Position numbers and translations under genes: made by a program. Of a DNA stretch of 64,000 bases, positions 1 through 64,000 are shown one piece after another. The stretch spans positions 124,003-188,002 of the forward strand of contig NZ_LNAL01000006.1 in NCBI RefSeq assembly GCF_001483135.1, read 5' to 3'. The stretch's first letter is position 1; each line of letters begins with the position of its first letter. The stretch comes from Solirubrum puertoriconensis. GTDB lineage: Bacteria > Bacteroidota > Bacteroidia > Cytophagales > Hymenobacteraceae. The notes beneath the pieces are model-generated. The model saw only the letters and a program-made list of their open reading frames with translations. It ran no database searches and had not been told where the DNA came from.

Positions 1-654
1 CGCTACGTACTAGGCCGCGTGCTCTACAATCTAGGGCGCGTAAGCACCTACGCCACGCTCGGCGCTTTGGCGGGTTTGCTGGGGCAATCGTTGCGGGTGG
101 CGGGCGTGCAGCAAGGCCTGTCCATCGCCTCGGGTTTGCTGATTTTGCTGCTCGTGGCGGTGCCTGAACGCTACACTGGCCGAGTCGCCGCCGTACTAGG
201 TTTCGATCGGGTGCTGGCTCGCCTGAAGCAAGCGTTGGCGTATTTTTTTCGGCGCCCCGCGCTCGGTGCTTTGTACATGAGCGGCGTGCTGAACGGGCTA
301 TTGCCCTGCGGCCTGGTGTACCTGGCGTTGGCCGGTGCCCTTAGCGCACCTGGGGTAGGAGGGGCCGCAGCCTACATGGCGTTGTTTGGCCTGGGTACCC
401 TGCCGCTCATGCTGGCTTTGTCGCTCACGGGGCGGCTGGTGCCGCTGCAATGGCGGGCCCGGTTGCGGCAGGCCGTACCGGTGGTGGCCACGGCCATGGC
501 GGTGCTGTTCATTGTGCGTGGGTTGGGCCTGGGCATCCCGTACCTGAGTCCGCAGGTAGCAAAAGCCGCCAACAGGCACTCGGTAAGCTGCCACCAAACG
601 GCCGGCCATAGGCCCGCTACCATTTCGGTGTGCCACGCAACCCCGGCCAAGTAG
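1..654 (+). CDS. TauE/SafE-type sulfite exporter family membrane protein, 5' truncated
   Basis: The reading frame is open from the first base of the window, so the N-terminus is missing; the first possible internal start is a GTG at 19. The visible protein has several hydrophobic segments, and its centre carries the motif GLLPCGLVYLAL, typical of the DsbD_2 / UreH-like branch of the TauE/SafE family. In Bacteroidota this type of protein usually sits at the end of cbb3 cytochrome oxidase gene clusters (cco structural and maturation genes). A universal stress protein following it is also common there. A role in copper or thiol handling during oxidase assembly is inference; the cco genes themselves are outside the window. 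The last 30 residues are polar and poorly conserved in appearance. Confidence 0.75.
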   Translation, partial: RYVLGRVLYNLGRVSTYATLGALAGLLGQSLRVAGVQQGLSIASGLLILLLVAVPERYTGRVAAVLGFDRVLARLKQALAYFFRRPALGALYMSGVLNGLLPCGLVYLALAGALSAPGVGGAAAYMALFGLGTLPLMLALSLTGRLVPLQWRARLRQAVPVVATAMAVLFIVRGLGLGIPYLSPQVAKAANRHSVSCHQTAGHRPATISVCHATPAK

Positions 655-705
655 CCGATCCTTTTTTCCACTGATACTCCAGCTTTATCCAAGCCGCTCC
701 GCCTG

Positions 706-1587
706 ATGAAAACCATCCTCGTTCCCGTCGATCTGACTGCTGCGGCCGAGCACACGTTGGTGTATGCCAACAAGCTGGCCGTACGCCTAGGTGCCGAAGT
801 TGTGCTGCTGTACTGCCACCACGGCAACCTCTCCGCAACAGAAACCGCCGACTACCAAAAGCGCCTCGACACTTTAGCCGAGCGCCTGCGCTACGTGCAG
901 CTGGTGCGGCAAGATGGCCGCCGCATTCGCTACCGCCACGCGGTACGCTCGGGCTGCTTGCACGACCGCATTCAGGAGGTAATCGACGCCTACGCTGCTG
1001 ATTTGGTAGTAATGAACCTCGAGCACATCGATTGCGGCGAAGAGGCCATCAGCGGCAACCACGCCATCCGCATTGCCGAGCTGGCCAGTTGCCCGGTGCT
1101 GGTGGTGCCGCCCGGCGCACGTACCTTGCCCGCACGCCTGGCTTTTATGGCCGATTTCGGCAGCCTCGACAAAGCCACGTTGCCGGGCCTCAACGACCTA
1201 GTGGTTGGCCTGCATGCGCAACTGCAACTGGTGCATTTCTACCAGCGCCTCGATTTGCCGGAGCTAATCAGCATCAAGCGGGGCATGCAAATGATTCGGA
1301 CGGAGCTGCCCACCGTGAACATCGACAGCAAACTGGTGCTCGACGACGACCCGCTGGAGGGCGTAAGCGAGTTCTGCGCCCTTATACAAGCGCAATTACT
1401 CGTTTTTGCCCCCGCCGACGTAAGCCTGCTCCGCCGCTTCTTCGACGTGTGCTACACCAAAACCCGCGCCTACCACACCCGCATTCCGGTGCTGGTGCTG
1501 CGCCAGCCGCAGCAACAAACCCGCTTCTGCTGCGAGCACTGCACCAGCAGCCAAGCTACTCTGGTAAGTGCGGCGGTAATGGAGTAG
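706..1587 (+). CDS. Universal stress protein, UspA family, two tandem domains
   Basis: The protein has 293 residues, the length expected for two Usp domains in tandem. Domain 1 (about residues 1-140) begins MKTILVPVDLT and ends with the beta-strand CPVLVVPPG; domain 2 (about 147-270) is more divergent and ends IPVLVLRQP. The tail is cysteine-rich (CCEHC near residue 277), which is unusual and could bind metal. Usp proteins are cytoplasmic and often bind ATP, but I do not see a clean G-2x-G-9x-G(S/T) loop, so nucleotide binding is uncertain. It lies 51 bp downstream of the TauE/SafE-like gene on the same strand and probably shares its transcript. The ATG at 706 follows a non-coding gap and is the natural start. 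Confidence 0.85.
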   Translation: MKTILVPVDLTAAAEHTLVYANKLAVRLGAEVVLLYCHHGNLSATETADYQKRLDTLAERLRYVQLVRQDGRRIRYRHAVRSGCLHDRIQEVIDAYAADLVVMNLEHIDCGEEAISGNHAIRIAELASCPVLVVPPGARTLPARLAFMADFGSLDKATLPGLNDLVVGLHAQLQLVHFYQRLDLPELISIKRGMQMIRTELPTVNIDSKLVLDDDPLEGVSEFCALIQAQLLVFAPADVSLLRRFFDVCYTKTRAYHTRIPVLVLRQPQQQTRFCCEHCTSSQATLVSAAVME

Positions 1588-1616
1588 CAAACCCTAGGTC
1601 AGCTATAGCTAAGGCT

Positions 1617-1685
1617 AGTTCCCCGCTTCAGATGAGGCGTGGGCTAGGGGTGGTTGGTCGTTGTTTACCCAAGGCGTCATGCCGG
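1617..1685. repeat. Dispersed intergenic repeat, half-element copy
   Basis: Contains the block with the GATGAG palindrome core followed by GGCTAGGGGTGGTTG, then GGCGTCATGC at the end. It is a diverged single-arm version of the element present in full at 46551-46823 and 56594-56869 and in part at 3814-3892. It lies between the stop of the Usp gene and a terminator hairpin. Confidence 0.6.
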
Positions 1686-1696
1686 AGCAAAAACCA

Positions 1697-1732
1697 AGCG
1701 GGGCCACCGAACGAGAGTTCGGTGGCCCCGCT
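1697..1732. terminator. Bidirectional terminator hairpin
   Basis: Perfect 16-bp stem (AGCGGGGCCACCGAAC at 1697-1712 pairing with 1717-1732) with a GAGA loop. It separates the convergent Usp and EamA genes. There is no long T-run, so it may act as a 3'-end stabiliser as much as an intrinsic terminator. Confidence 0.7.
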
Positions 1733-1804
1733 GCCGTCAGAACGAAATCGTTGCTGAAGTTAGGCCGTACGACTTAAGCCCTACGAGCAACCTAGGGGAT
1801 AACA

Positions 1805-2782
1805 TCAATCCTCGATATCAGCCAGCTGATGCTCACCGGCTGGCGCCGGTTGCGGTGCCGATGTTTTGCGGCCGCCCAGCACCACCAGCATCACGGCCAG
1901 CACAATCAGCAGGGCACCACCGGTCATTTGCACGTTCAGGGCTTCGCCCGCAAACGCCCAGCCCAGCAGCACCGCCACCACGGGGTTCACGAAGGCATAC
2001 GTACCCGCCAACGCCGGCTCTACCACCCGCAGCAGCCAGATGTAAGCTGAAAAGGCAACCCACGAGCCGAACGTAACCAGGTAGGCGAAGGCGAACCATG
2101 CCTTAGGCGTAATGCCGCTCAGGTGAAAGCGCGGCGCTTCGCCGTGCAGCAAACCCGCAATCAGCAAGAAAAAGCCACCGCAAATCATTTGCATGCCCAC
2201 GCCCAAAAAGGGCGAGCCGCCGATGGGGTTCTTTTTGGAGTACAACGAGCCCACCGACCACATCAGCGAGGCCAATAGCACGGCGGCTATGCCAATGCCT
2301 GGGTGCCCTGGTATCAGTACGGGGGCGGCTGAGCGGGTGCTGGCCAGCAGGTACATGCCACCTAGGCCCAGGCCCAAGCCCAGCATTACCTTAGCCGTAG
2401 GCTTAGGCGTGAGGCCGCTCCACCAGCCCAGCACGGCCAAAAACATGGGCACGGTAGCCACCATCAGCGCCGCCAACCCCGAGGGGATGTACTGCTGCGA
2501 AAACGTGGTGCCGCCGTTGCCGAACAGCGGCAGGCAAATGCCCACCACGGCCGCCCGCAGCCAATCTTGCCGCGTAGGGGCCGCTGCCCCGCTCAGCCGA
2601 ATGGCGGCGTACTGCACCCCGCCGGCCAGCAGGTAGCGAAAGGCCGACAGCAAAAACGGCGGCCAGGCCGAAAGGGCCGTTTTGGTGGCCAGGTACGTGG
2701 AGCCCCAAATCAGGTAAAGCGCCAGCAGCGCCGAGCCAACAAGCACGGCCGAAGGGCGGGAAGAAACAGCAGTAGCAGACAT
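1805..2782 (-). CDS. EamA / DMT-superfamily drug-metabolite exporter
   Basis: About 325 residues with ten predicted hydrophobic helices arranged as two EamA repeats, the standard architecture of the drug/metabolite transporter superfamily. The first repeat carries the family signature LYLIWGSTYLATK near the N-terminus; the second includes YLVTFGSWVAFSAYIWLL. It is an inner-membrane exporter; the substrate cannot be read from sequence (relatives export amino acids or small metabolites). I prefer the ATG at 2782; a GTG at 2803 would add seven residues. It is a single-gene unit, convergent with the Usp gene and divergent from the SDR at 2938, with about 155 bp between for promoters. Confidence 0.88.
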   Translation of the reverse strand: MSATAVSSRPSAVLVGSALLALYLIWGSTYLATKTALSAWPPFLLSAFRYLLAGGVQYAAIRLSGAAAPTRQDWLRAAVVGICLPLFGNGGTTFSQQYIPSGLAALMVATVPMFLAVLGWWSGLTPKPTAKVMLGLGLGLGGMYLLASTRSAAPVLIPGHPGIGIAAVLLASLMWSVGSLYSKKNPIGGSPFLGVGMQMICGGFFLLIAGLLHGEAPRFHLSGITPKAWFAFAYLVTFGSWVAFSAYIWLLRVVEPALAGTYAFVNPVVAVLLGWAFAGEALNVQMTGGALLIVLAVMLVVLGGRKTSAPQPAPAGEHQLADIED

Positions 2783-2937
2783 AGCAACAGCGCAAATCGA
2801 CACCTAGGTAGCGGGCAACGGAGCCTTCTACGAAACGGGCGCAAACGTAGCGGGCTTGCCCGCGGCATCCAACCTGTTTCTTGCGAAACTTGGCCAATGC
2901 CGCCTAACACGCTCCAGGGCTGCTTACCTTATCCGGC

Positions 2938-3726
2938 ATGAACTTCCGCAACCAAGTCATTTGGCTTACCGGCGCCTCAAGCGGCATTGGCGAAGCCTTG
3001 GCCAAAGCTTTTGCCCACGAGGGCGCGCGGCTGGTGCTTTCGGCGCGCAACGAAGCCGAGCTGCGCCGGGTGCAGCAAATCTGCGCCCCTGCCGAGGCCT
3101 TGGTGCTGCCCCTCGACCTAGGCGACGCCGCCAGCCTGCCCGGCAAAGTGCAGCAGGTGCTGGCGCACTACGGCCGCCTCGATGTGCTCGTGAACAACGG
3201 CGGCGTAAGCCAGCGCTCCTTAGCCCTCGAAACTTCGCTTGCCGTCGACCGCCGGCTGATGGAGGTAAACTACTTCGGCACCGTTGCGCTCAGCAAAGCC
3301 GCCTTGCCGCACCTGCTGCAGCAGAGCGCGGGGCGCATTGTTACCATCAGCAGTTTGGTGGGCAAGTTTGGCACGCCGTACCGCTCGGCTTATGCCGCCA
3401 GCAAACACGCCCTACACGGCTTCTTCGATTCGTTGCGGGCCGAGTTGCACGGCTCCGGCGTGGGCATCACCATCATCTGCCCGGGCTTTATCCGCACGGG
3501 TGTGTCCATCAACGCGCTTACCGGCGACGGCCGCGCCCTAGGCACCATGGACGAAGCCACCGAAAAGGGCCTCTCGCCCGAGGCGTTTGCCCGCCGCGCC
3601 CTGCCCATCATCGCCCGCGGCGACAATGAAGCCTACATCGGCGGAAAAGAAACTTTAGGTGTGTACCTAAAGCGCTTCGCCCCCGCAATCTTTGCCAAGC
3701 TCCTGACGCGAACTAAAGTGCGGTAG
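2938..3726 (+). CDS. SDR family oxidoreductase
   Basis: The 262-residue protein is a classical short-chain dehydrogenase/reductase. It has the N-terminal cofactor motif TGASSGIGEALAKAFA (TGxxxGxG), the NNGG structural motif (VNNGGVSQ), a catalytic serine in TISSLVGKFG and the YxxxK pair in YRSAYAASKHAL. Arg/Ser after beta-2 (LSARNEAEL) suggests NADP(H) preference. The C-terminal region resembles the DltE/YqjQ-like 'dehydrogenase/reductase SDR family member 7' type that is often membrane-associated. Substrate unknown. The ATG at 2938 begins right at the conserved first strand. It appears monocistronic. Confidence 0.88.
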   Translation: MNFRNQVIWLTGASSGIGEALAKAFAHEGARLVLSARNEAELRRVQQICAPAEALVLPLDLGDAASLPGKVQQVLAHYGRLDVLVNNGGVSQRSLALETSLAVDRRLMEVNYFGTVALSKAALPHLLQQSAGRIVTISSLVGKFGTPYRSAYAASKHALHGFFDSLRAELHGSGVGITIICPGFIRTGVSINALTGDGRALGTMDEATEKGLSPEAFARRALPIIARGDNEAYIGGKETLGVYLKRFAPAIFAKLLTRTKVR

Positions 3727-3813
3727 AAGTAAGGTAAACAAGTTTACTAGGTGGTTAGTAATATTGTTTACTTGTTCAAAGAAGGCTCAACAAAGCTAGA
3801 GTTAAAGCTAAAA

Positions 3814-3892
3814 GCAAGTTCCCCTCCTCAGATGAGGAGGGGCTAGGGGTGGTTGACTTCCACATAGCACGTCATGCTGAGCTTGTCGAAGC
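3814..3892. repeat. Dispersed intergenic repeat, partial copy (A and B blocks)
   Basis: Block A is the palindrome CCCCTCCTCAGATGAGGAGG plus GGCTAGGGGTGGTTGAC (3818-3857). Block B is CGTCATGCTGAGCTTGTCG (from 3870). The same blocks in the same order begin the full inverted element at 46551 and 56594; here the second, inverted arm is missing. Confidence 0.75.
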
Positions 3893-3915
3893 AACTATCT
3901 CGCTTCGCTCGCATA

Positions 3916-4022
3916 TAGCGCGGACTTTGTAGTCCGCGTCCCCAGGTAGTATTCTTCCTAATATCACCTAAGACAACGATTAAGGTTACTATCCTAGGAC
4001 GCGGACTACAAAGTCCGCGCTA
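3916..4022. repeat. 107-bp inverted-repeat element (GCGGACTTTGTAGTCCGC family)
   Basis: The left arm TAGCGCGGACTTTGTAGTCC... (3916-3941) is repeated as its exact reverse complement at 3997-4022, and each arm is itself partly palindromic. The AT-richer centre is related to that of the second copy at 52160-52258. It codes for nothing visible and resembles a REP/BIME or MITE-like unit. Confidence 0.8.
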
Positions 4023-4305
4023 CGGCATTGCCGCTCGTGCTGGCCAACGCGGCCTGAACCGAAAGTCGGCGCGTAGCCAAGCCCGTGAGCAGTGCTGCTA
4101 GTGGCTTGAGAAGTTGCCAAAAAGCTGCGTTCGGGCCCGCCATGTCCTGACCCAATACGTGAGCCTGAACCGGGTATAACGTTGGCTGCAGTAGATTTTT
4201 TGGGCTTATAACTAAAATAATAATAGCGTCAAAGCAATTGGTAACGAATGCTGACGATTTTATTTATTTAAAATAAAATCGTCAGAGATAATGCATATTA
4301 TTAGC

Positions 4306-4668
4306 CTAAATTTTAGTGAACAAAAATATTAATACTATTAAAATTATAGATGTAATCTTGATGTATGCGAATTTATCTCTTTTGATCCTATAAGAATTGA
4401 CATATTGATTATAGTGCTTGTTGTTAGTTTTTATCACCAATGAATACTCATCCTCGATTGAATACTTTTTTATTGATTGAAAATAGGTTTTTGGCTCTGA
4501 TTTTAGTGATTTTGAATCTGGTAGCACACTGTTGTCGTCTTTATTTACAAGGCTATTATAAATGGTAATTGTGTCAATGAATTTAGTTTTAGTCTTGTTT
4601 TCTTTTAACGAAGAATACACAAGTGTAATAAAACAAACACAGAATGAAACAAGAATGGAAATATCCAT
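4306..4668 (-). CDS. Hypothetical small two-helix membrane protein in an AT-rich island
   Basis: I do not recognise this protein. From the ATG at 4668 it has 120 residues: a hydrophobic helix at about 4-20 (ILVSFCVCFITLVYSS), a charged Lys/Asp/Glu-rich middle of about 75 residues, and a second helix at the very C-terminus (ITSIILIVLIFLF). A GTG at 4707 would add 13 residues. Base composition is strikingly AT-rich and codon choice (AAA, ATT, TTT) is unlike every neighbour, which points to recent acquisition. The topology places the soluble domain between two membrane anchors. There is no partner gene on either side and no recognisable catalytic motif. Confidence 0.6.
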   Translation of the reverse strand: MDISILVSFCVCFITLVYSSLKENKTKTKFIDTITIYNSLVNKDDNSVLPDSKSLKSEPKTYFQSIKKYSIEDEYSLVIKTNNKHYNQYVNSYRIKRDKFAYIKITSIILIVLIFLFTKI

Positions 4669-4945
4669 GAATGCGAAGAGTAAAAGCGGTCTGAAAGTGA
4701 ATATCACACTTCGTGGCTAATCCAGAAGATGCTTTGCTAACTGTTTCATCTTCTTAGATGTCAAATTTAAGACATTGCTATAAAAGCATAGCCAAGTTTA
4801 GTTTTTAGGCCGCGCTACTGCTGGCGACGTAGCGAGCAAATGGGCAGCCCAAGTAAGTACCCTAGGCCAGCCCAAACTGCATTTGCGCAACCCTACCCTG
4901 GCCTCTGAGTCCTTTCACCTATTCTCCGCCCCAAATTCCAGCTCC

Positions 4946-6601
4946 ATGCTCAGAGCCACGCTCTGCTTCCTGGCCGTGCTAGCGTTGCCGCACCTAGGCG
5001 CCGCCCAGCTCATGCAGCCCAAGCCAGCCTTCACGCGCGCCGATTCGCTGCGCGGCTCGCTTACGCCGCCCCGCAGCTGCTACGACGTCAAATACTACCA
5101 CCTCGATGTAAAGCTCGATGTAGCTAAGCGCTACATCAGCGGCTCCAACCTGTTCCGCTTCCAGGCCACGCAGGATTTCACGCGCCTGCAGTTCGATCTG
5201 TTTGCCAACCTAAAGGTTGATCGGGTGGTGTACCGCGGCCAGGAGCTGCCCTTCACGCGCGAGTTCAACGCGGTGTTCGTCACGTTTCCGCAGCCCATCA
5301 AGCAAGGCACCCGCGACGAGTTTCGGGTGTACTACTCCGGCAACCCCACCGTGGCCCAACACGCGCCCTGGGACGGCGGCTTTGTGTTTGCGGAGCACGG
5401 CAAGGGCCAGCCCTGGGTAGCTACGGCCTGCCAGGGCATCGGCGCCAGCATTTGGTGGCCCACCAAAGACCACCAATCCGACGAGCCCGACAGCATGCTT
5501 ATCAGCGTAACGGTGCCCAAAGGCCTGAAGGATATTTCGAACGGCCGCCTGCGCAAAACCACCAAGCTGAAGGGCGGTGCCACGCGCTTCGATTGGTTTG
5601 TCTCGAACCCCATCAACAACTACGACGTGGCCCTGAACGTGGCCAACTACGAGCATTTCGACGACACGTACCAAGGCGAAAAAGGCAAGCTAACGCTCGA
5701 CTATTGGGTGCTGCCCGAAAACCTAGCGAAAGCCCGTAAGCAGTTTGGTGCCAACGTAAAGCCCATGCTCAAGTCGTTCGAGCACTGGTTTGGGCCGTAC
5801 CCTTTCTACGAAGACGGCTACAAGCTCGTGGAAACGCCGCACCTCGGCATGGAGCACCAAAGCGCCGTGGCCTACGGCAACAAGTACCAGAACGGCTACC
5901 TGGGCAAAGACCGCTCGGCCACCGGCTGGGGCGATAAGTGGGATTTCATCGTGATTCACGAAAGCGGCCACGAATGGTTCGGTAACAACATTACCGCCAA
6001 GGATATTGCCGACATGTGGATTCACGAGTCGTTCACGAGCTACTCCGAATCGTTGTTTACCGAAAGCCTCTTCGGTAAGCAAGCTGGGCAGGAGTACGTG
6101 CACGGCCAGCGCCGCAATATCCAGAACGACGCGCCCATCATCGGCACCTACGGCGTAAACCGCGAAGGCTCCGGCGACATGTACGACAAGGGCGCCAATC
6201 TGCTCAACATGGTGCGGACCATCATCAACAACGACGAGCAGTGGCGGCAGATCTTGCGCGGCCTCGGGCAGCAGTTTTACCACCAAACCGTAACGGCCGA
6301 GCAAGTCATTGGCTACATCAACCAGCAAAGCGGCCGCAACCTCACCAAAGTGTTCGAGCAGTACTTGCGCCACTCCGGCCTGCCCACGCTGGAGGTGCGC
6401 TTCGAAAACAACCAAACGCTGGCCCGCTGGGTGGCCGATGTGCCCGGCTTCGATATGCCCGTGCGCGTGCGGCTGAAAGGCGGTGAGTACCGCTTTGTGC
6501 AGCCCACCACCCGCTTCGAGCCCATCGACCTACCCGGCGCCACCAAAGACAACTTCGAAGTCGACACCTTCAACCACTACATCGGCGTGCTGGTGGACTG
6601 A
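4946..6601 (+). CDS. Secreted M1-family metallopeptidase (aminopeptidase)
   Basis: Zinc aminopeptidase that would remove N-terminal residues from peptides in the periplasm or outside the cell. The zinc site is intact: HESGH at residues 338-342 and the third ligand Glu361 in WIHESFTSYSE, exactly 18 residues further, as in family M1. The exopeptidase motif is GMEHQS rather than the usual GAMEN. The N-terminal beta domain (about 35-260) begins YYHLDVKLDV. At about 551 residues it lacks the long C-terminal HEAT-like domain of PepN, like other short Bacteroidota M1 enzymes. The ATG at 4946 gives a clean signal peptide (MLRATLCFLAVLALPHLGAA). A TTG further upstream would place non-signal residues in front of it. 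Confidence 0.9.
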   Translation: MLRATLCFLAVLALPHLGAAQLMQPKPAFTRADSLRGSLTPPRSCYDVKYYHLDVKLDVAKRYISGSNLFRFQATQDFTRLQFDLFANLKVDRVVYRGQELPFTREFNAVFVTFPQPIKQGTRDEFRVYYSGNPTVAQHAPWDGGFVFAEHGKGQPWVATACQGIGASIWWPTKDHQSDEPDSMLISVTVPKGLKDISNGRLRKTTKLKGGATRFDWFVSNPINNYDVALNVANYEHFDDTYQGEKGKLTLDYWVLPENLAKARKQFGANVKPMLKSFEHWFGPYPFYEDGYKLVETPHLGMEHQSAVAYGNKYQNGYLGKDRSATGWGDKWDFIVIHESGHEWFGNNITAKDIADMWIHESFTSYSESLFTESLFGKQAGQEYVHGQRRNIQNDAPIIGTYGVNREGSGDMYDKGANLLNMVRTIINNDEQWRQILRGLGQQFYHQTVTAEQVIGYINQQSGRNLTKVFEQYLRHSGLPTLEVRFENNQTLARWVADVPGFDMPVRVRLKGGEYRFVQPTTRFEPIDLPGATKDNFEVDTFNHYIGVLVD

Positions 6602-6736
6602 TCAGTTGCCCTAGCTTTAGTCTTCAGCTTACAAGCCAATTCAATAGCCGCCTTCGCGCAAGCTGCACATTTCCCCGCCTGCCTCGGCATTCTGCCTTAC
6701 CTTTGCCGCAAGCGCTTCATCATTCCGATTTTCAGC

Positions 6737-8143
6737 ATGAACCAATACGACGTTACCGTCATCGGCTCCGGCCCCGGCGGCTACGTGGCGGCCATCCGCT
6801 GCGCCCAGCTCGGCTTCAAAACGGCCCTCATCGAGAAATACCCCACCCTAGGTGGTACCTGCCTCAACGTAGGCTGCATCCCGAGCAAGGCCCTGCTCGA
6901 TAGCACCGAGCACTTCCACAATGCCCATACCACCTTCAAGGAACACGGCATTGAGCTGAGCGACCTGCGCATCAACATGAACCAGCTCATCGACCGCAAA
7001 AACGGGGTCGTGAAGGCCAATACCGACGGCATCCAGTTCTTGATGAAAAAGAACAAGATCGAGGTGCTGCGCGGCGTGGGTTCCTTCGTTGATAAGAACC
7101 ACATCAGCATCGCGCCCACCGAGGGCGGCGAGGCGCAGCAGATCGAAACCAAGTACACCATCATTGCTACGGGCTCCAAGCCCACGGTGCTGCCCTTCAT
7201 TGCCCAAGACAAGGAGCGCATCATCACCAGCACCGAGGCCCTGAACATCCGCGAAGTGCCCAAGCACATGATCGTGATTGGCGGCGGCGTTATCGGCCTC
7301 GAAATGGCTTCGGTGTACGCCCGCCTCGGCGCCAAGGTGAGCATCGTGGAGTTCATGGATTCGCTTATCCCGACCATGGACCGCGCCCTGGGCAAAGAGC
7401 TCAAGCGCATTCTCGGCAAAATCGGCATCGAGTTCTACCTCTCGCACAAGGTTACCGGCGCCACCCGCGAGGGCGACACCGTAACAGTATCGGCTACCAA
7501 TCCCAAGGGCGAGGAAATTAAGCTCGAAGGCGACTACTGCCTCGTGGCCGTGGGTCGTGCGCCCTACACCCAGGGCCTGAACCTGGAAGCCGCCGGCGTG
7601 CAGCTGGAAGAGCGCGGCCGCATTAAGGTTGACGAACACCTGCAAACCACCACGCCCGGCATCTACGCCATCGGCGACGTGATTCGGGGCGCTATGCTGG
7701 CCCACAAGGCCGAGGAAGAAGGCGTGTACGTGGCCGAAACGCTGGCCGGGCAGAAGCCGCACGTCAACTACCTGCTCATCCCCGGCGTGGTGTACACCTG
7801 GCCCGAAGTGGCCGGCGTGGGCTACACCGAAGAGCAGCTCAAGGAAATGGGCAAGGCCTACAAAATCGGCTCGTTCCCCTTCCGCGCCTCGGGCCGCGCC
7901 CGCGCCTCCATGGACCTCGACGGCTTCGTGAAAGTGCTGGCCGACAAGGAAACCGACGAAATCCTGGGCGTGCACATGATCGGTCCGCGCATCGCCGACC
8001 TCATTGCCGAAGCCGTAACGGCCATGGAGTTTCGCGCCTCCGCCGAGGACGTAGCCCGCATGAGCCACGCCCACCCCACCTACGCCGAAGCCATGAAGGA
8101 AGCCTGCTTGGCCGCGACGGAGAACCGGGCGCTACACATGTAA
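6737..8143 (+). CDS. lpdA: Dihydrolipoyl dehydrogenase (E3)
   Basis: E3 component of 2-oxoacid dehydrogenase complexes: it reoxidises dihydrolipoamide and reduces NAD+. The protein has 468 residues, the normal length. Visible features are the FAD dinucleotide fold (GSGPGGYVAA, 10-19), the redox-active disulfide in GGTCLNVGCIPSK (Cys42 and Cys47), the NAD-binding fold VIGGGVIGLEMASVYARLG (about 181-199), the FAD-ribityl motif GIYAIGDV, and the C-terminal His446-Pro/Glu451 dyad in SHAHPTYAEAMKEA. It is monocistronic here, with a very strong hairpin immediately downstream; the E1 and E2 genes are not in the window. The ATG at 6737 starts directly at the first strand. Confidence 0.96.
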   Translation: MNQYDVTVIGSGPGGYVAAIRCAQLGFKTALIEKYPTLGGTCLNVGCIPSKALLDSTEHFHNAHTTFKEHGIELSDLRINMNQLIDRKNGVVKANTDGIQFLMKKNKIEVLRGVGSFVDKNHISIAPTEGGEAQQIETKYTIIATGSKPTVLPFIAQDKERIITSTEALNIREVPKHMIVIGGGVIGLEMASVYARLGAKVSIVEFMDSLIPTMDRALGKELKRILGKIGIEFYLSHKVTGATREGDTVTVSATNPKGEEIKLEGDYCLVAVGRAPYTQGLNLEAAGVQLEERGRIKVDEHLQTTTPGIYAIGDVIRGAMLAHKAEEEGVYVAETLAGQKPHVNYLLIPGVVYTWPEVAGVGYTEEQLKEMGKAYKIGSFPFRASGRARASMDLDGFVKVLADKETDEILGVHMIGPRIADLIAEAVTAMEFRASAEDVARMSHAHPTYAEAMKEACLAATENRALHM

Positions 8144-8157
8144 TTTCTGAGCCGAAA

Positions 8158-8216
8158 GGCCTTAATGTAAAAGCGGCTGGAGCTACTATGGCTCCAGCCG
8201 CTTTTACATTAAGGCC
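8158..8216. terminator. Very long bidirectional terminator hairpin
   Basis: Perfect 26-bp stem: GGCCTTAATGTAAAAGCGGC... at 8158-8183 pairing with 8191-8216, loop TACTATG. It sits between convergent lpdA and the DUF5694 gene. The AT-rich outer stem provides U-tracts for both directions. Confidence 0.9.
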
Positions 8217-8287
8217 AACAAGCCGTTACTAACCAACTGGGCGAAATAGCAGCGACTTCCGAGCCATTAAGGCGTTCCAGCGTACAG

Positions 8288-9148
8288 CTACTTCACCACG
8301 TCCCGGAGCTCCTTAAGCCGAAAACGCGAATCGTACTGGGCAAACTCGCGCATCATGGCTGTGTGGGCTGACCCCGCCAGCACCAGCACGTGCTGGTCGG
8401 TGGGTTCCACGGTTTTTTGCACCACCGAGTACATGTAGAGGTTGCGCCGGTACCACTCCGACACCAGCCAGGGCCCGGCGAAGCTCCCGATGCTGCCGGC
8501 CTTGTTGAGCATATCCAGGTAAACGCCCTTGTTCTCGCGGTTGCTCTGGGGCGTGTTGAAGTCGAGCAGGAGCTGGGTTAGGGTGAGGGTACTGAGTTTC
8601 TGGTTATGGTCGGCTTCAACTTTCTTGAGCGTTTCCCCAACGCGCTGCATCAGAGCGGTCTGATGCGCCTGCTGCATGGCTTTTTGCACGCTATCGAAGG
8701 GGAAAGTGGTTTTGGTGTAGTCGAAGGCGTAAACGCGCTGTAGACCCGCCTTTTTGGCGGTGCGGAAAGCCAGCTGGACAATTTCGTTTTTCAGATAGAA
8801 GTCGCGCTGCCCGGGCTTGGGATATTTGGCCAAAATGGCCTGCTCGTACTGCCCGCCTAGGTAGAGCTGGTAGAGCGCGTCGAGCTCGGCCTGATTGTTC
8901 CAGTCCCACTCCACGAACACCTTGTCGGGGCGCCACTGGCTAAGGCGGCCGGTCATTGTCTCCAAATCGGCCTGGGCCTTAGGTGCCAGTACATCGAAGG
9001 ATTTCGTTTTGACGATGTCGGCGCCGGGGTTATGAAAGTGGAACGTGCCTAGCAGCAGCAACTCGGCAGGCTTGGTTTGGGCGGCGGCCCCGAGGCTTAG
9101 CAGCAACGCTCCAAGCAGGAACAGTAGGTTTTTCATGAAGTTGGGCAA
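8288..9148 (-). CDS. Exported DUF5694 family protein (TraB/Tiki-like)
   Basis: The 286-residue protein has a signal peptide (LLFLLGALLLSLGAAAQ) and the family hallmark LLLLGTFHFHNPGAD near residue 30, followed by KVFVEWDW. It matches DUF5694, a Bacteroidota-rich family that seems related in pattern to TraB/PrgY/GumN (GTFH and an acidic V-E strand), which includes metal-dependent membrane proteases. Function is unproven. The conserved His pair at the N-terminus and the late VLVLAGSAHTAMM strand (about 255-267) are the likely active-site elements. It ends convergently with lpdA, separated by the long hairpin. Confidence 0.75.
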   Translation of the reverse strand: MPNFMKNLLFLLGALLLSLGAAAQTKPAELLLLGTFHFHNPGADIVKTKSFDVLAPKAQADLETMTGRLSQWRPDKVFVEWDWNNQAELDALYQLYLGGQYEQAILAKYPKPGQRDFYLKNEIVQLAFRTAKKAGLQRVYAFDYTKTTFPFDSVQKAMQQAHQTALMQRVGETLKKVEADHNQKLSTLTLTQLLLDFNTPQSNRENKGVYLDMLNKAGSIGSFAGPWLVSEWYRRNLYMYSVVQKTVEPTDQHVLVLAGSAHTAMMREFAQYDSRFRLKELRDVVK

Positions 9149-9433
9149 AAGTCGGTCGCAAGGTAGGAGGCTATGGAATGTGTCTGAATATCAGCAGACC
9201 ACATGATGATGTAGTTTGAAGCCGAGTAACCCAACCGGCGCGAGCTTGCAGCTCACGACCTGCCATAACGCGGCGGTTGCACCGCGCTGCCCTTGCAAGG
9301 GTAACTCGCTATTGCGCCCTAGGTCAGTTGGCATGCTCTGCGGATGCAGGAGGCTGCCGGAGAACAACCCTTAAACATAGCGCGCCAGCAGTAGACCTGC
9401 CGGCGCGCAAACAAGCATCAAACGGGTCGCAAC

Positions 9434-9844
9434 TCAGCTGCCCCGATACGTGGAGTAGCCGAAGGGCGACAGCGTGATGGGCACGTGGTAGTGGGCGCCG
9501 TCTTTTATCTCGAACACCACATCGATGTAGGGGTAAAACGAAGCTTGCTTTTGCGCTTCGAAGTACGGCTGGGTTAGAAAGGTGAGTTTGTAAGTGCCCG
9601 GGCTGCCGGCCTTGCCAGAAGCCGGCAGAAAGTCGGCAATGCGGCCGGCGGCATCGGTCTTTTTTTCGCCAACGGTAGCCCAGGTTTTCTTAACCGGGTC
9701 GTACTTCTCGAGGCGCACCGTAACGCCGGGCGCCGGCGCACCCGTGCTGATGTTGAGAATGTGGGTGCTGAGCTGGTACTGGGGGGCTTGAGCCAGGCCT
9801 AGCAGCGGCAACAGGCTAAGCAGGCAGATGAAGAGTGTTTTCAA
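9434..9844 (-). CDS. Hydroxyisourate hydrolase, transthyretin-like, with signal peptide
   Basis: Hydrolyses 5-hydroxyisourate, the product of urate oxidation. The mature part begins LSTHILNISTGAPAPGVTV, which carries the conserved first histidine, and ends with the family C-terminus YSTYRGS; HYHVPITLSP gives the second conserved histidine region. Length of the mature domain (about 115) is standard. I chose the TTG at 9844, which gives a signal peptide MKTLFICLLSLLPLLGLAQ; an ATG at 9916 would prepend 24 residues not typical of export. Export to the periplasm is therefore inferred. No uricase or OHCU decarboxylase gene is adjacent. Confidence 0.85.
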   Translation of the reverse strand: MKTLFICLLSLLPLLGLAQAPQYQLSTHILNISTGAPAPGVTVRLEKYDPVKKTWATVGEKKTDAAGRIADFLPASGKAGSPGTYKLTFLTQPYFEAQKQASFYPYIDVVFEIKDGAHYHVPITLSPFGYSTYRGS

Positions 9845-10282
9845 AGTAAGCAGGCAACTGATGATGAATGGAAAGGCTGTCGCTCGGGCTGAGAAACGGC
9901 ACAAACAGTAGTGCAACCGATGGGTGCAGCCAATGTTGGCTATGGTTATGGTTTCCTTGTTGTGGCCTTACTACCTAGGTGTGCTTGTAGTACATAGCTC
10001 AAGGGCTGTACAACCCTGCTCCACCTTGGCGAGAGCGAGTTCGGATTTTAGCCAAGCTTATGATATAGCTTGAATGTAGGTTTGAGCAGCAATGCTGTAC
10101 TGCTTGGGCAGCGTAGGGGCGCGCATCACCTAGAGCTAAGCAGCGTCGTTAGGCCACATATCTATCGCGCTGGAAAGTGCTAGCATTAGTACCACTACCA
10201 TCAGCTGCACGCAACCATAAAATTTTATTGGGGTAATTGAACTAAAGCTGATCTTTTTCCACCCAGCTTCGGTTACAAGCAT
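9845..10282. other. Non-coding stretch between divergent genes
   Basis: About 440 bp between the HIU hydrolase start and the 10283 gene. It should hold promoters for both directions. Composition is somewhat AT-richer than average around 10020-10080 and 10180-10260. I see no ORF or strong hairpin that I can support. Confidence 0.4.
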
Positions 10283-10501
10283 ATGGCAACTTCCACTAAG
10301 CGCCCCCGCGGGGGCAAACCCGTTGAGACGGCTACCCCGACGGTAACCCTCTCTCACGCCGAACACATGCAGGCACTGCAGGCTCGCGAGCAAGGCAAAA
10401 CCGTGATGTACAAGCAGGATGCCTGGGGGCACATCGAAACCCGCTTTGTGCGTACCCAAAACGTGAAAGCCTGGGAAGAGAAAGGCTTCGTTGTTCGTTA
10501 G
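10283..10501 (+). CDS. Small conserved-looking cytoplasmic protein, unknown function
   Basis: The 72-residue soluble, basic protein starts MATSTKRPRGGKPVE and has no signal peptide or membrane segment. The middle (LSHAEHMQALQAREQGKTVMYKQDAWG, split here as LSHAEHMQALQAREQ then KTVMYKQDAWG) looks like a helix followed by a short beta-hairpin, and the end is ETRFVRTQNVKAWEEKGFVV. It is bounded by a good intrinsic terminator 30 bp after its stop, which together with regular codon usage supports it as a real gene. I do not recognise the family. Confidence 0.7.
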   Translation: MATSTKRPRGGKPVETATPTVTLSHAEHMQALQAREQGKTVMYKQDAWGHIETRFVRTQNVKAWEEKGFVVR

Positions 10502-10530
10502 GCTTCCGTCAGCACTACCCGGCTGTATAC

Positions 10531-10560
10531 ATTGCCCAGGGCTTGGCTCTGGGCAATTTT
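10531..10560 (+). terminator. Intrinsic terminator
   Basis: Stem ATTGCCCAG (10531-10539) pairs with CTGGGCAAT (10549-10557), followed by a T-run interrupted by GC. It ends the 72-residue gene. Confidence 0.8.
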
Positions 10561-10747
10561 GCTTTTAGGCTGCAGATATGCCAGTCTGGGTAATGTCCGT
10601 CGCCCATGAACATGAAAGTTGGAATGCATTGCGGGTTTGCGGCTATCGACAAGCCACTAGCCAAATAGCTAATGGTATGACTATGCGCCGTGCATTCCCG
10701 ATTACCAGTACCTTAGCTGACTACCCCACCCTCGTCTGCCGTTTTGC

Positions 10748-11179
10748 ATGTCTGCCTCCGACAAATTCCGATTTGCTAACGCCTTTGCCGAGGTGCAGCC
10801 CGACCCCGAAGGTTTTGCCTACATGCGCTGCCGGCCCGGGAAGCGGCTATTGGCCGATTATCAGGACGCCATGAACGCGCTGCTGCGGGTGATTCGCAAC
10901 ATCGGCACAGGCAAGGCCCTCGTCGACCACATGAACATCGAGCCCATTACAACCGAGGAACAGCAGTGGGTAACGGCCAACTGGCTGCCGCGCGCCGTGG
11001 TGCAGGGCAACTACCGCTATGCCGCCCTGCTAAGCCCACCCGCAACCATGGCTTGGCTAAACCAAATAGACCAGCACCTGCTCGATTGGCCGCGGGCGCC
11101 TACCTTCAAGCATTTTAGCAACGAGGCCGAGGCACGAGCGTGGCTGCGTGCGCAAACGGTAGTAGAGTCGCATATTTGA
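10748..11179 (+). CDS. STAS/SpoIIAA-like small protein, paralogue 1 of 3
   Basis: The 143-residue soluble protein is homologous by eye to the products at 47823-48233 and 49243-49650. The shared core here is GTGKALVDHMNIEPITTEEQ followed by WLPRAVVQGNYRYAALL, matching GTGKLLVDQRLMTPFSPEEQ and WLPRANAEGGYRWGAVL in the second copy. The pattern of a strand ending in (L/I)VD, a long helix and a C-terminal YFxDExxAxAWL-like segment (HFSNEAEARAWLRAQ) resembles SpoIIAA/STAS-like domains. No regulator or kinase is adjacent. The function in these bacteria is unknown; signalling or protein-protein interaction is inference. Confidence 0.65.
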   Translation: MSASDKFRFANAFAEVQPDPEGFAYMRCRPGKRLLADYQDAMNALLRVIRNIGTGKALVDHMNIEPITTEEQQWVTANWLPRAVVQGNYRYAALLSPPATMAWLNQIDQHLLDWPRAPTFKHFSNEAEARAWLRAQTVVESHI

Positions 11180-11288
11180 CGTGGCAAGCAAATATGCAGG
11201 AGCCCGATTTCAGCCTAAGCCGGCCGTTGTAGCCTATGTGGCTTGAATGGCGGTTGTGCTGCTGTAGGCTATCCAAAACAAGCCAATA

Positions 11289-11340
11289 CCAAACAGCTGG
11301 GCCGCGGCAGGTTATTACCTGCCGCGGCCCAGCTGTTTGG
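11289..11340. terminator. Bidirectional terminator hairpin, 24-bp perfect stem
   Basis: CCAAACAGCTGGGCCGCGGC... (11289-11312) pairs perfectly with 11317-11340 around a TATT loop. It separates convergent paralogue-1 and VOC-1 genes. Confidence 0.85.
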
Positions 11341-11360
11341 CTGTAGTGCAAAGTCGGCAC

Positions 11361-11792
11361 CTAGGCGCTGATTTCAGCTGCGGGCTGCGCTTGCTCAATC
11401 AGCGTTGGGTTCATGTACATCAACTCCCACAGGTGGCCGTCGGGGTCCTGAAAGTTGCGGGTGTACATGAAATCGGAGTCGGGCAGGGGCTGGGAGGCAA
11501 TGGCGCCGGCGGCCAGGGCTTTATCCGCAAGCTGGTTTACCTCCTCGCTGCTGTCGAGGGCGAGCGACAGGATTACTTCGGTGGTTCGGGTGGCGTCGGC
11601 GACAGGCTTGGGGGTGAAGGTCCGAAAAAACGGCTCCACCAGCAGCATAACGTAAATGTCGTCGCTGACGACCATGCAGGTAGCGCGCTCGTTGGAAAAC
11701 TGCGGATTGAAGCGGAAGCCGACCTTGGTGAAAAATTCAATAGCAGCGCCTAGGTCACGAACGGGCAGATTTACAAAGATTTTAGTAGGCAT
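11361..11792 (-). CDS. VOC family protein, copy 1
   Basis: A glyoxalase/bleomycin-resistance/extradiol-dioxygenase fold protein of 143 residues from the ATG at 11792 (MPTKIFVNLPVRDL). Further upstream codons are low-complexity and not conserved with copy 2, so I reject the longer start. Motifs: FFTKVGF in the first beta-alpha unit and NFQDPDGHLWELMYM, the classical C-terminal metal-ligand strand with Glu. It is about 70% identical by eye to the VOC protein at 14948-15382. The TAG stop lies inside a CCTAGG palindrome. Substrate unknown; Bacteroidota genomes carry many of these. Confidence 0.88.
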   Translation of the reverse strand: MPTKIFVNLPVRDLGAAIEFFTKVGFRFNPQFSNERATCMVVSDDIYVMLLVEPFFRTFTPKPVADATRTTEVILSLALDSSEEVNQLADKALAAGAIASQPLPDSDFMYTRNFQDPDGHLWELMYMNPTLIEQAQPAAEISA

Positions 11793-11987
11793 AATGGGTG
11801 GTGTTTTGGTGATGTATGCTAAAGTTATTGGTTTGTATTTGAACATACTAAATAATTTAGTAAAACAGTTGGTTTTTGCAAGGTATTTGTTTGTTAATCA
11901 AGTATGTAAAAATGTGATTGGTCGAGTCTTTGACTCCACTTGTCTGAGACCCTCATCGGCTGCTATTAGCTGAGCAAAAGAAATGCA

Positions 11988-12029
11988 GCAGCCGCGCCAA
12001 ACCCACAGTTGCGGGCTTGGCGCGGCTGC
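11988..12029 (-). terminator. Terminator hairpin
   Basis: GCAGCCGCGCCAA (11988-12000) pairs with TTGGCGCGGCTGC (12017-12029). On the minus strand it is followed by a T-rich stretch. It lies downstream of the frameshifted gene at 12067-12570. Confidence 0.7.
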
Positions 12030-12066
12030 CGACTATGCGCTTAGCAGCTGCCAATGGCGGGTTCCG

Positions 12067-12570
12067 CTACGTTTTCTGTACCAGCTTAGACCCGTCTTTC
12101 GTCGCTTGGTACTGCTGGCCCTGGATGGTAATGGTTTCGCCGTCCATGAGCTTGCCTAGGTCGAGCAAATCGGCTTCGATGGTGTGCAGGCTGAAGCCGT
12201 GCTTGCGGGCCAGCGCAAGGTACTTGGGGTTGATATAGTCGTGGACGCCGCACAGGATGATGCGCACGTGGGCCGTGGTGTTCTTGAGGAGCTTGGCGTC
12301 GCGGGGAAGGTGTAGTTATCGGCAATCAGAATGATGTCGGTAGAGTCGGTGGTGAGCTGGCGGGCGTAGAGCAGCGCCTCGGCATCGTTTTCGGGCGCGT
12401 CGCCGCCGCCGCCCGCCTTCATAGCTTCGAGCACTTTTTGCTTAATGGCCTCGTAGCTGTCGGTTTTTACTTGGTAAAGGCCACCGGTTTTGCCCGTGCG
12501 CGTGGGCGCTGCCCAGCAGCAACAGAGGAATAAAAAAGCTGAGCAGCACTTTAACAGCAACCGAAAACAT
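12067..12570 (-). pseudogene. Frameshifted exported protein (two shifts)
   Basis: Three reading frames join into one sensible product of about 168 residues. The ATG at 12570 gives a signal peptide (MFSVAVKVLLSFFIPLLLLG). The frame must change near 12495 to continue as KTGGLYQVKTDSYEAIKQK...ALLYARQLTTDSTDIILIAD. It changes again near 12303, in a run of C, to give KLLKNTTAHVRIILCG...HTIEADLLDLGKLMDGETI. The domain (an aspartate-ending strand IILIAD, then IILCG and ADLLDLGKLM) looks like a Rossmann-type or vWA-like fold, but I cannot name the family. Both shifts are single-base and one is in a homopolymer, so sequencing error is a real alternative to decay. Confidence 0.65.
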
Positions 12571-12838
12571 GTAACCGGAATAGTAAAAATAGCAAGGCGC
12601 AAAGTACGTGTTTGCTGTTCAGCTACAATTGGATTGCGCCTCCGGTAGCTGCACTGGCAATGTTGCCAGCAGGCCTGGATGGTGCATTGCCCGCAACACC
12701 AGCCGTTGCCGAGGCCGGCGGCAACTGCCAGCACCTAGGGCAGGTGATGTGGCGCGGGCGACCATGCAACCTTTTAGCCAGCTATCGACTCGCTATGCTG
12801 AACCCCCACTACATGCAACAACCATTACTTGGCACGTT

Positions 12839-12988
12839 ATGAAACTACCTAAAGCTGTACTTGGCGCCGTGCTGGTTGGCCTGACTATTCAGACCACCAC
12901 CAGTTGCGTAAAAGAAGACGTAAAGCCCAAAGAAGAGAAGGGCAGCACCAAAGCGCCTGCAAACTGCCCCGCCTGCGGTATGGGCTAG
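12839..12988 (+). CDS. Candidate MNIO-class RiPP precursor peptide ending CPACGMG
   Basis: A 49-residue peptide starting at the ATG at 12839. Residues 1-22 form a hydrophobic leader (MKLPKAVLGAVLVGLTIQ, then TTTS) reaching Cys23, which could serve as a lipobox-like cleavage site. Residues 24-41 are a Lys/Glu-rich spacer. The C-terminus is NCPACGMG (42-49), with cysteines at 43 and 46 in a C-x-x-C arrangement. It ends 30 bp before a DUF692/MNIO oxidase gene. Short peptides with a C-terminal cysteine motif next to DUF692 enzymes are the recognised arrangement of MNIO RiPP systems such as methanobactin and the chryseobasin type of Chryseobacterium. The assignment as substrate is inference from context and motif. 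The Cys residues would be the modification sites. Confidence 0.8.
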   Translation: MKLPKAVLGAVLVGLTIQTTTSCVKEDVKPKEEKGSTKAPANCPACGMG

Positions 12989-13018
12989 ACAGGCATTGTC
13001 CTTACTGCTACACTCTTT

Positions 13019-14152
13019 ATGGAAGCCGCGCCGCCCCTCTACGCCTCGGTAGCCTGCAACCTCGATGCCGACCTGCTCGCCGCGGCTTACCCCTTGCTCG
13101 AAGAAGGCCGGGTAGAGGCCCTGGAGTGGTCGTTTGATGCGCTGTACTGGGCCGAGCAAGTGCCCGAGTGGTTTACGAACCTGCTGCATACTTACGCCGG
13201 TGCCGGCCGACTGGTAGGCCATGGCGTGTTTTTCTCGCTGCTATCGGGCAAGTGGAGCCCCGAGCAGCAGCAGTGGCTGGCGCACCTAGGGCAGCTGGCC
13301 GAGCAATTTCGCTTCGACCACATTACCGAGCATTTTGGGTTTTTCACGGGCCAGAACTTTCATCACGGGGCGCCGCTGCCCATTCCGTACACCGCTACGG
13401 CCTTGCGCATAGGGCAGGATCGGCTGCGGCGCATCTACGACGCCTGCTGCTGCCCCGTTGGGCTCGAGAACCTGGCTTTTGCCTACACCCTCGACGAGGT
13501 AAAGCGCCACGGCAACTTTCTGGAAGAGCTGCTGCTGCCCGTCAACGGCTTCGTGATTCTGGATTTGCACAACCTGTACTGCCAGCTCCACAACTTCGGG
13601 GTACCTTACGACGAGCTGATTGCGCTGTATCCGCTCGAGCGCGTGCGCGAAATCCATATTTCGGGTGGCAGCTGGCACGATTCGGAGCAGGCACCCAGCC
13701 AGCGCATCCGCCGCGACACCCACGACGACGCCGTACCCGAAGAGGTATTTCAGCTGCTGGAGCTAACCATGCCGCGCTGCCCCAACCTAAAATTTGTGGT
13801 GCTGGAGCAGCTTGGCCACGCCCTGCACGCCGAGGCCAGCCGCACGCAGTTTCGGGAGGACTTTGGCCGCATGGAAAGCCTGGTAGCCCGCCACCGCGCC
13901 GCCTTGCGCACCCTGCCCACCAACGATTTTCGGCCCCAACAAACCTGGCCGCCCAGCACTGCCGCCGAAGATGAGCACCTGCACCGGCAACAGCGCCAGC
14001 TTTCCGATATCTTGGAAAACGCACCCAGCTACGCCGAGGCGCAACGCCTGCTCCAGGCTTCGGGCCTGGCCCACTCCGATTGGCGCATCGAGCAATGGGA
14101 GCCGCACATGCTGGAAACCGCCCTGCACATTGCCCGCAAGTGGAAGACTTAA
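13019..14152 (+). CDS. DUF692 multinuclear non-haem iron oxidase (MNIO), putative RiPP-modifying enzyme
   Basis: The 377-residue cytoplasmic protein has the DUF692 TIM-barrel pattern. Putative iron ligands visible in order are His101 and Glu104 (DHITEHFGFF), Glu150 (VGLENLAF), Asp182/His184 (LDLHNLY), His213 (REIHISGGSWHDS, with a second His at 220), the DTHDDAVPEE segment, and Glu in VVLEQLGHAL (about 263). MNIOs use several irons and O2 to rearrange cysteine or aspartate residues in precursor peptides. The family core is about 280 residues, so residues from about 295 form an 80-residue extra C-terminal part, largely helical (HRQQRQLSDILENAPSYAEA). The precursor-like gene lies 30 bp upstream. 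No DUF2063-type partner or exporter gene is adjacent. Confidence 0.85.
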   Translation: MEAAPPLYASVACNLDADLLAAAYPLLEEGRVEALEWSFDALYWAEQVPEWFTNLLHTYAGAGRLVGHGVFFSLLSGKWSPEQQQWLAHLGQLAEQFRFDHITEHFGFFTGQNFHHGAPLPIPYTATALRIGQDRLRRIYDACCCPVGLENLAFAYTLDEVKRHGNFLEELLLPVNGFVILDLHNLYCQLHNFGVPYDELIALYPLERVREIHISGGSWHDSEQAPSQRIRRDTHDDAVPEEVFQLLELTMPRCPNLKFVVLEQLGHALHAEASRTQFREDFGRMESLVARHRAALRTLPTNDFRPQQTWPPSTAAEDEHLHRQQRQLSDILENAPSYAEAQRLLQASGLAHSDWRIEQWEPHMLETALHIARKWKT

Positions 14153-14192
14153 ACCACGCTGTGCCCGGGCCTAGGTGCTGTTGGCACAAACA

Positions 14193-14226
14193 AGGGGCGG
14201 CAGCTACCAGTAGCTGCCGCCCCTTG
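14193..14226. terminator. Bidirectional terminator hairpin
   Basis: AAGGGGCGGCAGCT (14193-14206) pairs with AGCTGCCGCCCCTT (14213-14226). It lies between the convergent MNIO gene and DUF805 copy 1. Confidence 0.8.
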
Positions 14227-14252
14227 GCGTTGCTGGGCAAAGCCTGGGTAGG

Positions 14253-14630
14253 CTAATAAGCAAACACTTTGTGGTAGGCCAGGCCGTACCGGTTGGGGCC
14301 GGGGGTGCCGTCGGCGCAAAGCAGATACAGCAGCCACGCCCAGCCTACTACGGGTACAAACGCAGCCAGCAGGTTCAGGCCGCTGCGGTTTACATCGTGC
14401 AGGCGGCGGGTGCCCGCCGAAATATTCGGCATCAGCACCGCGAGCATGTACATCAGGAAGGTGTAGCCAACGGCCGATTCGTCGTCGAGGGTGATGCCTA
14501 GAACGTTGTCGAGCAGCAGGGCCGTAGCCCCGAATAAGGCTTGGTAAGCAACAAACATCCAGTATTCCTTTCTCCTGGCCCGGCCGGTAAATACCCCGAA
14601 TTTGTCGAAGGCTCGCAGAAAGTAGCGCAT
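14253..14630 (-). CDS. DUF805 membrane protein, copy 1
   Basis: The 125-residue inner-membrane protein has four hydrophobic segments and the DUF805 signature: N-terminal FTGRARRKEYWMF (the RxxRxEYW box) and central RRLHDVNRSG (RRLHDxxxSG). The end YLLCADGTPGPNRYG is also typical. DUF805 proteins have no established function. It is clearly paralogous to 15596-15985 and carries the same upstream leader (14653-14711). Confidence 0.9.
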   Translation of the reverse strand: MRYFLRAFDKFGVFTGRARRKEYWMFVAYQALFGATALLLDNVLGITLDDESAVGYTFLMYMLAVLMPNISAGTRRLHDVNRSGLNLLAAFVPVVGWAWLLYLLCADGTPGPNRYGLAYHKVFAY

Positions 14631-14652
14631 GCTGTGAGGTGAGGGTTATCGG

Positions 14653-14711
14653 TCCTACTCGTATGGCTTTTCGGTTGCGCCCCGTTTTTTAGGGTGGGTG
14701 CTGGTCTCCAC
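14653..14711 (-). promoter_or_regulatory. 59-bp duplicated leader upstream of DUF805 copy 1
   Basis: Matches 16008-16066 at all but a handful of its 59 positions, and lies exactly 23 bp from the start codon in both cases. The core is CTTTTCGGTTGCGCCCCGTT. Conservation of a non-coding block at fixed spacing suggests a promoter or operator, or simply a recent duplication that has not yet diverged. Confidence 0.5.
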
Positions 14712-14871
14712 CTAAGTGCCTTATAACGCACACTTGCGCGCAGGGTACATTCGGGCGAGTAAGTATGGCATCGTACCTGCCGAAGATAACTGAGCCATGG
14801 CACAGCACAAATAAAGTGCCGCATTGGGTGTAGCGCAGTGACGCCCGCTGCTTGGCGGTGGTTATGCTTCA

Positions 14872-14928
14872 ACCCGCACCGCCCCGCGGCGGCAGCCCTG
14901 AGGGCTGCCGCCGCGGGGCGGTGCGGGT
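14872..14928 (-). terminator. 57-nt almost perfect palindrome, terminator of VOC copy 2
   Basis: ACCCGCACCGCCCCGCGGCG... (14872-14899) is the exact reverse complement of 14901-14928, with one base between. It lies 20 bp after the VOC-2 stop. Confidence 0.8.
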
Positions 14929-14947
14929 ACACGCTAAGGGGCAGGTG

Positions 14948-15382
14948 CTACACGGCGGTGGCCGTGGTGGCGGGTTGTTCCTGCGGGATGGCGCTCATGT
15001 CCATGTACATCACTTCCCACAGGTGGCCGTCGGGGTCCTGGAAGTTGCGGGCGTACATGAAATCCTGGTCTTGCAGCGGTTTCGACTGCTTGGCACCTGC
15101 GGCCATAGCTTTGTCCACGAGCTGGTCTACCTCCGCGCGGCTCTCGGCCGATAGGCAGATGATTACCTCCGTGCTTTGCGCGCTATCGGCAATGGCTTTG
15201 GGCGTGAAGGTTTGGAAGAAAGGCTCCACCAGCAACATTACGTAAATGTCGTCGCTGATGACCATGCAGGTGGCGCGCTCGTCGGTAAACTGCTGATTGA
15301 ATTCGAAGCCCAACTGCGTGAAGAACTCGATTGAGGCTTGAAGGTTCCGGACGGGCAGGTTTACAAAGATCTTTCTGGCCAT
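14948..15382 (-). CDS. VOC family protein, copy 2
   Basis: A 144-residue glyoxalase-fold protein starting MARKIFVNLPVRNL. It shares FNQQFTDERATCMVISDD and NFQDPDGHLWEVMYMD with copy 1 at 11361, about 70% identity overall. Even the DNA just upstream of the starts is alike (GTGGTGTTTT in both). It lies downstream of DUF805 copy 2 on the same strand. Activity and substrate are unknown. Confidence 0.88.
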   Translation of the reverse strand: MARKIFVNLPVRNLQASIEFFTQLGFEFNQQFTDERATCMVISDDIYVMLLVEPFFQTFTPKAIADSAQSTEVIICLSAESRAEVDQLVDKAMAAGAKQSKPLQDQDFMYARNFQDPDGHLWEVMYMDMSAIPQEQPATTATAV

Positions 15383-15535
15383 GGCTGTGGTGTTTTAGTG
15401 GGTATGTAGCAAATGTACAGTGGCTTAAGCGTCGTCACGGTGTGCTATTGCGACAACCCTAGGGGGCATTTGCGACACGTTTCCGGCTGCCTTCACCGAG
15501 GGCCGAATAAGACTCTTGCAGGAAGGATAAAATGA

Positions 15536-15575
15536 AAAAGCGGCCGAAGCTTCTCCCGATGCTTCAGCCGCTTTT
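15536..15575 (-). terminator. Intrinsic terminator of DUF805 copy 2
   Basis: AAAAGCGGCCGAAGC (15536-15550) pairs with GCTTCAGCCGCTTTT (15561-15575) with one mismatch, followed on the minus strand by a T-rich tract. Confidence 0.8.
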
Positions 15576-15595
15576 CGCTGTTTCCAACGTCTAGG

Positions 15596-15985
15596 TTAAT
15601 AGGCCATAATGGGCTCCTGGTTTTCGGCTTTGGGGTCGGTGCCGTATTGGTTGTCGCCGCGGGTGCCTTCGCTGCACATCAGCACGAGCAGCCAAATAGC
15701 ACCAATCAGCGGCACAAACCCGATGAGCAAAAACCAACCGCTCTTGTTTACATCGTGCATGCGGCGCACGGCTACAGCCAAACCCGGGATCAGCATGCCA
15801 AGTGAGTACAGGCCGTAAATCATGCCGTAGCCGATACCGTCGAATGCCAGGCCCAGCACGTTATCGAGCACCATGGCTGCAATGGCGAAGATGATGTTGA
15901 ACAGCGTGAACATCCAGTACTCCTTGCGGCGGGCGCGGCCGCTAAAGGTGGCGTAGTTCTTTAAGGCGTGTAAAAAGTATTGCAT
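15596..15985 (-). CDS. DUF805 membrane protein, copy 2
   Basis: The 129-residue protein has the same motifs as copy 1: FSGRARRKEYWMF, VRRMHDVNKSG and LMCSEGTRGDNQYG. Four membrane segments are likely. The C-terminus is a little longer and ends PIMAY. It is preceded by the 59-bp leader at 16008-16066. Together with VOC copy 2 it forms the second half of a duplicated DUF805+VOC block. Confidence 0.9.
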   Translation of the reverse strand: MQYFLHALKNYATFSGRARRKEYWMFTLFNIIFAIAAMVLDNVLGLAFDGIGYGMIYGLYSLGMLIPGLAVAVRRMHDVNKSGWFLLIGFVPLIGAIWLLVLMCSEGTRGDNQYGTDPKAENQEPIMAY

Positions 15986-16007
15986 GCGCTAGCTCGGGTG
16001 ATGCGTT

Positions 16008-16066
16008 TCCTACTCGTAAGGCTTTTCGGTTGCGCCCCGTTGTTTAAAGTGAGTTCTGGTCTCCAC
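16008..16066 (-). promoter_or_regulatory. 59-bp duplicated leader upstream of DUF805 copy 2
   Basis: Second copy of the block at 14653-14711, also 23 bp before the start codon. Differences are concentrated in the part furthest from the gene. Confidence 0.5.
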
Positions 16067-16232
16067 TGAGCCAAGTGGCTGAAAGGGCTGCGCGCGGGAG
16101 AATGGCAGCTGCTTGCAGCCTTGCTGGCTTCAGCTGAAATATAGGAACTCAGAATAAGATAATGAGCGCGCCGAAGTTCAATTTTTCGGAACTGCGCCTG
16201 CCAAAGCCCAACGGCCTAGGTGCCGCAGGCGG

Positions 16233-17207
16233 TTAAGCCTTCGGAGCCCACCGCTTTTGGCGCCATTCCTGCTGCTCGGCCTCCGTCAGGAATGACCACG
16301 CCACAAAGCGGCTCACCTTTTGGCCTTGCGCCATGCTAATGGTGCGCACGTCGGTAGCCCGCAGCTTTTGCAGCGACTTGTAGAGGCCCGGCAGGGTGTC
16401 TTTCTTCGAAACGAGCGAGGTAAACCAATAGCAGTTGTGGCGCAGGTGGGCGCTTTCTTCGGCCATGCGCCACAGAAACGTGGCCTCGCCGCCGGGTGTC
16501 CAAAGCTCGTTGGCTTGTCCCCCGAAGTTGAGCACCGGCTTGGCGGCGTTGTTGGTGCCTAGGTTCTGTGCCTTGCGGCGGCTGCTGGCCTCGGCTTCGG
16601 CCGAGGAGCCGTGGAAGGGCGGGTTGCACATCGTCACGTCGAAGTACTCCGAGGGCTTGATTACGCCGCCGAATATCTCGGTAGCCGCGGGCTGCAGGCG
16701 CACCTCCACGGCACCGCCAAGGGCACGATTGACGGTAGCAATTTGCTTGGACACGCGCACGGCCACTGGGTCGGTATCGGTGCCCACAAAGCGCCAGCCG
16801 TACTCGCGGTGGCCGATGATGGGGTAAATGCAGTTGGCGCCCACGCCCACATCGAGCACCCGAATGCCGCGGCCCCTGGGTATCTGGCCCTGGTTGCTGT
16901 CGGCCAGCAAATCGGCGAGGTAGTGCACATAGTCGGCGCGGCCCGGAATGGGCGGCACCAGATAGCCAGCTGGAAGATCCCACTGCTCAATGCCGTAGTA
17001 CTGCTTCAGGAGCGCCCGGTTGAGCGCCTTTACGGCGGCGGGGTTGGCAAAGTCGATGCTGTCGTCGCCGTGCGCGTTAGGCGCTACGTAGGTGCCCAGC
17101 TCGGGCCAGGCCGCGGTAAGCTGCGCCAAATCGTAGCGGCCTTGGTGGCGGTTGCGCGGGTGCAGCAAGTCTTTATCGGGAGTGGCCGAAGCGTTGGGCT
17201 GAGACAT
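16233..17207 (-). CDS. rlmF: 23S rRNA (adenine1618-N6)-methyltransferase RlmF
   Basis: Methylates A1618 of 23S rRNA using S-adenosylmethionine. The 324-residue protein begins its conserved part at HPRNRHQGRYD (about 17-27) and has the SAM-binding strand IRVLDVGVGANCIYP (about 115-129). It carries the N6-adenine methyltransferase motif IV as MCNPPFHGS with Asn at 195, and ends with the family segment VSRFVAWSFL. These are diagnostic for RlmF rather than general class I methyltransferases. It is a single gene, divergent from the DACNV gene. The ATG at 17207 gives the usual short poorly conserved N-terminus. Confidence 0.93.
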   Translation of the reverse strand: MSQPNASATPDKDLLHPRNRHQGRYDLAQLTAAWPELGTYVAPNAHGDDSIDFANPAAVKALNRALLKQYYGIEQWDLPAGYLVPPIPGRADYVHYLADLLADSNQGQIPRGRGIRVLDVGVGANCIYPIIGHREYGWRFVGTDTDPVAVRVSKQIATVNRALGGAVEVRLQPAATEIFGGVIKPSEYFDVTMCNPPFHGSSAEAEASSRRKAQNLGTNNAAKPVLNFGGQANELWTPGGEATFLWRMAEESAHLRHNCYWFTSLVSKKDTLPGLYKSLQKLRATDVRTISMAQGQKVSRFVAWSFLTEAEQQEWRQKRWAPKA

Positions 17208-17348
17208 GGGATACGGAGCTAAGCAGAAGGCTGCCGCGAGGCAGCGCCTAAAGGTACTACCTAGGGCGCCGGGCGGGGCTACCCCGACTGTTGGCGCGTG
17301 TGCCGCGTAGGAGTACCTTTCTGCCTCACTAGCTCCGTTGTCGCCGAT

Positions 17349-18476
17349 ATGTATTCAGAGCCTACCTACCTCACGGCCCGCATGGTGGCGCCCACCATCG
17401 AAGCACACTTTGCGCGGCAGGCAGCCGAAAGCGCGGTTTTGCCCGGCGAAGCAGTGCTGCCCCTGGCGCCGTGGGTAGAGGCCGTAATAGACGCGGCTTT
17501 CTGGGCCAGCCTGCGCCGCGAGGAGGGCCACTCGCCCCGCATTTCGCTGGCGCTGCTGCCGCCCACGCAGGCCGTGCGGCCGCTGGTGTTTGGGCAGGTG
17601 CGCCGCCTCACGCCCTACAACCTCGTAAAGCTGGCTCCGGCCGTGGTGCAGCCGGGTATTCACCTAGGCGTGTGGCACGATGCGGATGGCTTTTACGTGT
17701 GGGGCACGGCCACGCGCGTACCGCCGCTGTGCTTTGTGCTGGAGGTGGTAGAGCCCGGCTTGCTGGTGGTAAAGCACCGCCGCGCCGATGGCTTCGGCAA
17801 GTTTGTGAACGTGGCCATTTTGCGCGGCGACCAGCTGCAGCTCGTCGCTGCCGAAAACGTTGCGGCCGCCGATTGCCCTGCGCTGCGTTCGTTTTTGCCC
17901 TTGCCCGGCCCACCCACCCACCGCCACCAGGTAGATAGCGTACTGGTGGAGCTGGCCACGGCCATGCGCGCCCACGGCCGCGGCGGGTTGGTGCTGATAG
18001 TGCCGCCCGGCAGCACTACCTGGCAGCAGTCGATTGTGCAGCCCATTAACTACCCTGTGGCACCGGCTTACTCGCGCATTGCCGAGCTGCGGCAGCCCGA
18101 GCAGATCAAGCGCAAGCAACAGCAGCGGCTGCTGCGGGCCATTGGCATTGTGGGCGGTTTTACGGCCGTGGACGGGGCCACCGTCATCACGCGCGATTAC
18201 CACCTGCTGGCCTTCGGTGCTAAAGTAGCCCGGGCCGAAAACAGCACCCCCGTGGATAAGCTGGTGCTATCGGAGCCGGTGGTGGGCAGCAAGCCGCAGC
18301 ACCTGCACCCGGCCCAAAACGGCGGTACGCGCCACTTGGCCGCCGCCCAGTTTGTGCACGACCAACACGATGCCCTGGCCATGGTGGCCTCGCAGGATGG
18401 CTACTTCACGGTGTTTGCGTGGTCGGATAGCGAGCAGCTGGTGCAGGCCCACCGCATCGATGTGCTGCTGCTGTAG
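17349..18476 (+). CDS. DACNV-type sensor domain protein (diadenylate-cyclase-like fold)
   Basis: The 375-residue soluble protein has a C-terminal half that resembles the DisA_N/diadenylate cyclase fold: the strand-loop IVGGFTAVDGATVITRDY (DGA motif) and GGTRHLAAAQFVHDQHDAL with ASQDGYFTVFAWS. True cyclases carry DGA and RHR; here the second motif reads GTRHLAA, so the third catalytic residue is replaced. This matches what is called a probable sensor domain (DACNV) in Bacteroidota. I infer a nucleotide-binding sensor, probably without cyclase activity. The N-terminal 200 residues (PTYLTARMVAPTIEAHF...) are the family's helical/beta part. I chose the ATG at 17349 over an upstream GTG. Confidence 0.75.
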   Translation: MYSEPTYLTARMVAPTIEAHFARQAAESAVLPGEAVLPLAPWVEAVIDAAFWASLRREEGHSPRISLALLPPTQAVRPLVFGQVRRLTPYNLVKLAPAVVQPGIHLGVWHDADGFYVWGTATRVPPLCFVLEVVEPGLLVVKHRRADGFGKFVNVAILRGDQLQLVAAENVAAADCPALRSFLPLPGPPTHRHQVDSVLVELATAMRAHGRGGLVLIVPPGSTTWQQSIVQPINYPVAPAYSRIAELRQPEQIKRKQQQRLLRAIGIVGGFTAVDGATVITRDYHLLAFGAKVARAENSTPVDKLVLSEPVVGSKPQHLHPAQNGGTRHLAAAQFVHDQHDALAMVASQDGYFTVFAWSDSEQLVQAHRIDVLLL

Positions 18477-18481
18477 CCGCC

Positions 18482-19039
18482 CTAGGTGTTGGCACCGTGC
18501 TGCAGGGCCACAAACCGCTCGCGGGTAAGCACCCACAGCCGCACAGGCTGCTCAAAGTTGATTTGGCCCGGCGTGGTGGTGTACTCCTGCACCAGCTCGA
18601 AACCCAGGCGCGGCAGCGTGCGGTTGGGAGCGGGGTTGAGCGCATACGGCTCGCAGCACAGCCGCTTGAGCTGGTAGTTGCCAAAAAAGTAAGGCAACGA
18701 GAGTTGCACCAAGGCCGTGCCGTAGCCCTGCTTGCGCACCTCGGCGTCCCAGAGGTGCAAGTGCATGTAGGCCTCTTCGCCGGGCTTTATCTTGTTGATG
18801 TTGCAGTGGCCCACGGCGCGCCCATCTACCTCCCAAATCAGGCAATACGACTGCTTTTCGGGCAGCGACGCCGCCAGTTGGGCTTGCAGCATCTGGCGCC
18901 ACGCCTCGCGGGTAGGCAGTTTGCCTAGGTCGACGCCCATGCCCGTGAGGTAAGCCGGCTCGGCCTGCAGCCAGTAATCGGCAATGGCCTCAATGTCGCG
19001 GGCCTCCAACTCGCGAACGGAAAGTACAGGTGAGGGCAT
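18482..19039 (-). CDS. GNAT family N-acetyltransferase (RimJ/RimL-like)
   Basis: The 185-residue protein has the GNAT core: LIWEVDGRAVGHCNI (beta-4) followed by the acetyl-CoA loop region EVRKQGYGTALVQLSLPYFF and ALNPAPNRTLPRLGF (the N-x-x-S/A-x-x-x-x-x-x-x-G-F pattern of RimJ/RimL). It probably acetylates a small molecule or protein N-terminus. The TAG stop is inside CCTAGG, six bases from the convergent DACNV stop, so the two transcripts end tail to tail with no spacer. Confidence 0.82.
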   Translation of the reverse strand: MPSPVLSVRELEARDIEAIADYWLQAEPAYLTGMGVDLGKLPTREAWRQMLQAQLAASLPEKQSYCLIWEVDGRAVGHCNINKIKPGEEAYMHLHLWDAEVRKQGYGTALVQLSLPYFFGNYQLKRLCCEPYALNPAPNRTLPRLGFELVQEYTTTPGQINFEQPVRLWVLTRERFVALQHGANT

Positions 19040-19110
19040 AAGCGAAGCGCTAAACGTGGGGAGGTGCCCAAGGTAGCCAAATGCCCAATGCGCCGCGGCC
19101 CGGCCGCCAA

Positions 19111-19137
19111 AACAAAAAGGAGGCCGCGGGGCCTCCT
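19111..19137 (-). terminator. Intrinsic terminator
   Basis: AGGAGGCC (19118-19125) pairs with GGCCTCCT (19130-19137); on the minus strand the stem is followed by TTTTTGTTTT. It ends the cold-shock / PhnA-like transcript. Confidence 0.85.
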
Positions 19138-19167
19138 AGGTGTAGGTAGCGGGTTGGGCAACCAGGC

Positions 19168-19377
19168 TTAGGCTTTCTTCAGAAACTCGGTGCGCAGTAC
19201 CATCATCGAGCCACCCGCTCGACCTTCAACCTCCGCGGGGCTGTTGGTCAGGCGAATGTTCTTTACCAGCGTGCCGCGCTTCAGCGTTTGCGACGAGCTT
19301 TTCACTTTCAGGTCCTTGATCAGCGTTACCGAGTCGCCGTCGATGAGCACGTTACCGTTGCTGTCCTTGGTGTCCAT
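19168..19377 (-). CDS. Stand-alone PhnA C-terminal domain protein (YjdM-like)
   Basis: A 69-residue protein from the ATG at 19377 (MDTKDSNGNVLIDGDSV). It matches the C-terminal domain of PhnA/YjdM: DGDSVTLIKDLKVKSSSQTL, then KRGTLVKNIRLTNSP. The N-terminal zinc ribbon of full-length YjdM is absent. Despite the name, a role in phosphonate use is not established for this family. It follows the cold-shock gene by 22 bp and shares its terminator, so the two are cotranscribed. Confidence 0.82.
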   Translation of the reverse strand: MDTKDSNGNVLIDGDSVTLIKDLKVKSSSQTLKRGTLVKNIRLTNSPAEVEGRAGGSMMVLRTEFLKKA

Positions 19378-19399
19378 TGAGAGAAGGTGGAACCCGGGC

Positions 19400-19885
19400 T
19401 TAAGCGGTAGGTTGAGCTGGTTGCGCACCGCCGCCCGTGCGTACCGAAACGGCCTGCGGACCTTTGTGCCCGTTCTCGATTTCGAAGGTTACGGCGTCGC
19501 CCTCTTTGATGGGGTTAACCAAACCGCTGGCGTGCACAAAAATGCTCTCCTGGGTTTTCTTGTCCTTGATGAAGCCAAAACCCTTCGACTCGTTGAAGAA
19601 CGATACCACGCCGGTGCGCAGCTTGTCTTCGGGGTTTTCTTCCTCTACCGGCGCAGCGCCCAGGCGGATGCTGTTCACGTCAATTTCTTCGCGCTTCCGG
19701 TTGGGGTCGGGCGGGGTGTTGGTGATGTTGCCGAACTCGTCGACGTAAGCCATCATGTCCTCCAGGCTCTGGCCTTTTTTGGCGCCGGCCTGGCGTTCTT
19801 GCTTGCGTTCTTCTTTTTGCTTCTGTTTGCTGGCGCGTTTCTTTTCGTTTTCGCGTTTGCCGAAGCTGCCTTGCCCTCTGCTCAT
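19400..19885 (-). CDS. Cold-shock domain protein with charged N-terminal extension
   Basis: From the ATG at 19885 the protein has 161 residues. Residues 1-45 are very Lys/Arg/Gln/Glu-rich (GSFGKRENEKKRASKQKQKE) and probably extended or coiled. A cold-shock domain occupies about 90-150, with RNP1-like KGFGFIKD and RNP2-like ESIFVHASGL. It would bind single-stranded RNA or DNA. The extended form is common in Bacteroidota. The tail is GGGAQPAQPTA. A further 30 upstream codons are possible but not conserved in character. Confidence 0.9.
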   Translation of the reverse strand: MSRGQGSFGKRENEKKRASKQKQKEERKQERQAGAKKGQSLEDMMAYVDEFGNITNTPPDPNRKREEIDVNSIRLGAAPVEEENPEDKLRTGVVSFFNESKGFGFIKDKKTQESIFVHASGLVNPIKEGDAVTFEIENGHKGPQAVSVRTGGGAQPAQPTA

Positions 19886-20304
19886 AGTAATGCTTGATGT
19901 TATTTCCGGCTGGTTCCAAGAAACCATAAGCTCAAACCAATGAGCGGCCCTAAGCAAAGGTACGCAAAAGGCCACGGCGCGGGTGCGCCTAGATGAAAGC
20001 CATTAAAAGGGGTTGTGCGGCGTCGCTACAACTTCCGCGCCGCATCTGCTACGGCCACCGCCAACGCTACTTTTTGTGAAGTACGCCAGCAGCTGGATTT
20101 GAAGGAGCGGCCGATAGAAATAAAGGCATTGTTGCTCAGTGCCAAATGCTCGGGCTGCAGCAGCCTAATGCGAAAGAACCGCACGGAGCTGAACCAAGCG
20201 CAGCCCCTGGGTAGGTACCTGCTGCTTGGTACCTAGGGTTAGCGGTAACTAGCAAAGCTCGCTCAGGCCAGTAGGGCAGGAGCAGGCTCTTTCGACCTAT
20301 GGCG

Positions 20305-21807
20305 CTACCAACTGCTGCCTGCCCCGCCGCCACCCGACGACCCGCCGCTGCTCGATGAACTGCTGCCTGACGAGGACGACGAGAACGACGAGCCACCCGA
20401 CGACGAGCTGCTGAGCTGGGCAATGGTGTAGCGTTCCTTTTGCTCGTGGCCGCAGTGGCGGCAGCGGGCCAGCTCCCACCCCCAGCCCGGTGCGTAGCGC
20501 GTGGCGTGCTCCACTACTTGCTGGCCTTCGTCGAGGAAGGTGCGGTAGTGGCACTTGGGGCAGGGTTTGGCTTCGGTAGCGGGGTTGTGGTAATCGAGCA
20601 CCAGCGTGTGCTGGCACGGCTCGCAGCGCCATACGTCGTAATCGACGGATGCTAGGGTTTCTTCGGTGCGCTGGCCGGGCTGCAGGTGCGCGTCATCGGC
20701 GGTTTCGGCAAGGCGCTGCATGGGACGCTGGCAGTGCGGGCAGGCGTAAGGAGCCTCGCGCAACTGCTGCAGGTGCTGCCGGTGCCGCTGCCAGTACCAG
20801 TACAGCGGCAATGCAAACAAATAAGCGCTAAAACCCAACCCGTGGTGCGTGCGCTGCAGAAGCTGGTATTGCTGATGCCGGCTCAGGCCATTTTGCTGAA
20901 CGGCAAATTCCCGGCCCACGCGGCGCAGGTAGCTCAGCAGGTACAACAGCAACGGCACGTACGCCGCGGCGGCCAGCGCCCACACCGGTATGGCGCTGAA
21001 GAACCCCAGCAATATCAGCCCAAACGGAAACAACATTACCGTGGACGAAGCATTGCGGTAGCGGCTGCCCTTGGTAGTGGTGTGCCAGGTGAAGCTGTAG
21101 AACAAGATGCCTGCCATGCCGACGAGCAAACTACCTAGGGCATGCCAGACAAACGAAGCCCCGTCGGCGCTGCCAACTTCATCTACGATTGCGGGCCCAT
21201 GCTCTTCGGTAGGCACATCGGCGCCTGCAACCGAATCGGCAGTGGCGGCGCTGCCCGGTTCATCGGTAGTGCCGGTGGCCAGCTGCCGCATAACGGCCGA
21301 AACGCCTTGCTGCACAGCCGCATCGTACTGCTCGGCGCGCAGGTAGGGCAGCATGTAGCGCTGCTGAATGCGGTAACACACCACATCGGGCAGCTCGGCT
21401 TCGAGGCCGTAGCCGGTTTCGAACTCCACGCGCCTTTGGTCGAGCACCAGCAGCATCAGCAAGCCGTTGTCTTTCTCTTTGTCGCCTATTTGCCAGCGGT
21501 TGAATAGCTCGGTGGCGGCGGTTTTGGGCACCGCCTCGCCAATGCTGCGGGCCAGCACCACATCAATGTGCGCTCGGCCGCTTTGGTCGAGGCTGCGCAG
21601 TACGTTGTTGAGGTTGGCTACCGTGGCCGGAGCCAGTATGCTGTCGGCGTCGCTGACGTAGCTTTCACCTAGGGTTTTGGGGTTCGGAATGCGCTGCCGG
21701 TAATCTGCCGCGGGGCTGGGCGTGGTAGCCGGGTCGGCCGAGTCGCAGGCGGGGGCACACAGCAGCGCCAGGGTGCAAAGGCAGAGGTATACGTAGCGAC
21801 TGAGCAT
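20305..21807 (-). CDS. TPM-domain lipoprotein with zinc ribbons and Ser/Gly tail
   Basis: The 500-residue protein starts with a lipoprotein signal (LALLCAPAC). A TPM/YgcG domain follows at about 45-175 (LNNVLRSLDQSGRAHIDVVL; KEKDNGLLMLLVLDQRRVEFE is the conserved segment, split here at the first D). Hydrophobic segments lie at about 220-300. The following part has four CxxC pairs (CPHCQRP, CEPCQHT, CPKCHYR, CRHCGHE) that could bind two zincs. The last 40 residues are almost entirely Ser and Gly, ending GAGSSW. TPM proteins have been linked to phosphatase or photosystem repair roles, but function here is unknown. The low-complexity tail also occurs in other bacterial YgcG proteins. Confidence 0.85.
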   Translation of the reverse strand: MLSRYVYLCLCTLALLCAPACDSADPATTPSPAADYRQRIPNPKTLGESYVSDADSILAPATVANLNNVLRSLDQSGRAHIDVVLARSIGEAVPKTAATELFNRWQIGDKEKDNGLLMLLVLDQRRVEFETGYGLEAELPDVVCYRIQQRYMLPYLRAEQYDAAVQQGVSAVMRQLATGTTDEPGSAATADSVAGADVPTEEHGPAIVDEVGSADGASFVWHALGSLLVGMAGILFYSFTWHTTTKGSRYRNASSTVMLFPFGLILLGFFSAIPVWALAAAAYVPLLLYLLSYLRRVGREFAVQQNGLSRHQQYQLLQRTHHGLGFSAYLFALPLYWYWQRHRQHLQQLREAPYACPHCQRPMQRLAETADDAHLQPGQRTEETLASVDYDVWRCEPCQHTLVLDYHNPATEAKPCPKCHYRTFLDEGQQVVEHATRYAPGWGWELARCRHCGHEQKERYTIAQLSSSSSGGSSFSSSSSGSSSSSSGGSSGGGGAGSSW

Positions 21808-21855
21808 GGCGCGGGGCGGTAACGCGGCTAAGGTACGCGCTGCGCCCGCTCGGGC

Positions 21856-22422
21856 CTAGGTGGTCAGTTCGGCTACTTCTTGCACGGCACCGGGCGCCAG
21901 ATCGAGCAAGTGCAGCTGGCCAATGCGCACGCGCACCAGGCGTAATGTGGGGAAGCCCACGGCGGCCGTCATTTTGCGCACCTGCCGAAACTTGCCCTCG
22001 GTGAGGGTGACGCTTACCCAACTGGTGGGGCCATGGCGTTCGTCGCGGATGCGCTTGGCCCTGGGGGGCAGGTTGGGCGGCTCGGGCAAGCGGCGGGCGC
22101 GGCAGGTAGTGGTTTGGTACTTCACGTCGCGCACGCCAATTTCTACTCCTTGCTCGAGGGACGCTAAGGCTTCGTCGGTAATCAGGCCATCCACCTGCGC
22201 GTAGTATTCCTTCTCCACGCCGCCGTTCCGGATTTGCTCGCTCACGCGGCCGTCGGTGGTCAGCAGCAGCAGGCCTTCGCTGTCTTCGTCGAGGCGGCCA
22301 ATGGCCATGGTGCCCGCCGGAAAAGGGTACAGTTCGCCCAACAGACGCTTCTTCTTGGCATCGGTTACGAACTGGCTGAGGTAGCCAAAGGGCTTGTGCA
22401 GAATAAAGTGCTGGTGGGGCAT
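21856..22422 (-). CDS. Pseudouridine synthase, RsuA/RluE family
   Basis: The 188-residue enzyme converts uridine to pseudouridine in rRNA. It begins FILHKPFGYLSQF, has the catalytic aspartate in the motif MAIGRLDEDSEGLLLLTTDG (Asp in GRLD), then KEYYAQVDG and the conserved EGKFRQVRKM. It lacks the N-terminal S4 domain of RsuA and matches RluE-like proteins, which act on U2457 of 23S rRNA. The exact target is inference. The TAG stop is within CCTAGG. Confidence 0.88.
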   Translation of the reverse strand: MPHQHFILHKPFGYLSQFVTDAKKKRLLGELYPFPAGTMAIGRLDEDSEGLLLLTTDGRVSEQIRNGGVEKEYYAQVDGLITDEALASLEQGVEIGVRDVKYQTTTCRARRLPEPPNLPPRAKRIRDERHGPTSWVSVTLTEGKFRQVRKMTAAVGFPTLRLVRVRIGQLHLLDLAPGAVQEVAELTT

Positions 22423-22516
22423 GAGCAGTTGGGGCTTCGCAACGGCAAAGGTCCGGCGGTGCTACCAAAAAGCGCCATTATCCAAAGGCCTTAGTTCGGA
22501 AGCTAACCGGTTGCCC

Positions 22517-22556
22517 TAGGTCGGGGTGGCGGGAGCAGCAGAGCTACCCCGACCTA
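22517..22556 (-). terminator. Hairpin downstream of barrel paralogue B
   Basis: TAGGTCGGGGT (22517-22527) pairs with ACCCCGACCTA (22546-22556), immediately after the 22561 stop. There is no T-run, so termination is only probable. Confidence 0.55.
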
Positions 22557-22560
22557 CGGT

Positions 22561-23820
22561 TTATTTTATGAAGTACCCAATCAGAAAGTACGTTCGGGTA
22601 GTGGTGGAGGTAAAGAACTCGCTGTTCGAAACGCCGCGGCCGGTTTCGTATCGCAGCTCGCCCGAAAACTTGCCGAATCGCCCCCCAGCGCCCAACGCCA
22701 AGCCCGGCTCAACCGAGCGAACTGCTGTAAAGGCCTGCTCGGTAGTGGTGCGGCTCGAGGAATTGAAGTAGGTAATATCCTCGCGAAAATTTCGTTCCTT
22801 AATTACAAATCCCGTGGCTACCCCGGCTTTTGCAAACAACACCGCTTTGCCAAGGGGCAGGCTGTAACGCAGCATATTATTCAACTTAACATGCGCGTAG
22901 CCGAGCTCGATGCGGGTGTTGGTGTAGTAATTTGTCCCCAACAATTTAGTGTAAAATCCTTGCGTCTCAAAAGAGGTATACAACAGTTCATTTGCAATTG
23001 ACCAATGCCGGTTGCGGCGCGGAAGGACCACGTTCAGAAACAAGCCGCCGGTTGGGCTAGCGGACGGAGCATAATTCGTTTGGGTGAGGTACGGAAAGTC
23101 GCTGGTTGCACCCGTAAAGCGCAATTTGGTATTGGTAGCGCCGGCCAGCACCCCAAACTCAACAGCTGCTCGGTCGCTGGTGAGCGTGGATTCTGGTTGG
23201 GCGTTGGTGCACTTGTAATAGGTTGAGAACAGCCGCACAAAACTCTCGCGGCGGTATGGCAGAGCGCTGATGTCGCGCTTGATGATGGGGCAATCTGACA
23301 GGTAAGCTTCGAGCTGTTCTTTGTACGGAGTGACTTCGTACGACTGCCAGTCCTTCTGGTATTTCTTAAACAGCAGCAATTCAAGCTCGGCACCCTTCCG
23401 AATAAAAAAGTGCTCTTTGCCGACAGCATCCAGGTACCTATACAGGTTTTTTGGGCCTTCAATCAACAAGCGCACAAAGGTGGAATCCTGCCGGTACTTG
23501 AAAGCCGAGGAACTGGACAGGTTGGCTGTGGTTGTCGGCGATTCTTCTACGCGCACGTAGGCGCTTTCGTACACTTCATTTAACACTTTAAAGGTTTTGA
23601 GCTGGCCTGTGCCGTAAGAGGTGGCGCTTTCGTTGCCGCTAGCCCTGAAGAAAATAGACTTGGGATTTCTGTCCCACCCTTTATAATCAATTTCGCCCCG
23701 GATGGTGTCGCCTTGTGTATTTACCACAAAGCCCGGTTGGTAATTTTTTTGTCCAAAAGCTGATGCAGGTATTAAACCTGTAAAAATTGTTAATAAGCTG
23801 TAGGTAAATAGCTTAATCAT
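22561..23820 (-). CDS. Secreted outer-membrane barrel-like protein, tandem paralogue B
   Basis: From the ATG at 23820 about 419 residues with a signal peptide (MIKLFTYSLLTIFTGLIPAS). The N-terminal domain is shared with the gene at 23914: YQPGFVVNTQGDTIRGEIDY followed by KGWDRNPKSIFFR. The C-terminal half is made of alternating hydrophobic strands ending GYFIK, consistent with a porin-family beta-barrel. Family function is unknown; in Bacteroidota such proteins are usually annotated as hypothetical or outer-membrane beta-barrel. It is transcribed downstream of paralogue A, with about 90 bp between. Confidence 0.75.
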   Translation of the reverse strand: MIKLFTYSLLTIFTGLIPASAFGQKNYQPGFVVNTQGDTIRGEIDYKGWDRNPKSIFFRASGNESATSYGTGQLKTFKVLNEVYESAYVRVEESPTTTANLSSSSAFKYRQDSTFVRLLIEGPKNLYRYLDAVGKEHFFIRKGAELELLLFKKYQKDWQSYEVTPYKEQLEAYLSDCPIIKRDISALPYRRESFVRLFSTYYKCTNAQPESTLTSDRAAVEFGVLAGATNTKLRFTGATSDFPYLTQTNYAPSASPTGGLFLNVVLPRRNRHWSIANELLYTSFETQGFYTKLLGTNYYTNTRIELGYAHVKLNNMLRYSLPLGKAVLFAKAGVATGFVIKERNFREDITYFNSSSRTTTEQAFTAVRSVEPGLALGAGGRFGKFSGELRYETGRGVSNSEFFTSTTTRTYFLIGYFIK

Positions 23821-23913
23821 TGAGTGGGCTTTGTAAAGAGATAAAGGCATCCGGTGAAATAACCTGATGCGTTTGGTCGGGGCTGAGGTTTAGCACTACA
23901 AACCCAGGAACGG

Positions 23914-25185
23914 CTATTTCAGGTAAAAGCTCGCCAGAATGTACGTGCGGGTTGTGATGGAGCGTAACGATACGGTATACGACATGCCGTTGCCTATTTC
24001 GTGCCTTGCCTCCGCCGAAAACCTCGATAGCCGGCCACCAAACCCAAAAACCAAGCTTTGTTCGTAGGGGCGCACATCATCCAGAGCTTTGCCGTTGGTG
24101 GTGCGCACTGTGTTAAAAAAGCGCGAAACATCCGTGCGGGTGTTTTCTTGGCTGATCATGAGGCCATTGGAAATACCGGCGTTCAGGAATACACGGGTAT
24201 TGCCGCGGCCGTAGCTATAGCGCATGAGGTTGTTGAGCTTAAGGTAACCAGCGGCCAGCGTAAAGTTGGTATCGGTATAAGTGTCTTCGTTACGGTATTC
24301 GCGGTACTGGCTGCTAAACTTGTAAGAGCTAAACAGCAGTTCGTTCACGAACGAGAGGCGCCGCCTCTTCGAGGGCGGCACGAAGTTGAGGAACAAACCA
24401 CCCGAAACCCCAGCCGAGGTTTTAAACGGATTTTTGGTTAGGTAATTGAACGCATCAGACGAGCTACTGAACTCGAGGCGCGACAAGGTGCCGCCCGCAA
24501 CCACGCCAAACTCGGTGATGGTATGCTGCCCCTTAAACCGGTACGTGGGCTGCGCATCATGCTGCTTGTAGTAACCAGCATAAAGCTTTCCGAGGCGCGA
24601 GCGGGTGTAGTCGGCCGAGGCAAGGCTTGTTTCGGCGCCAGGAAAATCGCCTAGGTATGCCGCAAGCTGCCCCTTGTAATTCTCGACCGGCACCACGGTT
24701 TTGGAGTTGCCGATATACCGCAAGAATTTTTTGTACCGCAGCAGTTCGAGAGCCTCGTTGTTGCGGAAATAAAAGTGCTCGTTGTCGTTGTCGTCGACGA
24801 AGCTATGCAGGCTTTTGGGGCCTTCGATGAGCGTTCTGACAAATACAGTATCCTGACGAAGCAGGAACTCGGGCGCAGTGGTAAGGCTGGACAGTGCGCG
24901 GGGCGAGGTTTCTACCTGCACATAAGCACTGGTGAACACGTTGCCAGACGTACCGAATGCCCTGATTTGCGCGGGAGCGTAGTTGGTAGCGTTAGCACCC
25001 TCAGAAGACCGGAAGGTAACCGACTCCGGGTTTTTGCGCCAATCCTGAAAATCGATTTGGCCACGTACCGTGTCGCCTTGTTGGGTAACGATATAGCCCG
25101 GGTGGTAATCGGATTGGGCCCGAGCTACGCTTGTTGATAAACTCGCAAGAGCAAACAGAACTGCTACTGAATAGCTGTTTTTCAT
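23914..25185 (-). CDS. Secreted outer-membrane barrel-like protein, tandem paralogue A
   Basis: The 423-residue protein has a signal peptide ending SVARAQ, then YHPGYIVTQQGDTVRGQIDF and QDWRKNPESVTFR. Those segments align with paralogue B. Mid-region HTITEFGVVAGGTLSRLEF aligns with AAVEFGVLAGATNTKLRF in B. It ends with the strand TRTYILASFYLK, where the terminal hydrophobic residue pattern suits an outer-membrane barrel. No partner gene indicates a substrate. The pair is a clear tandem duplication. Confidence 0.75.
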   Translation of the reverse strand: MKNSYSVAVLFALASLSTSVARAQSDYHPGYIVTQQGDTVRGQIDFQDWRKNPESVTFRSSEGANATNYAPAQIRAFGTSGNVFTSAYVQVETSPRALSSLTTAPEFLLRQDTVFVRTLIEGPKSLHSFVDDNDNEHFYFRNNEALELLRYKKFLRYIGNSKTVVPVENYKGQLAAYLGDFPGAETSLASADYTRSRLGKLYAGYYKQHDAQPTYRFKGQHTITEFGVVAGGTLSRLEFSSSSDAFNYLTKNPFKTSAGVSGGLFLNFVPPSKRRRLSFVNELLFSSYKFSSQYREYRNEDTYTDTNFTLAAGYLKLNNLMRYSYGRGNTRVFLNAGISNGLMISQENTRTDVSRFFNTVRTTNGKALDDVRPYEQSLVFGFGGRLSRFSAEARHEIGNGMSYTVSLRSITTRTYILASFYLK

Positions 25186-25333
25186 AGAAATGATGGTAAA
25201 CCAGCCACAAAGATATACCGCGACTCTTCCTGCTTCCTAGGTGCAGGAGGAGCCGCGGTAACGATTAATCAACCAAGCGGAAAAGCAGGATTAGTTCGGC
25301 TGTTTCTACATGCTCTAGGCCGCAATATTCGGC

Positions 25334-26011
25334 CTACCGCCCCACCCGGGCGCGGCCTTTATAATGTACGTCGCTGGCGCCAGAGCTGTGGGCTTTCAGG
25401 TCGCCGTCAACGTACACGTAGGCGTCGCTGGCGCCCGAGGCCTGCACAATGGCATTCTGGCTTTGCAACTCGTAGGCACGGTAATCACTGCTGCCGCTTA
25501 CTTGCACCTGCTGCTGCGCTACGCGGCCCGTGAGGCGAATGTCGCTGGCGCCGCTGGCCGTGGCCGACAGGCTTTGGGCGTTGAGTTGGAGCGTTACGTC
25601 GCTGGCTCCGCTTACCCGAATGCTGAACTTATCGGCTTGTATGGGCGAACTGCCTTTTAAGTCGCTGGCGCCGCTTACCTCGACGCCCGTGAGGGTAGGG
25701 GCCGTAACATACACGGTTACCTTATCCTCCTTGCCCCAGTTCATCGACGACCAACCTTTGCCCGATTCGCGGTAAATGCGCAGGGTACCGTTTTCGACCA
25801 CGGTGCGCACGCGGGCTTGTACATCGGGCGTAGCTTCGACGCGTACCTCCTGGGTAGCAGCCTGGCGCAGCACCACGTTTACGGCGCCGCTGGCTTTTAC
25901 CTGCTGAAACGCGCCCACTTGCCGCAGTTGGCCTTGGGCCATGGCCGCAGCCTGTGCAGATACTACAAGGGCCGCAACGGCCAGAGTCCGGAAGAAAGTT
26001 GAGGTACGCAT
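25334..26011 (-). CDS. Head GIN domain (DUF2807) exported protein
   Basis: The 225-residue protein has a signal peptide (LAVAALVVSAQAAAMA) followed by a DUF2807 beta-helix-like domain. The repeat motif (S/A)GASD occurs about seven times (VSGASDLKG, VSGASDVTL, ASGASDIRL, ASGASDAYV and others), one per turn of the predicted right-handed helix. These proteins are widespread in Bacteroidota and probably lie in the periplasm or on the surface; adhesion or polymer binding has been suggested but not shown. It starts at the ATG at 26011. Confidence 0.9.
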   Translation of the reverse strand: MRTSTFFRTLAVAALVVSAQAAAMAQGQLRQVGAFQQVKASGAVNVVLRQAATQEVRVEATPDVQARVRTVVENGTLRIYRESGKGWSSMNWGKEDKVTVYVTAPTLTGVEVSGASDLKGSSPIQADKFSIRVSGASDVTLQLNAQSLSATASGASDIRLTGRVAQQQVQVSGSSDYRAYELQSQNAIVQASGASDAYVYVDGDLKAHSSGASDVHYKGRARVGR

Positions 26012-26107
26012 AGGGCAACGGAGGTAGTTTGGTTTGACAATGTGCTAGATGCCAGGGTGCGGCAGGCCGTTGCCTCGCTGCCAAACTTTTCTTCGGAGCC
26101 TAGGTGC

Positions 26108-26617
26108 TTAGCGGCTGCCCGAGGGTAGCAGCGCGTATCGGAGCAAGTCGGGTACATCGGAGGCAATGGGGGCAAAGCCCACCCGGGCAAGCAGCCGCTG
26201 CGAAGCAGCGTTGTCGGGCTCGGTGTACGCGTCGATCTGCCGCAGCTGCAACTCCTCGAAGCCGAAGGCGCATGCCGCCAGCACGGCTTGCGTCATCAGG
26301 CCTTGGCCGCGGAACTCGGGGCGAAGCACGTAGCCGATTTCACCGCAGGCATCGGCAAAGCCGCGGTAAAAACCGCAGGTGCCAACCAGCTCGTTGGAGC
26401 TGGCCAGGGCTACGGCCCAGTGAATGCTCTGGCGGTTGCGGTAGTCCTCGTCGATGCGCGCTAGCATGCGCTCGGTTTGGGCCAAAGTGGCAGCCGGTTG
26501 GCCATCGTAGAACGTGATGGGGCGCACCGCGTCGAGGTCGGCAGCTGTTACGGCGCGCAGCCGCAAATCGGCGGTACGCAGCTCCGGAAACTTGGTAAAT
26601 GCATCGGCTGAAGCCAT
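26108..26617 (-). CDS. GNAT family N-acetyltransferase
   Basis: About 169 residues from the ATG at 26617 (MASADAFTKFPELRTADLRL). GNAT motif A is present as EIGYVLRPEFRGQGLMTQAV with the Q/R-x-x-G-x-G/A loop, and the RimJ-type end as DAYTEPDNAASQRLLARVGF. Likely substrate: an N-terminal amine of a protein or a small metabolite. It is divergent from the pectate lyase gene. Twenty-four upstream in-frame codons are excluded because they would overlap the region needed for promoters. Confidence 0.82.
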   Translation of the reverse strand: MASADAFTKFPELRTADLRLRAVTAADLDAVRPITFYDGQPAATLAQTERMLARIDEDYRNRQSIHWAVALASSNELVGTCGFYRGFADACGEIGYVLRPEFRGQGLMTQAVLAACAFGFEELQLRQIDAYTEPDNAASQRLLARVGFAPIASDVPDLLRYALLPSGSR

Positions 26618-26794
26618 GGACTGAGAAGGATGGAAGAGGCAGCGTGCAGCGCCGATTGGGTGGCAACGTTGCCGACAACGATTGCGCAAATAAATGCCAC
26701 TTACCGCGGCAACTCCGGCAAGGTATTCGGTAATATCAGCAAGCTAGCCACGCGCGCCGTGCAGGCCGTATCCAACCCGTTACTTCTGACCTCC

Positions 26795-28291
26795 TTGCAG
26801 CAAACTCATCACCGCTTTGGGCTTAAACTGATTGCCACGGGCCAAGCCCTAGGTATAGCAGCATTGCTGAGCACAGCAGCCAGCGCGCAGCAATTAGCTT
26901 TTCCGGGTGCCGAGGGCGCGGGGCAGTTTACTTCGGGTGGGCGCGGTGCCGCGGCAGCGCCCACTACCGTGTTCGAGGTAACCAGCCTGCTCGACGACGG
27001 ACAGCCCGGCACGTTGCGGCACGCCCTTGCGGCGCCGGCAACGGCGCGCACGGTGGTGTTTCGCGTTTCGGGTACCATTCACTTGGCTTCGCCCCTCAAC
27101 ATCAACAAGCCCAACACCACCATTGCCGGCCAAACAGCGCCCGGCGACGGTATTTGCCTGGCCGATTACCCCGTGAGCGTGCGGGCCGACAACGTAATCG
27201 TGCGCTTTGTGCGCTTTCGGATGGGCGACAAAAACCAGAACCAGGGGTTTGTGGAAGGGGCCGGCGGCGACGATGCGTTCGGCGGCGGCTTCGGCAAGAA
27301 GAACATCATTATCGACCACTGCTCCATGAGCTGGAGTACCGACGAGGCCTTCTCGTTTTACAACGGCGACTCGCTTACGTTGCAATGGAACCTCATCAGC
27401 GAGCCGCTGGACTATTCCTACCACTTCGAGAAGGGCGACAAAGATTTTGAGCGCCACGGGTACGGCGGCATCTGGGGCGGCCGCACGGCTTCGTTTCATC
27501 ACAACCTGGTAGCGCACTGCAACTCGCGCACACCGCGCTTCAACGGCAGCCGCCACGCCAAAACCGCCGGCTGGGAAAACGCTGATTTGCGCAACAACGT
27601 GTTCTACAACTGGGGCGAAAACAACGTGTACGGCGGCGAGGGCGGCAACTACAACATTGTGGGCAACTACTACAAGTATGGCCCTAGCACCAAGCCCGCG
27701 GTGCGTTTTCGGGTGCTGAACCCCTACAAATCGGAAACGCTGCCCTACGGCAAATACTACGTGGCCGGCAACTACGTGGACGGCAGCCCCGCCCACACCC
27801 GCGACAACTGGGCTGCTGTGGATATGCAGGGTGGCACCGCCGCCAGCCGCACGCTGGCCAAAGCCGATGCGCCGTTTGCCCTAGGTACCCAAACAACCCA
27901 AACGGCCGAGGAGGCATACGAGGCCGTGCTACAGGGCGCGGGCGCCATTCGGCCGCGGCGCGACACCCTGGATGAGCGCATTATGCGCGATGTGCGCCAG
28001 CGCACCGGCCGCATCATTGACGTGCAGGGCGGCTACCCACACGGCACACCCTACCGTGTGTCGCAACGGGCGTGGTCGGAGCTGAAGGCGGCACCTGCCC
28101 CCGCCGACACCGACCACGACGGCATGCCCGATGCGTGGGAAACCAGCCAAGGCCTGAACCCCACCGATGCCACCGACCGCAGCAGCGTGGGCGCCAACGG
28201 CTACACCATGCTCGAAAACTACCTCAATAGTTTGGCAGGCGCGCCCGCCGAAGCCGCGCCCAGCAAGCCCCTGCGCCAAACGAAACGCTAG
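26795..28291 (+). CDS. Secreted pectate lyase (polysaccharide lyase family 1-like)
   Basis: Cleaves polygalacturonate by beta-elimination outside the cell. After a signal peptide (LIATGQALGIAALLSTAASA) comes AFPGAEGAGQFTSGGRGA, then the parallel beta-helix with TTIAGQTAPGDGICLADYP, VIVRFVRFRMGD and NIIIDHCSMSWSTDEAFSFY, all typical of bacterial pectate lyases. A short Asp-rich calcium-binding-like segment DTDHDGMPDAWETSQGLNP precedes the C-terminus. The start is uncertain: I chose the TTG at 26795, since the only ATG (26630) would leave 12 bp to the divergent gene. No PUL-type SusC/D genes are adjacent. Confidence 0.87.
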   Translation: MQQTHHRFGLKLIATGQALGIAALLSTAASAQQLAFPGAEGAGQFTSGGRGAAAAPTTVFEVTSLLDDGQPGTLRHALAAPATARTVVFRVSGTIHLASPLNINKPNTTIAGQTAPGDGICLADYPVSVRADNVIVRFVRFRMGDKNQNQGFVEGAGGDDAFGGGFGKKNIIIDHCSMSWSTDEAFSFYNGDSLTLQWNLISEPLDYSYHFEKGDKDFERHGYGGIWGGRTASFHHNLVAHCNSRTPRFNGSRHAKTAGWENADLRNNVFYNWGENNVYGGEGGNYNIVGNYYKYGPSTKPAVRFRVLNPYKSETLPYGKYYVAGNYVDGSPAHTRDNWAAVDMQGGTAASRTLAKADAPFALGTQTTQTAEEAYEAVLQGAGAIRPRRDTLDERIMRDVRQRTGRIIDVQGGYPHGTPYRVSQRAWSELKAAPAPADTDHDGMPDAWETSQGLNPTDATDRSSVGANGYTMLENYLNSLAGAPAEAAPSKPLRQTKR

Positions 28292-28412
28292 GGTGAGGCG
28301 ACAATATCGGGGCGAGCAGATGTAACTGCAACAGTGCGGCAACCTCAGCCGTACAGCTGCCGTGGGCCCTGCTGTGGCCCGGCTTTCTACTCAACGCTCT
28401 CCTCCCCTCACC

Positions 28413-29081
28413 ATGAAAAATACCCTATTGCTGTTTGCCAGTGCTGCTACGTTGGCGCTGAGCACGGCCTGTAACCGCGATAAGCCCGCTGCGGTGGATG
28501 CAGCCGCTACGCCCTCGGCCGATACGGCCGTAGTAGTCGACGACGATGCCGACCTGACCATTTACCAGGACCAAGCCAACCGCACCGCCGACCAAGTTGC
28601 CGCCGACCTAGGCATTAGTGATACAGCCAAAGTGCGCCGCTTCCGCAACACCTACTACACGCGTGCGCAACGCATCGGCGACCTGGACGCGCAGTACGAA
28701 ACCGACACCGCAGGCCGCTACGCTGCCACGCGCCAAATCGATACCGATACCGACACGGAGGTGCGCACCATTTTGAGCGACGACGCGCAGTACCGCACCT
28801 ACGAAACCAACCGCACCCGCTATTACGGCTCGGGCTCGAACACGGAGGGCGCTAGCACCACCGTTACGAGCACTACTACCACCGAAACCACCACGCGCCC
28901 GGCTCGCCGGCGCCGGCCTCGCATCGTGAAGTATGAAAACGAGAACGGCGAGGTGAAAATCATGTACTCGAACGGCACTACGGTGAAAATCGATAAGGAT
29001 GGCGACCGTAAGGTGGAGTACGCCAACGGTACCAAAGTAAAGCGCGACGCCGACGACGGCGAGGTGAAAGTGAAAAACTAA
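28413..29081 (+). CDS. Putative lipoprotein with C-terminal (V/K)K-x-NG repeats
   Basis: A 222-residue lipoprotein: signal MKNTLLLFASAATLALSTAC with lipobox LSTAC (Cys20). A helical part (about 60-140, TAGRYAATRQIDTDTDTEVR) follows, then a Thr-rich linker (TTVTSTTTTETTTRP). The C-terminus holds four short beta repeats such as VKIMYSNGTTVKID and RKVEYANGTKVKRD. I do not recognise the family. The ATG at 28413 is chosen because it begins the signal peptide. The gene is followed by a terminator. Confidence 0.75.
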   Translation: MKNTLLLFASAATLALSTACNRDKPAAVDAAATPSADTAVVVDDDADLTIYQDQANRTADQVAADLGISDTAKVRRFRNTYYTRAQRIGDLDAQYETDTAGRYAATRQIDTDTDTEVRTILSDDAQYRTYETNRTRYYGSGSNTEGASTTVTSTTTTETTTRPARRRRPRIVKYENENGEVKIMYSNGTTVKIDKDGDRKVEYANGTKVKRDADDGEVKVKN

Positions 29082-29109
29082 CCTGCGCTTCTAAACACCA
29101 ATTACTGTT

Positions 29110-29149
29110 CAGCGCCCACCTCTGCTCCGCGGGGTGGGCGCTGCTGTTT
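29110..29149 (+). terminator. Intrinsic terminator
   Basis: CAGCGCCCACC (29110-29120) pairs with GGTGGGCGCTG (29133-29143), followed by CTGTTTG. It ends the lipoprotein gene. Confidence 0.75.
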
Positions 29150-29171
29150 GTGCGGAGCAACTGGCCACAAC

Positions 29172-30389
29172 CTAGGGCTGTGTCGGGTTGCCGGGCTCAG
29201 CCAGCTTGGCAAGCTGCGCCTCCGGTTGCTCCTTGGCATCTGGCCCCGCCGATACAAGCCACACGAGCGCCAAGCCGAGACCGGACATCAAAGCAAACGA
29301 CCAACGCAAGCCAGCGGCCTCCGCCACAAAGCCTACTACCGGCGGCACAATCAGGAAGCCAAAGTACCCCACCGTTGACACGGCCGCAATGGCCGAGCCG
29401 CTGCTGAGCGTAGCCGAGCGGCCGGCCATGCCAAATACCAGCGGCACCACGCACGAAACCCCAAAGCCAACCATTACAAACCCGACCCCGGCTGCAACAG
29501 GTACCGGCCATAGCGCCGCTAGCAACAGGCCGCTCGTCATCAGCAAACCGCTGGTGCGCAGCATGGGCCGCGTACCAAAACGGTTGACGAGATAGTCGCC
29601 CATAAACCGGCCCAGCGTCATGGCAATCATGTAAATGGCGAAGCCTACGGTGGCAAGCCGCGGCGGTGCGTGCGCAGCTTTGCTGAAGTAAATGGCGCTC
29701 CAGTCGTACATAGTGCCCTCGCAGGCCATGGAGGTAAACGCCATCAGCCCGAAGCGCAGCAAGATTTTATCGGGCAGCACAAAGCCGGAGCGCGCTCCGG
29801 AGCCTTGCGCGGGCGGTATGCGCAACGTACCCGGGAAGAACGCCAGCGCCAGCCCCGTCAGCACCAACCCCACGCCGGCAAAGTGGTAGCCCGTGGGCAC
29901 GTGGCGGCTCAGCAGCCAGGCACCTAGGGCAGCGGCCACAAAGCCCGCTACGCTCCACATGCCATGAAACGTGGCAATAATGGAACGCGGGTACAGCGCT
30001 TGCACGCCTACCGACTGCGCGTTGACGGAGATATTGAGCAAGTTGCGCGACGAGCCAAAGCAAAACAGCAGCACCACCAGCTGCCAGGTGTGCGCCGCAA
30101 ACCCCAACAGGCCTAGGGCAACATTGAACAGCACCGCACCCAGCAGCATAATTTGCCGGCTGCTGAAGCGCTGCAGCAACATGCCCGTAACGGGCAGCGT
30201 CAGCATCAGGCCAGCGGGCAAAGCCAATAACACCGAGCCCAGCTCCGCCTCGCTAAGCCCTAGGTGGCGCTGAACGGTAGGAATGCGCGATGCCCAGGTA
30301 GAGAAGCCAAAACCCGAAATCAGGAAAAACAAGGTGGTGGCCACCCGCGCCCGCGTGGCGGTGCTGGCCCCTGCCGAATCGATGCCCAT
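29172..30389 (-). CDS. MFS transporter
   Basis: The 405-residue protein has twelve hydrophobic segments. The N-terminal half begins TLFFLISGFGFSTWASRIPT; the cytoplasmic loop after helix 2 is present as GMLLQRFSSRQIMLLGA, a variant of the MFS motif A. This resembles the YbjJ/inner-membrane 'MFS transporter' group often annotated as sugar or drug efflux. Substrate cannot be read. The TAG stop is in CCTAGG. It is monocistronic, with DUF922 upstream on the same strand at a 60-bp gap. Confidence 0.85.
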   Translation of the reverse strand: MGIDSAGASTATRARVATTLFFLISGFGFSTWASRIPTVQRHLGLSEAELGSVLLALPAGLMLTLPVTGMLLQRFSSRQIMLLGAVLFNVALGLLGFAAHTWQLVVLLFCFGSSRNLLNISVNAQSVGVQALYPRSIIATFHGMWSVAGFVAAALGAWLLSRHVPTGYHFAGVGLVLTGLALAFFPGTLRIPPAQGSGARSGFVLPDKILLRFGLMAFTSMACEGTMYDWSAIYFSKAAHAPPRLATVGFAIYMIAMTLGRFMGDYLVNRFGTRPMLRTSGLLMTSGLLLAALWPVPVAAGVGFVMVGFGVSCVVPLVFGMAGRSATLSSGSAIAAVSTVGYFGFLIVPPVVGFVAEAAGLRWSFALMSGLGLALVWLVSAGPDAKEQPEAQLAKLAEPGNPTQP

Positions 30390-30450
30390 TGGTTGAAACG
30401 CGAAGCCCTAGGTGGTGCCTCCGTAAAGCTAGACAGCAGCCGGCGGGTCG

Positions 30451-31569
30451 TTATTGCTTCACCTTAAACGCGCGCAGCTCGGCATCGATGCGCTGGTTCC
30501 AGCGTTCTTGGGCCGCCGTGTTCACCCCGCCGCCGGTTTCGCCGTCGTACTGCTCCTGCAGGCGGTTCATTTCCCACCACGATTGCAGGTACTGAAACTG
30601 CATGCGCGCGTTGAAGTTGTCAAGGTGCATGCTGTCGGGGCTGAGCTTGTGTTTGAAGCGCTCGGCCACCAGCTTCACCAAATCGAAATGCCGCTGCTCG
30701 TGGTTGAGGGTGTAGGCATCGTGGTTGCTGGGTGCCAGCCACGAGGAACTGCGCACCACAAACACTTTGGTGGTAACGGTTACGTGCACTTTGCCGCCTT
30801 CGAGCTTAGCACTGCCTTGGTACGAAAAGCTAGGGAACACCGCGCCGCCGTAACGGCCGCCGTCGGTGCGGGGCTGGGCCCGAAAATCGGAGTAGGTAAG
30901 CGGCCGGTTCGGGGTGTAAAACAGCGTGTCGGCGTCGGCGTTGTCGGAGTGGTCGATGGCCGTAATGCGCAGGCCCGTGGCCAGCTTTTCGTCGTAGCGT
31001 GCCGCTTGGCCTATCCAATTGTTGAAGTTGCCAAGTGCATCGGTAAGGCTCTGGCGTAGCGTAGGCTCAATTATGTTGAGCTGCTTGGTAGTGCGGCGGT
31101 AGCGCGCCCCGCCTTGGTAGCTGGTCAGCGGAATGGTTTTGCCGTTGCGTTGCCACTCAAACGCCAGGTGTACGGCCACTTTGCCATCGATCAGCCAATT
31201 GGTACCGCTCACGGGCGTTTCGGTAACACGGCACTCGCGCACCCGCACCGTTACGGGGCGTAATGCCCCGTTGCGCTTAACGCCCTGCTGAATAAACCGC
31301 CGGAGCGCAACGGCGCCTCCACCTTGCAAGTCTACTGGTTGAGCGGGCTTATCCGTAGCCGGCAGCAGATAGGCTACGGCCTTCTGATCCTTCCGCTCAT
31401 CAATCACCTGCGCAACATAGAAACCCGACGGCTCGAGCGGCAACTGCTCGGTACGCAGCGCCAGTGGGGCAATGGCAGCTGTAGGAGCCGATTGCTCGGA
31501 GCTCAAAAGAAGTAAGCAGAGCGCAGATAGCAGTACCCGGCCCGGTGCTTTTAGGGTAAGTGAGAACAC
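30451..31569 (-). CDS. DUF922 family secreted putative zinc protease
   Basis: About 372 residues. The C-terminal domain has the motif YTLNHEQRHFDLVKLVAERF, with HEQRH acting as an HExxH zinc site (DUF922 family, predicted secreted Zn-dependent proteases). LTYSDFRAQPRTDGG at the start of that domain is the other family hallmark. The N-terminal region is beta-rich and unassigned. No ATG precedes the signal peptide; the GTG at 31569 gives LKAPGRVLLSALCLLLLSSE as leader, and a TTG at 31623 is an alternative. Location is probably the periplasm. Confidence 0.78.
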   Translation of the reverse strand: MFSLTLKAPGRVLLSALCLLLLSSEQSAPTAAIAPLALRTEQLPLEPSGFYVAQVIDERKDQKAVAYLLPATDKPAQPVDLQGGGAVALRRFIQQGVKRNGALRPVTVRVRECRVTETPVSGTNWLIDGKVAVHLAFEWQRNGKTIPLTSYQGGARYRRTTKQLNIIEPTLRQSLTDALGNFNNWIGQAARYDEKLATGLRITAIDHSDNADADTLFYTPNRPLTYSDFRAQPRTDGGRYGGAVFPSFSYQGSAKLEGGKVHVTVTTKVFVVRSSSWLAPSNHDAYTLNHEQRHFDLVKLVAERFKHKLSPDSMHLDNFNARMQFQYLQSWWEMNRLQEQYDGETGGGVNTAAQERWNQRIDAELRAFKVKQ

Positions 31570-31681
31570 CAGTATTGGAGTTGGGAGCACAGCAGACGAA
31601 AAGCCCACTACCGTAGCTGCCAACAGTCGCCGATGCGCGTTAAGTTCTGATGCAGAGAGCTGCAGCGGTCGGCAACCTAGG

Positions 31682-32491
31682 CTAGCTTTTGGTGCCGTAC
31701 ACCCAATCGTCGATGTACCCCTCGCCGGTGTGTTGCTGCTGTATGGTGTAGCCGGCGGCCGTGAGGTAGTTAGTTACAATTTCTTTGGTGACAAAGAACT
31801 CGTTGTAGTTCTCGGGGTACCGGAAATCGTGGCAGGAAATGGCTACGTTTCGGATCCGCAACGTCGGGCTCTGGAACGCACCGGCTAGAAAGCGTTCGGC
31901 GCCCTCAATGTTAACCTTCAGAAAATCGATGGTAGTGATGTTGTGCCGCTGGCAGAAGGTTTCCAGCGTTACGCCCTCCACTTGGTAGCTGGTGGTTTTG
32001 TCGTGGCCGTTGAGGGTAGAGCCTAAGTAGTTGGCCGGGTTGTCTTCAATTTCAACAGTGGTGTTTGCGGCGTTAACTGCAACATTGTAAGCGGTTACGT
32101 TGGCCAGTTTGTTGTGCTTTACAACTTGCGTAAGGCACTTGTAAACCTTCGGATTAGCCTCGATGGAATAAATGCGGCCCGCTGTACCAACCAGCTCGCT
32201 GTAAATGGAGGACTCCTCGCCCAGCCCGGCACCGATGTCGACTACCGTGTTGCCCTGGCGGAGTTGGTAATAGCGGCAGCTAATCCGGTTAACCTTATCA
32301 ATCAGGTATTCCTTTGTCAAGTACCAGCTGAAACCTTCGGAGGCAATGAAGAAGCCATCTACATTATACAGCCAAAAGCGACCTTCCTCGAGCAATTGCA
32401 AATCGCGCAAAGCGTGTTTGTTGCGTAGGTAACCCAACTTCCCTACCCAGTAAAGCAGCCAGCGGATCTTAATTACCTTCTCAACTTGCAT
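31682..32491 (-). CDS. FkbM family methyltransferase
   Basis: The 269-residue protein has the SAM-binding motif I as NTVVDIGAGLGEESSIYSEL, then IYSIEANPKVYKCL, and the FkbM-specific strand TIDFLKVNIEGAERFLAGAF. FkbM enzymes O-methylate sugars or polyketides. The N-terminal 75 residues (VIKIRWLLYWVGKLGYL) are extra relative to the core. Base composition is lower in GC than its neighbours, which hints at transfer, as is common for glycan-modifying genes. No glycosyltransferase neighbours are present. The TAG stop abuts CCTAGG. Confidence 0.85.
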   Translation of the reverse strand: MQVEKVIKIRWLLYWVGKLGYLRNKHALRDLQLLEEGRFWLYNVDGFFIASEGFSWYLTKEYLIDKVNRISCRYYQLRQGNTVVDIGAGLGEESSIYSELVGTAGRIYSIEANPKVYKCLTQVVKHNKLANVTAYNVAVNAANTTVEIEDNPANYLGSTLNGHDKTTSYQVEGVTLETFCQRHNITTIDFLKVNIEGAERFLAGAFQSPTLRIRNVAISCHDFRYPENYNEFFVTKEIVTNYLTAAGYTIQQQHTGEGYIDDWVYGTKS

Positions 32492-32692
32492 CGGTTGACG
32501 GGTTGGTGAAGGCGTTGAAATACAGGAAAGCCTAGCAGCAATGCAACTCGGACACGCTTAATTATCAATATTGGCAGTGTTGGTAAGAGCCTGCTGGGGC
32601 CAGGAGCGCCGCTCGTTTGTTGCTGCGCCTCAACCATAACCCTTGTTCGTACGGCGCGTTTGTTTGGGCTCAGCTACTCACTCCCACGCGCT

Positions 32693-33556
32693 ATGGAAAA
32701 CAAACCCACGCAGCTGCCACCGCAAAAGCAGGAGCAGCAGCCCGGCATTGAGCAAGAAATGACGCCGAAACCGGAGTACATCCGCGAAGGCTATAAAGGC
32801 AGCGATAAGCTGAAGGGCAAAGTCGCCCTGATTACGGGCGGCGACTCGGGCATCGGCCGTTCCATTGCCGTGCACTTCGCCCGCGAAGGCGCCGATGTTG
32901 TCATCACCTACCTACCCAACGAAGAAGAGGACGCGCACGAAACCCGCCAGCTTGTGGAGCAGGAAGGGCGTCGTTGCATCACCATTCCTGGCGACTTGCG
33001 CGACCGGCAGTTCTGTGAGGACCTCGTCGACCGAACGGTGCAGGAGCTTGGCCGCCTCAATATTTTGGTGAACAACGCCGCCGAGCAGTTCGTGAGCCAA
33101 GATTTGACGGAAGTTGACGACGAGCAGTGGGAAGACACCTTTCAGGTCAACTTCTTCTCGTTTGTGCGCGTAACGCGCGCCGCGCTCAAGCACATGCAGG
33201 AGGGCGACAACATCATCAACACCTCGAGCATCAACGCCTACCGCGGCAACCAGCAACTGGTCGATTACACCTCAACCAAAGGCGCCATTACGGCCTTTAC
33301 GCGCTCCATGGCGCAGCAGCTGGCCGAGAAGAAAATCCGGGTGAACTCGGTAGCGCCCGGCCCCATCTGGACGCCGCTTATCCCGGCCTCGTTCCCGCCC
33401 GAAAAGGTGGCCAAGTTTGGGCAGGATACCACCATGAAGCGTCCCGGCCAACCTTCGGAGGTGGGTCCCTGCTACGTGTTCTTGGCTTCCGACGACGCCT
33501 CGTACATCACCGGGCAAGCCTTGCACCCCAACGGCGGCGAAATCCTGAACACCTAG
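32693..33556 (+). CDS. SDR family oxidoreductase, general-stress YhdF/YghA type
   Basis: The 287-residue protein has a 45-residue N-terminal extension rich in Gln/Pro/Glu (QLPPQKQEQQPGIEQEMTPK), which is typical of the YghA/YhdF subgroup. The SDR core follows: ALITGGDSGIGRSIAVHFAR, LNILVNNAAEQ, INTSSINAYRG and the active site DYTSTKGAITAF (YxxxK). It likely oxidises a sugar or other alcohol with NAD(P). Start: the ATG at 32693 (MENKPTQ) rather than an upstream one at 32660. The TAG stop is in CCTAGG. Confidence 0.88.
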   Translation: MENKPTQLPPQKQEQQPGIEQEMTPKPEYIREGYKGSDKLKGKVALITGGDSGIGRSIAVHFAREGADVVITYLPNEEEDAHETRQLVEQEGRRCITIPGDLRDRQFCEDLVDRTVQELGRLNILVNNAAEQFVSQDLTEVDDEQWEDTFQVNFFSFVRVTRAALKHMQEGDNIINTSSINAYRGNQQLVDYTSTKGAITAFTRSMAQQLAEKKIRVNSVAPGPIWTPLIPASFPPEKVAKFGQDTTMKRPGQPSEVGPCYVFLASDDASYITGQALHPNGGEILNT

Positions 33557-33577
33557 GTTCTCGGGTTCCTTGAAACA

Positions 33578-33617
33578 GCAAACAGCCCCGGCTTTAGTAG
33601 AAGCCGGGGCTGTTTGC
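33578..33617. terminator. Bidirectional terminator hairpin
   Basis: GCAAACAGCCCCGGCTT (33578-33594) pairs perfectly with AAGCCGGGGCTGTTTGC (33601-33617), loop TAGTAG. It lies between the convergent SDR and PDZ-hydrolase genes. Confidence 0.88.
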
Positions 33618-33643
33618 GTAGTAGCCCAAGCTGGCACCTAGGG

Positions 33644-34987
33644 CTAGGTGCGCTGCTTCTGTTTGTCATCGAGCCAGCGCACAATCACGTTCATGAACTC
33701 GAAATTCTTTTCGGGATTAGGCGCTTCGCCGAGCTGCATGCTCTCGAGCGGCGTGCGGGCGCGCGTAAAGCCGTGGTCGACGTTCGGCAGCAGCTGAAAG
33801 GTGGCGCGGCCCGGATGCTCGCGGTTTACAATGTCCACGATAAGCTGCTGGTCCTCGTTGTAGGAAATAAAATCGGCCTCGCCGCGCAGTACCAGCACGT
33901 TGGTGTCAAGCTTCTTCCAAGCCTCGGCCAAGTTAGCGTCCTGCCACTGCTGCATGTAGGTGTAGTGTTGCGGAAAGCGCAGCAAGTCGCCGGCGTTGGG
34001 GTACTTGGCCAGTACCTGCGCGGGCGTTTGCTTTTCGGTGAGCAGCAGGTGCAGCACGGCCGCGTACAGCTGCTGCTGGCGGTTGAGTTGATCGTAGGGC
34101 ATACCGGCCAGCTCGCTCTGGTAGCGCTTGTTCTGCAGCAGGTATTCGATAAACGTGCGGCTGGCAGTGCCCCAGGTTACGATGCCTTTGATGGGGGCGC
34201 CCTCGGCCACCAGCGGTGCCAGGATGCCGCCGATGCTAAAACCCGTCAGAAAGATGTTGTGCTGATCGACCCACGCCAGCTTCTGAATGGCTGCCAGGCC
34301 GGCCTTGTAGCCATCGGCTTCCATCCGAAAAGTCGACTCCTGGCACGGCGTGCCTTGGCTGTCGCCCATGCCGGTTTTGTCGACGCGCATGGTAGCGTAG
34401 CCGTGGCGGCTCAGCGAGTCAACCATGCGGCGCGTTACATCATCGGGGATAAGCGGGTTATCGATGGAGTAGCAGCCCACGCCCTGGATAATCAGCACCA
34501 GGGGCACTTTGGCCTGCTTGCTTACGCCGACGGGGCGCGTAACCAGGGTGCGCAGGTGGTTGGGGCCGGCGTGTACCGAGCCGTACTCCACGGTGTAGCG
34601 CGGACTGGTTTCGGTGGGGTAGGGTATGAACACGAGGCGTTGCCGCATCGTTTTGCCGTTGCGCAGCAGCGTGAGCGTGCTCTTGTCGCCCACCTTGTAC
34701 TGCTTCAGCAAGCCTACGAAATGCGGCACATCGCGCACCTCTTGGTCGTCGAGGCGTAGCACCACATCGTTGGCTTGCAGCTTGGCGGCCTCGGCCGACG
34801 ACTGCGGCCGCACGCCCGTGACCAGAATGCCGTTTTTGCCGGGCAATTTTCGAGCGTGCTGAATGCTGTCGGTGATGGGTCGCAGGTTGATGCCCACAAA
34901 AGCGCGCCTAGGTAGCGACTGGGCCAATGAGCTAATAGCAGCGCCAACCAACAGGGCAGCCGCCAGAGTGCAGGATAAAAAACGCAT
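33644..34987 (-). CDS. Exported alpha/beta hydrolase with N-terminal PDZ domain
   Basis: From the ATG at 34987 (MRFLSCTLAAALLVGAAISS) about 447 residues. After the signal peptide a PDZ domain spans about 35-115 (ILVTGVRPQSSAEAAKLQAN, then DVVLRLDDQEVRDVPHFVGL). The hydrolase domain follows with VPLVLIIQGVGCY (oxyanion strand), the nucleophile elbow LTGFSIGGILAPL (GFSIGG, Ser), Asp in VLRGEADF and His in LPNVDHGFTRA. Such fusions occur in Bacteroidota as secreted esterases or peptidases; the PDZ might bind peptide tails. The substrate is unknown. It ends convergently with the SDR gene. Confidence 0.85.
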   Translation of the reverse strand: MRFLSCTLAAALLVGAAISSLAQSLPRRAFVGINLRPITDSIQHARKLPGKNGILVTGVRPQSSAEAAKLQANDVVLRLDDQEVRDVPHFVGLLKQYKVGDKSTLTLLRNGKTMRQRLVFIPYPTETSPRYTVEYGSVHAGPNHLRTLVTRPVGVSKQAKVPLVLIIQGVGCYSIDNPLIPDDVTRRMVDSLSRHGYATMRVDKTGMGDSQGTPCQESTFRMEADGYKAGLAAIQKLAWVDQHNIFLTGFSIGGILAPLVAEGAPIKGIVTWGTASRTFIEYLLQNKRYQSELAGMPYDQLNRQQQLYAAVLHLLLTEKQTPAQVLAKYPNAGDLLRFPQHYTYMQQWQDANLAEAWKKLDTNVLVLRGEADFISYNEDQQLIVDIVNREHPGRATFQLLPNVDHGFTRARTPLESMQLGEAPNPEKNFEFMNVIVRWLDDKQKQRT

Positions 34988-35298
34988 AGCTATGCCAAGC
35001 GAAGCCATTAACCGCGGGCTGCGCAAAACATAGTAGCACGTTGATATTAATCGGTTGCACCAATAGGTTGGTTATTCGCCTAGGTGCGGCAGGCCTGTTG
35101 GTAATAGCCACTTTTAAGAAAGGAGTGAATGAAGCTTTAGATTATAAACCGGGTGTGAATAACTAAATAGATAGGTTGTTTGCTGGTTGTAAGTCGTTGA
35201 TAATAAGTATTAATAATGACTAATTCACATTATGTGGATAACTTTGTTCAAAACTTTAGCATCTGTAGCGCCGTAGCTAACCGCTTTGGCAAGCGGCC
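34988..35298. other. AT-rich non-coding stretch
   Basis: A 311-bp region, distinctly AT-rich from about 35100 to 35260 (many TTA/TAA words). It is upstream of the hydrolase and downstream of the GNAT gene. It probably carries the hydrolase promoter. I see no ORF and no strong hairpin. Confidence 0.4.
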
Positions 35299-35829
35299 CT
35301 AGGTGGTGCGCCGGCGATCCATATGCAGCCAACGAACTTGGTTGTGCACCACCTCGCGAGCGAGCTTGAACCCAGCCTTTTCGTAAGTGCGGATGGCGCG
35401 GGTGTTGGAGGCCGCCGGCACAATGGTGCACACCTCCACGCCAAGTTGCTCGAAGAGGTACTCCACCAACGTATTCAGGGCGTCGGTGCCGTAGCCACGG
35501 CCGGTGTCGGTGTTGGAGGCAATCCAGATGTCGAGCTCGGTGGAGTTGTCGAGCGAATCAATTTCGTTGTAGTTGATTTGGCCGATTGGCTGCCCGTTTA
35601 CCTCGATGCCAAACGACTGCCCTAAGTTGGGCGCCGAGCTATCAAAGTAGTGCGGCAGGTAGTCGCCAAACAGCTCTTCCCAGGTAGGTACTCGGGCGCT
35701 TTGGTCGGAGCCGAAAATGAACGGCGTCGCATCGGAGCGCACAGCCCATTGGTAAAACAGCTCCTTATCGGCGGGCGTTAACGGCCGCAGCGTTACTATT
35801 TCGCCTTGCAGCAACAAGGTAGTATCCAT
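35299..35829 (-). CDS. GNAT family N-acetyltransferase
   Basis: About 176 residues from the ATG at 35829 (MDTTLLLQGEIVTLRPLTPA). GNAT features: GQPIGQINYNEID, ELDIWIASNTDTGRGYGTDA (motif A with the GRGYG acetyl-CoA loop) and VPAASNTRAIRTYEKAGFKL. This looks like the aminoglycoside 6'-acetyltransferase-like / RimL group; resistance activity is only a possibility. The TAG stop is part of CCTAGG. Confidence 0.82.
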   Translation of the reverse strand: MDTTLLLQGEIVTLRPLTPADKELFYQWAVRSDATPFIFGSDQSARVPTWEELFGDYLPHYFDSSAPNLGQSFGIEVNGQPIGQINYNEIDSLDNSTELDIWIASNTDTGRGYGTDALNTLVEYLFEQLGVEVCTIVPAASNTRAIRTYEKAGFKLAREVVHNQVRWLHMDRRRTT

Positions 35830-35982
35830 AATATAGCAATGTAAGGCGGGTTGCTTACCCAAGATACGCGTAGCGAACCGTGAATACGCCAGTCGCGGCA
35901 ACTTGGCTGGCATAAACGAGCGCAACTCCGCAGTGCTAAGTGCACGTTATCTTAGCCACACCCCATTGCTGTCCCATCTACT

Positions 35983-37434
35983 ATGTCCGTTTCCGTAGCG
36001 CCCGCCCCGGCCACTACTGCGCCCGATGCTGCTGCCCTGCAGCACTTGTTCAGCCTGCAAAAAGGCCGCAGCGAAGCCCTGCGGCGCGAATCGGCCGCCG
36101 AGCGCATCCGGCGTTTACAGCGCCTGCACGACTGGATTACGCAACACCGCGACGACATCCGGGCGGCCTTGTACCACGACTTCCGCAAGCCCGCCACCGA
36201 AACCGACGTAACCGAAATTTATGCCACCCAAGCCGAAATTCGCCACGCCATCAAGCACCTGCGGCAGTGGATGCGCCCCCGGCGCGTAGGCACGCCGCTG
36301 GCTTTGCTGGGCACTACCTCGTGGGTGCAGTACGAGCCCAAGGGCGTGTGCTTGGTTATGGCACCTTGGAACTACCCCTTTTACCTGGCCATCGGGCCGC
36401 TGGTGTCGGCGCTGGCGGCGGGCAACTGCTGCATCGTTAAGCCTTCGGAAATTACGCCGGGCGTGGCGGCACTCATCGCACGCTTGGTAACGGAGGTGTT
36501 CGACCCGGCCGAGGTAAGCGCGGTAGAGGGCGACAAAGACGTGGCTACGGCGTTGCTGCAACTGCCCTTCGATCATATTTTCTTCACGGGCAGCCCGCAG
36601 GTAGGCAAAATTGTGATGCGCGCTGCCGCCGAGCATCTCGCCAGCGTAACCCTGGAGCTGGGCGGCAAGTCGCCGGCCGTAATCGACGATACCGCCGACC
36701 TGCGCGACGCCGCCGAGAAGCTCGTGTGGGGCAAGTGCATCAACGCCGGCCAAACCTGCGTGGCGCCCGATTACCTGCTGGTGCACGAGCGCGTGAAAGA
36801 TCAGCTGGTAAAAGAAATCCGGCAGGTGCTCAACCGCTTCTACGATGCCCAGGGCCGGGGCGTAGCGCAGTCCGATTCGTTTGCCCGCATCGTCAACGGC
36901 AACCACTTCCGGCGCTTGGCCCGCCTGCTCGAAGATGCCCAGCAGCGCGGCGCCACCATTGCCGTGGGCGGCAGTGTCGACCACGCGCAGTGCTTTATCG
37001 AGCCCACCGTGCTGCTCAACGCCCCTTCCGACAGCGCCGTGATGCAAGAGGAAATCTTTGGCCCGTTGCTGCCCGTGCAAACCTTCAGCAACCTCATGGA
37101 GGCCGTCGATTTCATCAACGCCCGGCCGCACCCGCTGGCCATGTACGTGTTCACGCGCAACGCCGAAAACCAGCGCTACCTGCTCGGCCACGTGCCGGCC
37201 GGCGGTGCCTGCGTTAACGACACCATCGTGCACCTAGGGCATCCCGAGCTGCCGTTTGGCGGCTTCGGCAACAGCGGCATTGGCCGGGCGCACGGGCACT
37301 ATGGCTTTGTGGCTTTCTCCAACGAAAAAGCCGTGCTGCAGCAGCGCGTGGGCAAAACAGGCATCAAGATGTTTTACCCGCCCTACACCGAGCGCGTGCA
37401 CAAAATGGTGGGTTGGCTGCTGAAGTTCTTGTAG
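35983..37434 (+). CDS. Aldehyde dehydrogenase family protein
   Basis: Oxidises aldehydes with NAD(P)+. The 483-residue length suits the class-3 group (fatty-aldehyde or coniferyl-aldehyde-like). Visible are VLVMAPWNYPFYLAIGPLVS written here as LVMAPWNYPFYLA, KPSEITPG, FFTGSPQVGKIVM (NAD binding), the general base in VTLELGGKSPAVID, and the catalytic cysteine in NAGQTCVAPDYLLV. EEIFGPLLPV is the conserved late motif. The C-terminus (KMVGWLLKFL) is hydrophobic and may touch the membrane. It is monocistronic with a bidirectional hairpin after it. Confidence 0.92.
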   Translation: MSVSVAPAPATTAPDAAALQHLFSLQKGRSEALRRESAAERIRRLQRLHDWITQHRDDIRAALYHDFRKPATETDVTEIYATQAEIRHAIKHLRQWMRPRRVGTPLALLGTTSWVQYEPKGVCLVMAPWNYPFYLAIGPLVSALAAGNCCIVKPSEITPGVAALIARLVTEVFDPAEVSAVEGDKDVATALLQLPFDHIFFTGSPQVGKIVMRAAAEHLASVTLELGGKSPAVIDDTADLRDAAEKLVWGKCINAGQTCVAPDYLLVHERVKDQLVKEIRQVLNRFYDAQGRGVAQSDSFARIVNGNHFRRLARLLEDAQQRGATIAVGGSVDHAQCFIEPTVLLNAPSDSAVMQEEIFGPLLPVQTFSNLMEAVDFINARPHPLAMYVFTRNAENQRYLLGHVPAGGACVNDTIVHLGHPELPFGGFGNSGIGRAHGHYGFVAFSNEKAVLQQRVGKTGIKMFYPPYTERVHKMVGWLLKFL

Positions 37435-37454
37435 CGCCTTACTGCACAACGCAA

Positions 37455-37498
37455 CTGCGCCCCGCCGCCAGCCCTAGGTGGGCAGCAGCGGGGCGCAG
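37455..37498. terminator. Bidirectional terminator hairpin
   Basis: CTGCGCCCCGC (37455-37465) pairs with GCGGGGCGCAG (37488-37498); the loop contains CCTAGG. It lies between the convergent aldehyde dehydrogenase and DUF5723 genes. Confidence 0.65.
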
Positions 37499-37519
37499 GG
37501 CTGGCACTTAAGCTGGTAA

Positions 37520-39019
37520 TTAGATGTGCGCCGGCGTGGCCGAGGGCACGGGCTTGCCGGCTTTCGGCTTCTTGTTTTTGGGGCGCTTGTTGGTGAGCGA
37601 AAGCAGCGACAGCTCCGCGTACACGTTGGTGCCGTAGGGCTTCGAGCTGAGCAGCCCGCCCAAATCGTTCGAGCCCACGCTCAGTGGACCTAGGCGCAGG
37701 TTGAGGCCGTAAGTGAGCGTTTGGTAGTTGTTGATGAGCGCTATGGGCGTAGCCACTTCCAGCCACTTCATTTCGAGGCGCGGGGCCACCGAGGCAAACG
37801 AGAAGTGGCGCATGCCGGCCGCGTACGTACCGCGCAGGCTTTGGCTGATGGCCGCGTTCAGGTACACGCGCGGCACCATGCGGTAATCCACATCAATGTT
37901 CAGGGCAGTGGGCAGTGCCGCGCCAAAGCTGGTTTCTTTGCGGTAGCGGCTGGTTTGCAATACACGCTCAAACCGCTCGTCGAAGTTATCCTCGTCGATG
38001 CCTTCGATGTCGCTTTCGCTTACGCCCAGGTTTTTGGCTTTGATGTTGTTGTAAGCCACGGCATCGTTGTACCGGATGGAGCCTAGGTCGGTAAGGGCCA
38101 CCGATACGCGGTACAGGTACTTGCTGCGCGAGTGGTCGGTGCGCGTTACGCCCTTCTTATCCACGTAGCGGTACTGTGCGGGGTCGTCGGGGCGGTACTC
38201 GTACACCACGCCTAGGTCGGCGCCCCAGCCGCTGCCGGGGGCATTGCTGGGCGCAAGCCAGTGACGCGCCGTGCCCGTGTCAAAGTCCTCGAAGGCATCG
38301 GCGTTGGAGTAGCCGAAGGCGCCGTCGAGGTTGTGCACGCGCAGGGTAGAGTCGCCGGTAGCGGCCGTGCGGGTTACCACTTCGTAGTCCAGGTCGCGGC
38401 TTTGCAGGTAAGCCGAGGCCACCCCGAGCAGGCGCTTGGCCGTGATGCCCGCCTTCAGGAAGTGCGGTCCTTCGTCGAACACTACCCGCGCGTACGAGGC
38501 GTTCCATTCGGCAAAGGCATTCAGGTTCAGGTTGAAAACGTTGTTGTCGAAGCGGGCTTTGGTCTTGAACTCGTCGACGGCGTTTTGCAAGAGCACCGGC
38601 GACACCCGGTTGCCCTGAAACGCTACCCGCACGCGGCTGCTAACCGCCACCGAGTTGCGCTCGTTCAGGCGCACCAGCAGGCCCGGCCCGCGCATATTCA
38701 TGCCCACGCTAAACAGCTTGGGCTTGTCGGTTGGGCGCGGCTCGAGGGTGCGGTTGTTGAACTCGAGCGGCACATCGCGGCTCAGCAGGTTCCAGTCGCC
38801 GCTGTAGCGGTAGGCCGTGTTGGTGGCGTGCACATCCACCCCAATCAGTTTCAGCTGAAGCTTGTAGCGGTTGTCGGCCAGGGTGGCGGGGTTCCAGACA
38901 GCGCCGCCTAGGCCGCTGTAGTTGGAACGCGAAACGTTAAACGACGACTGAGCCGCTGCCAGCTCGGGGAGCAATAGCAGCAGCGCACCGCCGAGCAGGC
39001 GAGGGGCAAGCAAATTCAC
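37520..39019 (-). CDS. DUF5723 outer-membrane beta-barrel protein
   Basis: About 499 residues from a GTG at 39019, which gives the signal peptide MNLLAPRLLGGALLLLLPEL and AAAQ. The mature N-terminus SNYSGLGGAVWNPATLADNR matches DUF5723, a Bacteroidota family related to PorV/FadL-like barrels. The rest alternates hydrophobic strands and includes LNIDVDYRMVPRVYLNAAIS. The last 20 residues are basic (TNKRPKNKKPKAGKPVPS), unusual after a barrel. Expected location is the outer membrane; function unknown. Non-ATG start because no ATG fits a leader. Confidence 0.82.
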   Translation of the reverse strand: MNLLAPRLLGGALLLLLPELAAAQSSFNVSRSNYSGLGGAVWNPATLADNRYKLQLKLIGVDVHATNTAYRYSGDWNLLSRDVPLEFNNRTLEPRPTDKPKLFSVGMNMRGPGLLVRLNERNSVAVSSRVRVAFQGNRVSPVLLQNAVDEFKTKARFDNNVFNLNLNAFAEWNASYARVVFDEGPHFLKAGITAKRLLGVASAYLQSRDLDYEVVTRTAATGDSTLRVHNLDGAFGYSNADAFEDFDTGTARHWLAPSNAPGSGWGADLGVVYEYRPDDPAQYRYVDKKGVTRTDHSRSKYLYRVSVALTDLGSIRYNDAVAYNNIKAKNLGVSESDIEGIDEDNFDERFERVLQTSRYRKETSFGAALPTALNIDVDYRMVPRVYLNAAISQSLRGTYAAGMRHFSFASVAPRLEMKWLEVATPIALINNYQTLTYGLNLRLGPLSVGSNDLGGLLSSKPYGTNVYAELSLLSLTNKRPKNKKPKAGKPVPSATPAHI

Positions 39020-39372
39020 GGGTTGCAGTAAAAGGTGTAGCCGATAGGCGAGTAGAGTAGCGGAGGCAAGGTGCTGGCTGTCAATGGAGAAGCTGCAGCC
39101 ATAAAACCTATTTGCATAAGCTGCGTAAACCAACAGTTTTGCCCGCGCAGATTAGGTCGCATCAAAGGTAGAGCCGGCCGTGGCTTGGCTGCAAACCCAA
39201 GCTCAACAATTTCCACTGCCGCTACAACTGTTGCTTTCAGCCGATTTTAAAAGCTCGGCATGCCGAGTATATCCCAAAAAATTTGTATTTAGCAGTAAGC
39301 CACGCGCCTGCTGCCGCAGCTTGTTACCGGGAAGAAACGTGAGCCTGTTTTGCCTGCTTAATTACTTGTTGC
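39020..39372. other. Non-coding divergent promoter region
   Basis: 353 bp between the DUF5723 start and the GMC oxidoreductase start. Short ORFs in it have no sensible composition. Promoters for both genes are expected here; I cannot place them with confidence. Confidence 0.4.
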
Positions 39373-41424
39373 ATGGATTTCTCCGCTGAGCAACGCCACA
39401 CCCTGGCCGCGCTGGCCGATGCCTTTATTCCGAGCTTGCCGGGCCACGCCGAGCACGCCGCTTTCTGGCAGCACCACGGCGCCGAAGGCGTACGCCTCGA
39501 GCTGCTGCAAGCCGCCATTGAGGCCCAGCCGCAAGCCGCGCAGCAACAGTTTGGGCAGTTGCTCGATTTGCTAGGTAGTCGCTTGCTGGGACTGAGCTGG
39601 GGCGGGCCGCTGAAACCCTTTGTAGCGCTCGATGCCGCCCAACGCGAAAAGCTGCTGCAGCGCTGGAGCCAGAACAGCCTGCCGCCGCTGCGGCAAGGGT
39701 TTCAGGCCTTGCGCAAGCTGGTAATGTTTCTGTACTACGGCGGCTCGGCGCCCGAGGCGCCCAATTTCAACTGGCAAGAGCTGGGCTACCCCGGCCCGCT
39801 GGCTTTTTCCGATGGGCTGGTAGATACCCCTAGGCCGCTGCAAACCCTGCACCCCGACGCGGCGGAGGTTACCTATTCCTGCGAGGTGCTGGTGATTGGC
39901 AGCGGCGCCGGCGGCGGCGTGGTGGCCGGCGAGCTGGCCGCCGCTGGCCACGATGTGCTGGTGCTCGACAAAGGCCCGTACTGCCACGGCTGCGACTTCA
40001 CGCAGCGCGAAGCCGACATGATTGGTCACCTCTACGACGCACGCGGCACCCTCAGTACCACCGATGGCGGCGTAACGCTGCTGGCCGGCTCGTGCCTGGG
40101 TGGCGGCACCACCGTCAACTGGGCCGGCTCCTTCCGCACTCCCGACTACATTTTGGATGAGTGGGCGCGCGAGCATCAGGCCCCACACTTTACCCAGGCC
40201 TCGTTCCGGCAAAGCCTCGATGCGGTGGCAGCGGCCCTGAGCGTGAACACCGACTACGTGCGCCACAACGGCCAGAACCAAGCCTTGCTCGAGGGCTCGC
40301 GGCGCCTAGGTCAGGAGGTACACCTGATTCCGCGCAACGAAAAAGGCCTCGACGATTCCGATCTGCACTTCCGCGGTTTGGGCTTCAGCACCTTCGGCGA
40401 CCGGTACGGCATTAAGCAAGGTACGCTTAACACCTACCTCAAAACCGCCGCCGAGCACGGCGCCCGACTGCTGCCCGATACCCGCGTGGAGCACATTACC
40501 TTGGAGGCCGGCCGCGCCACCGGCGCCGAAGCCGTGCACACCACTGCCGACCAGCGCACCGTGCGGGTGCGCATTCGGGCCGAGCGCGTGGTAGTGGCCG
40601 GGGGCTCCATCCAAACGCCGGCTTTGCTGCTGCGCAGCGGCTTACGCCACCCGCACCTAGGGCAGCACCTGCACCTGCACCCCACGGTGGCGGTATCGGG
40701 CGTGTATCCGCAGCTGATAGAGGCGTGGTTTGGCCCGAGCATGTCGGTAGTAAACGACAGCTGCGCCCGGCTTAATGGCTCCAACTTTGGTGCTAAAATC
40801 GAAACGCCGCCCGCACACCTAGGGCTGATGGCCATGACGCTGCCGTGGCTCTCGGGCGAGCAGCACAAGCGCATTATGCAGGAGGCCGCGCACCTAGGCT
40901 CGTTCATTGTCCTCACCCGCGACCGGGACAGCGGCCAGGTGCGCATCGATAAGCGCGGCCAGCCGCTTATCAGCTACCGCCTGAGCGCCTTCGACCGCAA
41001 CAGCCTGCTGGCCGGCGTGCGCACGGCCGCCGAAATCCACGCCGCCGCGGGTGCCCGCACGGTGTACCTGCCGCATGGTACGCTGCCCACACTGCACGCG
41101 CACGAAGGTCAAATTCAAAACCGCGAGGTGCTCGATGCGCTGCCCCGCCTCGATTGGAGTCCCAACCGCTTTAACCTCTACAGCGCCCACCAGATGAGCA
41201 CCTGCCGCATGGGGGGCAACCGCGCCACGCACCCCACCAGCCCCACGGGCGAGCTGTTTGAGGCCAAGGGGTTGTACGTGGCCGATGGTTCGGCTTTCCC
41301 GGCGTGCAGCGGCGTCAATCCCATGCTCACCATTATGGCCTTGGCGCACCATACGGCGCAGCACCTCAAAGCCGATTTAGCCACGGCCACGCGCCCGGCT
41401 ACGGCGGCTACAGCAGCCGGCTAA
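39373..41424 (+). CDS. GMC family FAD-dependent oxidoreductase (long-chain alcohol oxidase-like)
   Basis: The 683-residue protein begins with an about 150-residue helical domain like that of fused gluconate-2-dehydrogenase subunit 3 / fatty-alcohol oxidases (FSAEQRHTLAALADAFIP). The FAD fold follows: CEVLVIGSGAGGGVVAGELA with VLVLDKGPY. Then come GSCLGGGTTVNWAGSFRTP (GMC signature) and VVAGGSIQTPALLLRSGL, and at the end SAHQMSTCRMGG and ADGSAFPACSGVNPMLTIMA, with the expected catalytic His/Asn. Substrates in relatives are long-chain or sterol alcohols. It is 61 bp upstream of a flavin monooxygenase and likely cotranscribed. Confidence 0.88.
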   Translation: MDFSAEQRHTLAALADAFIPSLPGHAEHAAFWQHHGAEGVRLELLQAAIEAQPQAAQQQFGQLLDLLGSRLLGLSWGGPLKPFVALDAAQREKLLQRWSQNSLPPLRQGFQALRKLVMFLYYGGSAPEAPNFNWQELGYPGPLAFSDGLVDTPRPLQTLHPDAAEVTYSCEVLVIGSGAGGGVVAGELAAAGHDVLVLDKGPYCHGCDFTQREADMIGHLYDARGTLSTTDGGVTLLAGSCLGGGTTVNWAGSFRTPDYILDEWAREHQAPHFTQASFRQSLDAVAAALSVNTDYVRHNGQNQALLEGSRRLGQEVHLIPRNEKGLDDSDLHFRGLGFSTFGDRYGIKQGTLNTYLKTAAEHGARLLPDTRVEHITLEAGRATGAEAVHTTADQRTVRVRIRAERVVVAGGSIQTPALLLRSGLRHPHLGQHLHLHPTVAVSGVYPQLIEAWFGPSMSVVNDSCARLNGSNFGAKIETPPAHLGLMAMTLPWLSGEQHKRIMQEAAHLGSFIVLTRDRDSGQVRIDKRGQPLISYRLSAFDRNSLLAGVRTAAEIHAAAGARTVYLPHGTLPTLHAHEGQIQNREVLDALPRLDWSPNRFNLYSAHQMSTCRMGGNRATHPTSPTGELFEAKGLYVADGSAFPACSGVNPMLTIMALAHHTAQHLKADLATATRPATAATAAG

Positions 41425-41485
41425 GCATACCTGGCCGGTAATTGTTTCTTTGTGGCGCGGTATCAATTGGTGCCGCGCCTTTGCT

Positions 41486-42592
41486 ATGCCCTTTATTGTT
41501 TCTGCCGAAGGCGAGTACCGCACCAATACTTTAATTATCGGTGCCGGGCAGGCTGGCCTGGCGGCGGCTTATTACCTAAAGCAAGCCGGCGTGCCGTGCA
41601 TCGTGGTTGAGCAGGCCAGCGAAGTTGGGCAGGTCTGGACCTCGCGCTACGCCTCGCTTAAGCTGTTTTCGCCGGTGTGGGTGAATGCCTTGCCTGGGCT
41701 GAAATGGCCCGGCCCCGCCTTTCATTACCCCACCAAAGACGAAGCCGCGCAATACCTGCGGCTCTATGCCAACTACTTCAACTTCGAGGTGCACCTAGGG
41801 CAGCGCGTGGTGCGCGTAAGCGCCGCCGATGACAGCGGCTTCGAGGTGCACACCCAGGCGGGTGCGCGCTACCTGGCTAAGCGCGTAATCGTGTGCACCG
41901 GCGGCTTCGAGTCGGCGCACGTGCCGGCTTGGGCCAGCGCCCTAGGTGCCGAGGTGCAGCAACTGCACAGCAGCCAGTACCAGGCGCCCGAGCAGTTGCC
42001 GGGCACGGGCCCGGTGGCCGTAGTGGGCAGCGGCAATTCGGCCTTGCAAATAGCGGCCGATATAGCCGCTACCGGCCGGCCGGTATACGCCGCCTACGAC
42101 ACCAAAACGCCCACTATGCCCAACAACAGCCTGATGTGGCTGCTGCTGAAAACCTTCGGGATCTTAGGATTTTCGCGGCATGGCTTACTCGGCGCCTGGA
42201 TGCACCGCCAGCCCGAGCCCGTGGTAGCCGGCGACTTGCGCCGCCTTCGGAGCTTCGGCAATGTGCACTGGGTTGGCCGTGCCCGCCAAGCCGAAGGCGC
42301 GGCTTTGCTGGCCGATGCGGGCCGTACGCCACCGTTGCAAGCCGTAATTTGGGCCACCGGTTTTCGACCCAATTACCATTGGCTCGATCTGCCAGTGCTT
42401 GATGCGCAAGGAGTTCCGTTGCACTATCGGGGCATTAGCCCCGTACCGGGCTTGGCTTTTTTAGGTTTACCCTGGCTCGATAGCCGCGGCTCGGCGCTGA
42501 TGGGCGGCGTAGGGCCCGACGCTCGCCGGGTAGTAAAGGCCCTTCTGGACAGCGAAATTGTAGTTTGGCAAAAAAAAGGAACCCCAGCGTAG
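41486..42592 (+). CDS. Flavin-containing monooxygenase / NAD(P)-binding oxidoreductase
   Basis: About 368 residues from the ATG at 41486. Two dinucleotide folds are visible: TLIIGAGQAGLAAAYYLKQA (FAD) and GPVAVVGSGNSALQIAADIA (NADPH). VIWATGFRPNY is the conserved late FMO strand. It resembles CzcO/YwqM-like or putative FMO proteins that hydroxylate or S/N-oxidise small lipophilic compounds. It follows the GMC enzyme, which suggests a shared role in oxidising a hydrophobic compound; that link is inference. Confidence 0.85.
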   Translation: MPFIVSAEGEYRTNTLIIGAGQAGLAAAYYLKQAGVPCIVVEQASEVGQVWTSRYASLKLFSPVWVNALPGLKWPGPAFHYPTKDEAAQYLRLYANYFNFEVHLGQRVVRVSAADDSGFEVHTQAGARYLAKRVIVCTGGFESAHVPAWASALGAEVQQLHSSQYQAPEQLPGTGPVAVVGSGNSALQIAADIAATGRPVYAAYDTKTPTMPNNSLMWLLLKTFGILGFSRHGLLGAWMHRQPEPVVAGDLRRLRSFGNVHWVGRARQAEGAALLADAGRTPPLQAVIWATGFRPNYHWLDLPVLDAQGVPLHYRGISPVPGLAFLGLPWLDSRGSALMGGVGPDARRVVKALLDSEIVVWQKKGTPA

Positions 42593-42653
42593 TCTGAATT
42601 AGTTAAAGCTGCGTAATTTGGTATGTAGGCTTTCCACTTACTTGTACTCTTCC

Positions 42654-42758
42654 ATGACGCTGAATTCGCTTGCTGATAAATTGGCTGCGCTTCTGGACCG
42701 TGTTCTGGGTGGCCGTACCCCTCAGCTCCAGCCAGTGCCAGTTCGCGCCCGCCGCTAA
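42654..42758 (+). CDS. 34-residue micro-protein candidate
   Basis: Starts at the ATG at 42654. The first half, MTLNSLADKLAALLDRVLGG, is an amphipathic helix; the second half is Arg/Pro/Gln-rich (RTPQLQPVPVRARR). It ends 26 bp before one of the best intrinsic terminators in the window, which shows that a transcript ends here. Codons are GC-rich and similar to those of host genes. It could instead be part of a small RNA; no database family is known to me. Confidence 0.55.
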   Translation: MTLNSLADKLAALLDRVLGGRTPQLQPVPVRARR

Positions 42759-42783
42759 CATTGTCTTCCACGTTTGTCTCATC

Positions 42784-42817
42784 AGCCCTTCGGTTTCCGC
42801 CGAAGGGCTTTTTTTTT
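42784..42817 (+). terminator. Strong intrinsic terminator
   Basis: AGCCCTTCGG (42784-42793) pairs with CCGAAGGGCT (42800-42809), followed by eight T. This is the most classical rho-independent terminator in the window. Confidence 0.92.
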
Positions 42818-42850
42818 GCCGCACCCGCATAAGCAGTAGGTGCTAAAAAC

Positions 42851-42890
42851 GCAGCGGCCGTTGCTCCTTCGGTAGGGCAACGGCCGCTGC
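42851..42890 (-). terminator. Terminator of the T9SS-domain gene
   Basis: GCAGCGGCCGTTGC (42851-42864) pairs with GCAACGGCCGCTGC (42877-42890); on the minus strand it is followed by GTTTTTA. Confidence 0.82.
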
Positions 42891-42906
42891 ATGCAAAAGC
42901 CAATAG

Positions 42907-43284
42907 TTAGCGAATTACCAACTTGCGCATCACGCTGGTGTTATCCGAGTCGATTTTGACGTAATACAAACCGCTGGCGAACCGGCTCAGATCGAGGCGG
43001 CGCGTAAAGCGGTTGTTGAGTTCGGTAATGGTTTCGCGGTACACCACGGTGCCAATGACATTGAGCAGGCGCAACTCCGTTTTGCGGCCTTCGAAGCCGG
43101 TAAACGACACGTATACCACATCCGAGCTGGGGTTGGGGTACACCAGGATGTTCTTGTCGTCGGAGGAGGGCGCTACTGCCCGGGCCGGCGCTTGCTGCTT
43201 GGCAGCGGCGGCCGGTAAACTGCTTTGCAAACAGCACAGGCTAAAAGCAGTTACCAGTATAGCGTAAAGTAAACGTTGGGGCAT
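42907..43284 (-). CDS. Small exported protein consisting almost only of a T9SS type A sorting domain
   Basis: 125 residues from the ATG at 43284. After a signal peptide (MPQRLLYAILVTAFSLCC) and a linker of about 25 residues (AAKQQAPARAVAPSSDD), the remainder is one type IX secretion C-terminal domain: NILVYPNPSSDVVYVSF, LRLLNVIGTVVYRE, then ASGLYYVKIDSDN and the terminal MRKLVIR. Normally this domain follows a cargo enzyme or adhesin; here there is no cargo. It may be secreted and anchored on its own, or be the remnant of a larger gene. It has its own terminator. Confidence 0.85.
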   Translation of the reverse strand: MPQRLLYAILVTAFSLCCLQSSLPAAAAKQQAPARAVAPSSDDKNILVYPNPSSDVVYVSFTGFEGRKTELRLLNVIGTVVYRETITELNNRFTRRLDLSRFASGLYYVKIDSDNTSVMRKLVIR

Positions 43285-43416
43285 AGAAAAGGGTAATGCT
43301 GGCTGGGTGCCCGCGCTACATCGTGGCCAGATGCGGCGCAGCGCACGGAACATCCACAAAAGTAACGGCTTATTCTGAAATAGGTTATAAAAAATATATG
43401 GAATATAAGGTACCTT

Positions 43417-44619
43417 TTGAAGGTTCGTATACGAATACAGCGTCAGTCTTCGTTAGATCTAATTCCCCATTTTGTTTTGCCAACTGCCCGGCCCGTTTCT
43501 GATGTTGAGGTACTGATTATCGGCGGCGGCCTGGCCGGGCTTACCGCCGCCCTCGACCTCGCCGGCCGCGGCCGGCGCGTGGGGCTCGTGGAGCGGCGGC
43601 ACTACCCATTTCATCGGGTGTGCGGCGAGTACGTTTCCAACGAGGTGCTGCCCTATCTGCAGCGCCTGGGCGCCGACCCGGGTCCGCTGCGGCCGGCTCA
43701 AATAGAACAATTCCTAGTCTCGGCTCCGGGTGGCCGCACCCTCACGGCTCGCCTCGACCTAGGCGGCTTTGGTGTGAGCCGCTACCTGCTCGATGATTAC
43801 CTGTATCAGCAAGCGGCCGGGCGCGGCGTGCAATTCTGGCTGGGCTCCACGGTCAGCAACGTCAGCTTCGAGCCCGCTGCCGATCGGTTTACCGTTGCGC
43901 TGGCCGATGGGCAGCAGCTTACGGCCCGCGTGGTGCTTGGCGCGTACGGCAAACGCGCTACCCTCGATCGGCAGCTCGACCGTGCCTTTTTCCGGCAACG
44001 CTCGCCGTACGTGGGTGTGAAGTACCACATGCGCCTCGACTTTCCGCGCAACCTCATTGCCCTGCACAACTTTGCCGATGGCTATGCCGGCCTTTCGGCC
44101 ATTGAGGACGACCGGTACTGCTTTTGCTACTTAACCACCCGCGAGCAGCTACGCCGCCACGGCAGCATACCGGCCCTGGAGGCCGAAGTGCTAGCGCAGA
44201 ACCCGCACCTGCGGCGGGTGCTCACCGAGGCCGAACGCCTCTACGCGCATCCCGAGGTCATCAATGAAATATCCTTCGCTCCAAAAACCAGCGTAGAGCA
44301 GCACGTGCTCATGTGCGGCGACGCAGCCGGGCTTATTACGCCTTTATGTGGCAACGGCATGGCCATGGCTATGCACGGCGCAGCCCTGGCAGCGCAGCAC
44401 GCCCACGCGTACCTAGGCGGCCAGCTTACGCGCCCCGCGCTGGAGGCTGGCTACACCCGCGCCTGGCAGCGGCAATTTGCCAGTCGGCTGCGCATCGGGC
44501 GCATGGTGCAAAACTTGTTTGGGGGGCCGCGTCTTACCGATGCCGTAGTGGCTACGCTGCGCTACGCCCCGGCGGTAGTACAAGGCCTGATGCGGCAAAC
44601 CCACGGCGTGCCCTTCTGA
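43417..44619 (+). CDS. FAD-dependent oxidoreductase, geranylgeranyl-reductase-like, in a type III PKS cluster
   Basis: About 400 residues. The FAD fold starts VEVLIIGGGLAGLTAALDLA; then RRHYPFHRVCGEYVSNEVL (the PxxYxxC-like signature of geranylgeranyl reductase / halogenase-type flavoproteins), and the late motif MCGDAAGLITPLCGNGMAMA. The start is uncertain: a TTG at 43417 opens the frame, and there is no ATG before the FAD motif. The DNA just upstream is AT-rich and may carry the cluster promoter. It is followed by the PKS and a methyltransferase, which suggests it reduces or oxidises the polyketide product. Confidence 0.82.
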   Translation: MKVRIRIQRQSSLDLIPHFVLPTARPVSDVEVLIIGGGLAGLTAALDLAGRGRRVGLVERRHYPFHRVCGEYVSNEVLPYLQRLGADPGPLRPAQIEQFLVSAPGGRTLTARLDLGGFGVSRYLLDDYLYQQAAGRGVQFWLGSTVSNVSFEPAADRFTVALADGQQLTARVVLGAYGKRATLDRQLDRAFFRQRSPYVGVKYHMRLDFPRNLIALHNFADGYAGLSAIEDDRYCFCYLTTREQLRRHGSIPALEAEVLAQNPHLRRVLTEAERLYAHPEVINEISFAPKTSVEQHVLMCGDAAGLITPLCGNGMAMAMHGAALAAQHAHAYLGGQLTRPALEAGYTRAWQRQFASRLRIGRMVQNLFGGPRLTDAVVATLRYAPAVVQGLMRQTHGVPF

Positions 44620-44702
44620 TTTTCGCTAAACCTTCCGAAAGCTGGGCCGTTGTCGGTAGAGATGCTGCGCCGCGCGGCATCGGTTTCCGTATACTGCTCT
44701 TC

Positions 44703-45818
44703 ATGACCACCAGCTACCTCAGCGCTATCGGCACGGCTACGCCGGCGCACCGGCTGCCGCAGCCACAGATTGCCGAGTTCATGGCCCGTGCCCACGGCAT
44801 GGACGAAGCTGGCACGCGCAAGCTCCGCGCCATCTACCGCATGTCGGGCATTGGCTACCGGCACTCAGTACTGCCCGACTACGGCCGCACACCCGGCGCC
44901 TACACCTTCTTTCCGAACTCACCCGACCTCGAGCCTTTCCCCACGGTAGGTGCCCGCATGCGTGTGTACCGCCGCGAAGCCCTGCCACTGGCCGCCGAAG
45001 CCGCCCTCGACTGCTTACGCCAAGCGCCCGAGGTATCGGTGCAAAGCATTACCCACCTGGTGTCGGTGAGTTGCACCGGCATGTACGCCCCTGGCCTCGA
45101 TATTGAATTGGTGCAGCACCTAGGGCTGCGGCCGGATGTGCAGCGCACCTGCGTCAACTTTATGGGTTGCTACGCCGCTTTTAACGCCCTGAAGCTGGCC
45201 GATGCTTTTTGCCGCGCCGACCCCCGGGCACGCGTGCTCATTGTGTGCACCGAACTGTGCACCCTGCACTTTCAGAAGCGCAACGAAGAAGACCACCTCG
45301 TGGCCAATGCCTTGTTTGGCGACGGGGCTTCGGCTGCCTTGGTGCTGGGGCAGCCAGCAGCCGGCCGGCCCAACCTCGAGCTGGCGGCGTTTCATTGCGG
45401 CCTCGAGCCCGATGGCCAAGCCGATATGGCCTGGCACGTCAACGATTTCGGCTTCGAGATGACGCTCTCCAGCTACGTGCCGCGGCTCGTAAAGCAGGGT
45501 ATCCGCAAGCTTACCGATGGTCTGTTGCAGCGCCTGCCCGTGCGCCTGCCCGATGTGCGTCACTTTGCCATTCACCCCGGCGGGCGGCGCATTCTAGAGG
45601 CCATTGAGCAGGAGCTGGGCCTTTCGCCGGCCGATAATCGCCACGCCTACCGCGTGCTGCACGAGGTGGGCAACTTGTCGTCGGCCACGGTGCTGTTTGT
45701 GCTGCGCGAGCTACAGCGGCACTTGCAGCCCGAAGAAGATGGCGCCCCCGTGCTTAGCTTCGCCTTCGGCCCAGGCCTCACACTCGAAGCCATGTTGCTG
45801 CGCGTTGCCTATGCCTGA
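44703..45818 (+). CDS. Type III polyketide synthase
   Basis: A chalcone-synthase-like homodimeric ketosynthase that extends an acyl-CoA starter with malonyl-CoA. The protein has 371 residues. The catalytic triad is complete: Cys124 in VSVSCTGMYAPGLD, His291 in FAIHPGGRRILEA and Asn324 in VLHEVGNLSSATVLF; the His-Asn spacing of 33 equals that of plant CHS. FAFGPGLTLEAMLL is the C-terminal family motif. The ATG at 44703 begins the fold (TSYLSAIGTATPAH). Its stop overlaps the methyltransferase start by 8 bp, so they are translationally coupled. Product probably an alkylresorcinol, pyrone or similar; unknown. Confidence 0.93.
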   Translation: MTTSYLSAIGTATPAHRLPQPQIAEFMARAHGMDEAGTRKLRAIYRMSGIGYRHSVLPDYGRTPGAYTFFPNSPDLEPFPTVGARMRVYRREALPLAAEAALDCLRQAPEVSVQSITHLVSVSCTGMYAPGLDIELVQHLGLRPDVQRTCVNFMGCYAAFNALKLADAFCRADPRARVLIVCTELCTLHFQKRNEEDHLVANALFGDGASAALVLGQPAAGRPNLELAAFHCGLEPDGQADMAWHVNDFGFEMTLSSYVPRLVKQGIRKLTDGLLQRLPVRLPDVRHFAIHPGGRRILEAIEQELGLSPADNRHAYRVLHEVGNLSSATVLFVLRELQRHLQPEEDGAPVLSFAFGPGLTLEAMLLRVAYA

Positions 45819-46527
45819 TTTTACCCGCCGCTCCTCGGAGCCCGAGTTGATGGATGACCTGACGCTGGCCTCCGACGACCTGCGCCAGAACCTCGACGAG
45901 CTCGAAGTCATCAACACGCGCCTAGGTGGCTACCGCGTGGTGCTGAATGCCTTGCAGCGCCTGCGCCCGCGGCTGCCTGCCGGGCGCCCGGTGCGCATTG
46001 CCGACCTAGGCAGCGGCGGCGGCGACACCCTGCGGCGCGTGGCGCAGTGGGCGCGGCAGCAAGATTTGGCCGTGGAGTTAGTGGGCCTCGATGCCAATGC
46101 CTTTATGGTGGATTACGCCCGTGCCCGCAGCCAGGCGTACCCCGAAATCGAGTTTAAGCAGCAAGACATTTTCGCGCCCGATTTTGCCCTGCAGCGCTAC
46201 GATGTGGTGATGTGCAGCTTGTTTTGCCACCATTTTGCCGCGCAAGAGCTGGTGCCCATGCTGCGGCAATGGCGCGAGCAGGCGCACGTGGCCGTGGTCA
46301 TCAACGATTTGCACCGCCACCCGCTGGCTTACCACAGCATTAAGTGGCTGACGCGCCTGCTGGGCGGCTCGTACCTAGTGCAGAACGATGCGCCGCTTTC
46401 GGTCGCCCGTGCCTTTCGGCGCACCGATTGGGAAGAACTGCTGGCCACGGCAGCTATTACGCGCTACGAGTTGCGTTGGCAGTGGGCCTTTCGTTGGCAG
46501 CTGATTATTGAAGGCGCAGGAGAGTAG
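45811..46527 (+). CDS. Class I SAM-dependent methyltransferase of the type III PKS cluster
   Basis: 238 residues from the ATG at 45811, overlapping the PKS stop. SAM motif I is RIADLGSGGGDTLRRVAQWA; then VELVGLDANAFMVDYARAR (acidic ribose ligand Asp) and YDVVMCSLFCHHFAAQELVP. NDLHRHPLAYHSIKWLTRLL is typical of the group of methyltransferases found next to type III PKS genes in Bacteroidota. It probably methylates the PKS product or an FAD-reductase product. Confidence 0.88.
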   Translation: MPDFTRRSSEPELMDDLTLASDDLRQNLDELEVINTRLGGYRVVLNALQRLRPRLPAGRPVRIADLGSGGGDTLRRVAQWARQQDLAVELVGLDANAFMVDYARARSQAYPEIEFKQQDIFAPDFALQRYDVVMCSLFCHHFAAQELVPMLRQWREQAHVAVVINDLHRHPLAYHSIKWLTRLLGGSYLVQNDAPLSVARAFRRTDWEELLATAAITRYELRWQWAFRWQLIIEGAGE

Positions 46528-46550
46528 CGCGCCGGTGTGCAGCAGCCGAA

Positions 46551-46823
46551 CAACAGTTCCCCTCTCCAGATGAGGAGGGGCTAGGGGTGGTTGACAATCG
46601 TTGGACTGGTGCTTGAACAATTACCCTAGGTCGTCATGCTGAGCGCAGCCGAAGCACCTATACTGATAGTATCCTATCCCCTAACGAAGCGGTAGAGGTG
46701 CTTCGGCTGCGCTCGGCGTGACGGGCTGTTTGGTTGAGGTTAGTGTCTGACGCGAGGTCAACCACCCCAACATCAGCTAAGCTGATGCGTCCCCTCCTCA
46801 GCTGAGGAAGGGAGTTTGTTGTT
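46551..46823. repeat. 273-bp composite inverted-repeat element (A-B-B'-A')
   Basis: Left arm: AACAACAGTTCCCCTC with the GATGAGGAGGGGCTAGGGG block, then the spacer TTGACAATCG and CGTCATGCTGAGCGCAG. Right arm: reverse-complementary B block (CTTCGGCTGCGCTCGGCGTG) then GAGGTCAACCACCCC and CCCCTCCTCAGCTGAGG. The same order and spacers occur at 56594-56869. There is no ORF; it fills the gap after the PKS cluster. Confidence 0.8.
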
Positions 46824-46836
46824 CTTCGAAAAGGTT

Positions 46837-47760
46837 CTAAAACCACAGCTCGCGCGCCAGGCGAAAGGTATTGGCGTGGGCCTCCACAATGTCGCTGATG
46901 CGCTCGGAGTAGCCGCCGCCCATGCATACTACCACGGGCAAGTGGTGCCGGTGGCAAAGCTCCAGCACCAACCGGTCGCGCTGGCGGCAACCCTCGCGTG
47001 TAAGGCCTAGGTGCCCGAGCTTATCGGTGCTGAGCACATCCACGCCCGAGAGGTAGAACACGAACTCGGGTTGTACCTCGTCGAGCAGGCGCGGTAAGGT
47101 TTCTTGGAGCAGTTTTAAGTATGTGGCGTCGTCGGTGCCGTCGGGTAGGGCTAGGTCCAGGTCCGATTGCTCTTTGCGGGCCGGGTAGTTGCGGGCTCCG
47201 TGCATCGAAAAGGTAAACACCCTGGGTTCGTGCCGGAACAGCGCCGCCGTGCCGTTGCCTTGGTGCACATCCAAATCAACGATCAGCACTTTGTTGATGC
47301 CTTCGTGCTGCAGCAGGTAGTTGGCCGCCACGGCTTGGTCGTTGAGCAGGCAAAAGCCTTCGCCGCGGTCGGCAAAGGCGTGGTGGGTGCCGCCGGCTAC
47401 GTTCAGGGCCACGCCGGTGTGGCGGGCCAGCTTAGCGCATTGTACTGTGCCGCCCAAAATAGTGACCTCGCGCTGCACCAATTGCTCCGACCACGGAAAG
47501 CCCGTGGCGCGCTCCTCGTGCCGCGTAAGCTGCCCTTGCACCAGGCGCTGGTAGTACCCGGCGCAGTGGGTTTCCAGAATGTACTTGTCGGGCAGCGGAA
47601 TAGGCGCGAAAATGCTTTCCTCGGCAATGGTGCCCTCGCGGATGAGCTGCTCGGGCAGCAGCTCGTATTTCAGCATCGGAAAGCGGTGCCCGGCGGGCAG
47701 CGGGTGGGCGTAGAGTGGTGCCCAGGCAACGGGCAGATGGTGCGGATGGGTCACGCGCAA
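46837..47760 (-). CDS. Histone deacetylase family protein (AcuC/HDAC-like)
   Basis: A zinc-dependent deacetylase of about 305 residues. Motifs: VAGGTHHAFADRGEGFCLLN (the His-His charge-relay and conserved phenylalanine), VLIVDLDVHQGNGTAALF (DxDxHxGNG metal ligands) and DVLSTDKLGHLGLT, with VCMGGGYSE at the end. Bacterial relatives remove acetyl groups from proteins or small amines such as polyamines. The start is TTG 47760 or GTG 47754, both preceding PHHLPVAWAPLYAHPLPAGH. It is a single-gene unit. Confidence 0.9.
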   Translation of the reverse strand: MRVTHPHHLPVAWAPLYAHPLPAGHRFPMLKYELLPEQLIREGTIAEESIFAPIPLPDKYILETHCAGYYQRLVQGQLTRHEERATGFPWSEQLVQREVTILGGTVQCAKLARHTGVALNVAGGTHHAFADRGEGFCLLNDQAVAANYLLQHEGINKVLIVDLDVHQGNGTAALFRHEPRVFTFSMHGARNYPARKEQSDLDLALPDGTDDATYLKLLQETLPRLLDEVQPEFVFYLSGVDVLSTDKLGHLGLTREGCRQRDRLVLELCHRHHLPVVVCMGGGYSERISDIVEAHANTFRLARELWF

Positions 47761-47822
47761 AACAACGCTGCGAAGGGGGGTGAGGTTTGCGGAAAAGTAG
47801 GGAGCCTAGGTTCTTTGGTGCC

Positions 47823-48233
47823 TCACTGGGCAACCAGCCAAGCCACGGCGGCATTCTCGTCGGTAAAGTACTGGTACGTCATGGGCTTGCCTTGCATTTG
47901 CGTAACCACCAAAGCGGTGGCAAGGCGGGCAAATACATTGTGCGCCTGCAGCACGGCGCCCCAGCGGTAGCCCCCTTCGGCATTGGCGCGGGGTAGCCAA
48001 TCCTCCAGTACAAAAACTTGCTCTTCGGGCGAGAAGGGCGTCATTAGGCGCTGATCCACCAGCAGTTTACCGGTGCCGTGCTTGGCTAGCGCCCGGGTAA
48101 CGTGGCCCAGCAACGCCTGCAGCTCGGCAAGCTGGCGCTTTCCGGCAAAGTACTCCAAGCGTACGTAGTGGGGATGTTCGCGCACCAAACCCGCCGCGTT
48201 ATGAAAGTAGATAGAGGAAGAACTGGTCGGCAT
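47823..48233 (-). CDS. STAS/SpoIIAA-like small protein, paralogue 2 of 3
   Basis: About 136 residues from the ATG at 48233 (MPTSSSSIYFHNAAGLVREH). The core GTGKLLVDQRLMTPFSPEEQ followed by WLPRANAEGGYRWGAVL matches paralogue 1 at 10748; the tail TYQYFTDENAAVAWL is the typical last helix. It is soluble, without signal peptide. It sits between the deacetylase and a sugar kinase, with no obvious functional link. Confidence 0.65.
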   Translation of the reverse strand: MPTSSSSIYFHNAAGLVREHPHYVRLEYFAGKRQLAELQALLGHVTRALAKHGTGKLLVDQRLMTPFSPEEQVFVLEDWLPRANAEGGYRWGAVLQAHNVFARLATALVVTQMQGKPMTYQYFTDENAAVAWLVAQ

Positions 48234-48337
48234 TAGGCCTAAATTACACACTCAGTCTTAATAGGGTTTCCGCGCCTTGGCATGCTTGCGCGGCACATAG
48301 GGAGCATGCGATTGTGGAGTTTATTGATCTAGCTTTT

Positions 48338-49234
48338 ATGCATCAGCAAGTTGTCTGCTTTGGCGAAGTCCTGTGGGATGTGCTGCCATCGGGCAAGCAG
48401 GCGGGCGGCGCCCCCTTCAATGTGGCCGTGCATCTGCAGCAGCTGGGCGTGCGTGCCCACCTCATCAGCAGCATTGGCCCCGACGACCTAGGGCAGGAGC
48501 TGCTGGCGTTTGTGGCCCGTAAAGGCCTCGCCACCGACTACCTGCAGCGCACGGCAGCTTACCCCACCGGGGTGGTGCACGCCAACGTAGCCGACGCCCA
48601 CAACGTGCGCTACGAGATTGTGGAGCCAGTTGCCTGGGATGCCATCGGGCCGAGTGCTGCTGCCGAGGCGTTGGTAGCCCGGGCCGATATGCTGGTATTT
48701 GGCAGCTTGGCAGCGCGCCATGCTACCACACGCAGTACCCTGTACGGGTTGCTCGAGCACGCTCGTTTTCGGGTGTTCGATGTAAACCTGCGCCCGCCGC
48801 ACTACAGCCCCGAGGTGGTGTTGCACCTGCTCGACCAAGCCGATTTAGCGAAGCTAAACCACCACGAATTAGCCGAGCTGATGCAGTGGCATGGGCAAGC
48901 CGCCGAGCCCAGTACCGCCATGCCCTGGCTGGCCCAACGCTACAACCTGCAAGCCGTGTGCGTTACCTGCGGCGCCGACGGAGCCCTGCTGTGGGCTGAC
49001 GGGGAATTGCACCGCGCCGCAGGCGTGCCCGTGGTGGTGCAAGACACCATTGGCAGCGGCGACGCCTTTTTGGCAGCGCTATTGCGCGGGTGGCTAATTC
49101 AGCAAGCACCCGCCGAGCTGCTGCGGTTTGCCTGTGCGGCGGGGGCTTTGGTGGCCACCCACCCAGGGGCTACCCCAGTTATTAGTCCGGCCGACGTGCA
49201 AGCCTTGCTTACAACGGGCACCAAGGCGAAATAA
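48338..49234 (+). CDS. PfkB family carbohydrate kinase (fructokinase-like)
   Basis: About 298 residues from the ATG at 48338 (MHQQVVCFGEVLWDVLPSGK). PfkB signature 1 is present as QAGGAPFNVAVHLQQLG and the nucleotide/catalytic signature 2 as VVQDTIGSGDAFLAALL, where Asp in GSGDAF is the base. NLRPPHYSPEVVL is a typical middle segment. It phosphorylates a sugar with ATP, fructose being most common for this subgroup. It is divergent from paralogue 2. Confidence 0.88.
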   Translation: MHQQVVCFGEVLWDVLPSGKQAGGAPFNVAVHLQQLGVRAHLISSIGPDDLGQELLAFVARKGLATDYLQRTAAYPTGVVHANVADAHNVRYEIVEPVAWDAIGPSAAAEALVARADMLVFGSLAARHATTRSTLYGLLEHARFRVFDVNLRPPHYSPEVVLHLLDQADLAKLNHHELAELMQWHGQAAEPSTAMPWLAQRYNLQAVCVTCGADGALLWADGELHRAAGVPVVVQDTIGSGDAFLAALLRGWLIQQAPAELLRFACAAGALVATHPGATPVISPADVQALLTTGTKAK

Positions 49235-49242
49235 CACTAGGG

Positions 49243-49650
49243 CTACACCGCCCCCGATGCCCAAAGGCGAGCCTGCTGCACATCGGTAAAGGTGCGCACC
49301 TGAAAGGGTAGGGTTTCTTCTACTTCGTGCTGAAGCTGGCTAATCAGTAGCTTGTTGAGCGGGTCTTCGGCCTCGATGCGGGCAAAGCGCTTCAGCCCGA
49401 TGCGCACCAGCTCGGGCAGTGCATGCTCCGATATCCAATCCAGGTCGGCGGGGCGAACGGGTCCGAGCAGCCGGTCGTCGGCAATCCAGCCCGTAATGCG
49501 GTGCTGGCGGGCCAAGCCTATCGCATCGGTTACAGCCTGACGCAGAAACGAGCTGCTGACAAAGCCCCGCCACTCGGCCTCCATGGCTCGTATGGTGCTG
49601 CTCTCGTGCAGGTACAAGTTGAGAAAGGAGTAGCGGGCAAGCAGAATCAT
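49243..49650 (-). CDS. STAS/SpoIIAA-like small protein, paralogue 3 of 3
   Basis: The 135-residue protein is more diverged than the other two. It keeps the pattern: helix, then RITGWIADDRLLGPVRPADL, a long helix, and the C-terminal VRTFTDVQQARLWASG. It is soluble. It lies tail-to-tail with the sugar kinase. Function unknown; membership in the family is by pattern, not by strong identity. Confidence 0.55.
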   Translation of the reverse strand: MILLARYSFLNLYLHESSTIRAMEAEWRGFVSSSFLRQAVTDAIGLARQHRITGWIADDRLLGPVRPADLDWISEHALPELVRIGLKRFARIEAEDPLNKLLISQLQHEVEETLPFQVRTFTDVQQARLWASGAV

Positions 49651-49811
49651 GCACAGGTGCGGTTGGGTGGAGCTGCTGCTTACAGCCTGTTACGCCTCAG
49701 AAAGCTCAGCGTTGCCAATGACAGCGGGATAATACAAGTTCCGGGGCGCAGCCAGGGCTGATATCAGCCTATCAGGTGCTTTAAGCAGGAAACGGCGCCG
49801 CCGAAAACGCC

Positions 49812-49845
49812 TAAAAACATACCCGGCCAGGGCTGGTCGGGTATG
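49812..49845 (-). terminator. Terminator of the tRNA-Val gene
   Basis: CATACCCGGCCAG (49818-49830) pairs with CTGGTCGGGTATG (49833-49845) allowing one G-U; on the minus strand the stem is followed by TTTTTAG. Confidence 0.85.
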
Positions 49846-49857
49846 CGAAAGGGGGTG

Positions 49858-49932
49858 TGAAGCGTACTGGACTCGAACCAGTGACCTCCACCGTGTCAAG
49901 GTGGTGCTCTGAACCAACTGAGCTAACGCTCC
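49858..49932 (-). tRNA. tRNA-Val (anticodon GAC)
   Basis: 75 nt folding as a full cloverleaf. Acceptor GGAGCGT pairs with ACGCTTC (one G-U), the D stem is GCTC/GAGC, the anticodon arm is CCACC-TTGACAC-GGTGG with anticodon GAC (valine), and the T arm is ACTGG-TTCGAGT-CCAGT. The discriminator base is A and CCA is not encoded. A terminator follows directly. Confidence 0.97.
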
Positions 49933-50126
49933 GGGAGGGCAAGGCCGGAAGCCGCAAACATAAGCAGCGTTTGGCCACGATGACAAGCAGCTCAACAGGA
50001 AAATTTCTGTTTCGTTGGGTTGCGGTGCAACCCATGAGGGCCGCCCAAAGTATAGGAAACCGCCTATGGCCCGATGCGTTGCCGCAATCAACACGGGGCG
50101 CGGCTCAACCTCAGATCCTCTGTCAC

Positions 50127-50816
50127 ATGAAAAAATTTGCACTCTTACTCTCGCTGTGCGCCTTGTGCAGCTGGGATGCCCTGGCCCAACGCGGCGTGCA
50201 GGGTATCCGCAAATCGTCGGATTACCAAACCACCCCCGATTCGCGCAACAACGGCTTCGGTATCAAGGGCGGCTGGAACTCCTCAAACTTCCGCGGCGAC
50301 GACAAGAAGAACTACGGCAACGAGGAAAGCCGTCAGAACTTCCATGCCGGTGCTTACGCCCAGTTTGGCTTCTCGCCCCAAACCTCGCTGCAGGTAGAGG
50401 CGCTCTACAGCCGCCAAGGCTTTAAAGCGTCGTCGGCGTTCCGGCCGGCGGGCATGCAAAACACCTACGAAACCCAGCTCGACTATGTGCAGGTGCCGGT
50501 GATGTTCGTGTACAACTTCGTGGATAACGTGAGCGTGCACGTAGGCCCGCAAGTGTCGTTGCTCGTGAATGCGAAGGAGGACAAGAACGCCGTGAACATC
50601 AGCAGCCGCAACTACAACTCGCTCGACTACGGCGGGGTAGCCGGTATTGAGGCCCGCGTAGGCCCGGCCCGCGTGGGCGGCCGCTACGTACTCAGCTTGG
50701 CCAACATCTACAACGACCCCAAGATGGAGAACGGCCTGATGACGCCCAACGAGAACCTCAACGACATCAAGAACAGCCTGATTCAGGTGTACGTAGGTTT
50801 TGGGTTTGCCCAGTAA
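50127..50816 (+). CDS. PorT-like outer-membrane beta-barrel protein
   Basis: 229 residues from the ATG at 50127, with a signal peptide MKKFALLLSLCALCSWDALA. The barrel begins NGFGIKGGWNSSNFRGDD and continues with GAYAQFGFSPQTSLQVEALY and YVQVPVMFVYNFVDNVSVHV, the usual pattern of the porin family PorT/OmpW-like proteins of Bacteroidota. It ends SLIQVYVGFGFAQ. Outer-membrane location is likely; function unknown. The frame is open upstream, but the signal peptide fixes the start. Confidence 0.88.
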   Translation: MKKFALLLSLCALCSWDALAQRGVQGIRKSSDYQTTPDSRNNGFGIKGGWNSSNFRGDDKKNYGNEESRQNFHAGAYAQFGFSPQTSLQVEALYSRQGFKASSAFRPAGMQNTYETQLDYVQVPVMFVYNFVDNVSVHVGPQVSLLVNAKEDKNAVNISSRNYNSLDYGGVAGIEARVGPARVGGRYVLSLANIYNDPKMENGLMTPNENLNDIKNSLIQVYVGFGFAQ

Positions 50817-50899
50817 TCTGCTGCCAGCCTAGGTCCTTTCCGGAAAGCGCGCCCCCAGGGGCGTGCTTTCTTGTTTATGTTCGTGCATTGCCGCCGTTC

Positions 50900-51412
50900 A
50901 TGCCCGTACTATCCGATGTGGCCGCCGCGCTGCCGGCCATCAACTTTCAGCGCGAAATGCTGGCCCAGCAAGGCATGGGCGTGCTAGGTGCCTGGGCCTT
51001 GCTGAACCTGCTGGGCAGCGGCTGGCTGGTTACGCGCACGCTGCCCAAGCAAGCCCAGCACTACTTCCATCAGATGAACGTGGGCTGGGGCGTGGTAAAC
51101 GCTTTTTTGGCCGCGTGGGGCATTTTGCAAGCCCGGCCGCTGCACGTGGAGGGGCTTACACTCGTTGACAGCCTGCAGGCGCAGTTTGCGTTCGAGAAGA
51201 TTCTGCTCTTCAATGCCGGGCTCGATGTGGCGTACGTGGCCGTTGGGGCGTGGCTGTTTGCGCGGGCGGCCTCGGTAGAGGAGCTGCCCGAGCGTTACCT
51301 GGGCTATGCCCGCTCGCTGTGGGTGCAGGGCGGCTTCTTGTTTGTGTTCGATGTAGGCTTTTACCTTGTGTACCACCGCTGCGCGGCCGAGCTGCTGGCG
51401 CTGGTGCCCTAG
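50900..51412 (+). CDS. Small multi-pass membrane protein, DUF6992-like
   Basis: 170 residues from the ATG at 50900 with four hydrophobic segments (LGAWALLNLLGSGWLVT, VVNAFLAAWGILQA, AYVAVGAWLFARAA, GFLFVFDVGFYLVYH). The motif HQMNVGWGVVNAF between helices 1 and 2 is distinctive and recalls DUF6992; I am only moderately sure of the number. Its TAG stop lies within CCTAGG and a strong hairpin follows. Confidence 0.65.
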   Translation: MPVLSDVAAALPAINFQREMLAQQGMGVLGAWALLNLLGSGWLVTRTLPKQAQHYFHQMNVGWGVVNAFLAAWGILQARPLHVEGLTLVDSLQAQFAFEKILLFNAGLDVAYVAVGAWLFARAASVEELPERYLGYARSLWVQGGFLFVFDVGFYLVYHRCAAELLALVP

Positions 51413-51432
51413 GTACTTAGTAGGCCATGGGC

Positions 51433-51475
51433 ACAAAAGAGCCCCGGCCACTACTCGCGGCCGGGGCTCTTTTGT
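51433..51475. terminator. Bidirectional terminator hairpin
   Basis: ACAAAAGAGCCCCGGCC (51433-51449) pairs perfectly with GGCCGGGGCTCTTTTGT (51459-51475), giving U-tracts on both strands. It lies between the convergent DUF6992-like and PfpI genes. Confidence 0.92.
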
Positions 51476-51486
51476 GAGGTAGGCAC

Positions 51487-52047
51487 CTAGGCTTGGGTGC
51501 CGCCAATTTTCTCGATCAGCTTTTCGTTAAAAGCGGGCAAATCGTTGGGGTTGCGGCTGGTAATCAAATTGCCGTCTACCACCACCGTGGAGTCTTGCCA
51601 CTGGGCACCGGCGTTGGTGAGGTCGGTTTTGAGGCTGGGCCAGCTCGTCATGTTTTTGCCGCGCACGAGGCCGGTTTCTACCAAGGTCCAGGGGCCGTGG
51701 CAAATGGCTGCCACCACTTTGCCCGACTTCATAAAATCGGCCGCGAAGCTTACGGCTTTGGGCTCGGTGCGCAGCACATCGGGGTTCATTTGGCCACCGG
51801 GCAGCACCAGCGCGTCGTAGTCGGCGGGCTTGGCTTCGTCGAGGGTTTTATCCACGGATACTTTGCTGCCCCAATCCTTCTCGTCCCAGCCTTTAATCGA
51901 ACCGCTTTTCAGGGAAACTATATCTACATCGGCGCCGGCATTCTTCAGCGCTTTTACGGGTTGCTCCAGCTCCGATTGCTCGAAACCATCGGTGGCAAGC
52001 ACGGCTACTTTTTTGCCCTTCAGCGGGTCGTTACCAAAAATGCTCAT
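51487..52047 (-). CDS. Type 1 glutamine amidotransferase domain / DJ-1-PfpI family protein
   Basis: The 186-residue protein has the PfpI fold: KVAVLATDGFEQSELEQPVK (conserved Glu near the N-terminus), YDALVLPGGQMNPDVLRT and the nucleophile elbow VAAICHGPWTLVETG (catalytic Cys with adjacent His). This subgroup (YhbO/YraA-like) is linked to stress protection, deglycation or glyoxalase activity; activity in any one member is debated. The TAG stop is in CCTAGG. Confidence 0.9.
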   Translation of the reverse strand: MSIFGNDPLKGKKVAVLATDGFEQSELEQPVKALKNAGADVDIVSLKSGSIKGWDEKDWGSKVSVDKTLDEAKPADYDALVLPGGQMNPDVLRTEPKAVSFAADFMKSGKVVAAICHGPWTLVETGLVRGKNMTSWPSLKTDLTNAGAQWQDSTVVVDGNLITSRNPNDLPAFNEKLIEKIGGTQA

Positions 52048-52159
52048 GGTGTTTGGCGGTGTGGTGAAACGGTTGGCAATGAAAAACCGGAACCGCCCTA
52101 GGTGGGTGGTTCCGGTTTCTGGCTAACGCAAAGGCGAAAGGGGAGGTTGTGATGAGCTG

Positions 52160-52258
52160 TAGCGCGGACTTTGTAGTCCGCGTCCACATATACAGTTCCT
52201 AATTGCTTACACGATTAGAAGTCACTATCCGGGGACGCGGACTACAAAGTCCGCGCTA
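52160..52258. repeat. 99-bp inverted-repeat element (second GCGGACTTTGTAGTCCGC copy)
   Basis: Left arm TAGCGCGGACTTTGTAGTCC... (52160-52185) and its exact reverse complement at 52233-52258. The centre shares TTCCTAA and ACTATCC with the 3916-4022 copy. It is intergenic, just after the thioesterase stop. Confidence 0.8.
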
Positions 52259-52264
52259 CAGGTG

Positions 52265-52801
52265 CTATTCCTCGTCGTGGCCGGCGGCTTTGCGCTGTTT
52301 CTTGAACTGCTGGCGCAGCTCCCGAATGCGCTCGTCGAAGCCGTCGGGGTGGTACTGCACGTCGTCCACGTCTACCTCCTCAAGCATGTCCATCAGGGCA
52401 TCGGAGTGGTCGGCGCGTTTGCCGTTTACCAGGCTGATGAACGCCATTTCCGACCACAGCAGGGATTTCAGACGTAGGCCTTCGGCATCGAGCATCTGCA
52501 TTTCAACCACCAGCGAGGAATTATCGAAGTGAATGAGCTGCGTCCGGATGAGTACTTCCTCGCCGTGGTTGGCCGGTTTCAGGTAGCTGATGTGGTGCTT
52601 GGTAATAACCCAGGCGGCGCGCTGCTCGCGGGTAAGCTGCCCTAGGTTAAGGGCGTAGTGGCGCATGGTGTGCTCTTCGCGCGCGTTCAGGAAGTAGTCG
52701 AGGTAGCGGGCGTTGTTGAGGTGGCCCAGCTGGTCGCAGTCCTGGAAATAGATGCGGTGCCGGGTTTCGGGCGTTTGAATGAGCGTGGCGTTGTCGGCCA
52801 T
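52265..52801 (-). CDS. Acyl-CoA thioesterase (hotdog fold)
   Basis: The 178-residue protein has the 4-hydroxybenzoyl-CoA-thioesterase-like signature FQDCDQLGHLNNARYLDYFL (Asp in CDQLGHLNN is the catalytic acid) and VITKHHISYLKPANHGEEVL. It hydrolyses acyl-CoA thioesters in the cytoplasm; chain length is not predictable. The C-terminal 45 residues are charged (DDVQYHPDGFDERIRELRQQ) and extend beyond the hotdog. It is a separate unit upstream of the repeat. Confidence 0.88.
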   Translation of the reverse strand: MADNATLIQTPETRHRIYFQDCDQLGHLNNARYLDYFLNAREEHTMRHYALNLGQLTREQRAAWVITKHHISYLKPANHGEEVLIRTQLIHFDNSSLVVEMQMLDAEGLRLKSLLWSEMAFISLVNGKRADHSDALMDMLEEVDVDDVQYHPDGFDERIRELRQQFKKQRKAAGHDEE

Positions 52802-52862
52802 AGGGAAGTAGTAGGTATGCCGAGCAAAGTAACACCTTTGGCCGCCTTTGGTTGGCAGGCGG

Positions 52863-54095
52863 CTACTGAACGGGTAGATTGCCTTGGGCGTCGGAGGCAG
52901 TTACGTGCTCATCGGCAGCGGCTACTTCGGCGCTGGGTTCGGCAGCGGCAGGTGGCGCAACGGCCGCGTTTTCGGCGTCGGGCTGCTCGGGCTCTTGGAC
53001 AATGCGGTAAGCATCGGCAATTACCGTATCGTCCTCGGGTTTGCGCGCGTCGGTAGGGCTATCGAATACCACCAGCACGTGGTTTTCGTTGAGCAGGGCC
53101 ATGCCCTCGGCTTTGTCCTGGCCGGCGGTAGGGCCGTAGCCGTGCGGCACGTCAAACATGCGGCGCAACTGCGAAGGTGCCACCAGGCTGTCGGCGTCGT
53201 GGTGCAGGGCATCGGGCCAGCAAAACACGGCAATGGTGCCGTCGAGGTCCATAGTAGGGCCGGCCAGCAGGTACAGGTCGTTGCCCACGAGGCGCATTTC
53301 GCGCAGGCCCATGCCGCCTAGGTCGAGAAAATGCTTGCGGTAGTACACACCCTGCGCATCGGAGAGCTTGCTGAGGCGCAGACGGCCGGGTTTGCTGCCT
53401 TCGGTAACGTGCAGCTCCAGCACAATGGCCCAGCCGCGCAGCACCGGCCCGCGCAGGCCCACAAACAGGCGCCCGTCGCCGGCGTAGGCCATGCCCTCAA
53501 TGTCGAAGCCGTTGTCTTTGCCGGGCAGGTGCACAAACGGGCCCACGTGCGGGTCGCGGCGCAGCAGGCGGATTAAGGTATGATGACCTAGGCGGGCGGC
53601 CTTCAGCTTACGGCGCTTCTGGCCCGGGTTGGGGGCCGATTTCTGCAGCTCGTAATCCTGGGTTTCCTCGTTCAGTACCAGCGGTACCCGGGCCAACAAA
53701 TAGCGGTTGGGGTCGGCGCGCACTTTGGCCAACTTAGCCAAGCCCTTTTCGGTGTCATCCTTTTCGGGCTTGGGGTCTTTGCGACGCAGGCTGTGCGAGC
53801 CCACTATCCACAAGTACCCGTCGCCTTCGGCCAAGCCCTCAATGTCGATTTCGGCCTCGGCATCGGGGTCGGGCAAGTCGAGGAAATCGGCCAGCTGAAA
53901 GCGGCAGTGCTGCCCAAAGGTGGTGGCATCGGTAAGGCGCAGCCGTTCCACGCTGGCGCGCTCGTCGCAGGCCGTCCAGAGGTTGTCGCCGGTGCGCAGT
54001 GTCGAGGAAAGTCCGTCGCGCACGTGCTTGCCCGAAGGATTGAGGCTGAGGGCAGGGTCGAAGCGCAGGGTAATGGCAGAGGGCGAGTTAGGCAT
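52863..54095 (-). CDS. DUF3616 domain protein
   Basis: The 410-residue protein has no signal peptide. The DUF3616 domain covers almost the whole length: DFLDLPDPDAEAEIDIEGLA, YLWIVGSHSLRRKD, GHHTLIRLLRRDPHVGPFV, NGFDIEGMAYAGDGRLFVGL and DVPHGYGPTAGQDKAEGMAL. The repeated '(D)IEG(M/L)A' phrases suggest a beta-propeller-like fold that may bind a ligand. The C-terminal 45 residues are Ala/Glu/Pro-rich and disordered. It follows the export adaptor by 60 bp on the same strand and might be transcribed with it; no functional link is known. Confidence 0.82.
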   Translation of the reverse strand: MPNSPSAITLRFDPALSLNPSGKHVRDGLSSTLRTGDNLWTACDERASVERLRLTDATTFGQHCRFQLADFLDLPDPDAEAEIDIEGLAEGDGYLWIVGSHSLRRKDPKPEKDDTEKGLAKLAKVRADPNRYLLARVPLVLNEETQDYELQKSAPNPGQKRRKLKAARLGHHTLIRLLRRDPHVGPFVHLPGKDNGFDIEGMAYAGDGRLFVGLRGPVLRGWAIVLELHVTEGSKPGRLRLSKLSDAQGVYYRKHFLDLGGMGLREMRLVGNDLYLLAGPTMDLDGTIAVFCWPDALHHDADSLVAPSQLRRMFDVPHGYGPTAGQDKAEGMALLNENHVLVVFDSPTDARKPEDDTVIADAYRIVQEPEQPDAENAAVAPPAAAEPSAEVAAADEHVTASDAQGNLPVQ

Positions 54096-54155
54096 AACGG
54101 CAGCAAGGTCGGGAATGAGGCATACGAACGAAAGTACCCGCCCTATGGGTTGTGC

Positions 54156-55265
54156 CTAACCTTTCTTCTCGTCGGTAGCGGGGCCCAGTACCTTCAGCTT
54201 ATCGCCCTTGCTCAGGCCCGATACAATCTCGACGTTGATGCCGTCGGAAATGCCCGTTTTCACCAGCTTTTTCTGGAACTGCTGCGGCGCGGTTTCCACC
54301 TCCACAAACACGCTGTCCTTATTTAGCTTGCCAAACTGCAGCAACGCTTCCCGAATAGCCAGCACCTGCTTTTTGTGGTCGAGCACAATGTCGCCGTTGG
54401 CCGAGTAGCCCGCGCGCAAAAACACACCCGGCTGCGGCTGCACCTTGGCCCGCACCTGAAATTTGATGGCGCCTTCCTCCGTCACGCCCTTCGGCGCGAT
54501 GTACTCCAGCGTGGCCGGAAACGCAGTGCCTTCGATAGCGCCCACCGTGAGTTTAATGGGCATGCCCTCGCGCACCTTACCTGCTTCGCTTTCGTCGATT
54601 TTGCCCTCAAACACCAAGCTGTTCATGTCGGCCACGGTGGCCAGGGTAGTGCCCTCGTTGAAATTGTTACGCTCCACCACCGACGAGCCCACTTTCACGG
54701 GCACATCGAGCAGCAAACCCGTAATGGTGGAGCGCACCACGTTAGTAGCGCCGCCGGTATTGCGCGAGGCGCCGCGCTGGGCAATTTGCAGGTCGTTTTG
54801 GGCGGCCTCGAGGGCTTGGCGCCGGGCGCGCACATCGTTGAGCAAGCGGTTGAACTCCTGCTGCGCAATTACCTTCTGCTCGTACAAGGGGCGCTGCCGC
54901 TCCAGCTCTTGCTGGCTGGTTTCCAAAGCCACGCGGGCCTGCTGAATCTGGTTTTGGGCGTTGTTGACGCTGGCGGCGTTGGGCACCGTGCGAATGCGTG
55001 CAATCAGCTGGCCCTCTTTGATGGGCTGCCCGGCCTCCACGTACAGCTCCTCCACAATGCCCGAAACCTGCGGCTTAATCTGCACCTCGCGGCGGGGTAC
55101 AATGCTGCCGGTAGCCACCGTTTTTTTGGTGATATCGGCCACAAAAGGCTGCTCGGTTTTGTAGGTGATGGGGTCGGCGTGGGCCTGCAGGTAGAAGTAG
55201 CGGCCCAGCCACCCGAAGCCGCCAAGCAGAAGCACGAGAAGAAGGACGAGGAAGACGCGTTTCAT
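54156..55265 (-). CDS. Periplasmic adaptor subunit of an ABC/RND-type efflux system (MacA-like)
   Basis: 369 residues from the ATG at 55265 (MKRVFLVLLLVLLLGGFGWL). After the N-terminal membrane anchor comes the lipoyl-like half VATGSIVPRREVQIKPQVSG and VEELYVEAGQPIKEGQLIAR, then a coiled-coil hairpin (about 110-180, NNAQNQIQQARVALETSQQE). The second lipoyl half VPVKVGSSVVERNNF and the beta-barrel domain follow. It links the inner-membrane ABC permeases to an outer-membrane channel, which is not encoded here. It is the last export gene of the operon that begins at 59450. Confidence 0.9.
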   Translation of the reverse strand: MKRVFLVLLLVLLLGGFGWLGRYFYLQAHADPITYKTEQPFVADITKKTVATGSIVPRREVQIKPQVSGIVEELYVEAGQPIKEGQLIARIRTVPNAASVNNAQNQIQQARVALETSQQELERQRPLYEQKVIAQQEFNRLLNDVRARRQALEAAQNDLQIAQRGASRNTGGATNVVRSTITGLLLDVPVKVGSSVVERNNFNEGTTLATVADMNSLVFEGKIDESEAGKVREGMPIKLTVGAIEGTAFPATLEYIAPKGVTEEGAIKFQVRAKVQPQPGVFLRAGYSANGDIVLDHKKQVLAIREALLQFGKLNKDSVFVEVETAPQQFQKKLVKTGISDGINVEIVSGLSKGDKLKVLGPATDEKKG

Positions 55266-55318
55266 GGCAAGCAGTAAGTTGGTTGTCGGGAGAGAAGGAG
55301 AGAGGGTAGTTGGAGGGA

Positions 55319-56560
55319 TTACTCGTCGCGCAGGGCCACTACGGGCTGCACGCGGGCGGCAATGGTGGCCGGTACCAGCCCAGCCAAAGCCCCGCAGAAA
55401 ACCAGCATGAACACGGCCGTGAGGGCCACCTGCACATCCACCTGCGGGTTGTAAAAGAAGTTGATGTCCTGGCCTTCTATGAGGTTGCTCAGGAAAGCCA
55501 TAAGCGCAGTGCCGGCCAGCAGGCCGAGCATGCCGGCGGCGGCCGTAATCACAATGCTTTCTTGCACAATCATGCTCACAATGCTCCAAGGCGTGGCGCC
55601 CATAGCCTTGCGGATGCCGATTTCCTTGGTACGCTCTTTCACCACGATGAGCATGATGTTGCTCACCCCGATGATGCCGGCCACGATGGTACCTAGGCTC
55701 ACCCACCAGCTAAAGCCGGCAATACCAAGGAAGAGGCCCTGCACGCGGGCGTATTCTTCCTCCACGTTGGCCGAGCCAAATGCCCGCTCGTCGGTAGGCG
55801 ATACTTTGTGTTGCTGAGCCAATACCTGCTTTACTTTCGTTTCCACCACTTTGGCCGGCACGCCGGGCTTGGGCAGGAAAGCGAAGTAGTCAATCTTGTT
55901 GACTTGGTTGAAGGCAATCTGCAGGGTGGTGAGCGGAATGAAGATGGTTTGGGCGTCTTCCTGCGCCTCCTCGGCCCGGCCCGTTCCCTTAAAGGTGCCC
56001 ACCACCTGAAAGTAGGTGCCCTTGATGCGAATTTGCTGCCCAATGGGGTTTTGCGTGCCAAACAGCACCTCGGCCACCCGCGCCCCAATCACGGCAATTT
56101 TGCGTCGGTCGCGCACGTCGGGCTCGTTGATGAAGCGCCCCGACAGCAGTGCCACCGGCCGCACCTGCGGGTAGCCGGGGTATTCGCCGTTCACCGAAAA
56201 CGACGAGCTTTTGGTGCCGTACTGCACCGTAAACGTGCCGTGCAAGGAGGTGCGCGGCAACACCAATGCAGCCTCGGGCACTTGCCGCTGCAGCACGGCC
56301 ACGTCGTCGTTGGTGAACTGCACCGAGCGGCCCGGCTTCATGCCCTTAAAAGGCTCGCTCGTGCGCTGCGACCACACGAAGATGGCGTTCTTGGCTACGT
56401 CGAATTCTTTCTCGACGCCGTTGCGAAAACCTTTGCCCGCGCCCAGCAGCACCACCAGCATAAAGATGCCCCAGAACACGCCAAAGGCCGTGAGCGAGGT
56501 GCGCAGCTTGTGCCGCTGCACCGTACTCCAGATTTCGCTCCACTTATCTAGGTCGAACAT
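55319..56560 (-). CDS. MacB-like ABC transporter permease, second copy
   Basis: The 413-residue protein starts MFDLDKWSEIWSTVQRHKLR, followed by the first membrane helix (LTAFGVFWGIFMLVVLLGAG). A large periplasmic MacB_PCD domain (about 40-270) and the FtsX-like three-helix domain follow (VGVSNIMLIVVKERTKEIGI with RKAMGATPWSIVSMIVQES). It ends AARVQPVVALRDE. MacB-type permeases drive conformational change rather than transport across the inner membrane. It is clearly paralogous to 56878-58122; the two would form a heterodimer or alternate. Confidence 0.9.
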   Translation of the reverse strand: MFDLDKWSEIWSTVQRHKLRTSLTAFGVFWGIFMLVVLLGAGKGFRNGVEKEFDVAKNAIFVWSQRTSEPFKGMKPGRSVQFTNDDVAVLQRQVPEAALVLPRTSLHGTFTVQYGTKSSSFSVNGEYPGYPQVRPVALLSGRFINEPDVRDRRKIAVIGARVAEVLFGTQNPIGQQIRIKGTYFQVVGTFKGTGRAEEAQEDAQTIFIPLTTLQIAFNQVNKIDYFAFLPKPGVPAKVVETKVKQVLAQQHKVSPTDERAFGSANVEEEYARVQGLFLGIAGFSWWVSLGTIVAGIIGVSNIMLIVVKERTKEIGIRKAMGATPWSIVSMIVQESIVITAAAGMLGLLAGTALMAFLSNLIEGQDINFFYNPQVDVQVALTAVFMLVFCGALAGLVPATIAARVQPVVALRDE

Positions 56561-56877
56561 GGCTTAATGGGGTTACGGAAGCAGGAAGGGGCGAAACTCC
56601 CCTCCTCAGATGAGGAGGGGTGCCCGAAGGGCGGGGTGGTTGATGATCGTTGGGCTGTCGCTTGAACGATTGCCCTAGGTCGATAACTCTAGGGCGTCAT
56701 GCTGAGCGCAGTCGAAGTCTCCTGATACTAATTCCACCAAAGCGATAGAGATGCTTCGACAAGCTCAGCATGACGTTCTTTTTAGTAGCGTTTACTATCC
56801 GACGCTAGGGCAAGTACCCCAGCCGCGCCTTCGGCACGGCGTCCCCTCCTCAGTTGAGGAGGGGAGTTTAAATATTT
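56561..56877. other. Intergenic stretch inside the ABC operon
   Basis: 317 bp between the two permease genes, filled nearly end to end by the composite repeat at 56594-56869. No gene is supported. Confidence 0.6.
56594..56869. repeat. 276-bp composite inverted-repeat element (A-B-B'-A') inside the ABC operon
   Basis: Left: AAACTCCCCTCCTCAGATGA, spacer with ATCGTTGGGCTG...CTTGAACGATTGCCCTAGGTCG, then CGTCATGCTGAGCGCAGTCG. Right: the inverse B block ATGCTTCGACAAGCTCAGCA, then GTCCCCTCCTCAGTTGAGG and AGTTT. It differs from the 46551 copy by small inserted hairpins (GTGCCCGAAGGGCGGGG). Confidence 0.82.
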
Positions 56878-58122
56878 TTATTCCGTCCGGAGTGCTTCGA
56901 TGGGCTTGATGTTGGCTGCTCGCATGGCTGGCACAAAACCGGCCAGCGCGCCAGCCAGCACTAGTAGCACCGTGGCGCCAACGGCCACGCCCACATCCAC
57001 CTCGGGGCGGGTAAAGTAGGGCAGCTCGGCCCCCGATTTCTCGATGGCGTAGCGTAATCCATCGAGCAGGCCCACGCCGGCCAGTAGCCCTAGGTAGCCG
57101 GCCAGCCCGGTAATCACTACCGACTCCTGCACCACCATGCTCACAATGCTGAAGGGCGTGGCGCCAATGGCTTTGCGCACGCCAATTTCTTTGGTGCGCT
57201 CCTGCACAATAATGAGCATGATGTTGCTGACGCCTACCACGCCGGCAATCAGCGTAAGCACGCCGATAATCGACACAAACAGCCGTATGCCGTTGAACAA
57301 GCCCTGAAAGCGGGCCACCTCTTCCTCGTTGTTTTCCAGCTCGATGGCCTGCTTGTCGGCAGGGTCGAACTGGTGGCGGCTGGCCATTAGCTGCCGCACC
57401 TGCTCTTCTACTTGCTTCACGGGCACGCCGGGCCGGGTGGTAATGGCCAGCAGCTGCACCTGGTTGTATTGATTGAAAGTGGTTTGGAAGGTGCTGAAGG
57501 GCACGTAGGCGCGCTCCTCGTTGCGGCCTTGGTTTTGGTTGGTGGTAAAAGTGCCCACAATCTGGAAGAAAACGCCTTTCACTTGCACGTACTGGCCAAT
57601 GGGGTTTTCGTCGGGCTTAAACAGCACCTTGCGCACCCGTTCGCCAATCACCATCACCTTGCGGCGCTCGGCCAAATCAAGCGGGCTCAGCAGCCGACCG
57701 GTTTTTACTTCTTCGCCGTTGATGCGGAAGAACTCGCCGTTGGCGCCAAACACCTGAAACGAGCCGTTGCGCGTGCCGCGCACAATGGTGTACTCGCCCG
57801 AAAGCCGGTTGCGGGTAGCCACCATTTCCACGCCCTCCACGCGCTGGCGCAAGGCCTCCAAATCGGCGTTCGTGAATTTGATTTCGCGCCCTGGTTTCAG
57901 GCCCTGCCACGGTAGCGAGGTTTTGCCCCCGAAAATGAACAGGCTGTTTTGGGCGCCGGCGCCGAACTCGCGCCAAATGCCGTTTTCCATGCCCTTGCCC
58001 GCGCCTAGCAGCAGCACCAGCATGAAAATGCCCCAGAACACGCCAAAAGCCGTAAGGGCCGTGCGCAGCTTGTTGCGGCGCATGGTGCTCCAGATTTCCT
58101 GCCACTTATCCAGGTCGAACAT
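56878..58122 (-). CDS. MacB-like ABC transporter permease, first copy
   Basis: The 414-residue protein starts MFDLDKWQEIWSTMRRNKLR and GVFWGIFMLVLLLGAGKGME, almost identical to the second permease at its N-terminus. The periplasmic MacB domain is at about 45-275; the FtsX domain includes VGVSNIMLIIVQERTKEIGV and RKAIGATPFSIVSMVVQESV. It ends MRAANIKPIEALRTE. Position in the operon: after the ATPase and the small secreted protein. The ATPase is shared by both permeases. Confidence 0.9.
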   Translation of the reverse strand: MFDLDKWQEIWSTMRRNKLRTALTAFGVFWGIFMLVLLLGAGKGMENGIWREFGAGAQNSLFIFGGKTSLPWQGLKPGREIKFTNADLEALRQRVEGVEMVATRNRLSGEYTIVRGTRNGSFQVFGANGEFFRINGEEVKTGRLLSPLDLAERRKVMVIGERVRKVLFKPDENPIGQYVQVKGVFFQIVGTFTTNQNQGRNEERAYVPFSTFQTTFNQYNQVQLLAITTRPGVPVKQVEEQVRQLMASRHQFDPADKQAIELENNEEEVARFQGLFNGIRLFVSIIGVLTLIAGVVGVSNIMLIIVQERTKEIGVRKAIGATPFSIVSMVVQESVVITGLAGYLGLLAGVGLLDGLRYAIEKSGAELPYFTRPEVDVGVAVGATVLLVLAGALAGFVPAMRAANIKPIEALRTE

Positions 58123-58178
58123 CGCAACGGCTGATTAGGCTAAAAGCACGCGGTAAGCAGAAGGCGGAAAGTACACGG

Positions 58179-58210
58179 CCTAGGTGCCCGCGCCTCGGCG
58201 GGCACCTAGG
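58179..58210 (-). other. Hairpin built from two CCTAGG sites
   Basis: CCTAGGTGCCCGC (58179-58191) pairs with GCGGGCACCTAGG (58198-58210), loop GCCTCG. It lies between the small secreted protein and the first permease, without a T-run. It might process or attenuate the operon mRNA. Confidence 0.55.
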
Positions 58211-58218
58211 GCAGCAGA

Positions 58219-58731
58219 CTAGTGGCAGCTTTGGCGCACCTTCTCGAGGCGGCGCACCACATCCAGCACGGCTTTCTCGTCGGTGGTGTAGAGGGGCAGC
58301 TCGAAGTTGGTGGTGTTGCCCTTGCGCACGCGCCGGATCTTGATTTCGTAGGGCGCTTCGTTTTTGCCCTTCTCGGGCTTGCGGCGGAGGTAGGTAAGGG
58401 GTTCTACCTCGCTCCATTCAAAGTCCATCACCAGTTCAAACTTGCCATCCGACACCTTCGCGGCCCAGCCTGCTTCGCCGCCTTTGTTGTAGCTCACCAA
58501 AATGGGCGCCGAGGCCTGCACGTCGGCTTTGTTGTCGCGAATGGTTTGCGTGGCGTGACAGCCTTTCAGATCGAGTCGAAGCTCCTGCTGGGGCTTGGCC
58601 GGGTTGCGCATCAGCTGGTTGATGCGCTGCTGCAGCGCCTTGCTCTCGGTAGTAGCGGCGGCCGGGTTTTGCGCGTGGGCAGCGGCGCCACCTAGGAGCA
58701 GGCAAGCGGCGGCAAGCAGTACGTTTTTCAT
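58219..58731 (-). CDS. Small exported protein of the ABC operon, unknown function
   Basis: The 170-residue protein has a signal peptide (MKNVLLAAACLLLGGAAAHA) and a mature beta-rich domain (ELRLDLKGCHATQTIRDNKA; KFELVMDFEWSEVEPLTYLR). A single conserved-looking Cys near residue 58 and a Cys three from the C-terminus could form a disulfide. I do not recognise the family. Its start overlaps the ATPase stop by 4 bp (ATGA), so it is translationally coupled to it and probably serves the exporter, for example as a periplasmic accessory. Confidence 0.75.
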   Translation of the reverse strand: MKNVLLAAACLLLGGAAAHAQNPAAATTESKALQQRINQLMRNPAKPQQELRLDLKGCHATQTIRDNKADVQASAPILVSYNKGGEAGWAAKVSDGKFELVMDFEWSEVEPLTYLRRKPEKGKNEAPYEIKIRRVRKGNTTNFELPLYTTDEKAVLDVVRRLEKVRQSCH

Positions 58732-59450
58732 GAAGGAAGGGAGCTAATGGTAGCGGTAGGGGAGGCGGTAGTTTCTTCGGCTTCTTCGCCCACAATCAAT
58801 CCGTCGCGGATGCGGATTACCCGCTGCGTTTGCGCCGCAATATCGTGCTCGTGGGTTACGATGATGACCGTCATGCCCTCGGCATTTACCTGCTTGAAGA
58901 TGTCCATCACCTCCTGCGTGGTGTGGGTATCGAGGGCACCGGTGGGCTCGTCGGCCAGAATGAGTTTGGGCTGATGAATAAGGGCCCGCGCCAACGCCAC
59001 GCGCTGCCGCTGCCCGCCCGAAAGCTCGCTGGGCAGGTGGTCGGCGCGGTCGGCCAGGCCCACGCGCTCGAGGTACTCCATGGCCAGGCGGTTTCGCTCG
59101 CGGCGGCTTACCTGCTGGTAGTACAGCGGCAGGGCCACGTTTTCGAGCGCCGACTTAAAATTGAGCAGGTTGAACGACTGAAAAACAAAGCCCAAAAACT
59201 GGTTGCGCAGCTGCGCCGCCCGCCGTTGCGAAAGGCCCCGATCGATGTGGGTGCCAGCCAGCCAGTACTCGCCGGCGTCGTAATCGTCAAGAATACCCAG
59301 GATGTTGAGCAGGGTGCTCTTACCTGAGCCCGATGAGCCCATGATGCTTACCAGCTCGCCGGGGTGCACTTCCAGGTCAATGCCCCTGAGCACTGGCAGC
59401 CGGTTGTGGCCCATTACGTAGCTCTTTTCGATTCCGCGGAGTTGAATCAT
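58728..59450 (-). CDS. ABC transporter ATP-binding protein (MacB/LolD type)
   Basis: 240 residues. Walker A is GSSGSGKSTLLNILG (about 37-51), the Q-loop lies in RNQFLGFVFQSFNLLNF, the ABC signature is LSGGQRQRVALARALIHQP, Walker B is LILADEPTGALDTHT and the switch histidine is in VIIVTHEHDIAAQTQRVI. This is the LolD/MacB N-domain type that pairs with separate permeases. It is the first gene of the export operon (59450 to 54156). The C-terminal tail EEAEETTASPTATISSLPS is acidic and unstructured. Confidence 0.94.
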   Translation of the reverse strand: MIQLRGIEKSYVMGHNRLPVLRGIDLEVHPGELVSIMGSSGSGKSTLLNILGILDDYDAGEYWLAGTHIDRGLSQRRAAQLRNQFLGFVFQSFNLLNFKSALENVALPLYYQQVSRRERNRLAMEYLERVGLADRADHLPSELSGGQRQRVALARALIHQPKLILADEPTGALDTHTTQEVMDIFKQVNAEGMTVIIVTHEHDIAAQTQRVIRIRDGLIVGEEAEETTASPTATISSLPS

Positions 59451-59483
59451 GGCCCGTCTGCGTTTGCATCAAGATAAACAATA

Positions 59484-59532
59484 ACGCCGGCGTAAGCCAC
59501 CCCTAGGTTGCGGAGTGGGCTTACACCGGCGT
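59484..59532 (-). terminator. Terminator of the Spy-like lipoprotein gene
   Basis: ACGCCGGCGTAAGCCAC (from 59484) pairs with GTGGGCTTACACCGGCGT (to 59532) with one mismatch and one bulge. The loop holds CCTAGG; on the minus strand TTATTGTTT follows. Confidence 0.7.
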
Positions 59533-59578
59533 CAGATGCGCGGGCGCGTGCAGGCGTTGCCTGCGCTACCGAAAATTT

Positions 59579-60004
59579 TTAGTTGCCAGCTTTCTGCTCG
59601 CGCAACTTCTGCTGGATTTGCGGCTTGCGTACTTGGTACTGCTTGTACTGCTCGGGCGTCATAATTTGCTTCAGCTGCGCCTCGGAGCTGGCATTAATGC
59701 GCCGCAGCGCAGTGGTAAGGCCAGCTTTGTCGGTGCCAAATTTGGTTTGAGCGGCGTTTACCTGCTCCACTGTGCTGGCCAGCACTTGCCGAATGCGCAA
59801 GGTTTGGTCTTCGCGCAATTGCAGCTCTTCCGTCATTACCGAAGCCAGGTCGCGGGCGTTTTCGCGCCGAACTTCTTCGGCCGTGCGCAGGGCCTCAACG
59901 GGGGTGCTGCTGGCCGTGTCTTTCTTGGCGCGGTTGCGGCGGGCGCAGCCGGTGGCTAGCGTGGTGATGAGTAGCAACGCAAATAGCCAAAATCGGAGGG
60001 TCAT
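59579..60004 (-). CDS. Spy/LTXXQ-like small lipoprotein
   Basis: 141 residues from the ATG at 60004. The lipobox is LITTLATGCARRN (Cys20). The mature part is mostly helical and charged (RTAEEVRRENARDLASVMTE, ELQLREDQTLRIRQVLAST) and ends EAQLKQIMTPEQYKQYQVRK. The LTxEQ-like phrase MTPEQYKQY and the helical pattern resemble the Spy/CpxP family of periplasmic chaperones or metal-stress proteins. The family link is tentative. It sits between the sensor kinase and the ABC operon. Confidence 0.7.
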   Translation of the reverse strand: MTLRFWLFALLLITTLATGCARRNRAKKDTASSTPVEALRTAEEVRRENARDLASVMTEELQLREDQTLRIRQVLASTVEQVNAAQTKFGTDKAGLTTALRRINASSEAQLKQIMTPEQYKQYQVRKPQIQQKLREQKAGN

Positions 60005-60111
60005 AGGAGTGGCGAAAAGGGGGATGTGCGCCAACATACGTGAAAACCACAAGTTGTGTGGCGACCCACTCGTTGGCGACGCCCCTTGCCCGCCCTTTGG
60101 AGCAGCCGCAC

Positions 60112-63100
60112 CTAGGGGCATTGCTGGCGCAGCTCGGCCACCAACTGCTCGGCGGCGGTCCGCACTTGCTCCACAGCCGCAGCCAGTTGCGCGGGCTGCG
60201 GTGCGGTGCCCGGCTTGCCGGCGGCCTCAAGCAACCGCACGGCCGGCAGCAGGTGGTGCAACTCCATGCCCGCAAACGAGCTTTTCAGAAAGTGTGCTGC
60301 ATCGCTCATGGCTGCCCACTCGTGGTTGCGGAAGTGCTGCACCAGCCGCTCAACAGCGGGCGGCGTGGTTTGCACAAACAGCTCGGCCAGGCGCTGCCGA
60401 AAGCCTGCATCGCCAGTGGCGGCGTGGGCTATGGCGGGGCTCTGTGGCAACCCCGCACCGGTAGCCGGGCCAACAGCTTGATTAGCTGAGGTTACTTGCC
60501 GCAGCACGCGCAGCAACTCGTCTTCGCGGAAGGGTTTGGAGAGGTACTCCGAAAAGCCCGTCTCGCGGCAGCGCCTGGCCTCGCCGGGCAGGGCATGCGC
60601 CGTAAGGGCTACAATGGGCGTAGCGGCGCGGGCGGCTTCGGGGTGGTTGCGCATGCGCACGGCAGCGCTCAGGCCATCGAGCACGGGCATGCGAATATCC
60701 ATGAGCACGACATCGAAGCGGTAAGTATCGAATAGCTGCAACGCCTCCAGCCCGTTGGCGGCGGTATCGAACTGTACGCCCCAACCGCGCAGCAACGAGG
60801 CGGCAAACAGCTGATTCACGGCGTTGTCCTCCACCAGCAGCACGCGTATGCCCGCCAGCTCCGGCGCTGCAGGCTGCTCGTGCCGGTTGAGGGCAGGCGG
60901 TGGCGCCAGCGCCGGGGGCAGCGGCAGCTCTACGTGGAAGGTGCTGCCCAGGCCGGGCTCACTTTCGGCCCAAATGCGGCCGCCAAGTAGCTTCGCCAAG
61001 CCGCGGCTAATGCTCAGCCCCAGGCCCGAGCCGCCAAACTCGCGCGCGGTGCTGGCCGAGGCCTGCGTAAACGGCTCAAAGATGGACGCCAGCTGGTGCG
61101 GCTCAATGCCAATGCCGGTATCCTCCACGGTAAGATGAAACGTGGGCTGCGCGCGGTTAGGCAACCACTGGCCGCTTAAGGTTACGCGGCCTTGCTCGGT
61201 AAATTTGATGGCGTTGCCGAGCAGGTTAAGCACAATCTGGCGCACGCGGTGCGGGTCGCCGCGCACGAGGGCCGGCGCCGGAATGGGCAGCTCCAGATGC
61301 AGGCTGATGTCCTTTTCGGCCGCGCGCAGCTGCAGGCTATCCAGGGTATCGTGCAGTAGCGTGTGCAAATCGAAGGCAATACACTCGAGTTGCAGCTTGC
61401 CCGAGCCCAGCTGCGCCGCCGACAGCACATCGTTGATCACCACCAACAGGTGGTCGGCCGATTGCTTAATCAGCCCTAGGTAGCGCTGCTGCTCGGTGCT
61501 CAGGGGGCTGCGGGCCAGCAGGCCGGCCATGCCCAAAATACCGTTGAGCGGCGTGCGCACCTCGTGGCTCATGTTGGCCAAAAACTCCTGCTTTACGCGG
61601 GCGTTTTCTTCGGCGGCTTCTTTGGCACGGCGCAGCTCTTGTTGGGCCCGCTTAAGCTCGGTTATATTGCTATCGACGCCGAGCACGAGCACCGTACCAT
61701 CGGCCTGCACAAAGGGCCGCTTAATGCTGTGAAAGCAGAGCACTTTTCCGTCGGGCCGGCGGATGCTTTCTTCTTGTTCTACTTGCCGGTGCGTGGTTAC
61801 TACTTCCTGGTCTTGCTGGTGGTAGCGCTGCGCGGCCTCGGCGTCGGTAGCGTAAAGGGCGCCGGCGCTAAGGCCCTCCAATTCTTCTACCGATAACCCA
61901 AACAGCTCGGCCGTGGCTTCGTTGGCCAGCACGTACTGACCGGCTTCGTTTTTGAGGTACACCAAATGCGGTACCGAGTCGATTACCTGGCGCACCAAGC
62001 GGCTTTGTTCGGCGGCTTGCTGGTGCGCGCGCCGGCGCTCGGTCTCGGCCAGTTTTTCCTGGGTTATGTCTTCGGCCGAGCCGATGATTTCGCTGGGGGC
62101 ACCGCTGGCGTTGCGCGCAAACACGCTTTCGCGCACCCGCAGCCAGCACAGGGCCCCATCGCGGCGCCGCACGCGGTATTCGGTCGAGATAAGCTCGCCG
62201 TCGAGGGCTTGCTGCAGGCGTTGGTGGTGAGCCGCCACCGCAGGCAGGTCGTCCGGAAATACCAGCTTATCAAACATGGCGTTGCCCATCAGCTGCAAGT
62301 CGGCAGCCGCGTAGCCCAGCATGGGCGCTAGTTGGCGGTTGCAGTACAGGTTGCGGCCCTGCAGCAAATCGTAGAGGTAAATCAGGCTTGGTACGGTATC
62401 GGCCACCCGGCCCAAAAAGTGGCGGCTGCGGGCCAACTCTTCGGCGGCGGCACGGCGTTCGGTTATGTCCTCGGCCGAGCCAATAAGCTGCCGTACGCGG
62501 CCCGCTTCGTCGCGGCTGAAAACGGTTGTCTTCAGCGACAACCAGCGCCAGTACCCGCCGCAGTGCCAAAAGCGCAGCTCGGCCTCCTGCAGCTGGCCTT
62601 CGGGTAAGTGTTGGTAGGCGGCCACCTGCGCATCGAGCAGGGGTAGGTCGTCGGGGTGCAGCAGCTGGCGCAGCTCGGGCGCACCTAGGCGCTGCAGCTC
62701 GGCGGCCGAGCAACCCAGCAGGGCCTCGGCCTGGTCGTTGGCATATAGCAGGCGCCGCTCCACCACATCGTACAGAAACACCAAGGTGGGCAGCGTATCG
62801 TTGATGCGCGCCAGCAGGTGCTGGCTGCGGCGTAGCTCCGCTTCGGTTTGGCGCAGCGTGCTCACGTTGGTGAGGTACACGTTCAGCAGCGGCGTTTCGG
62901 GCACGGGTACCGCCGTCCAGATGTAAAACCGGTCGGCTAGCGCGTGCTCCGTTTGCTGGGGGCGCTGCTCGGCCACGGCCCGCTCGAGCAACTGCTGCAA
63001 AAAGCCTGTGGCCTGGAGCCCATCGGGCGTGGTAAGCAGCGGGCGCAGCGCCTCGGCGGCCACATTCATGTACCGAATGCGCCCCTGCCGATCGGTGGTA

Positions 63101-63300
63101 AACGCAGGATTAGGTGTAAGGCGGGTGAGCTCCGAGAGCAGCTGCAGGCGCTCGGCCGCGGCTAGCGGCAGCTCCGACTGAGCGGCTAGGTGCTGCTCGG
63201 CCGCAAGCCGGGCCTGGCGCTCGGCCGCATAGCGGCGGGCTAAAGTGGTACGGTAGCGGACAACTCGATTGGCGGGATACTGAACGGGATTTATCGGCAT
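60112..63300 (-). CDS. Multi-PAS hybrid sensor histidine kinase with receiver and HPt domains
   Basis: 1062 residues and no membrane segment, so cytoplasmic. Four PAS domains span about 45-560 (PNPAFTTDRQGRIRYMNVAA; LPTLVFLYDVVERRLLYAN; VPSLIYLYDLLQGRNLYCN; VPHLVYLKNEAGQYVLANE). The phosphoacceptor is His579 in FLANMSHEVRTPLNGILGM. HATPase_c follows (RQIVLNLLGNAIKFTEQG, DTGIGIEP, GGSGLGLSISRGLAKLLGG). The receiver domain has Asp868 in VVLMDIRMPVLDG, and the C-terminal HPt has His1003 in AAHFLKSSFAG. It contains a whole intramolecular phosphorelay. The gene follows the sigma-54 regulator by about 40 bp on the same strand, so the two probably work together. The TAG stop is in CCTAGG. Confidence 0.93.
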   Translation of the reverse strand: MPINPVQYPANRVVRYRTTLARRYAAERQARLAAEQHLAAQSELPLAAAERLQLLSELTRLTPNPAFTTDRQGRIRYMNVAAEALRPLLTTPDGLQATGFLQQLLERAVAEQRPQQTEHALADRFYIWTAVPVPETPLLNVYLTNVSTLRQTEAELRRSQHLLARINDTLPTLVFLYDVVERRLLYANDQAEALLGCSAAELQRLGAPELRQLLHPDDLPLLDAQVAAYQHLPEGQLQEAELRFWHCGGYWRWLSLKTTVFSRDEAGRVRQLIGSAEDITERRAAAEELARSRHFLGRVADTVPSLIYLYDLLQGRNLYCNRQLAPMLGYAAADLQLMGNAMFDKLVFPDDLPAVAAHHQRLQQALDGELISTEYRVRRRDGALCWLRVRESVFARNASGAPSEIIGSAEDITQEKLAETERRRAHQQAAEQSRLVRQVIDSVPHLVYLKNEAGQYVLANEATAELFGLSVEELEGLSAGALYATDAEAAQRYHQQDQEVVTTHRQVEQEESIRRPDGKVLCFHSIKRPFVQADGTVLVLGVDSNITELKRAQQELRRAKEAAEENARVKQEFLANMSHEVRTPLNGILGMAGLLARSPLSTEQQRYLGLIKQSADHLLVVINDVLSAAQLGSGKLQLECIAFDLHTLLHDTLDSLQLRAAEKDISLHLELPIPAPALVRGDPHRVRQIVLNLLGNAIKFTEQGRVTLSGQWLPNRAQPTFHLTVEDTGIGIEPHQLASIFEPFTQASASTAREFGGSGLGLSISRGLAKLLGGRIWAESEPGLGSTFHVELPLPPALAPPPALNRHEQPAAPELAGIRVLLVEDNAVNQLFAASLLRGWGVQFDTAANGLEALQLFDTYRFDVVLMDIRMPVLDGLSAAVRMRNHPEAARAATPIVALTAHALPGEARRCRETGFSEYLSKPFREDELLRVLRQVTSANQAVGPATGAGLPQSPAIAHAATGDAGFRQRLAELFVQTTPPAVERLVQHFRNHEWAAMSDAAHFLKSSFAGMELHHLLPAVRLLEAAGKPGTAPQPAQLAAAVEQVRTAAEQLVAELRQQCP

Positions 63301-63339
63301 AAGTATGATAGCACCAACAAGGACTAATTCAGCGGCGCA

Positions 63340-64000
63340 TCAGCGCACGCTCACCTCGTTGTTCTGGATCATACGATAAATGGTAGACTTCCCGATTTTC
63401 AGAAGTTGAGCTACGTGCAAAATATTTCCGTTGTGCACGTCGAGGTAGCGCTGCACAATGCGCGCAATTTGCTGCCGCAACGACTCATCGGCGGGTATTT
63501 CACCGTTGCCACCTGAGCCGTTGCGCAACGATAAATCGGCGGGGCCAATCAGCTCGTCTTCGGCCAGCACGGCAGCCAGCTCCACCACGGCTTTTAGCTC
63601 GCGCACATTGCCAGGAAACGAATGGTGCAGAAGCTGCTGTTTGGCTGCTTCGGAAAGCTGCCGCGGCGGCAAGTGATTTTGGGCGCAGAACGCCCGCAAA
63701 AAGGCGTCGGCCAGCAGCAGTACATCGGTGCCCCGCTCGCGCAGCGGGGGCAGCACAATGGGCAAACCCAGGAGGCGGTAGTACAAATCTTGGCGGAAGC
63801 GGCCTTCCTTTACCTCCTGCTCGAGGTTGCGGTGGGTGGCCACAATCAACCGCGCATCAAAGCTGATGGTTTTGCTGCCGCCTACCCGCGTAAGCTCGCG
63901 CTCTTGCAGCACGCGCAGCAGCTTGGCCTGCAGGTTCAGGTCGAGGTCGGCAATTTCATCCAGAAACAAGGTGCCGCCGTGCGCCTGCTCAAAACGCCCA
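63340..64000 (-). CDS. Sigma-54-dependent transcriptional regulator, NtrC family, 5' truncated
   Basis: The frame runs off the right edge, so the N-terminal receiver domain and the first part of the AAA+ domain are missing. Visible parts: Walker [13 protein letters not shown] at the edge, the sensor I region [20 protein letters not shown], then [19 protein letters not shown] and [17 protein letters not shown]. The C-terminal Fis-type helix-turn-helix reads [20 protein letters not shown]. It activates sigma-54 RNA polymerase at enhancer sites. It lies directly upstream of the hybrid kinase and is presumably controlled by it. Confidence 0.92.

Follow-up and report, generated by a model that had tools for sequence, protein, structure and literature searches.

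A putative two-gene DAG-RiPP locus of the dyb/hym type in Solirubrum puertoriconensis and the co-conservation of its peptide and MNIO enzyme among Hymenobacteraceae

The window analysed in this study, a stretch of 64,000 nucleotides from Solirubrum puertoriconensis, carries on its forward strand a gene for a 49-residue peptide followed by a gene for a DUF692 protein, and these two genes very probably make up a minimal DAG-RiPP locus of the dyb/hym type, where the assignment refers to the product class and not to the role. Indeed, that the pair forms an MNIO-class RiPP locus, as proposed by the first-pass annotation, is supported by family models, iron ligands, predicted fold, and co-conservation of both genes. 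The chemistry of such loci was already described in relatives in 2025, including one Hymenobacter pair, and the locus of the window is a further example. In this context, our contribution is a census of the co-conservation of the pair across 204 Hymenobacteraceae genomes, which provides a clean comparative frame for studies of its role, i.e., a two-gene unit with no obligatory neighbour, congeners devoid of the pair, and one relic peptide.

The precursor peptide and the MNIO enzyme

The gene of the precursor peptide (12839..12988, forward strand), which resembles those of DybA and HymA, starts with ATG at 12839 and ends with a stop codon at 12986-12988. Reading of this ORF bore out the initial description of its product, with 49 residues, a hydrophobic N-terminus, a Lys/Glu spacer, and a NCPACGMG end that is immediately followed by the stop codon. 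By eye, residues 1-22 (MKLPKAVLGAVLVGLTIQTTTS; 12839..12904, forward strand) correspond to a putative N-terminal lipoprotein-type signal, and the listed peptides of the family are similarly arranged. Next comes Cys23 (12905..12907, forward strand), the third conserved Cys and the predicted site of lipidation, which is preceded by TTTS and followed by V-K-E-D, fitting the pattern C-X-K-(D/E)2-X. A spacer rich in Lys and Glu (residues 24-42; 12908..12964, forward strand), recognised by direct reading, leads to the core CPACGMG (residues 43-49; 12965..12985, forward strand), predicted to be the site of macrocycle and hydantoin formation according to the chemistry reported for relatives (PMC12636315). 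For the full peptide, the computed neutral monoisotopic mass was 4998.61, and 4994.58 after a change of -4 Da.

The peptide matched NF050125, the NCBIfam model of the chryseobasin-related MNIO class RiPP peptide, with 78 bits (curated cut-off, 40 bits) and from model position 1 to 56 of 56, whereas its score against the equivalog of the true chryseobasin precursor (ChrA) was 19.5 bits, below the cut-off of 50. Moreover, comparison of the gene with its two nearest relatives yielded dN/dS values of 0.046/0.449 and 0.094/0.685, i.e., ratios of about 0.10 and 0.14 calculated from 49 codons only, which indicate that the gene evolves under purifying selection. Since the match to NF050125 is full-length and purifying selection is indicated, the ORF is not a product of chance. 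An earlier start at an in-frame GTG (12608), which would open a 126-aa ORF, was disfavoured because the NF050125 model begins at MKLPK; in a comparison of the three closest species by eye, codons just 5' of the ATG were more variable than the peptide itself. The precursor had further been considered too short for many annotation pipelines, a remark that holds in part: an NCBIfam model exists, but a gene table for a plasmid of Hymenobacter volaticus, stated to be incomplete, has an entry for the DUF692 gene and none for the peptide preceding it.

The enzyme gene (13019..14152, forward strand) begins with ATG at 13019, has a stop codon ending at 14152, and is separated from the peptide gene by 30 nt, in agreement with the gap initially reported. 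It encodes an MNIO (DUF692) maturase of 377 aa, assigned to PF05114 (MNIO/DUF692) by its score against the family, its TIM barrel, and its ligands for multinuclear iron, and it is the only PF05114 gene of the window genome. The catalytic TIM-barrel domain, delimited by alignments and predicted fold, comprises approximately residues 6-294 (13034..13900, forward strand), with the VIA-align rows for the enzyme model spanning residues 6-297. In TglH, nine Fe ligands have been reported (H71, H107, E151, D184, N187, H216, D229, H231, and E258; PMC10880893), which in alignments read by eye correspond to H68, H105, E150, D182, N185, H213, D233, H235, and E263 of the window enzyme. None of these positions varied among the ChrH-type enzymes that were aligned (54 of 54), and the earlier statement that the metal-ligand positions are retained stands. 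The barrel is followed by a C-terminal helical extension (approximately residues 295-377; 13901..14149, forward strand) with predicted helices at residues 319-334, 338-347, and 362-374, resembling the additional domain that enzymes of the ChrH subfamily are described to have at the C-terminus (PMC12636315).

Against the ChrH equivalog the enzyme scored 370 bits, with residues 13-376 matching, and it is not callable as ChrH because the cut-off of this model is 600 bits; against the BufB model it reached 88.5 bits, with a cut-off of 310. Judged by these scores, the enzyme belongs to the ChrH/DybH/HymH subfamily, being neither ChrH itself nor a bufferin maturase, and a ChrH score under the cut-off fits the DybH/HymH branch, to which it is likened by description. 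Among named genomes the closest enzymes were those of Hymenobacter (69 to 75% identity), while a relative from Dyadobacter luticola (L011) displayed 59% identity.

Co-conservation and history of the pair in Hymenobacteraceae

PF05114 was identified in 50 of the 204 Hymenobacteraceae genomes, with 52 matches in total, of which 46 (94.9 to 124 bits; 46 of 204 genomes) were ChrH-type enzymes. The other six (L096-L101; six of 204 genomes) scored 351 to 369 bits and are probably bufferin-type enzymes, apart from the ChrH type, because of this PF05114 score and an identity of only 25-28% to the window enzyme. The first-pass annotation had anticipated two objections, namely DUF692 homologues that consistently lack the peptide and a peptide ORF that is not conserved; in the 204 genomes, the peptide was conserved, and one ending in C-x-x-C-G-[MLR]-G was located directly upstream of all 46 ChrH-type enzymes. 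A script detected CPxCGxG in 44 of these loci, and the remaining tails, CLSCGMG (L077) and CQGCGMG (L091), were found by reading. At two loci (L052 in G405 and L066 in G443), two tandem peptides precede a single enzyme.

When the same 204 genomes were searched with NF050125, a match was obtained in 51, above the cut-off in 48, and the enzyme adjoins the peptide in 47 of the latter, i.e., the 46 genomes with ChrH-type enzymes and G510, where the enzyme next to the peptide is truncated by the contig end. The exception is an orphan peptide of G445 (L197; G445:C29:33168-33302, reverse strand), which keeps the signal sequence and the spacer, while its frame ends in KPEPCLL and the CxxCGxG tail is gone. 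PF05114 had no match in the G445 genome, and within the 10 kb around L197 none of 54 enzymes matched at E 0.01, against 54 of 54 at the control locus L088; L197 is a relic of a peptide gene. Three NF050125 matches fell under the cut-off, and one of the genomes concerned (G453) has a bufferin-type enzyme. A loose DNA pattern for CPxCGxG with a stop behind it had matches in 132 of 204 genomes, and was used for no count because it accepts TGG for a stop and many of the listed matches are other sequences.

Of 395 evenly sampled Bacteroidota genomes, the window's among them, six had a ChrH-type enzyme above 300 bits, in two of them above the ChrH cut-off, and three had an NF050125 peptide above the cut-off. 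No relatives were detected in viral contigs among 22 pattern stretches, nor in PHROGs. Among plasmids, 192 records had some match, with enzyme coverage of at least 80% in a single one, from Hymenobacter volaticus. In this 330-kb plasmid (NZ_CP095062.1; L181), the pair is situated near replication initiation and ParA genes.

For the gene neighbourhood, ORFs of at least 80 aa were clustered from 46 loci with about 7 kb per side, several loci ending at a contig edge; gene calls were simple longest ORFs, and most peptides, which are under the 80-aa limit, were found separately. The MNIO was present in 46 of 46 loci, and otherwise, ORFs overlapping the MNIO aside, no cluster exceeded 12 of 46. This largest cluster, by appearance a short-chain dehydrogenase, occurs at scattered distances and on both strands, and across the 46 loci no third gene conserved with the pair was found within about 7 kb per side. 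Furthermore, Pfam was run on 85 of 91 nearest neighbours, six upstream ORFs that overlap the peptide region having been dropped, and among the commonest 25 of 99 families were adh_short (7) and TonB plug (3). SusCD neighbours are reported as frequent for dyb/hym-type loci (PMC12636315), whereas in the 85 scanned neighbours of Hymenobacteraceae loci SusCD was not a general feature. A scan for sigma-70 promoters and terminators returned nothing that clearly exceeds shuffles.

In four genomes of the window's genus (G000, G591, G592, and G594), the pair lies between genes for a SpoIIAA-like protein and an RlmF-type methyltransferase, an interval that also contains one or two glyoxalase genes. In three congeners (G588, G589, and G590), the order of the SpoIIAA-like, glyoxalase, and methyltransferase genes is the same and the pair is missing, and by family search neither peptide nor enzyme was found elsewhere in these genomes, while G593 carries the pair on another contig. 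Compared against genera, the enzyme tree, with 14 of 52 inner branches unresolved, gave 7 label changes (minimum, 5; shuffled mean, 23.7), and thus appears mostly to track genera. Since three congeners keep the flanks without the pair and the tree mostly tracks genera, these data suggest that the patchy spread mostly reflects repeated loss of both genes as a unit, with some relocation.

Known systems and proposed maturation

The DybH/HymH branch was characterised by Chen and colleagues in a preprint dated 1 November 2025 (PMC12636315). According to this source, DybH alone converts the CPACGMG of DybA, from Dyadobacter crusticola, into a macrocycle and a hydantoin, established by NMR, with a change of -4 Da and one free thiol; the seven-residue tail fused to GFP was a sufficient DybH substrate, and the third Cys of DybA was diacylglyceryl-modified and N-acylated in E. 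coli (PMC12636315). DybA/DybH are like the window pair in the CPACGMG core, the third Cys, and, as described in that preprint, the lack of a partner protein, whereas they differ in genus and family. In turn, HymA/HymH of Hymenobacter gelipurpurascens, which gave a -4 Da product in E. coli, share with the window a ChrH-subfamily MNIO acting on a CPxCGxG tail, the tail being CPGCGLG in HymA and CPACGMG in the window peptide, and HymA/HymH are likened to the window by description (PMC12636315).

The chryseobasin system of Chryseobacterium (ChrA/ChrH/ChrI) likewise has a CPACGMG tail and an MNIO to which residues 13-376 of the window enzyme match. However, as described for this system, ChrA is longer than the window peptide, with a predicted SPI signal and without the third Cys, and the chryseobasin product is S-methylated (+10 Da) and encoded by an operon with chrI, chrE, and chrP (PMC10214503); moreover, both window proteins remain under the chryseobasin equivalog cut-offs (NF050124 / NF050165). 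Bufferins (BufA/BufB/BufC) also derive from an MNIO-modified RiPP precursor with a signal peptide, and their enzymes are reported with a DUF2063 partner (PMC12452194). By profile search, PF09836 (DUF2063) and PF08592 were absent from the window genome, and the bufferin type was excluded by the low score against BufB along with the lack of PF09836. PF08592 is presumably linked to the DUF1772 of ChrI.

The gene pair and motifs shared with these homologues, the absence of PF09836 and PF08592, and the presence of LspA and Lgt genes in the window genome, which permits and does not show lipidation, therefore point to a DAG-RiPP of the dyb type. In the proposed maturation, the enzyme alone would strip four hydrogens from the C-terminal CPACGMG in the cytoplasm, so that Cys43 and Cys46 would be joined in a macrocycle and a hydantoin formed, leaving one thiol free. 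The modified peptide would be exported, Lgt would add diacylglycerol to Cys23, and LspA would cut off the 22-residue signal, yielding a 27-residue lipopeptide on the envelope, probably in the outer membrane, whose free end would bear the modified ring. We infer the ring chemistry and the lipidation in the window organism from homologues, and likewise the envelope location of the lipopeptide. The core had initially been suggested to become a metal-binding or lipid-anchored peptide; lipid anchoring agrees with the Dyadobacter homologue (PMC12636315) and with the invariant Cys, and metal binding found no support here.

Surface signal, possible roles and flanking sequences

The 47 distinct family peptides have 49 to 65 residues and exactly three Cys each, one of which immediately follows the hydrophobic leader in 47 of 47. 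Their tails are CPACGMG (n=20), CPGCGMG (n=11), CPACGLG (n=7), CPGCGLG (n=4), CPACGRG (n=3), CQGCGMG (n=1), and CLSCGMG (n=1), where the variants CPACGRG, CLSCGMG, and CQGCGMG suggest that, in nature, both the Pro and the Met of the motif can be substituted. In a set of 54 peptides, which includes other families and omits L077 and L091, the residue ahead of the first Cys is S (30), G (18), or A (6), and T is commonest at -2 (42) and -3 (38), with T or A, and not the classical L, as the -3 residue of the lipobox in 51 of 54.

In Capnocytophaga canimorsus, C-X-K-(D/E)2-X has been reported to be the optimal signal for export to the surface (PMC5080379). In the window peptide and its two nearest relatives the lipobox Cys is followed by V-K-[E/D]-D, which fits this signal and would predict cell-surface display in these species. 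Across the distinct family peptides, the motif occurs in 5 of 47 in its strict form and in 12 of 47 when relaxed, and the mean number of acidic residues from +1 to +6 after the Cys is 1.47, against 2.33 for nine SusD proteins of the window genome; because the motif is rare and this mean is lower than in SusD, surface display is not a family-wide prediction.

Regarding the role, we tentatively favour a function of the thiol-bearing ring within the envelope over a released antibiotic or metal uptake, a possibility weakly suggested by the fact that no gene for a transporter, receptor, protease, regulator, or immunity protein dedicated to the pair was seen to accompany it. Later literature on the role of dyb/hym-type peptides was not found among the matches listed. 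A more specific and more speculative form of this reading is that the pair is a self-contained surface-display device, with C-V-K-E/D-D as the export signal in the window species and in the relatives nearest to it and a thiol-bearing ring outside the outer membrane, the pair being kept or lost as a unit without other genes, and the Pro and Met being dispensable as the tail variants suggest.

A function as envelope metal buffer or metallophore, like that of bufferins, oxazolins, and methanobactin, would be compatible with the product class, and we consider it doubtful. Copper is bound by other MNIO products (PMC12452194), one free thiol would remain on the product (PMC12636315), and the unmodified window tail has a weak likeness to a CPxCG metal knuckle (Pfam RUBY_RBDX; E 0.015, 15.2 bits vs 26.5); however, the related product is described without the absorbance feature of the aromatic groups of methanobactin and bufferins (PMC12636315), and no conserved metal transporter, receptor, or regulator is located beside the pair. 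An antimicrobial or signalling role, which would again agree with the product class, is considered unlikely. Here the ring would mimic the B ring with which lantibiotics bind lipid II, a likeness pointed out by the authors of the preprint (PMC12636315), and the patchy spread (46 of 204 genomes) is in keeping with such a role, but no immunity, export, or release gene is conserved, the core varies little among 47 peptides, and an enzyme tree that mostly tracks genera is unlike the expectation for a rapidly exchanged weapon.

With respect to processing, it seems highly improbable that signal peptidase I cuts the modified peptide and frees it to the periplasm or the medium, as predicted for ChrA, even though the tail and the enzyme subfamily are the same as in ChrA/ChrH and the -3 residue of the lipobox is atypical, given that the homologous Dyadobacter peptide is lipidated (PMC12636315). 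In addition, the Cys at the end of the leader in every distinct family peptide argues for the lipid-anchored product preferred here. Finally, short lipoprotein-like ORFs are common in Bacteroidota, but an ordinary small lipoprotein adjacent to an unrelated DUF692 gene can be dismissed, as none of the 46 enzymes is without a peptide, the sole enzyme-less peptide has lost its tail, and peptide and enzyme are jointly missing from three congeners; a chance ORF and unrelated neighbours are both ruled out by co-conservation and dN/dS.

In the window, the pair is flanked by two glyoxalase-type genes (11361-11846 and 14948-15382, both on the reverse strand) that are about 68% identical. The three pair-less congeners have one glyoxalase gene in the interval, but so do G592 and G594, which bear the pair, and a link of the glyoxalases to the history of the pair is doubtful for this reason. 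Downstream of the enzyme gene, two Rfam DUF805 RNA motifs (RF03081; gathering threshold, 51.1 bits) were identified on the reverse strand at 14648-14716 (72.2 bits) and 16003-16071 (66.9 bits), each situated shortly upstream of a gene for a DUF805 protein (14253-14630 and 15596-15985, respectively, reverse strand), the products of these two genes being about 48% identical.
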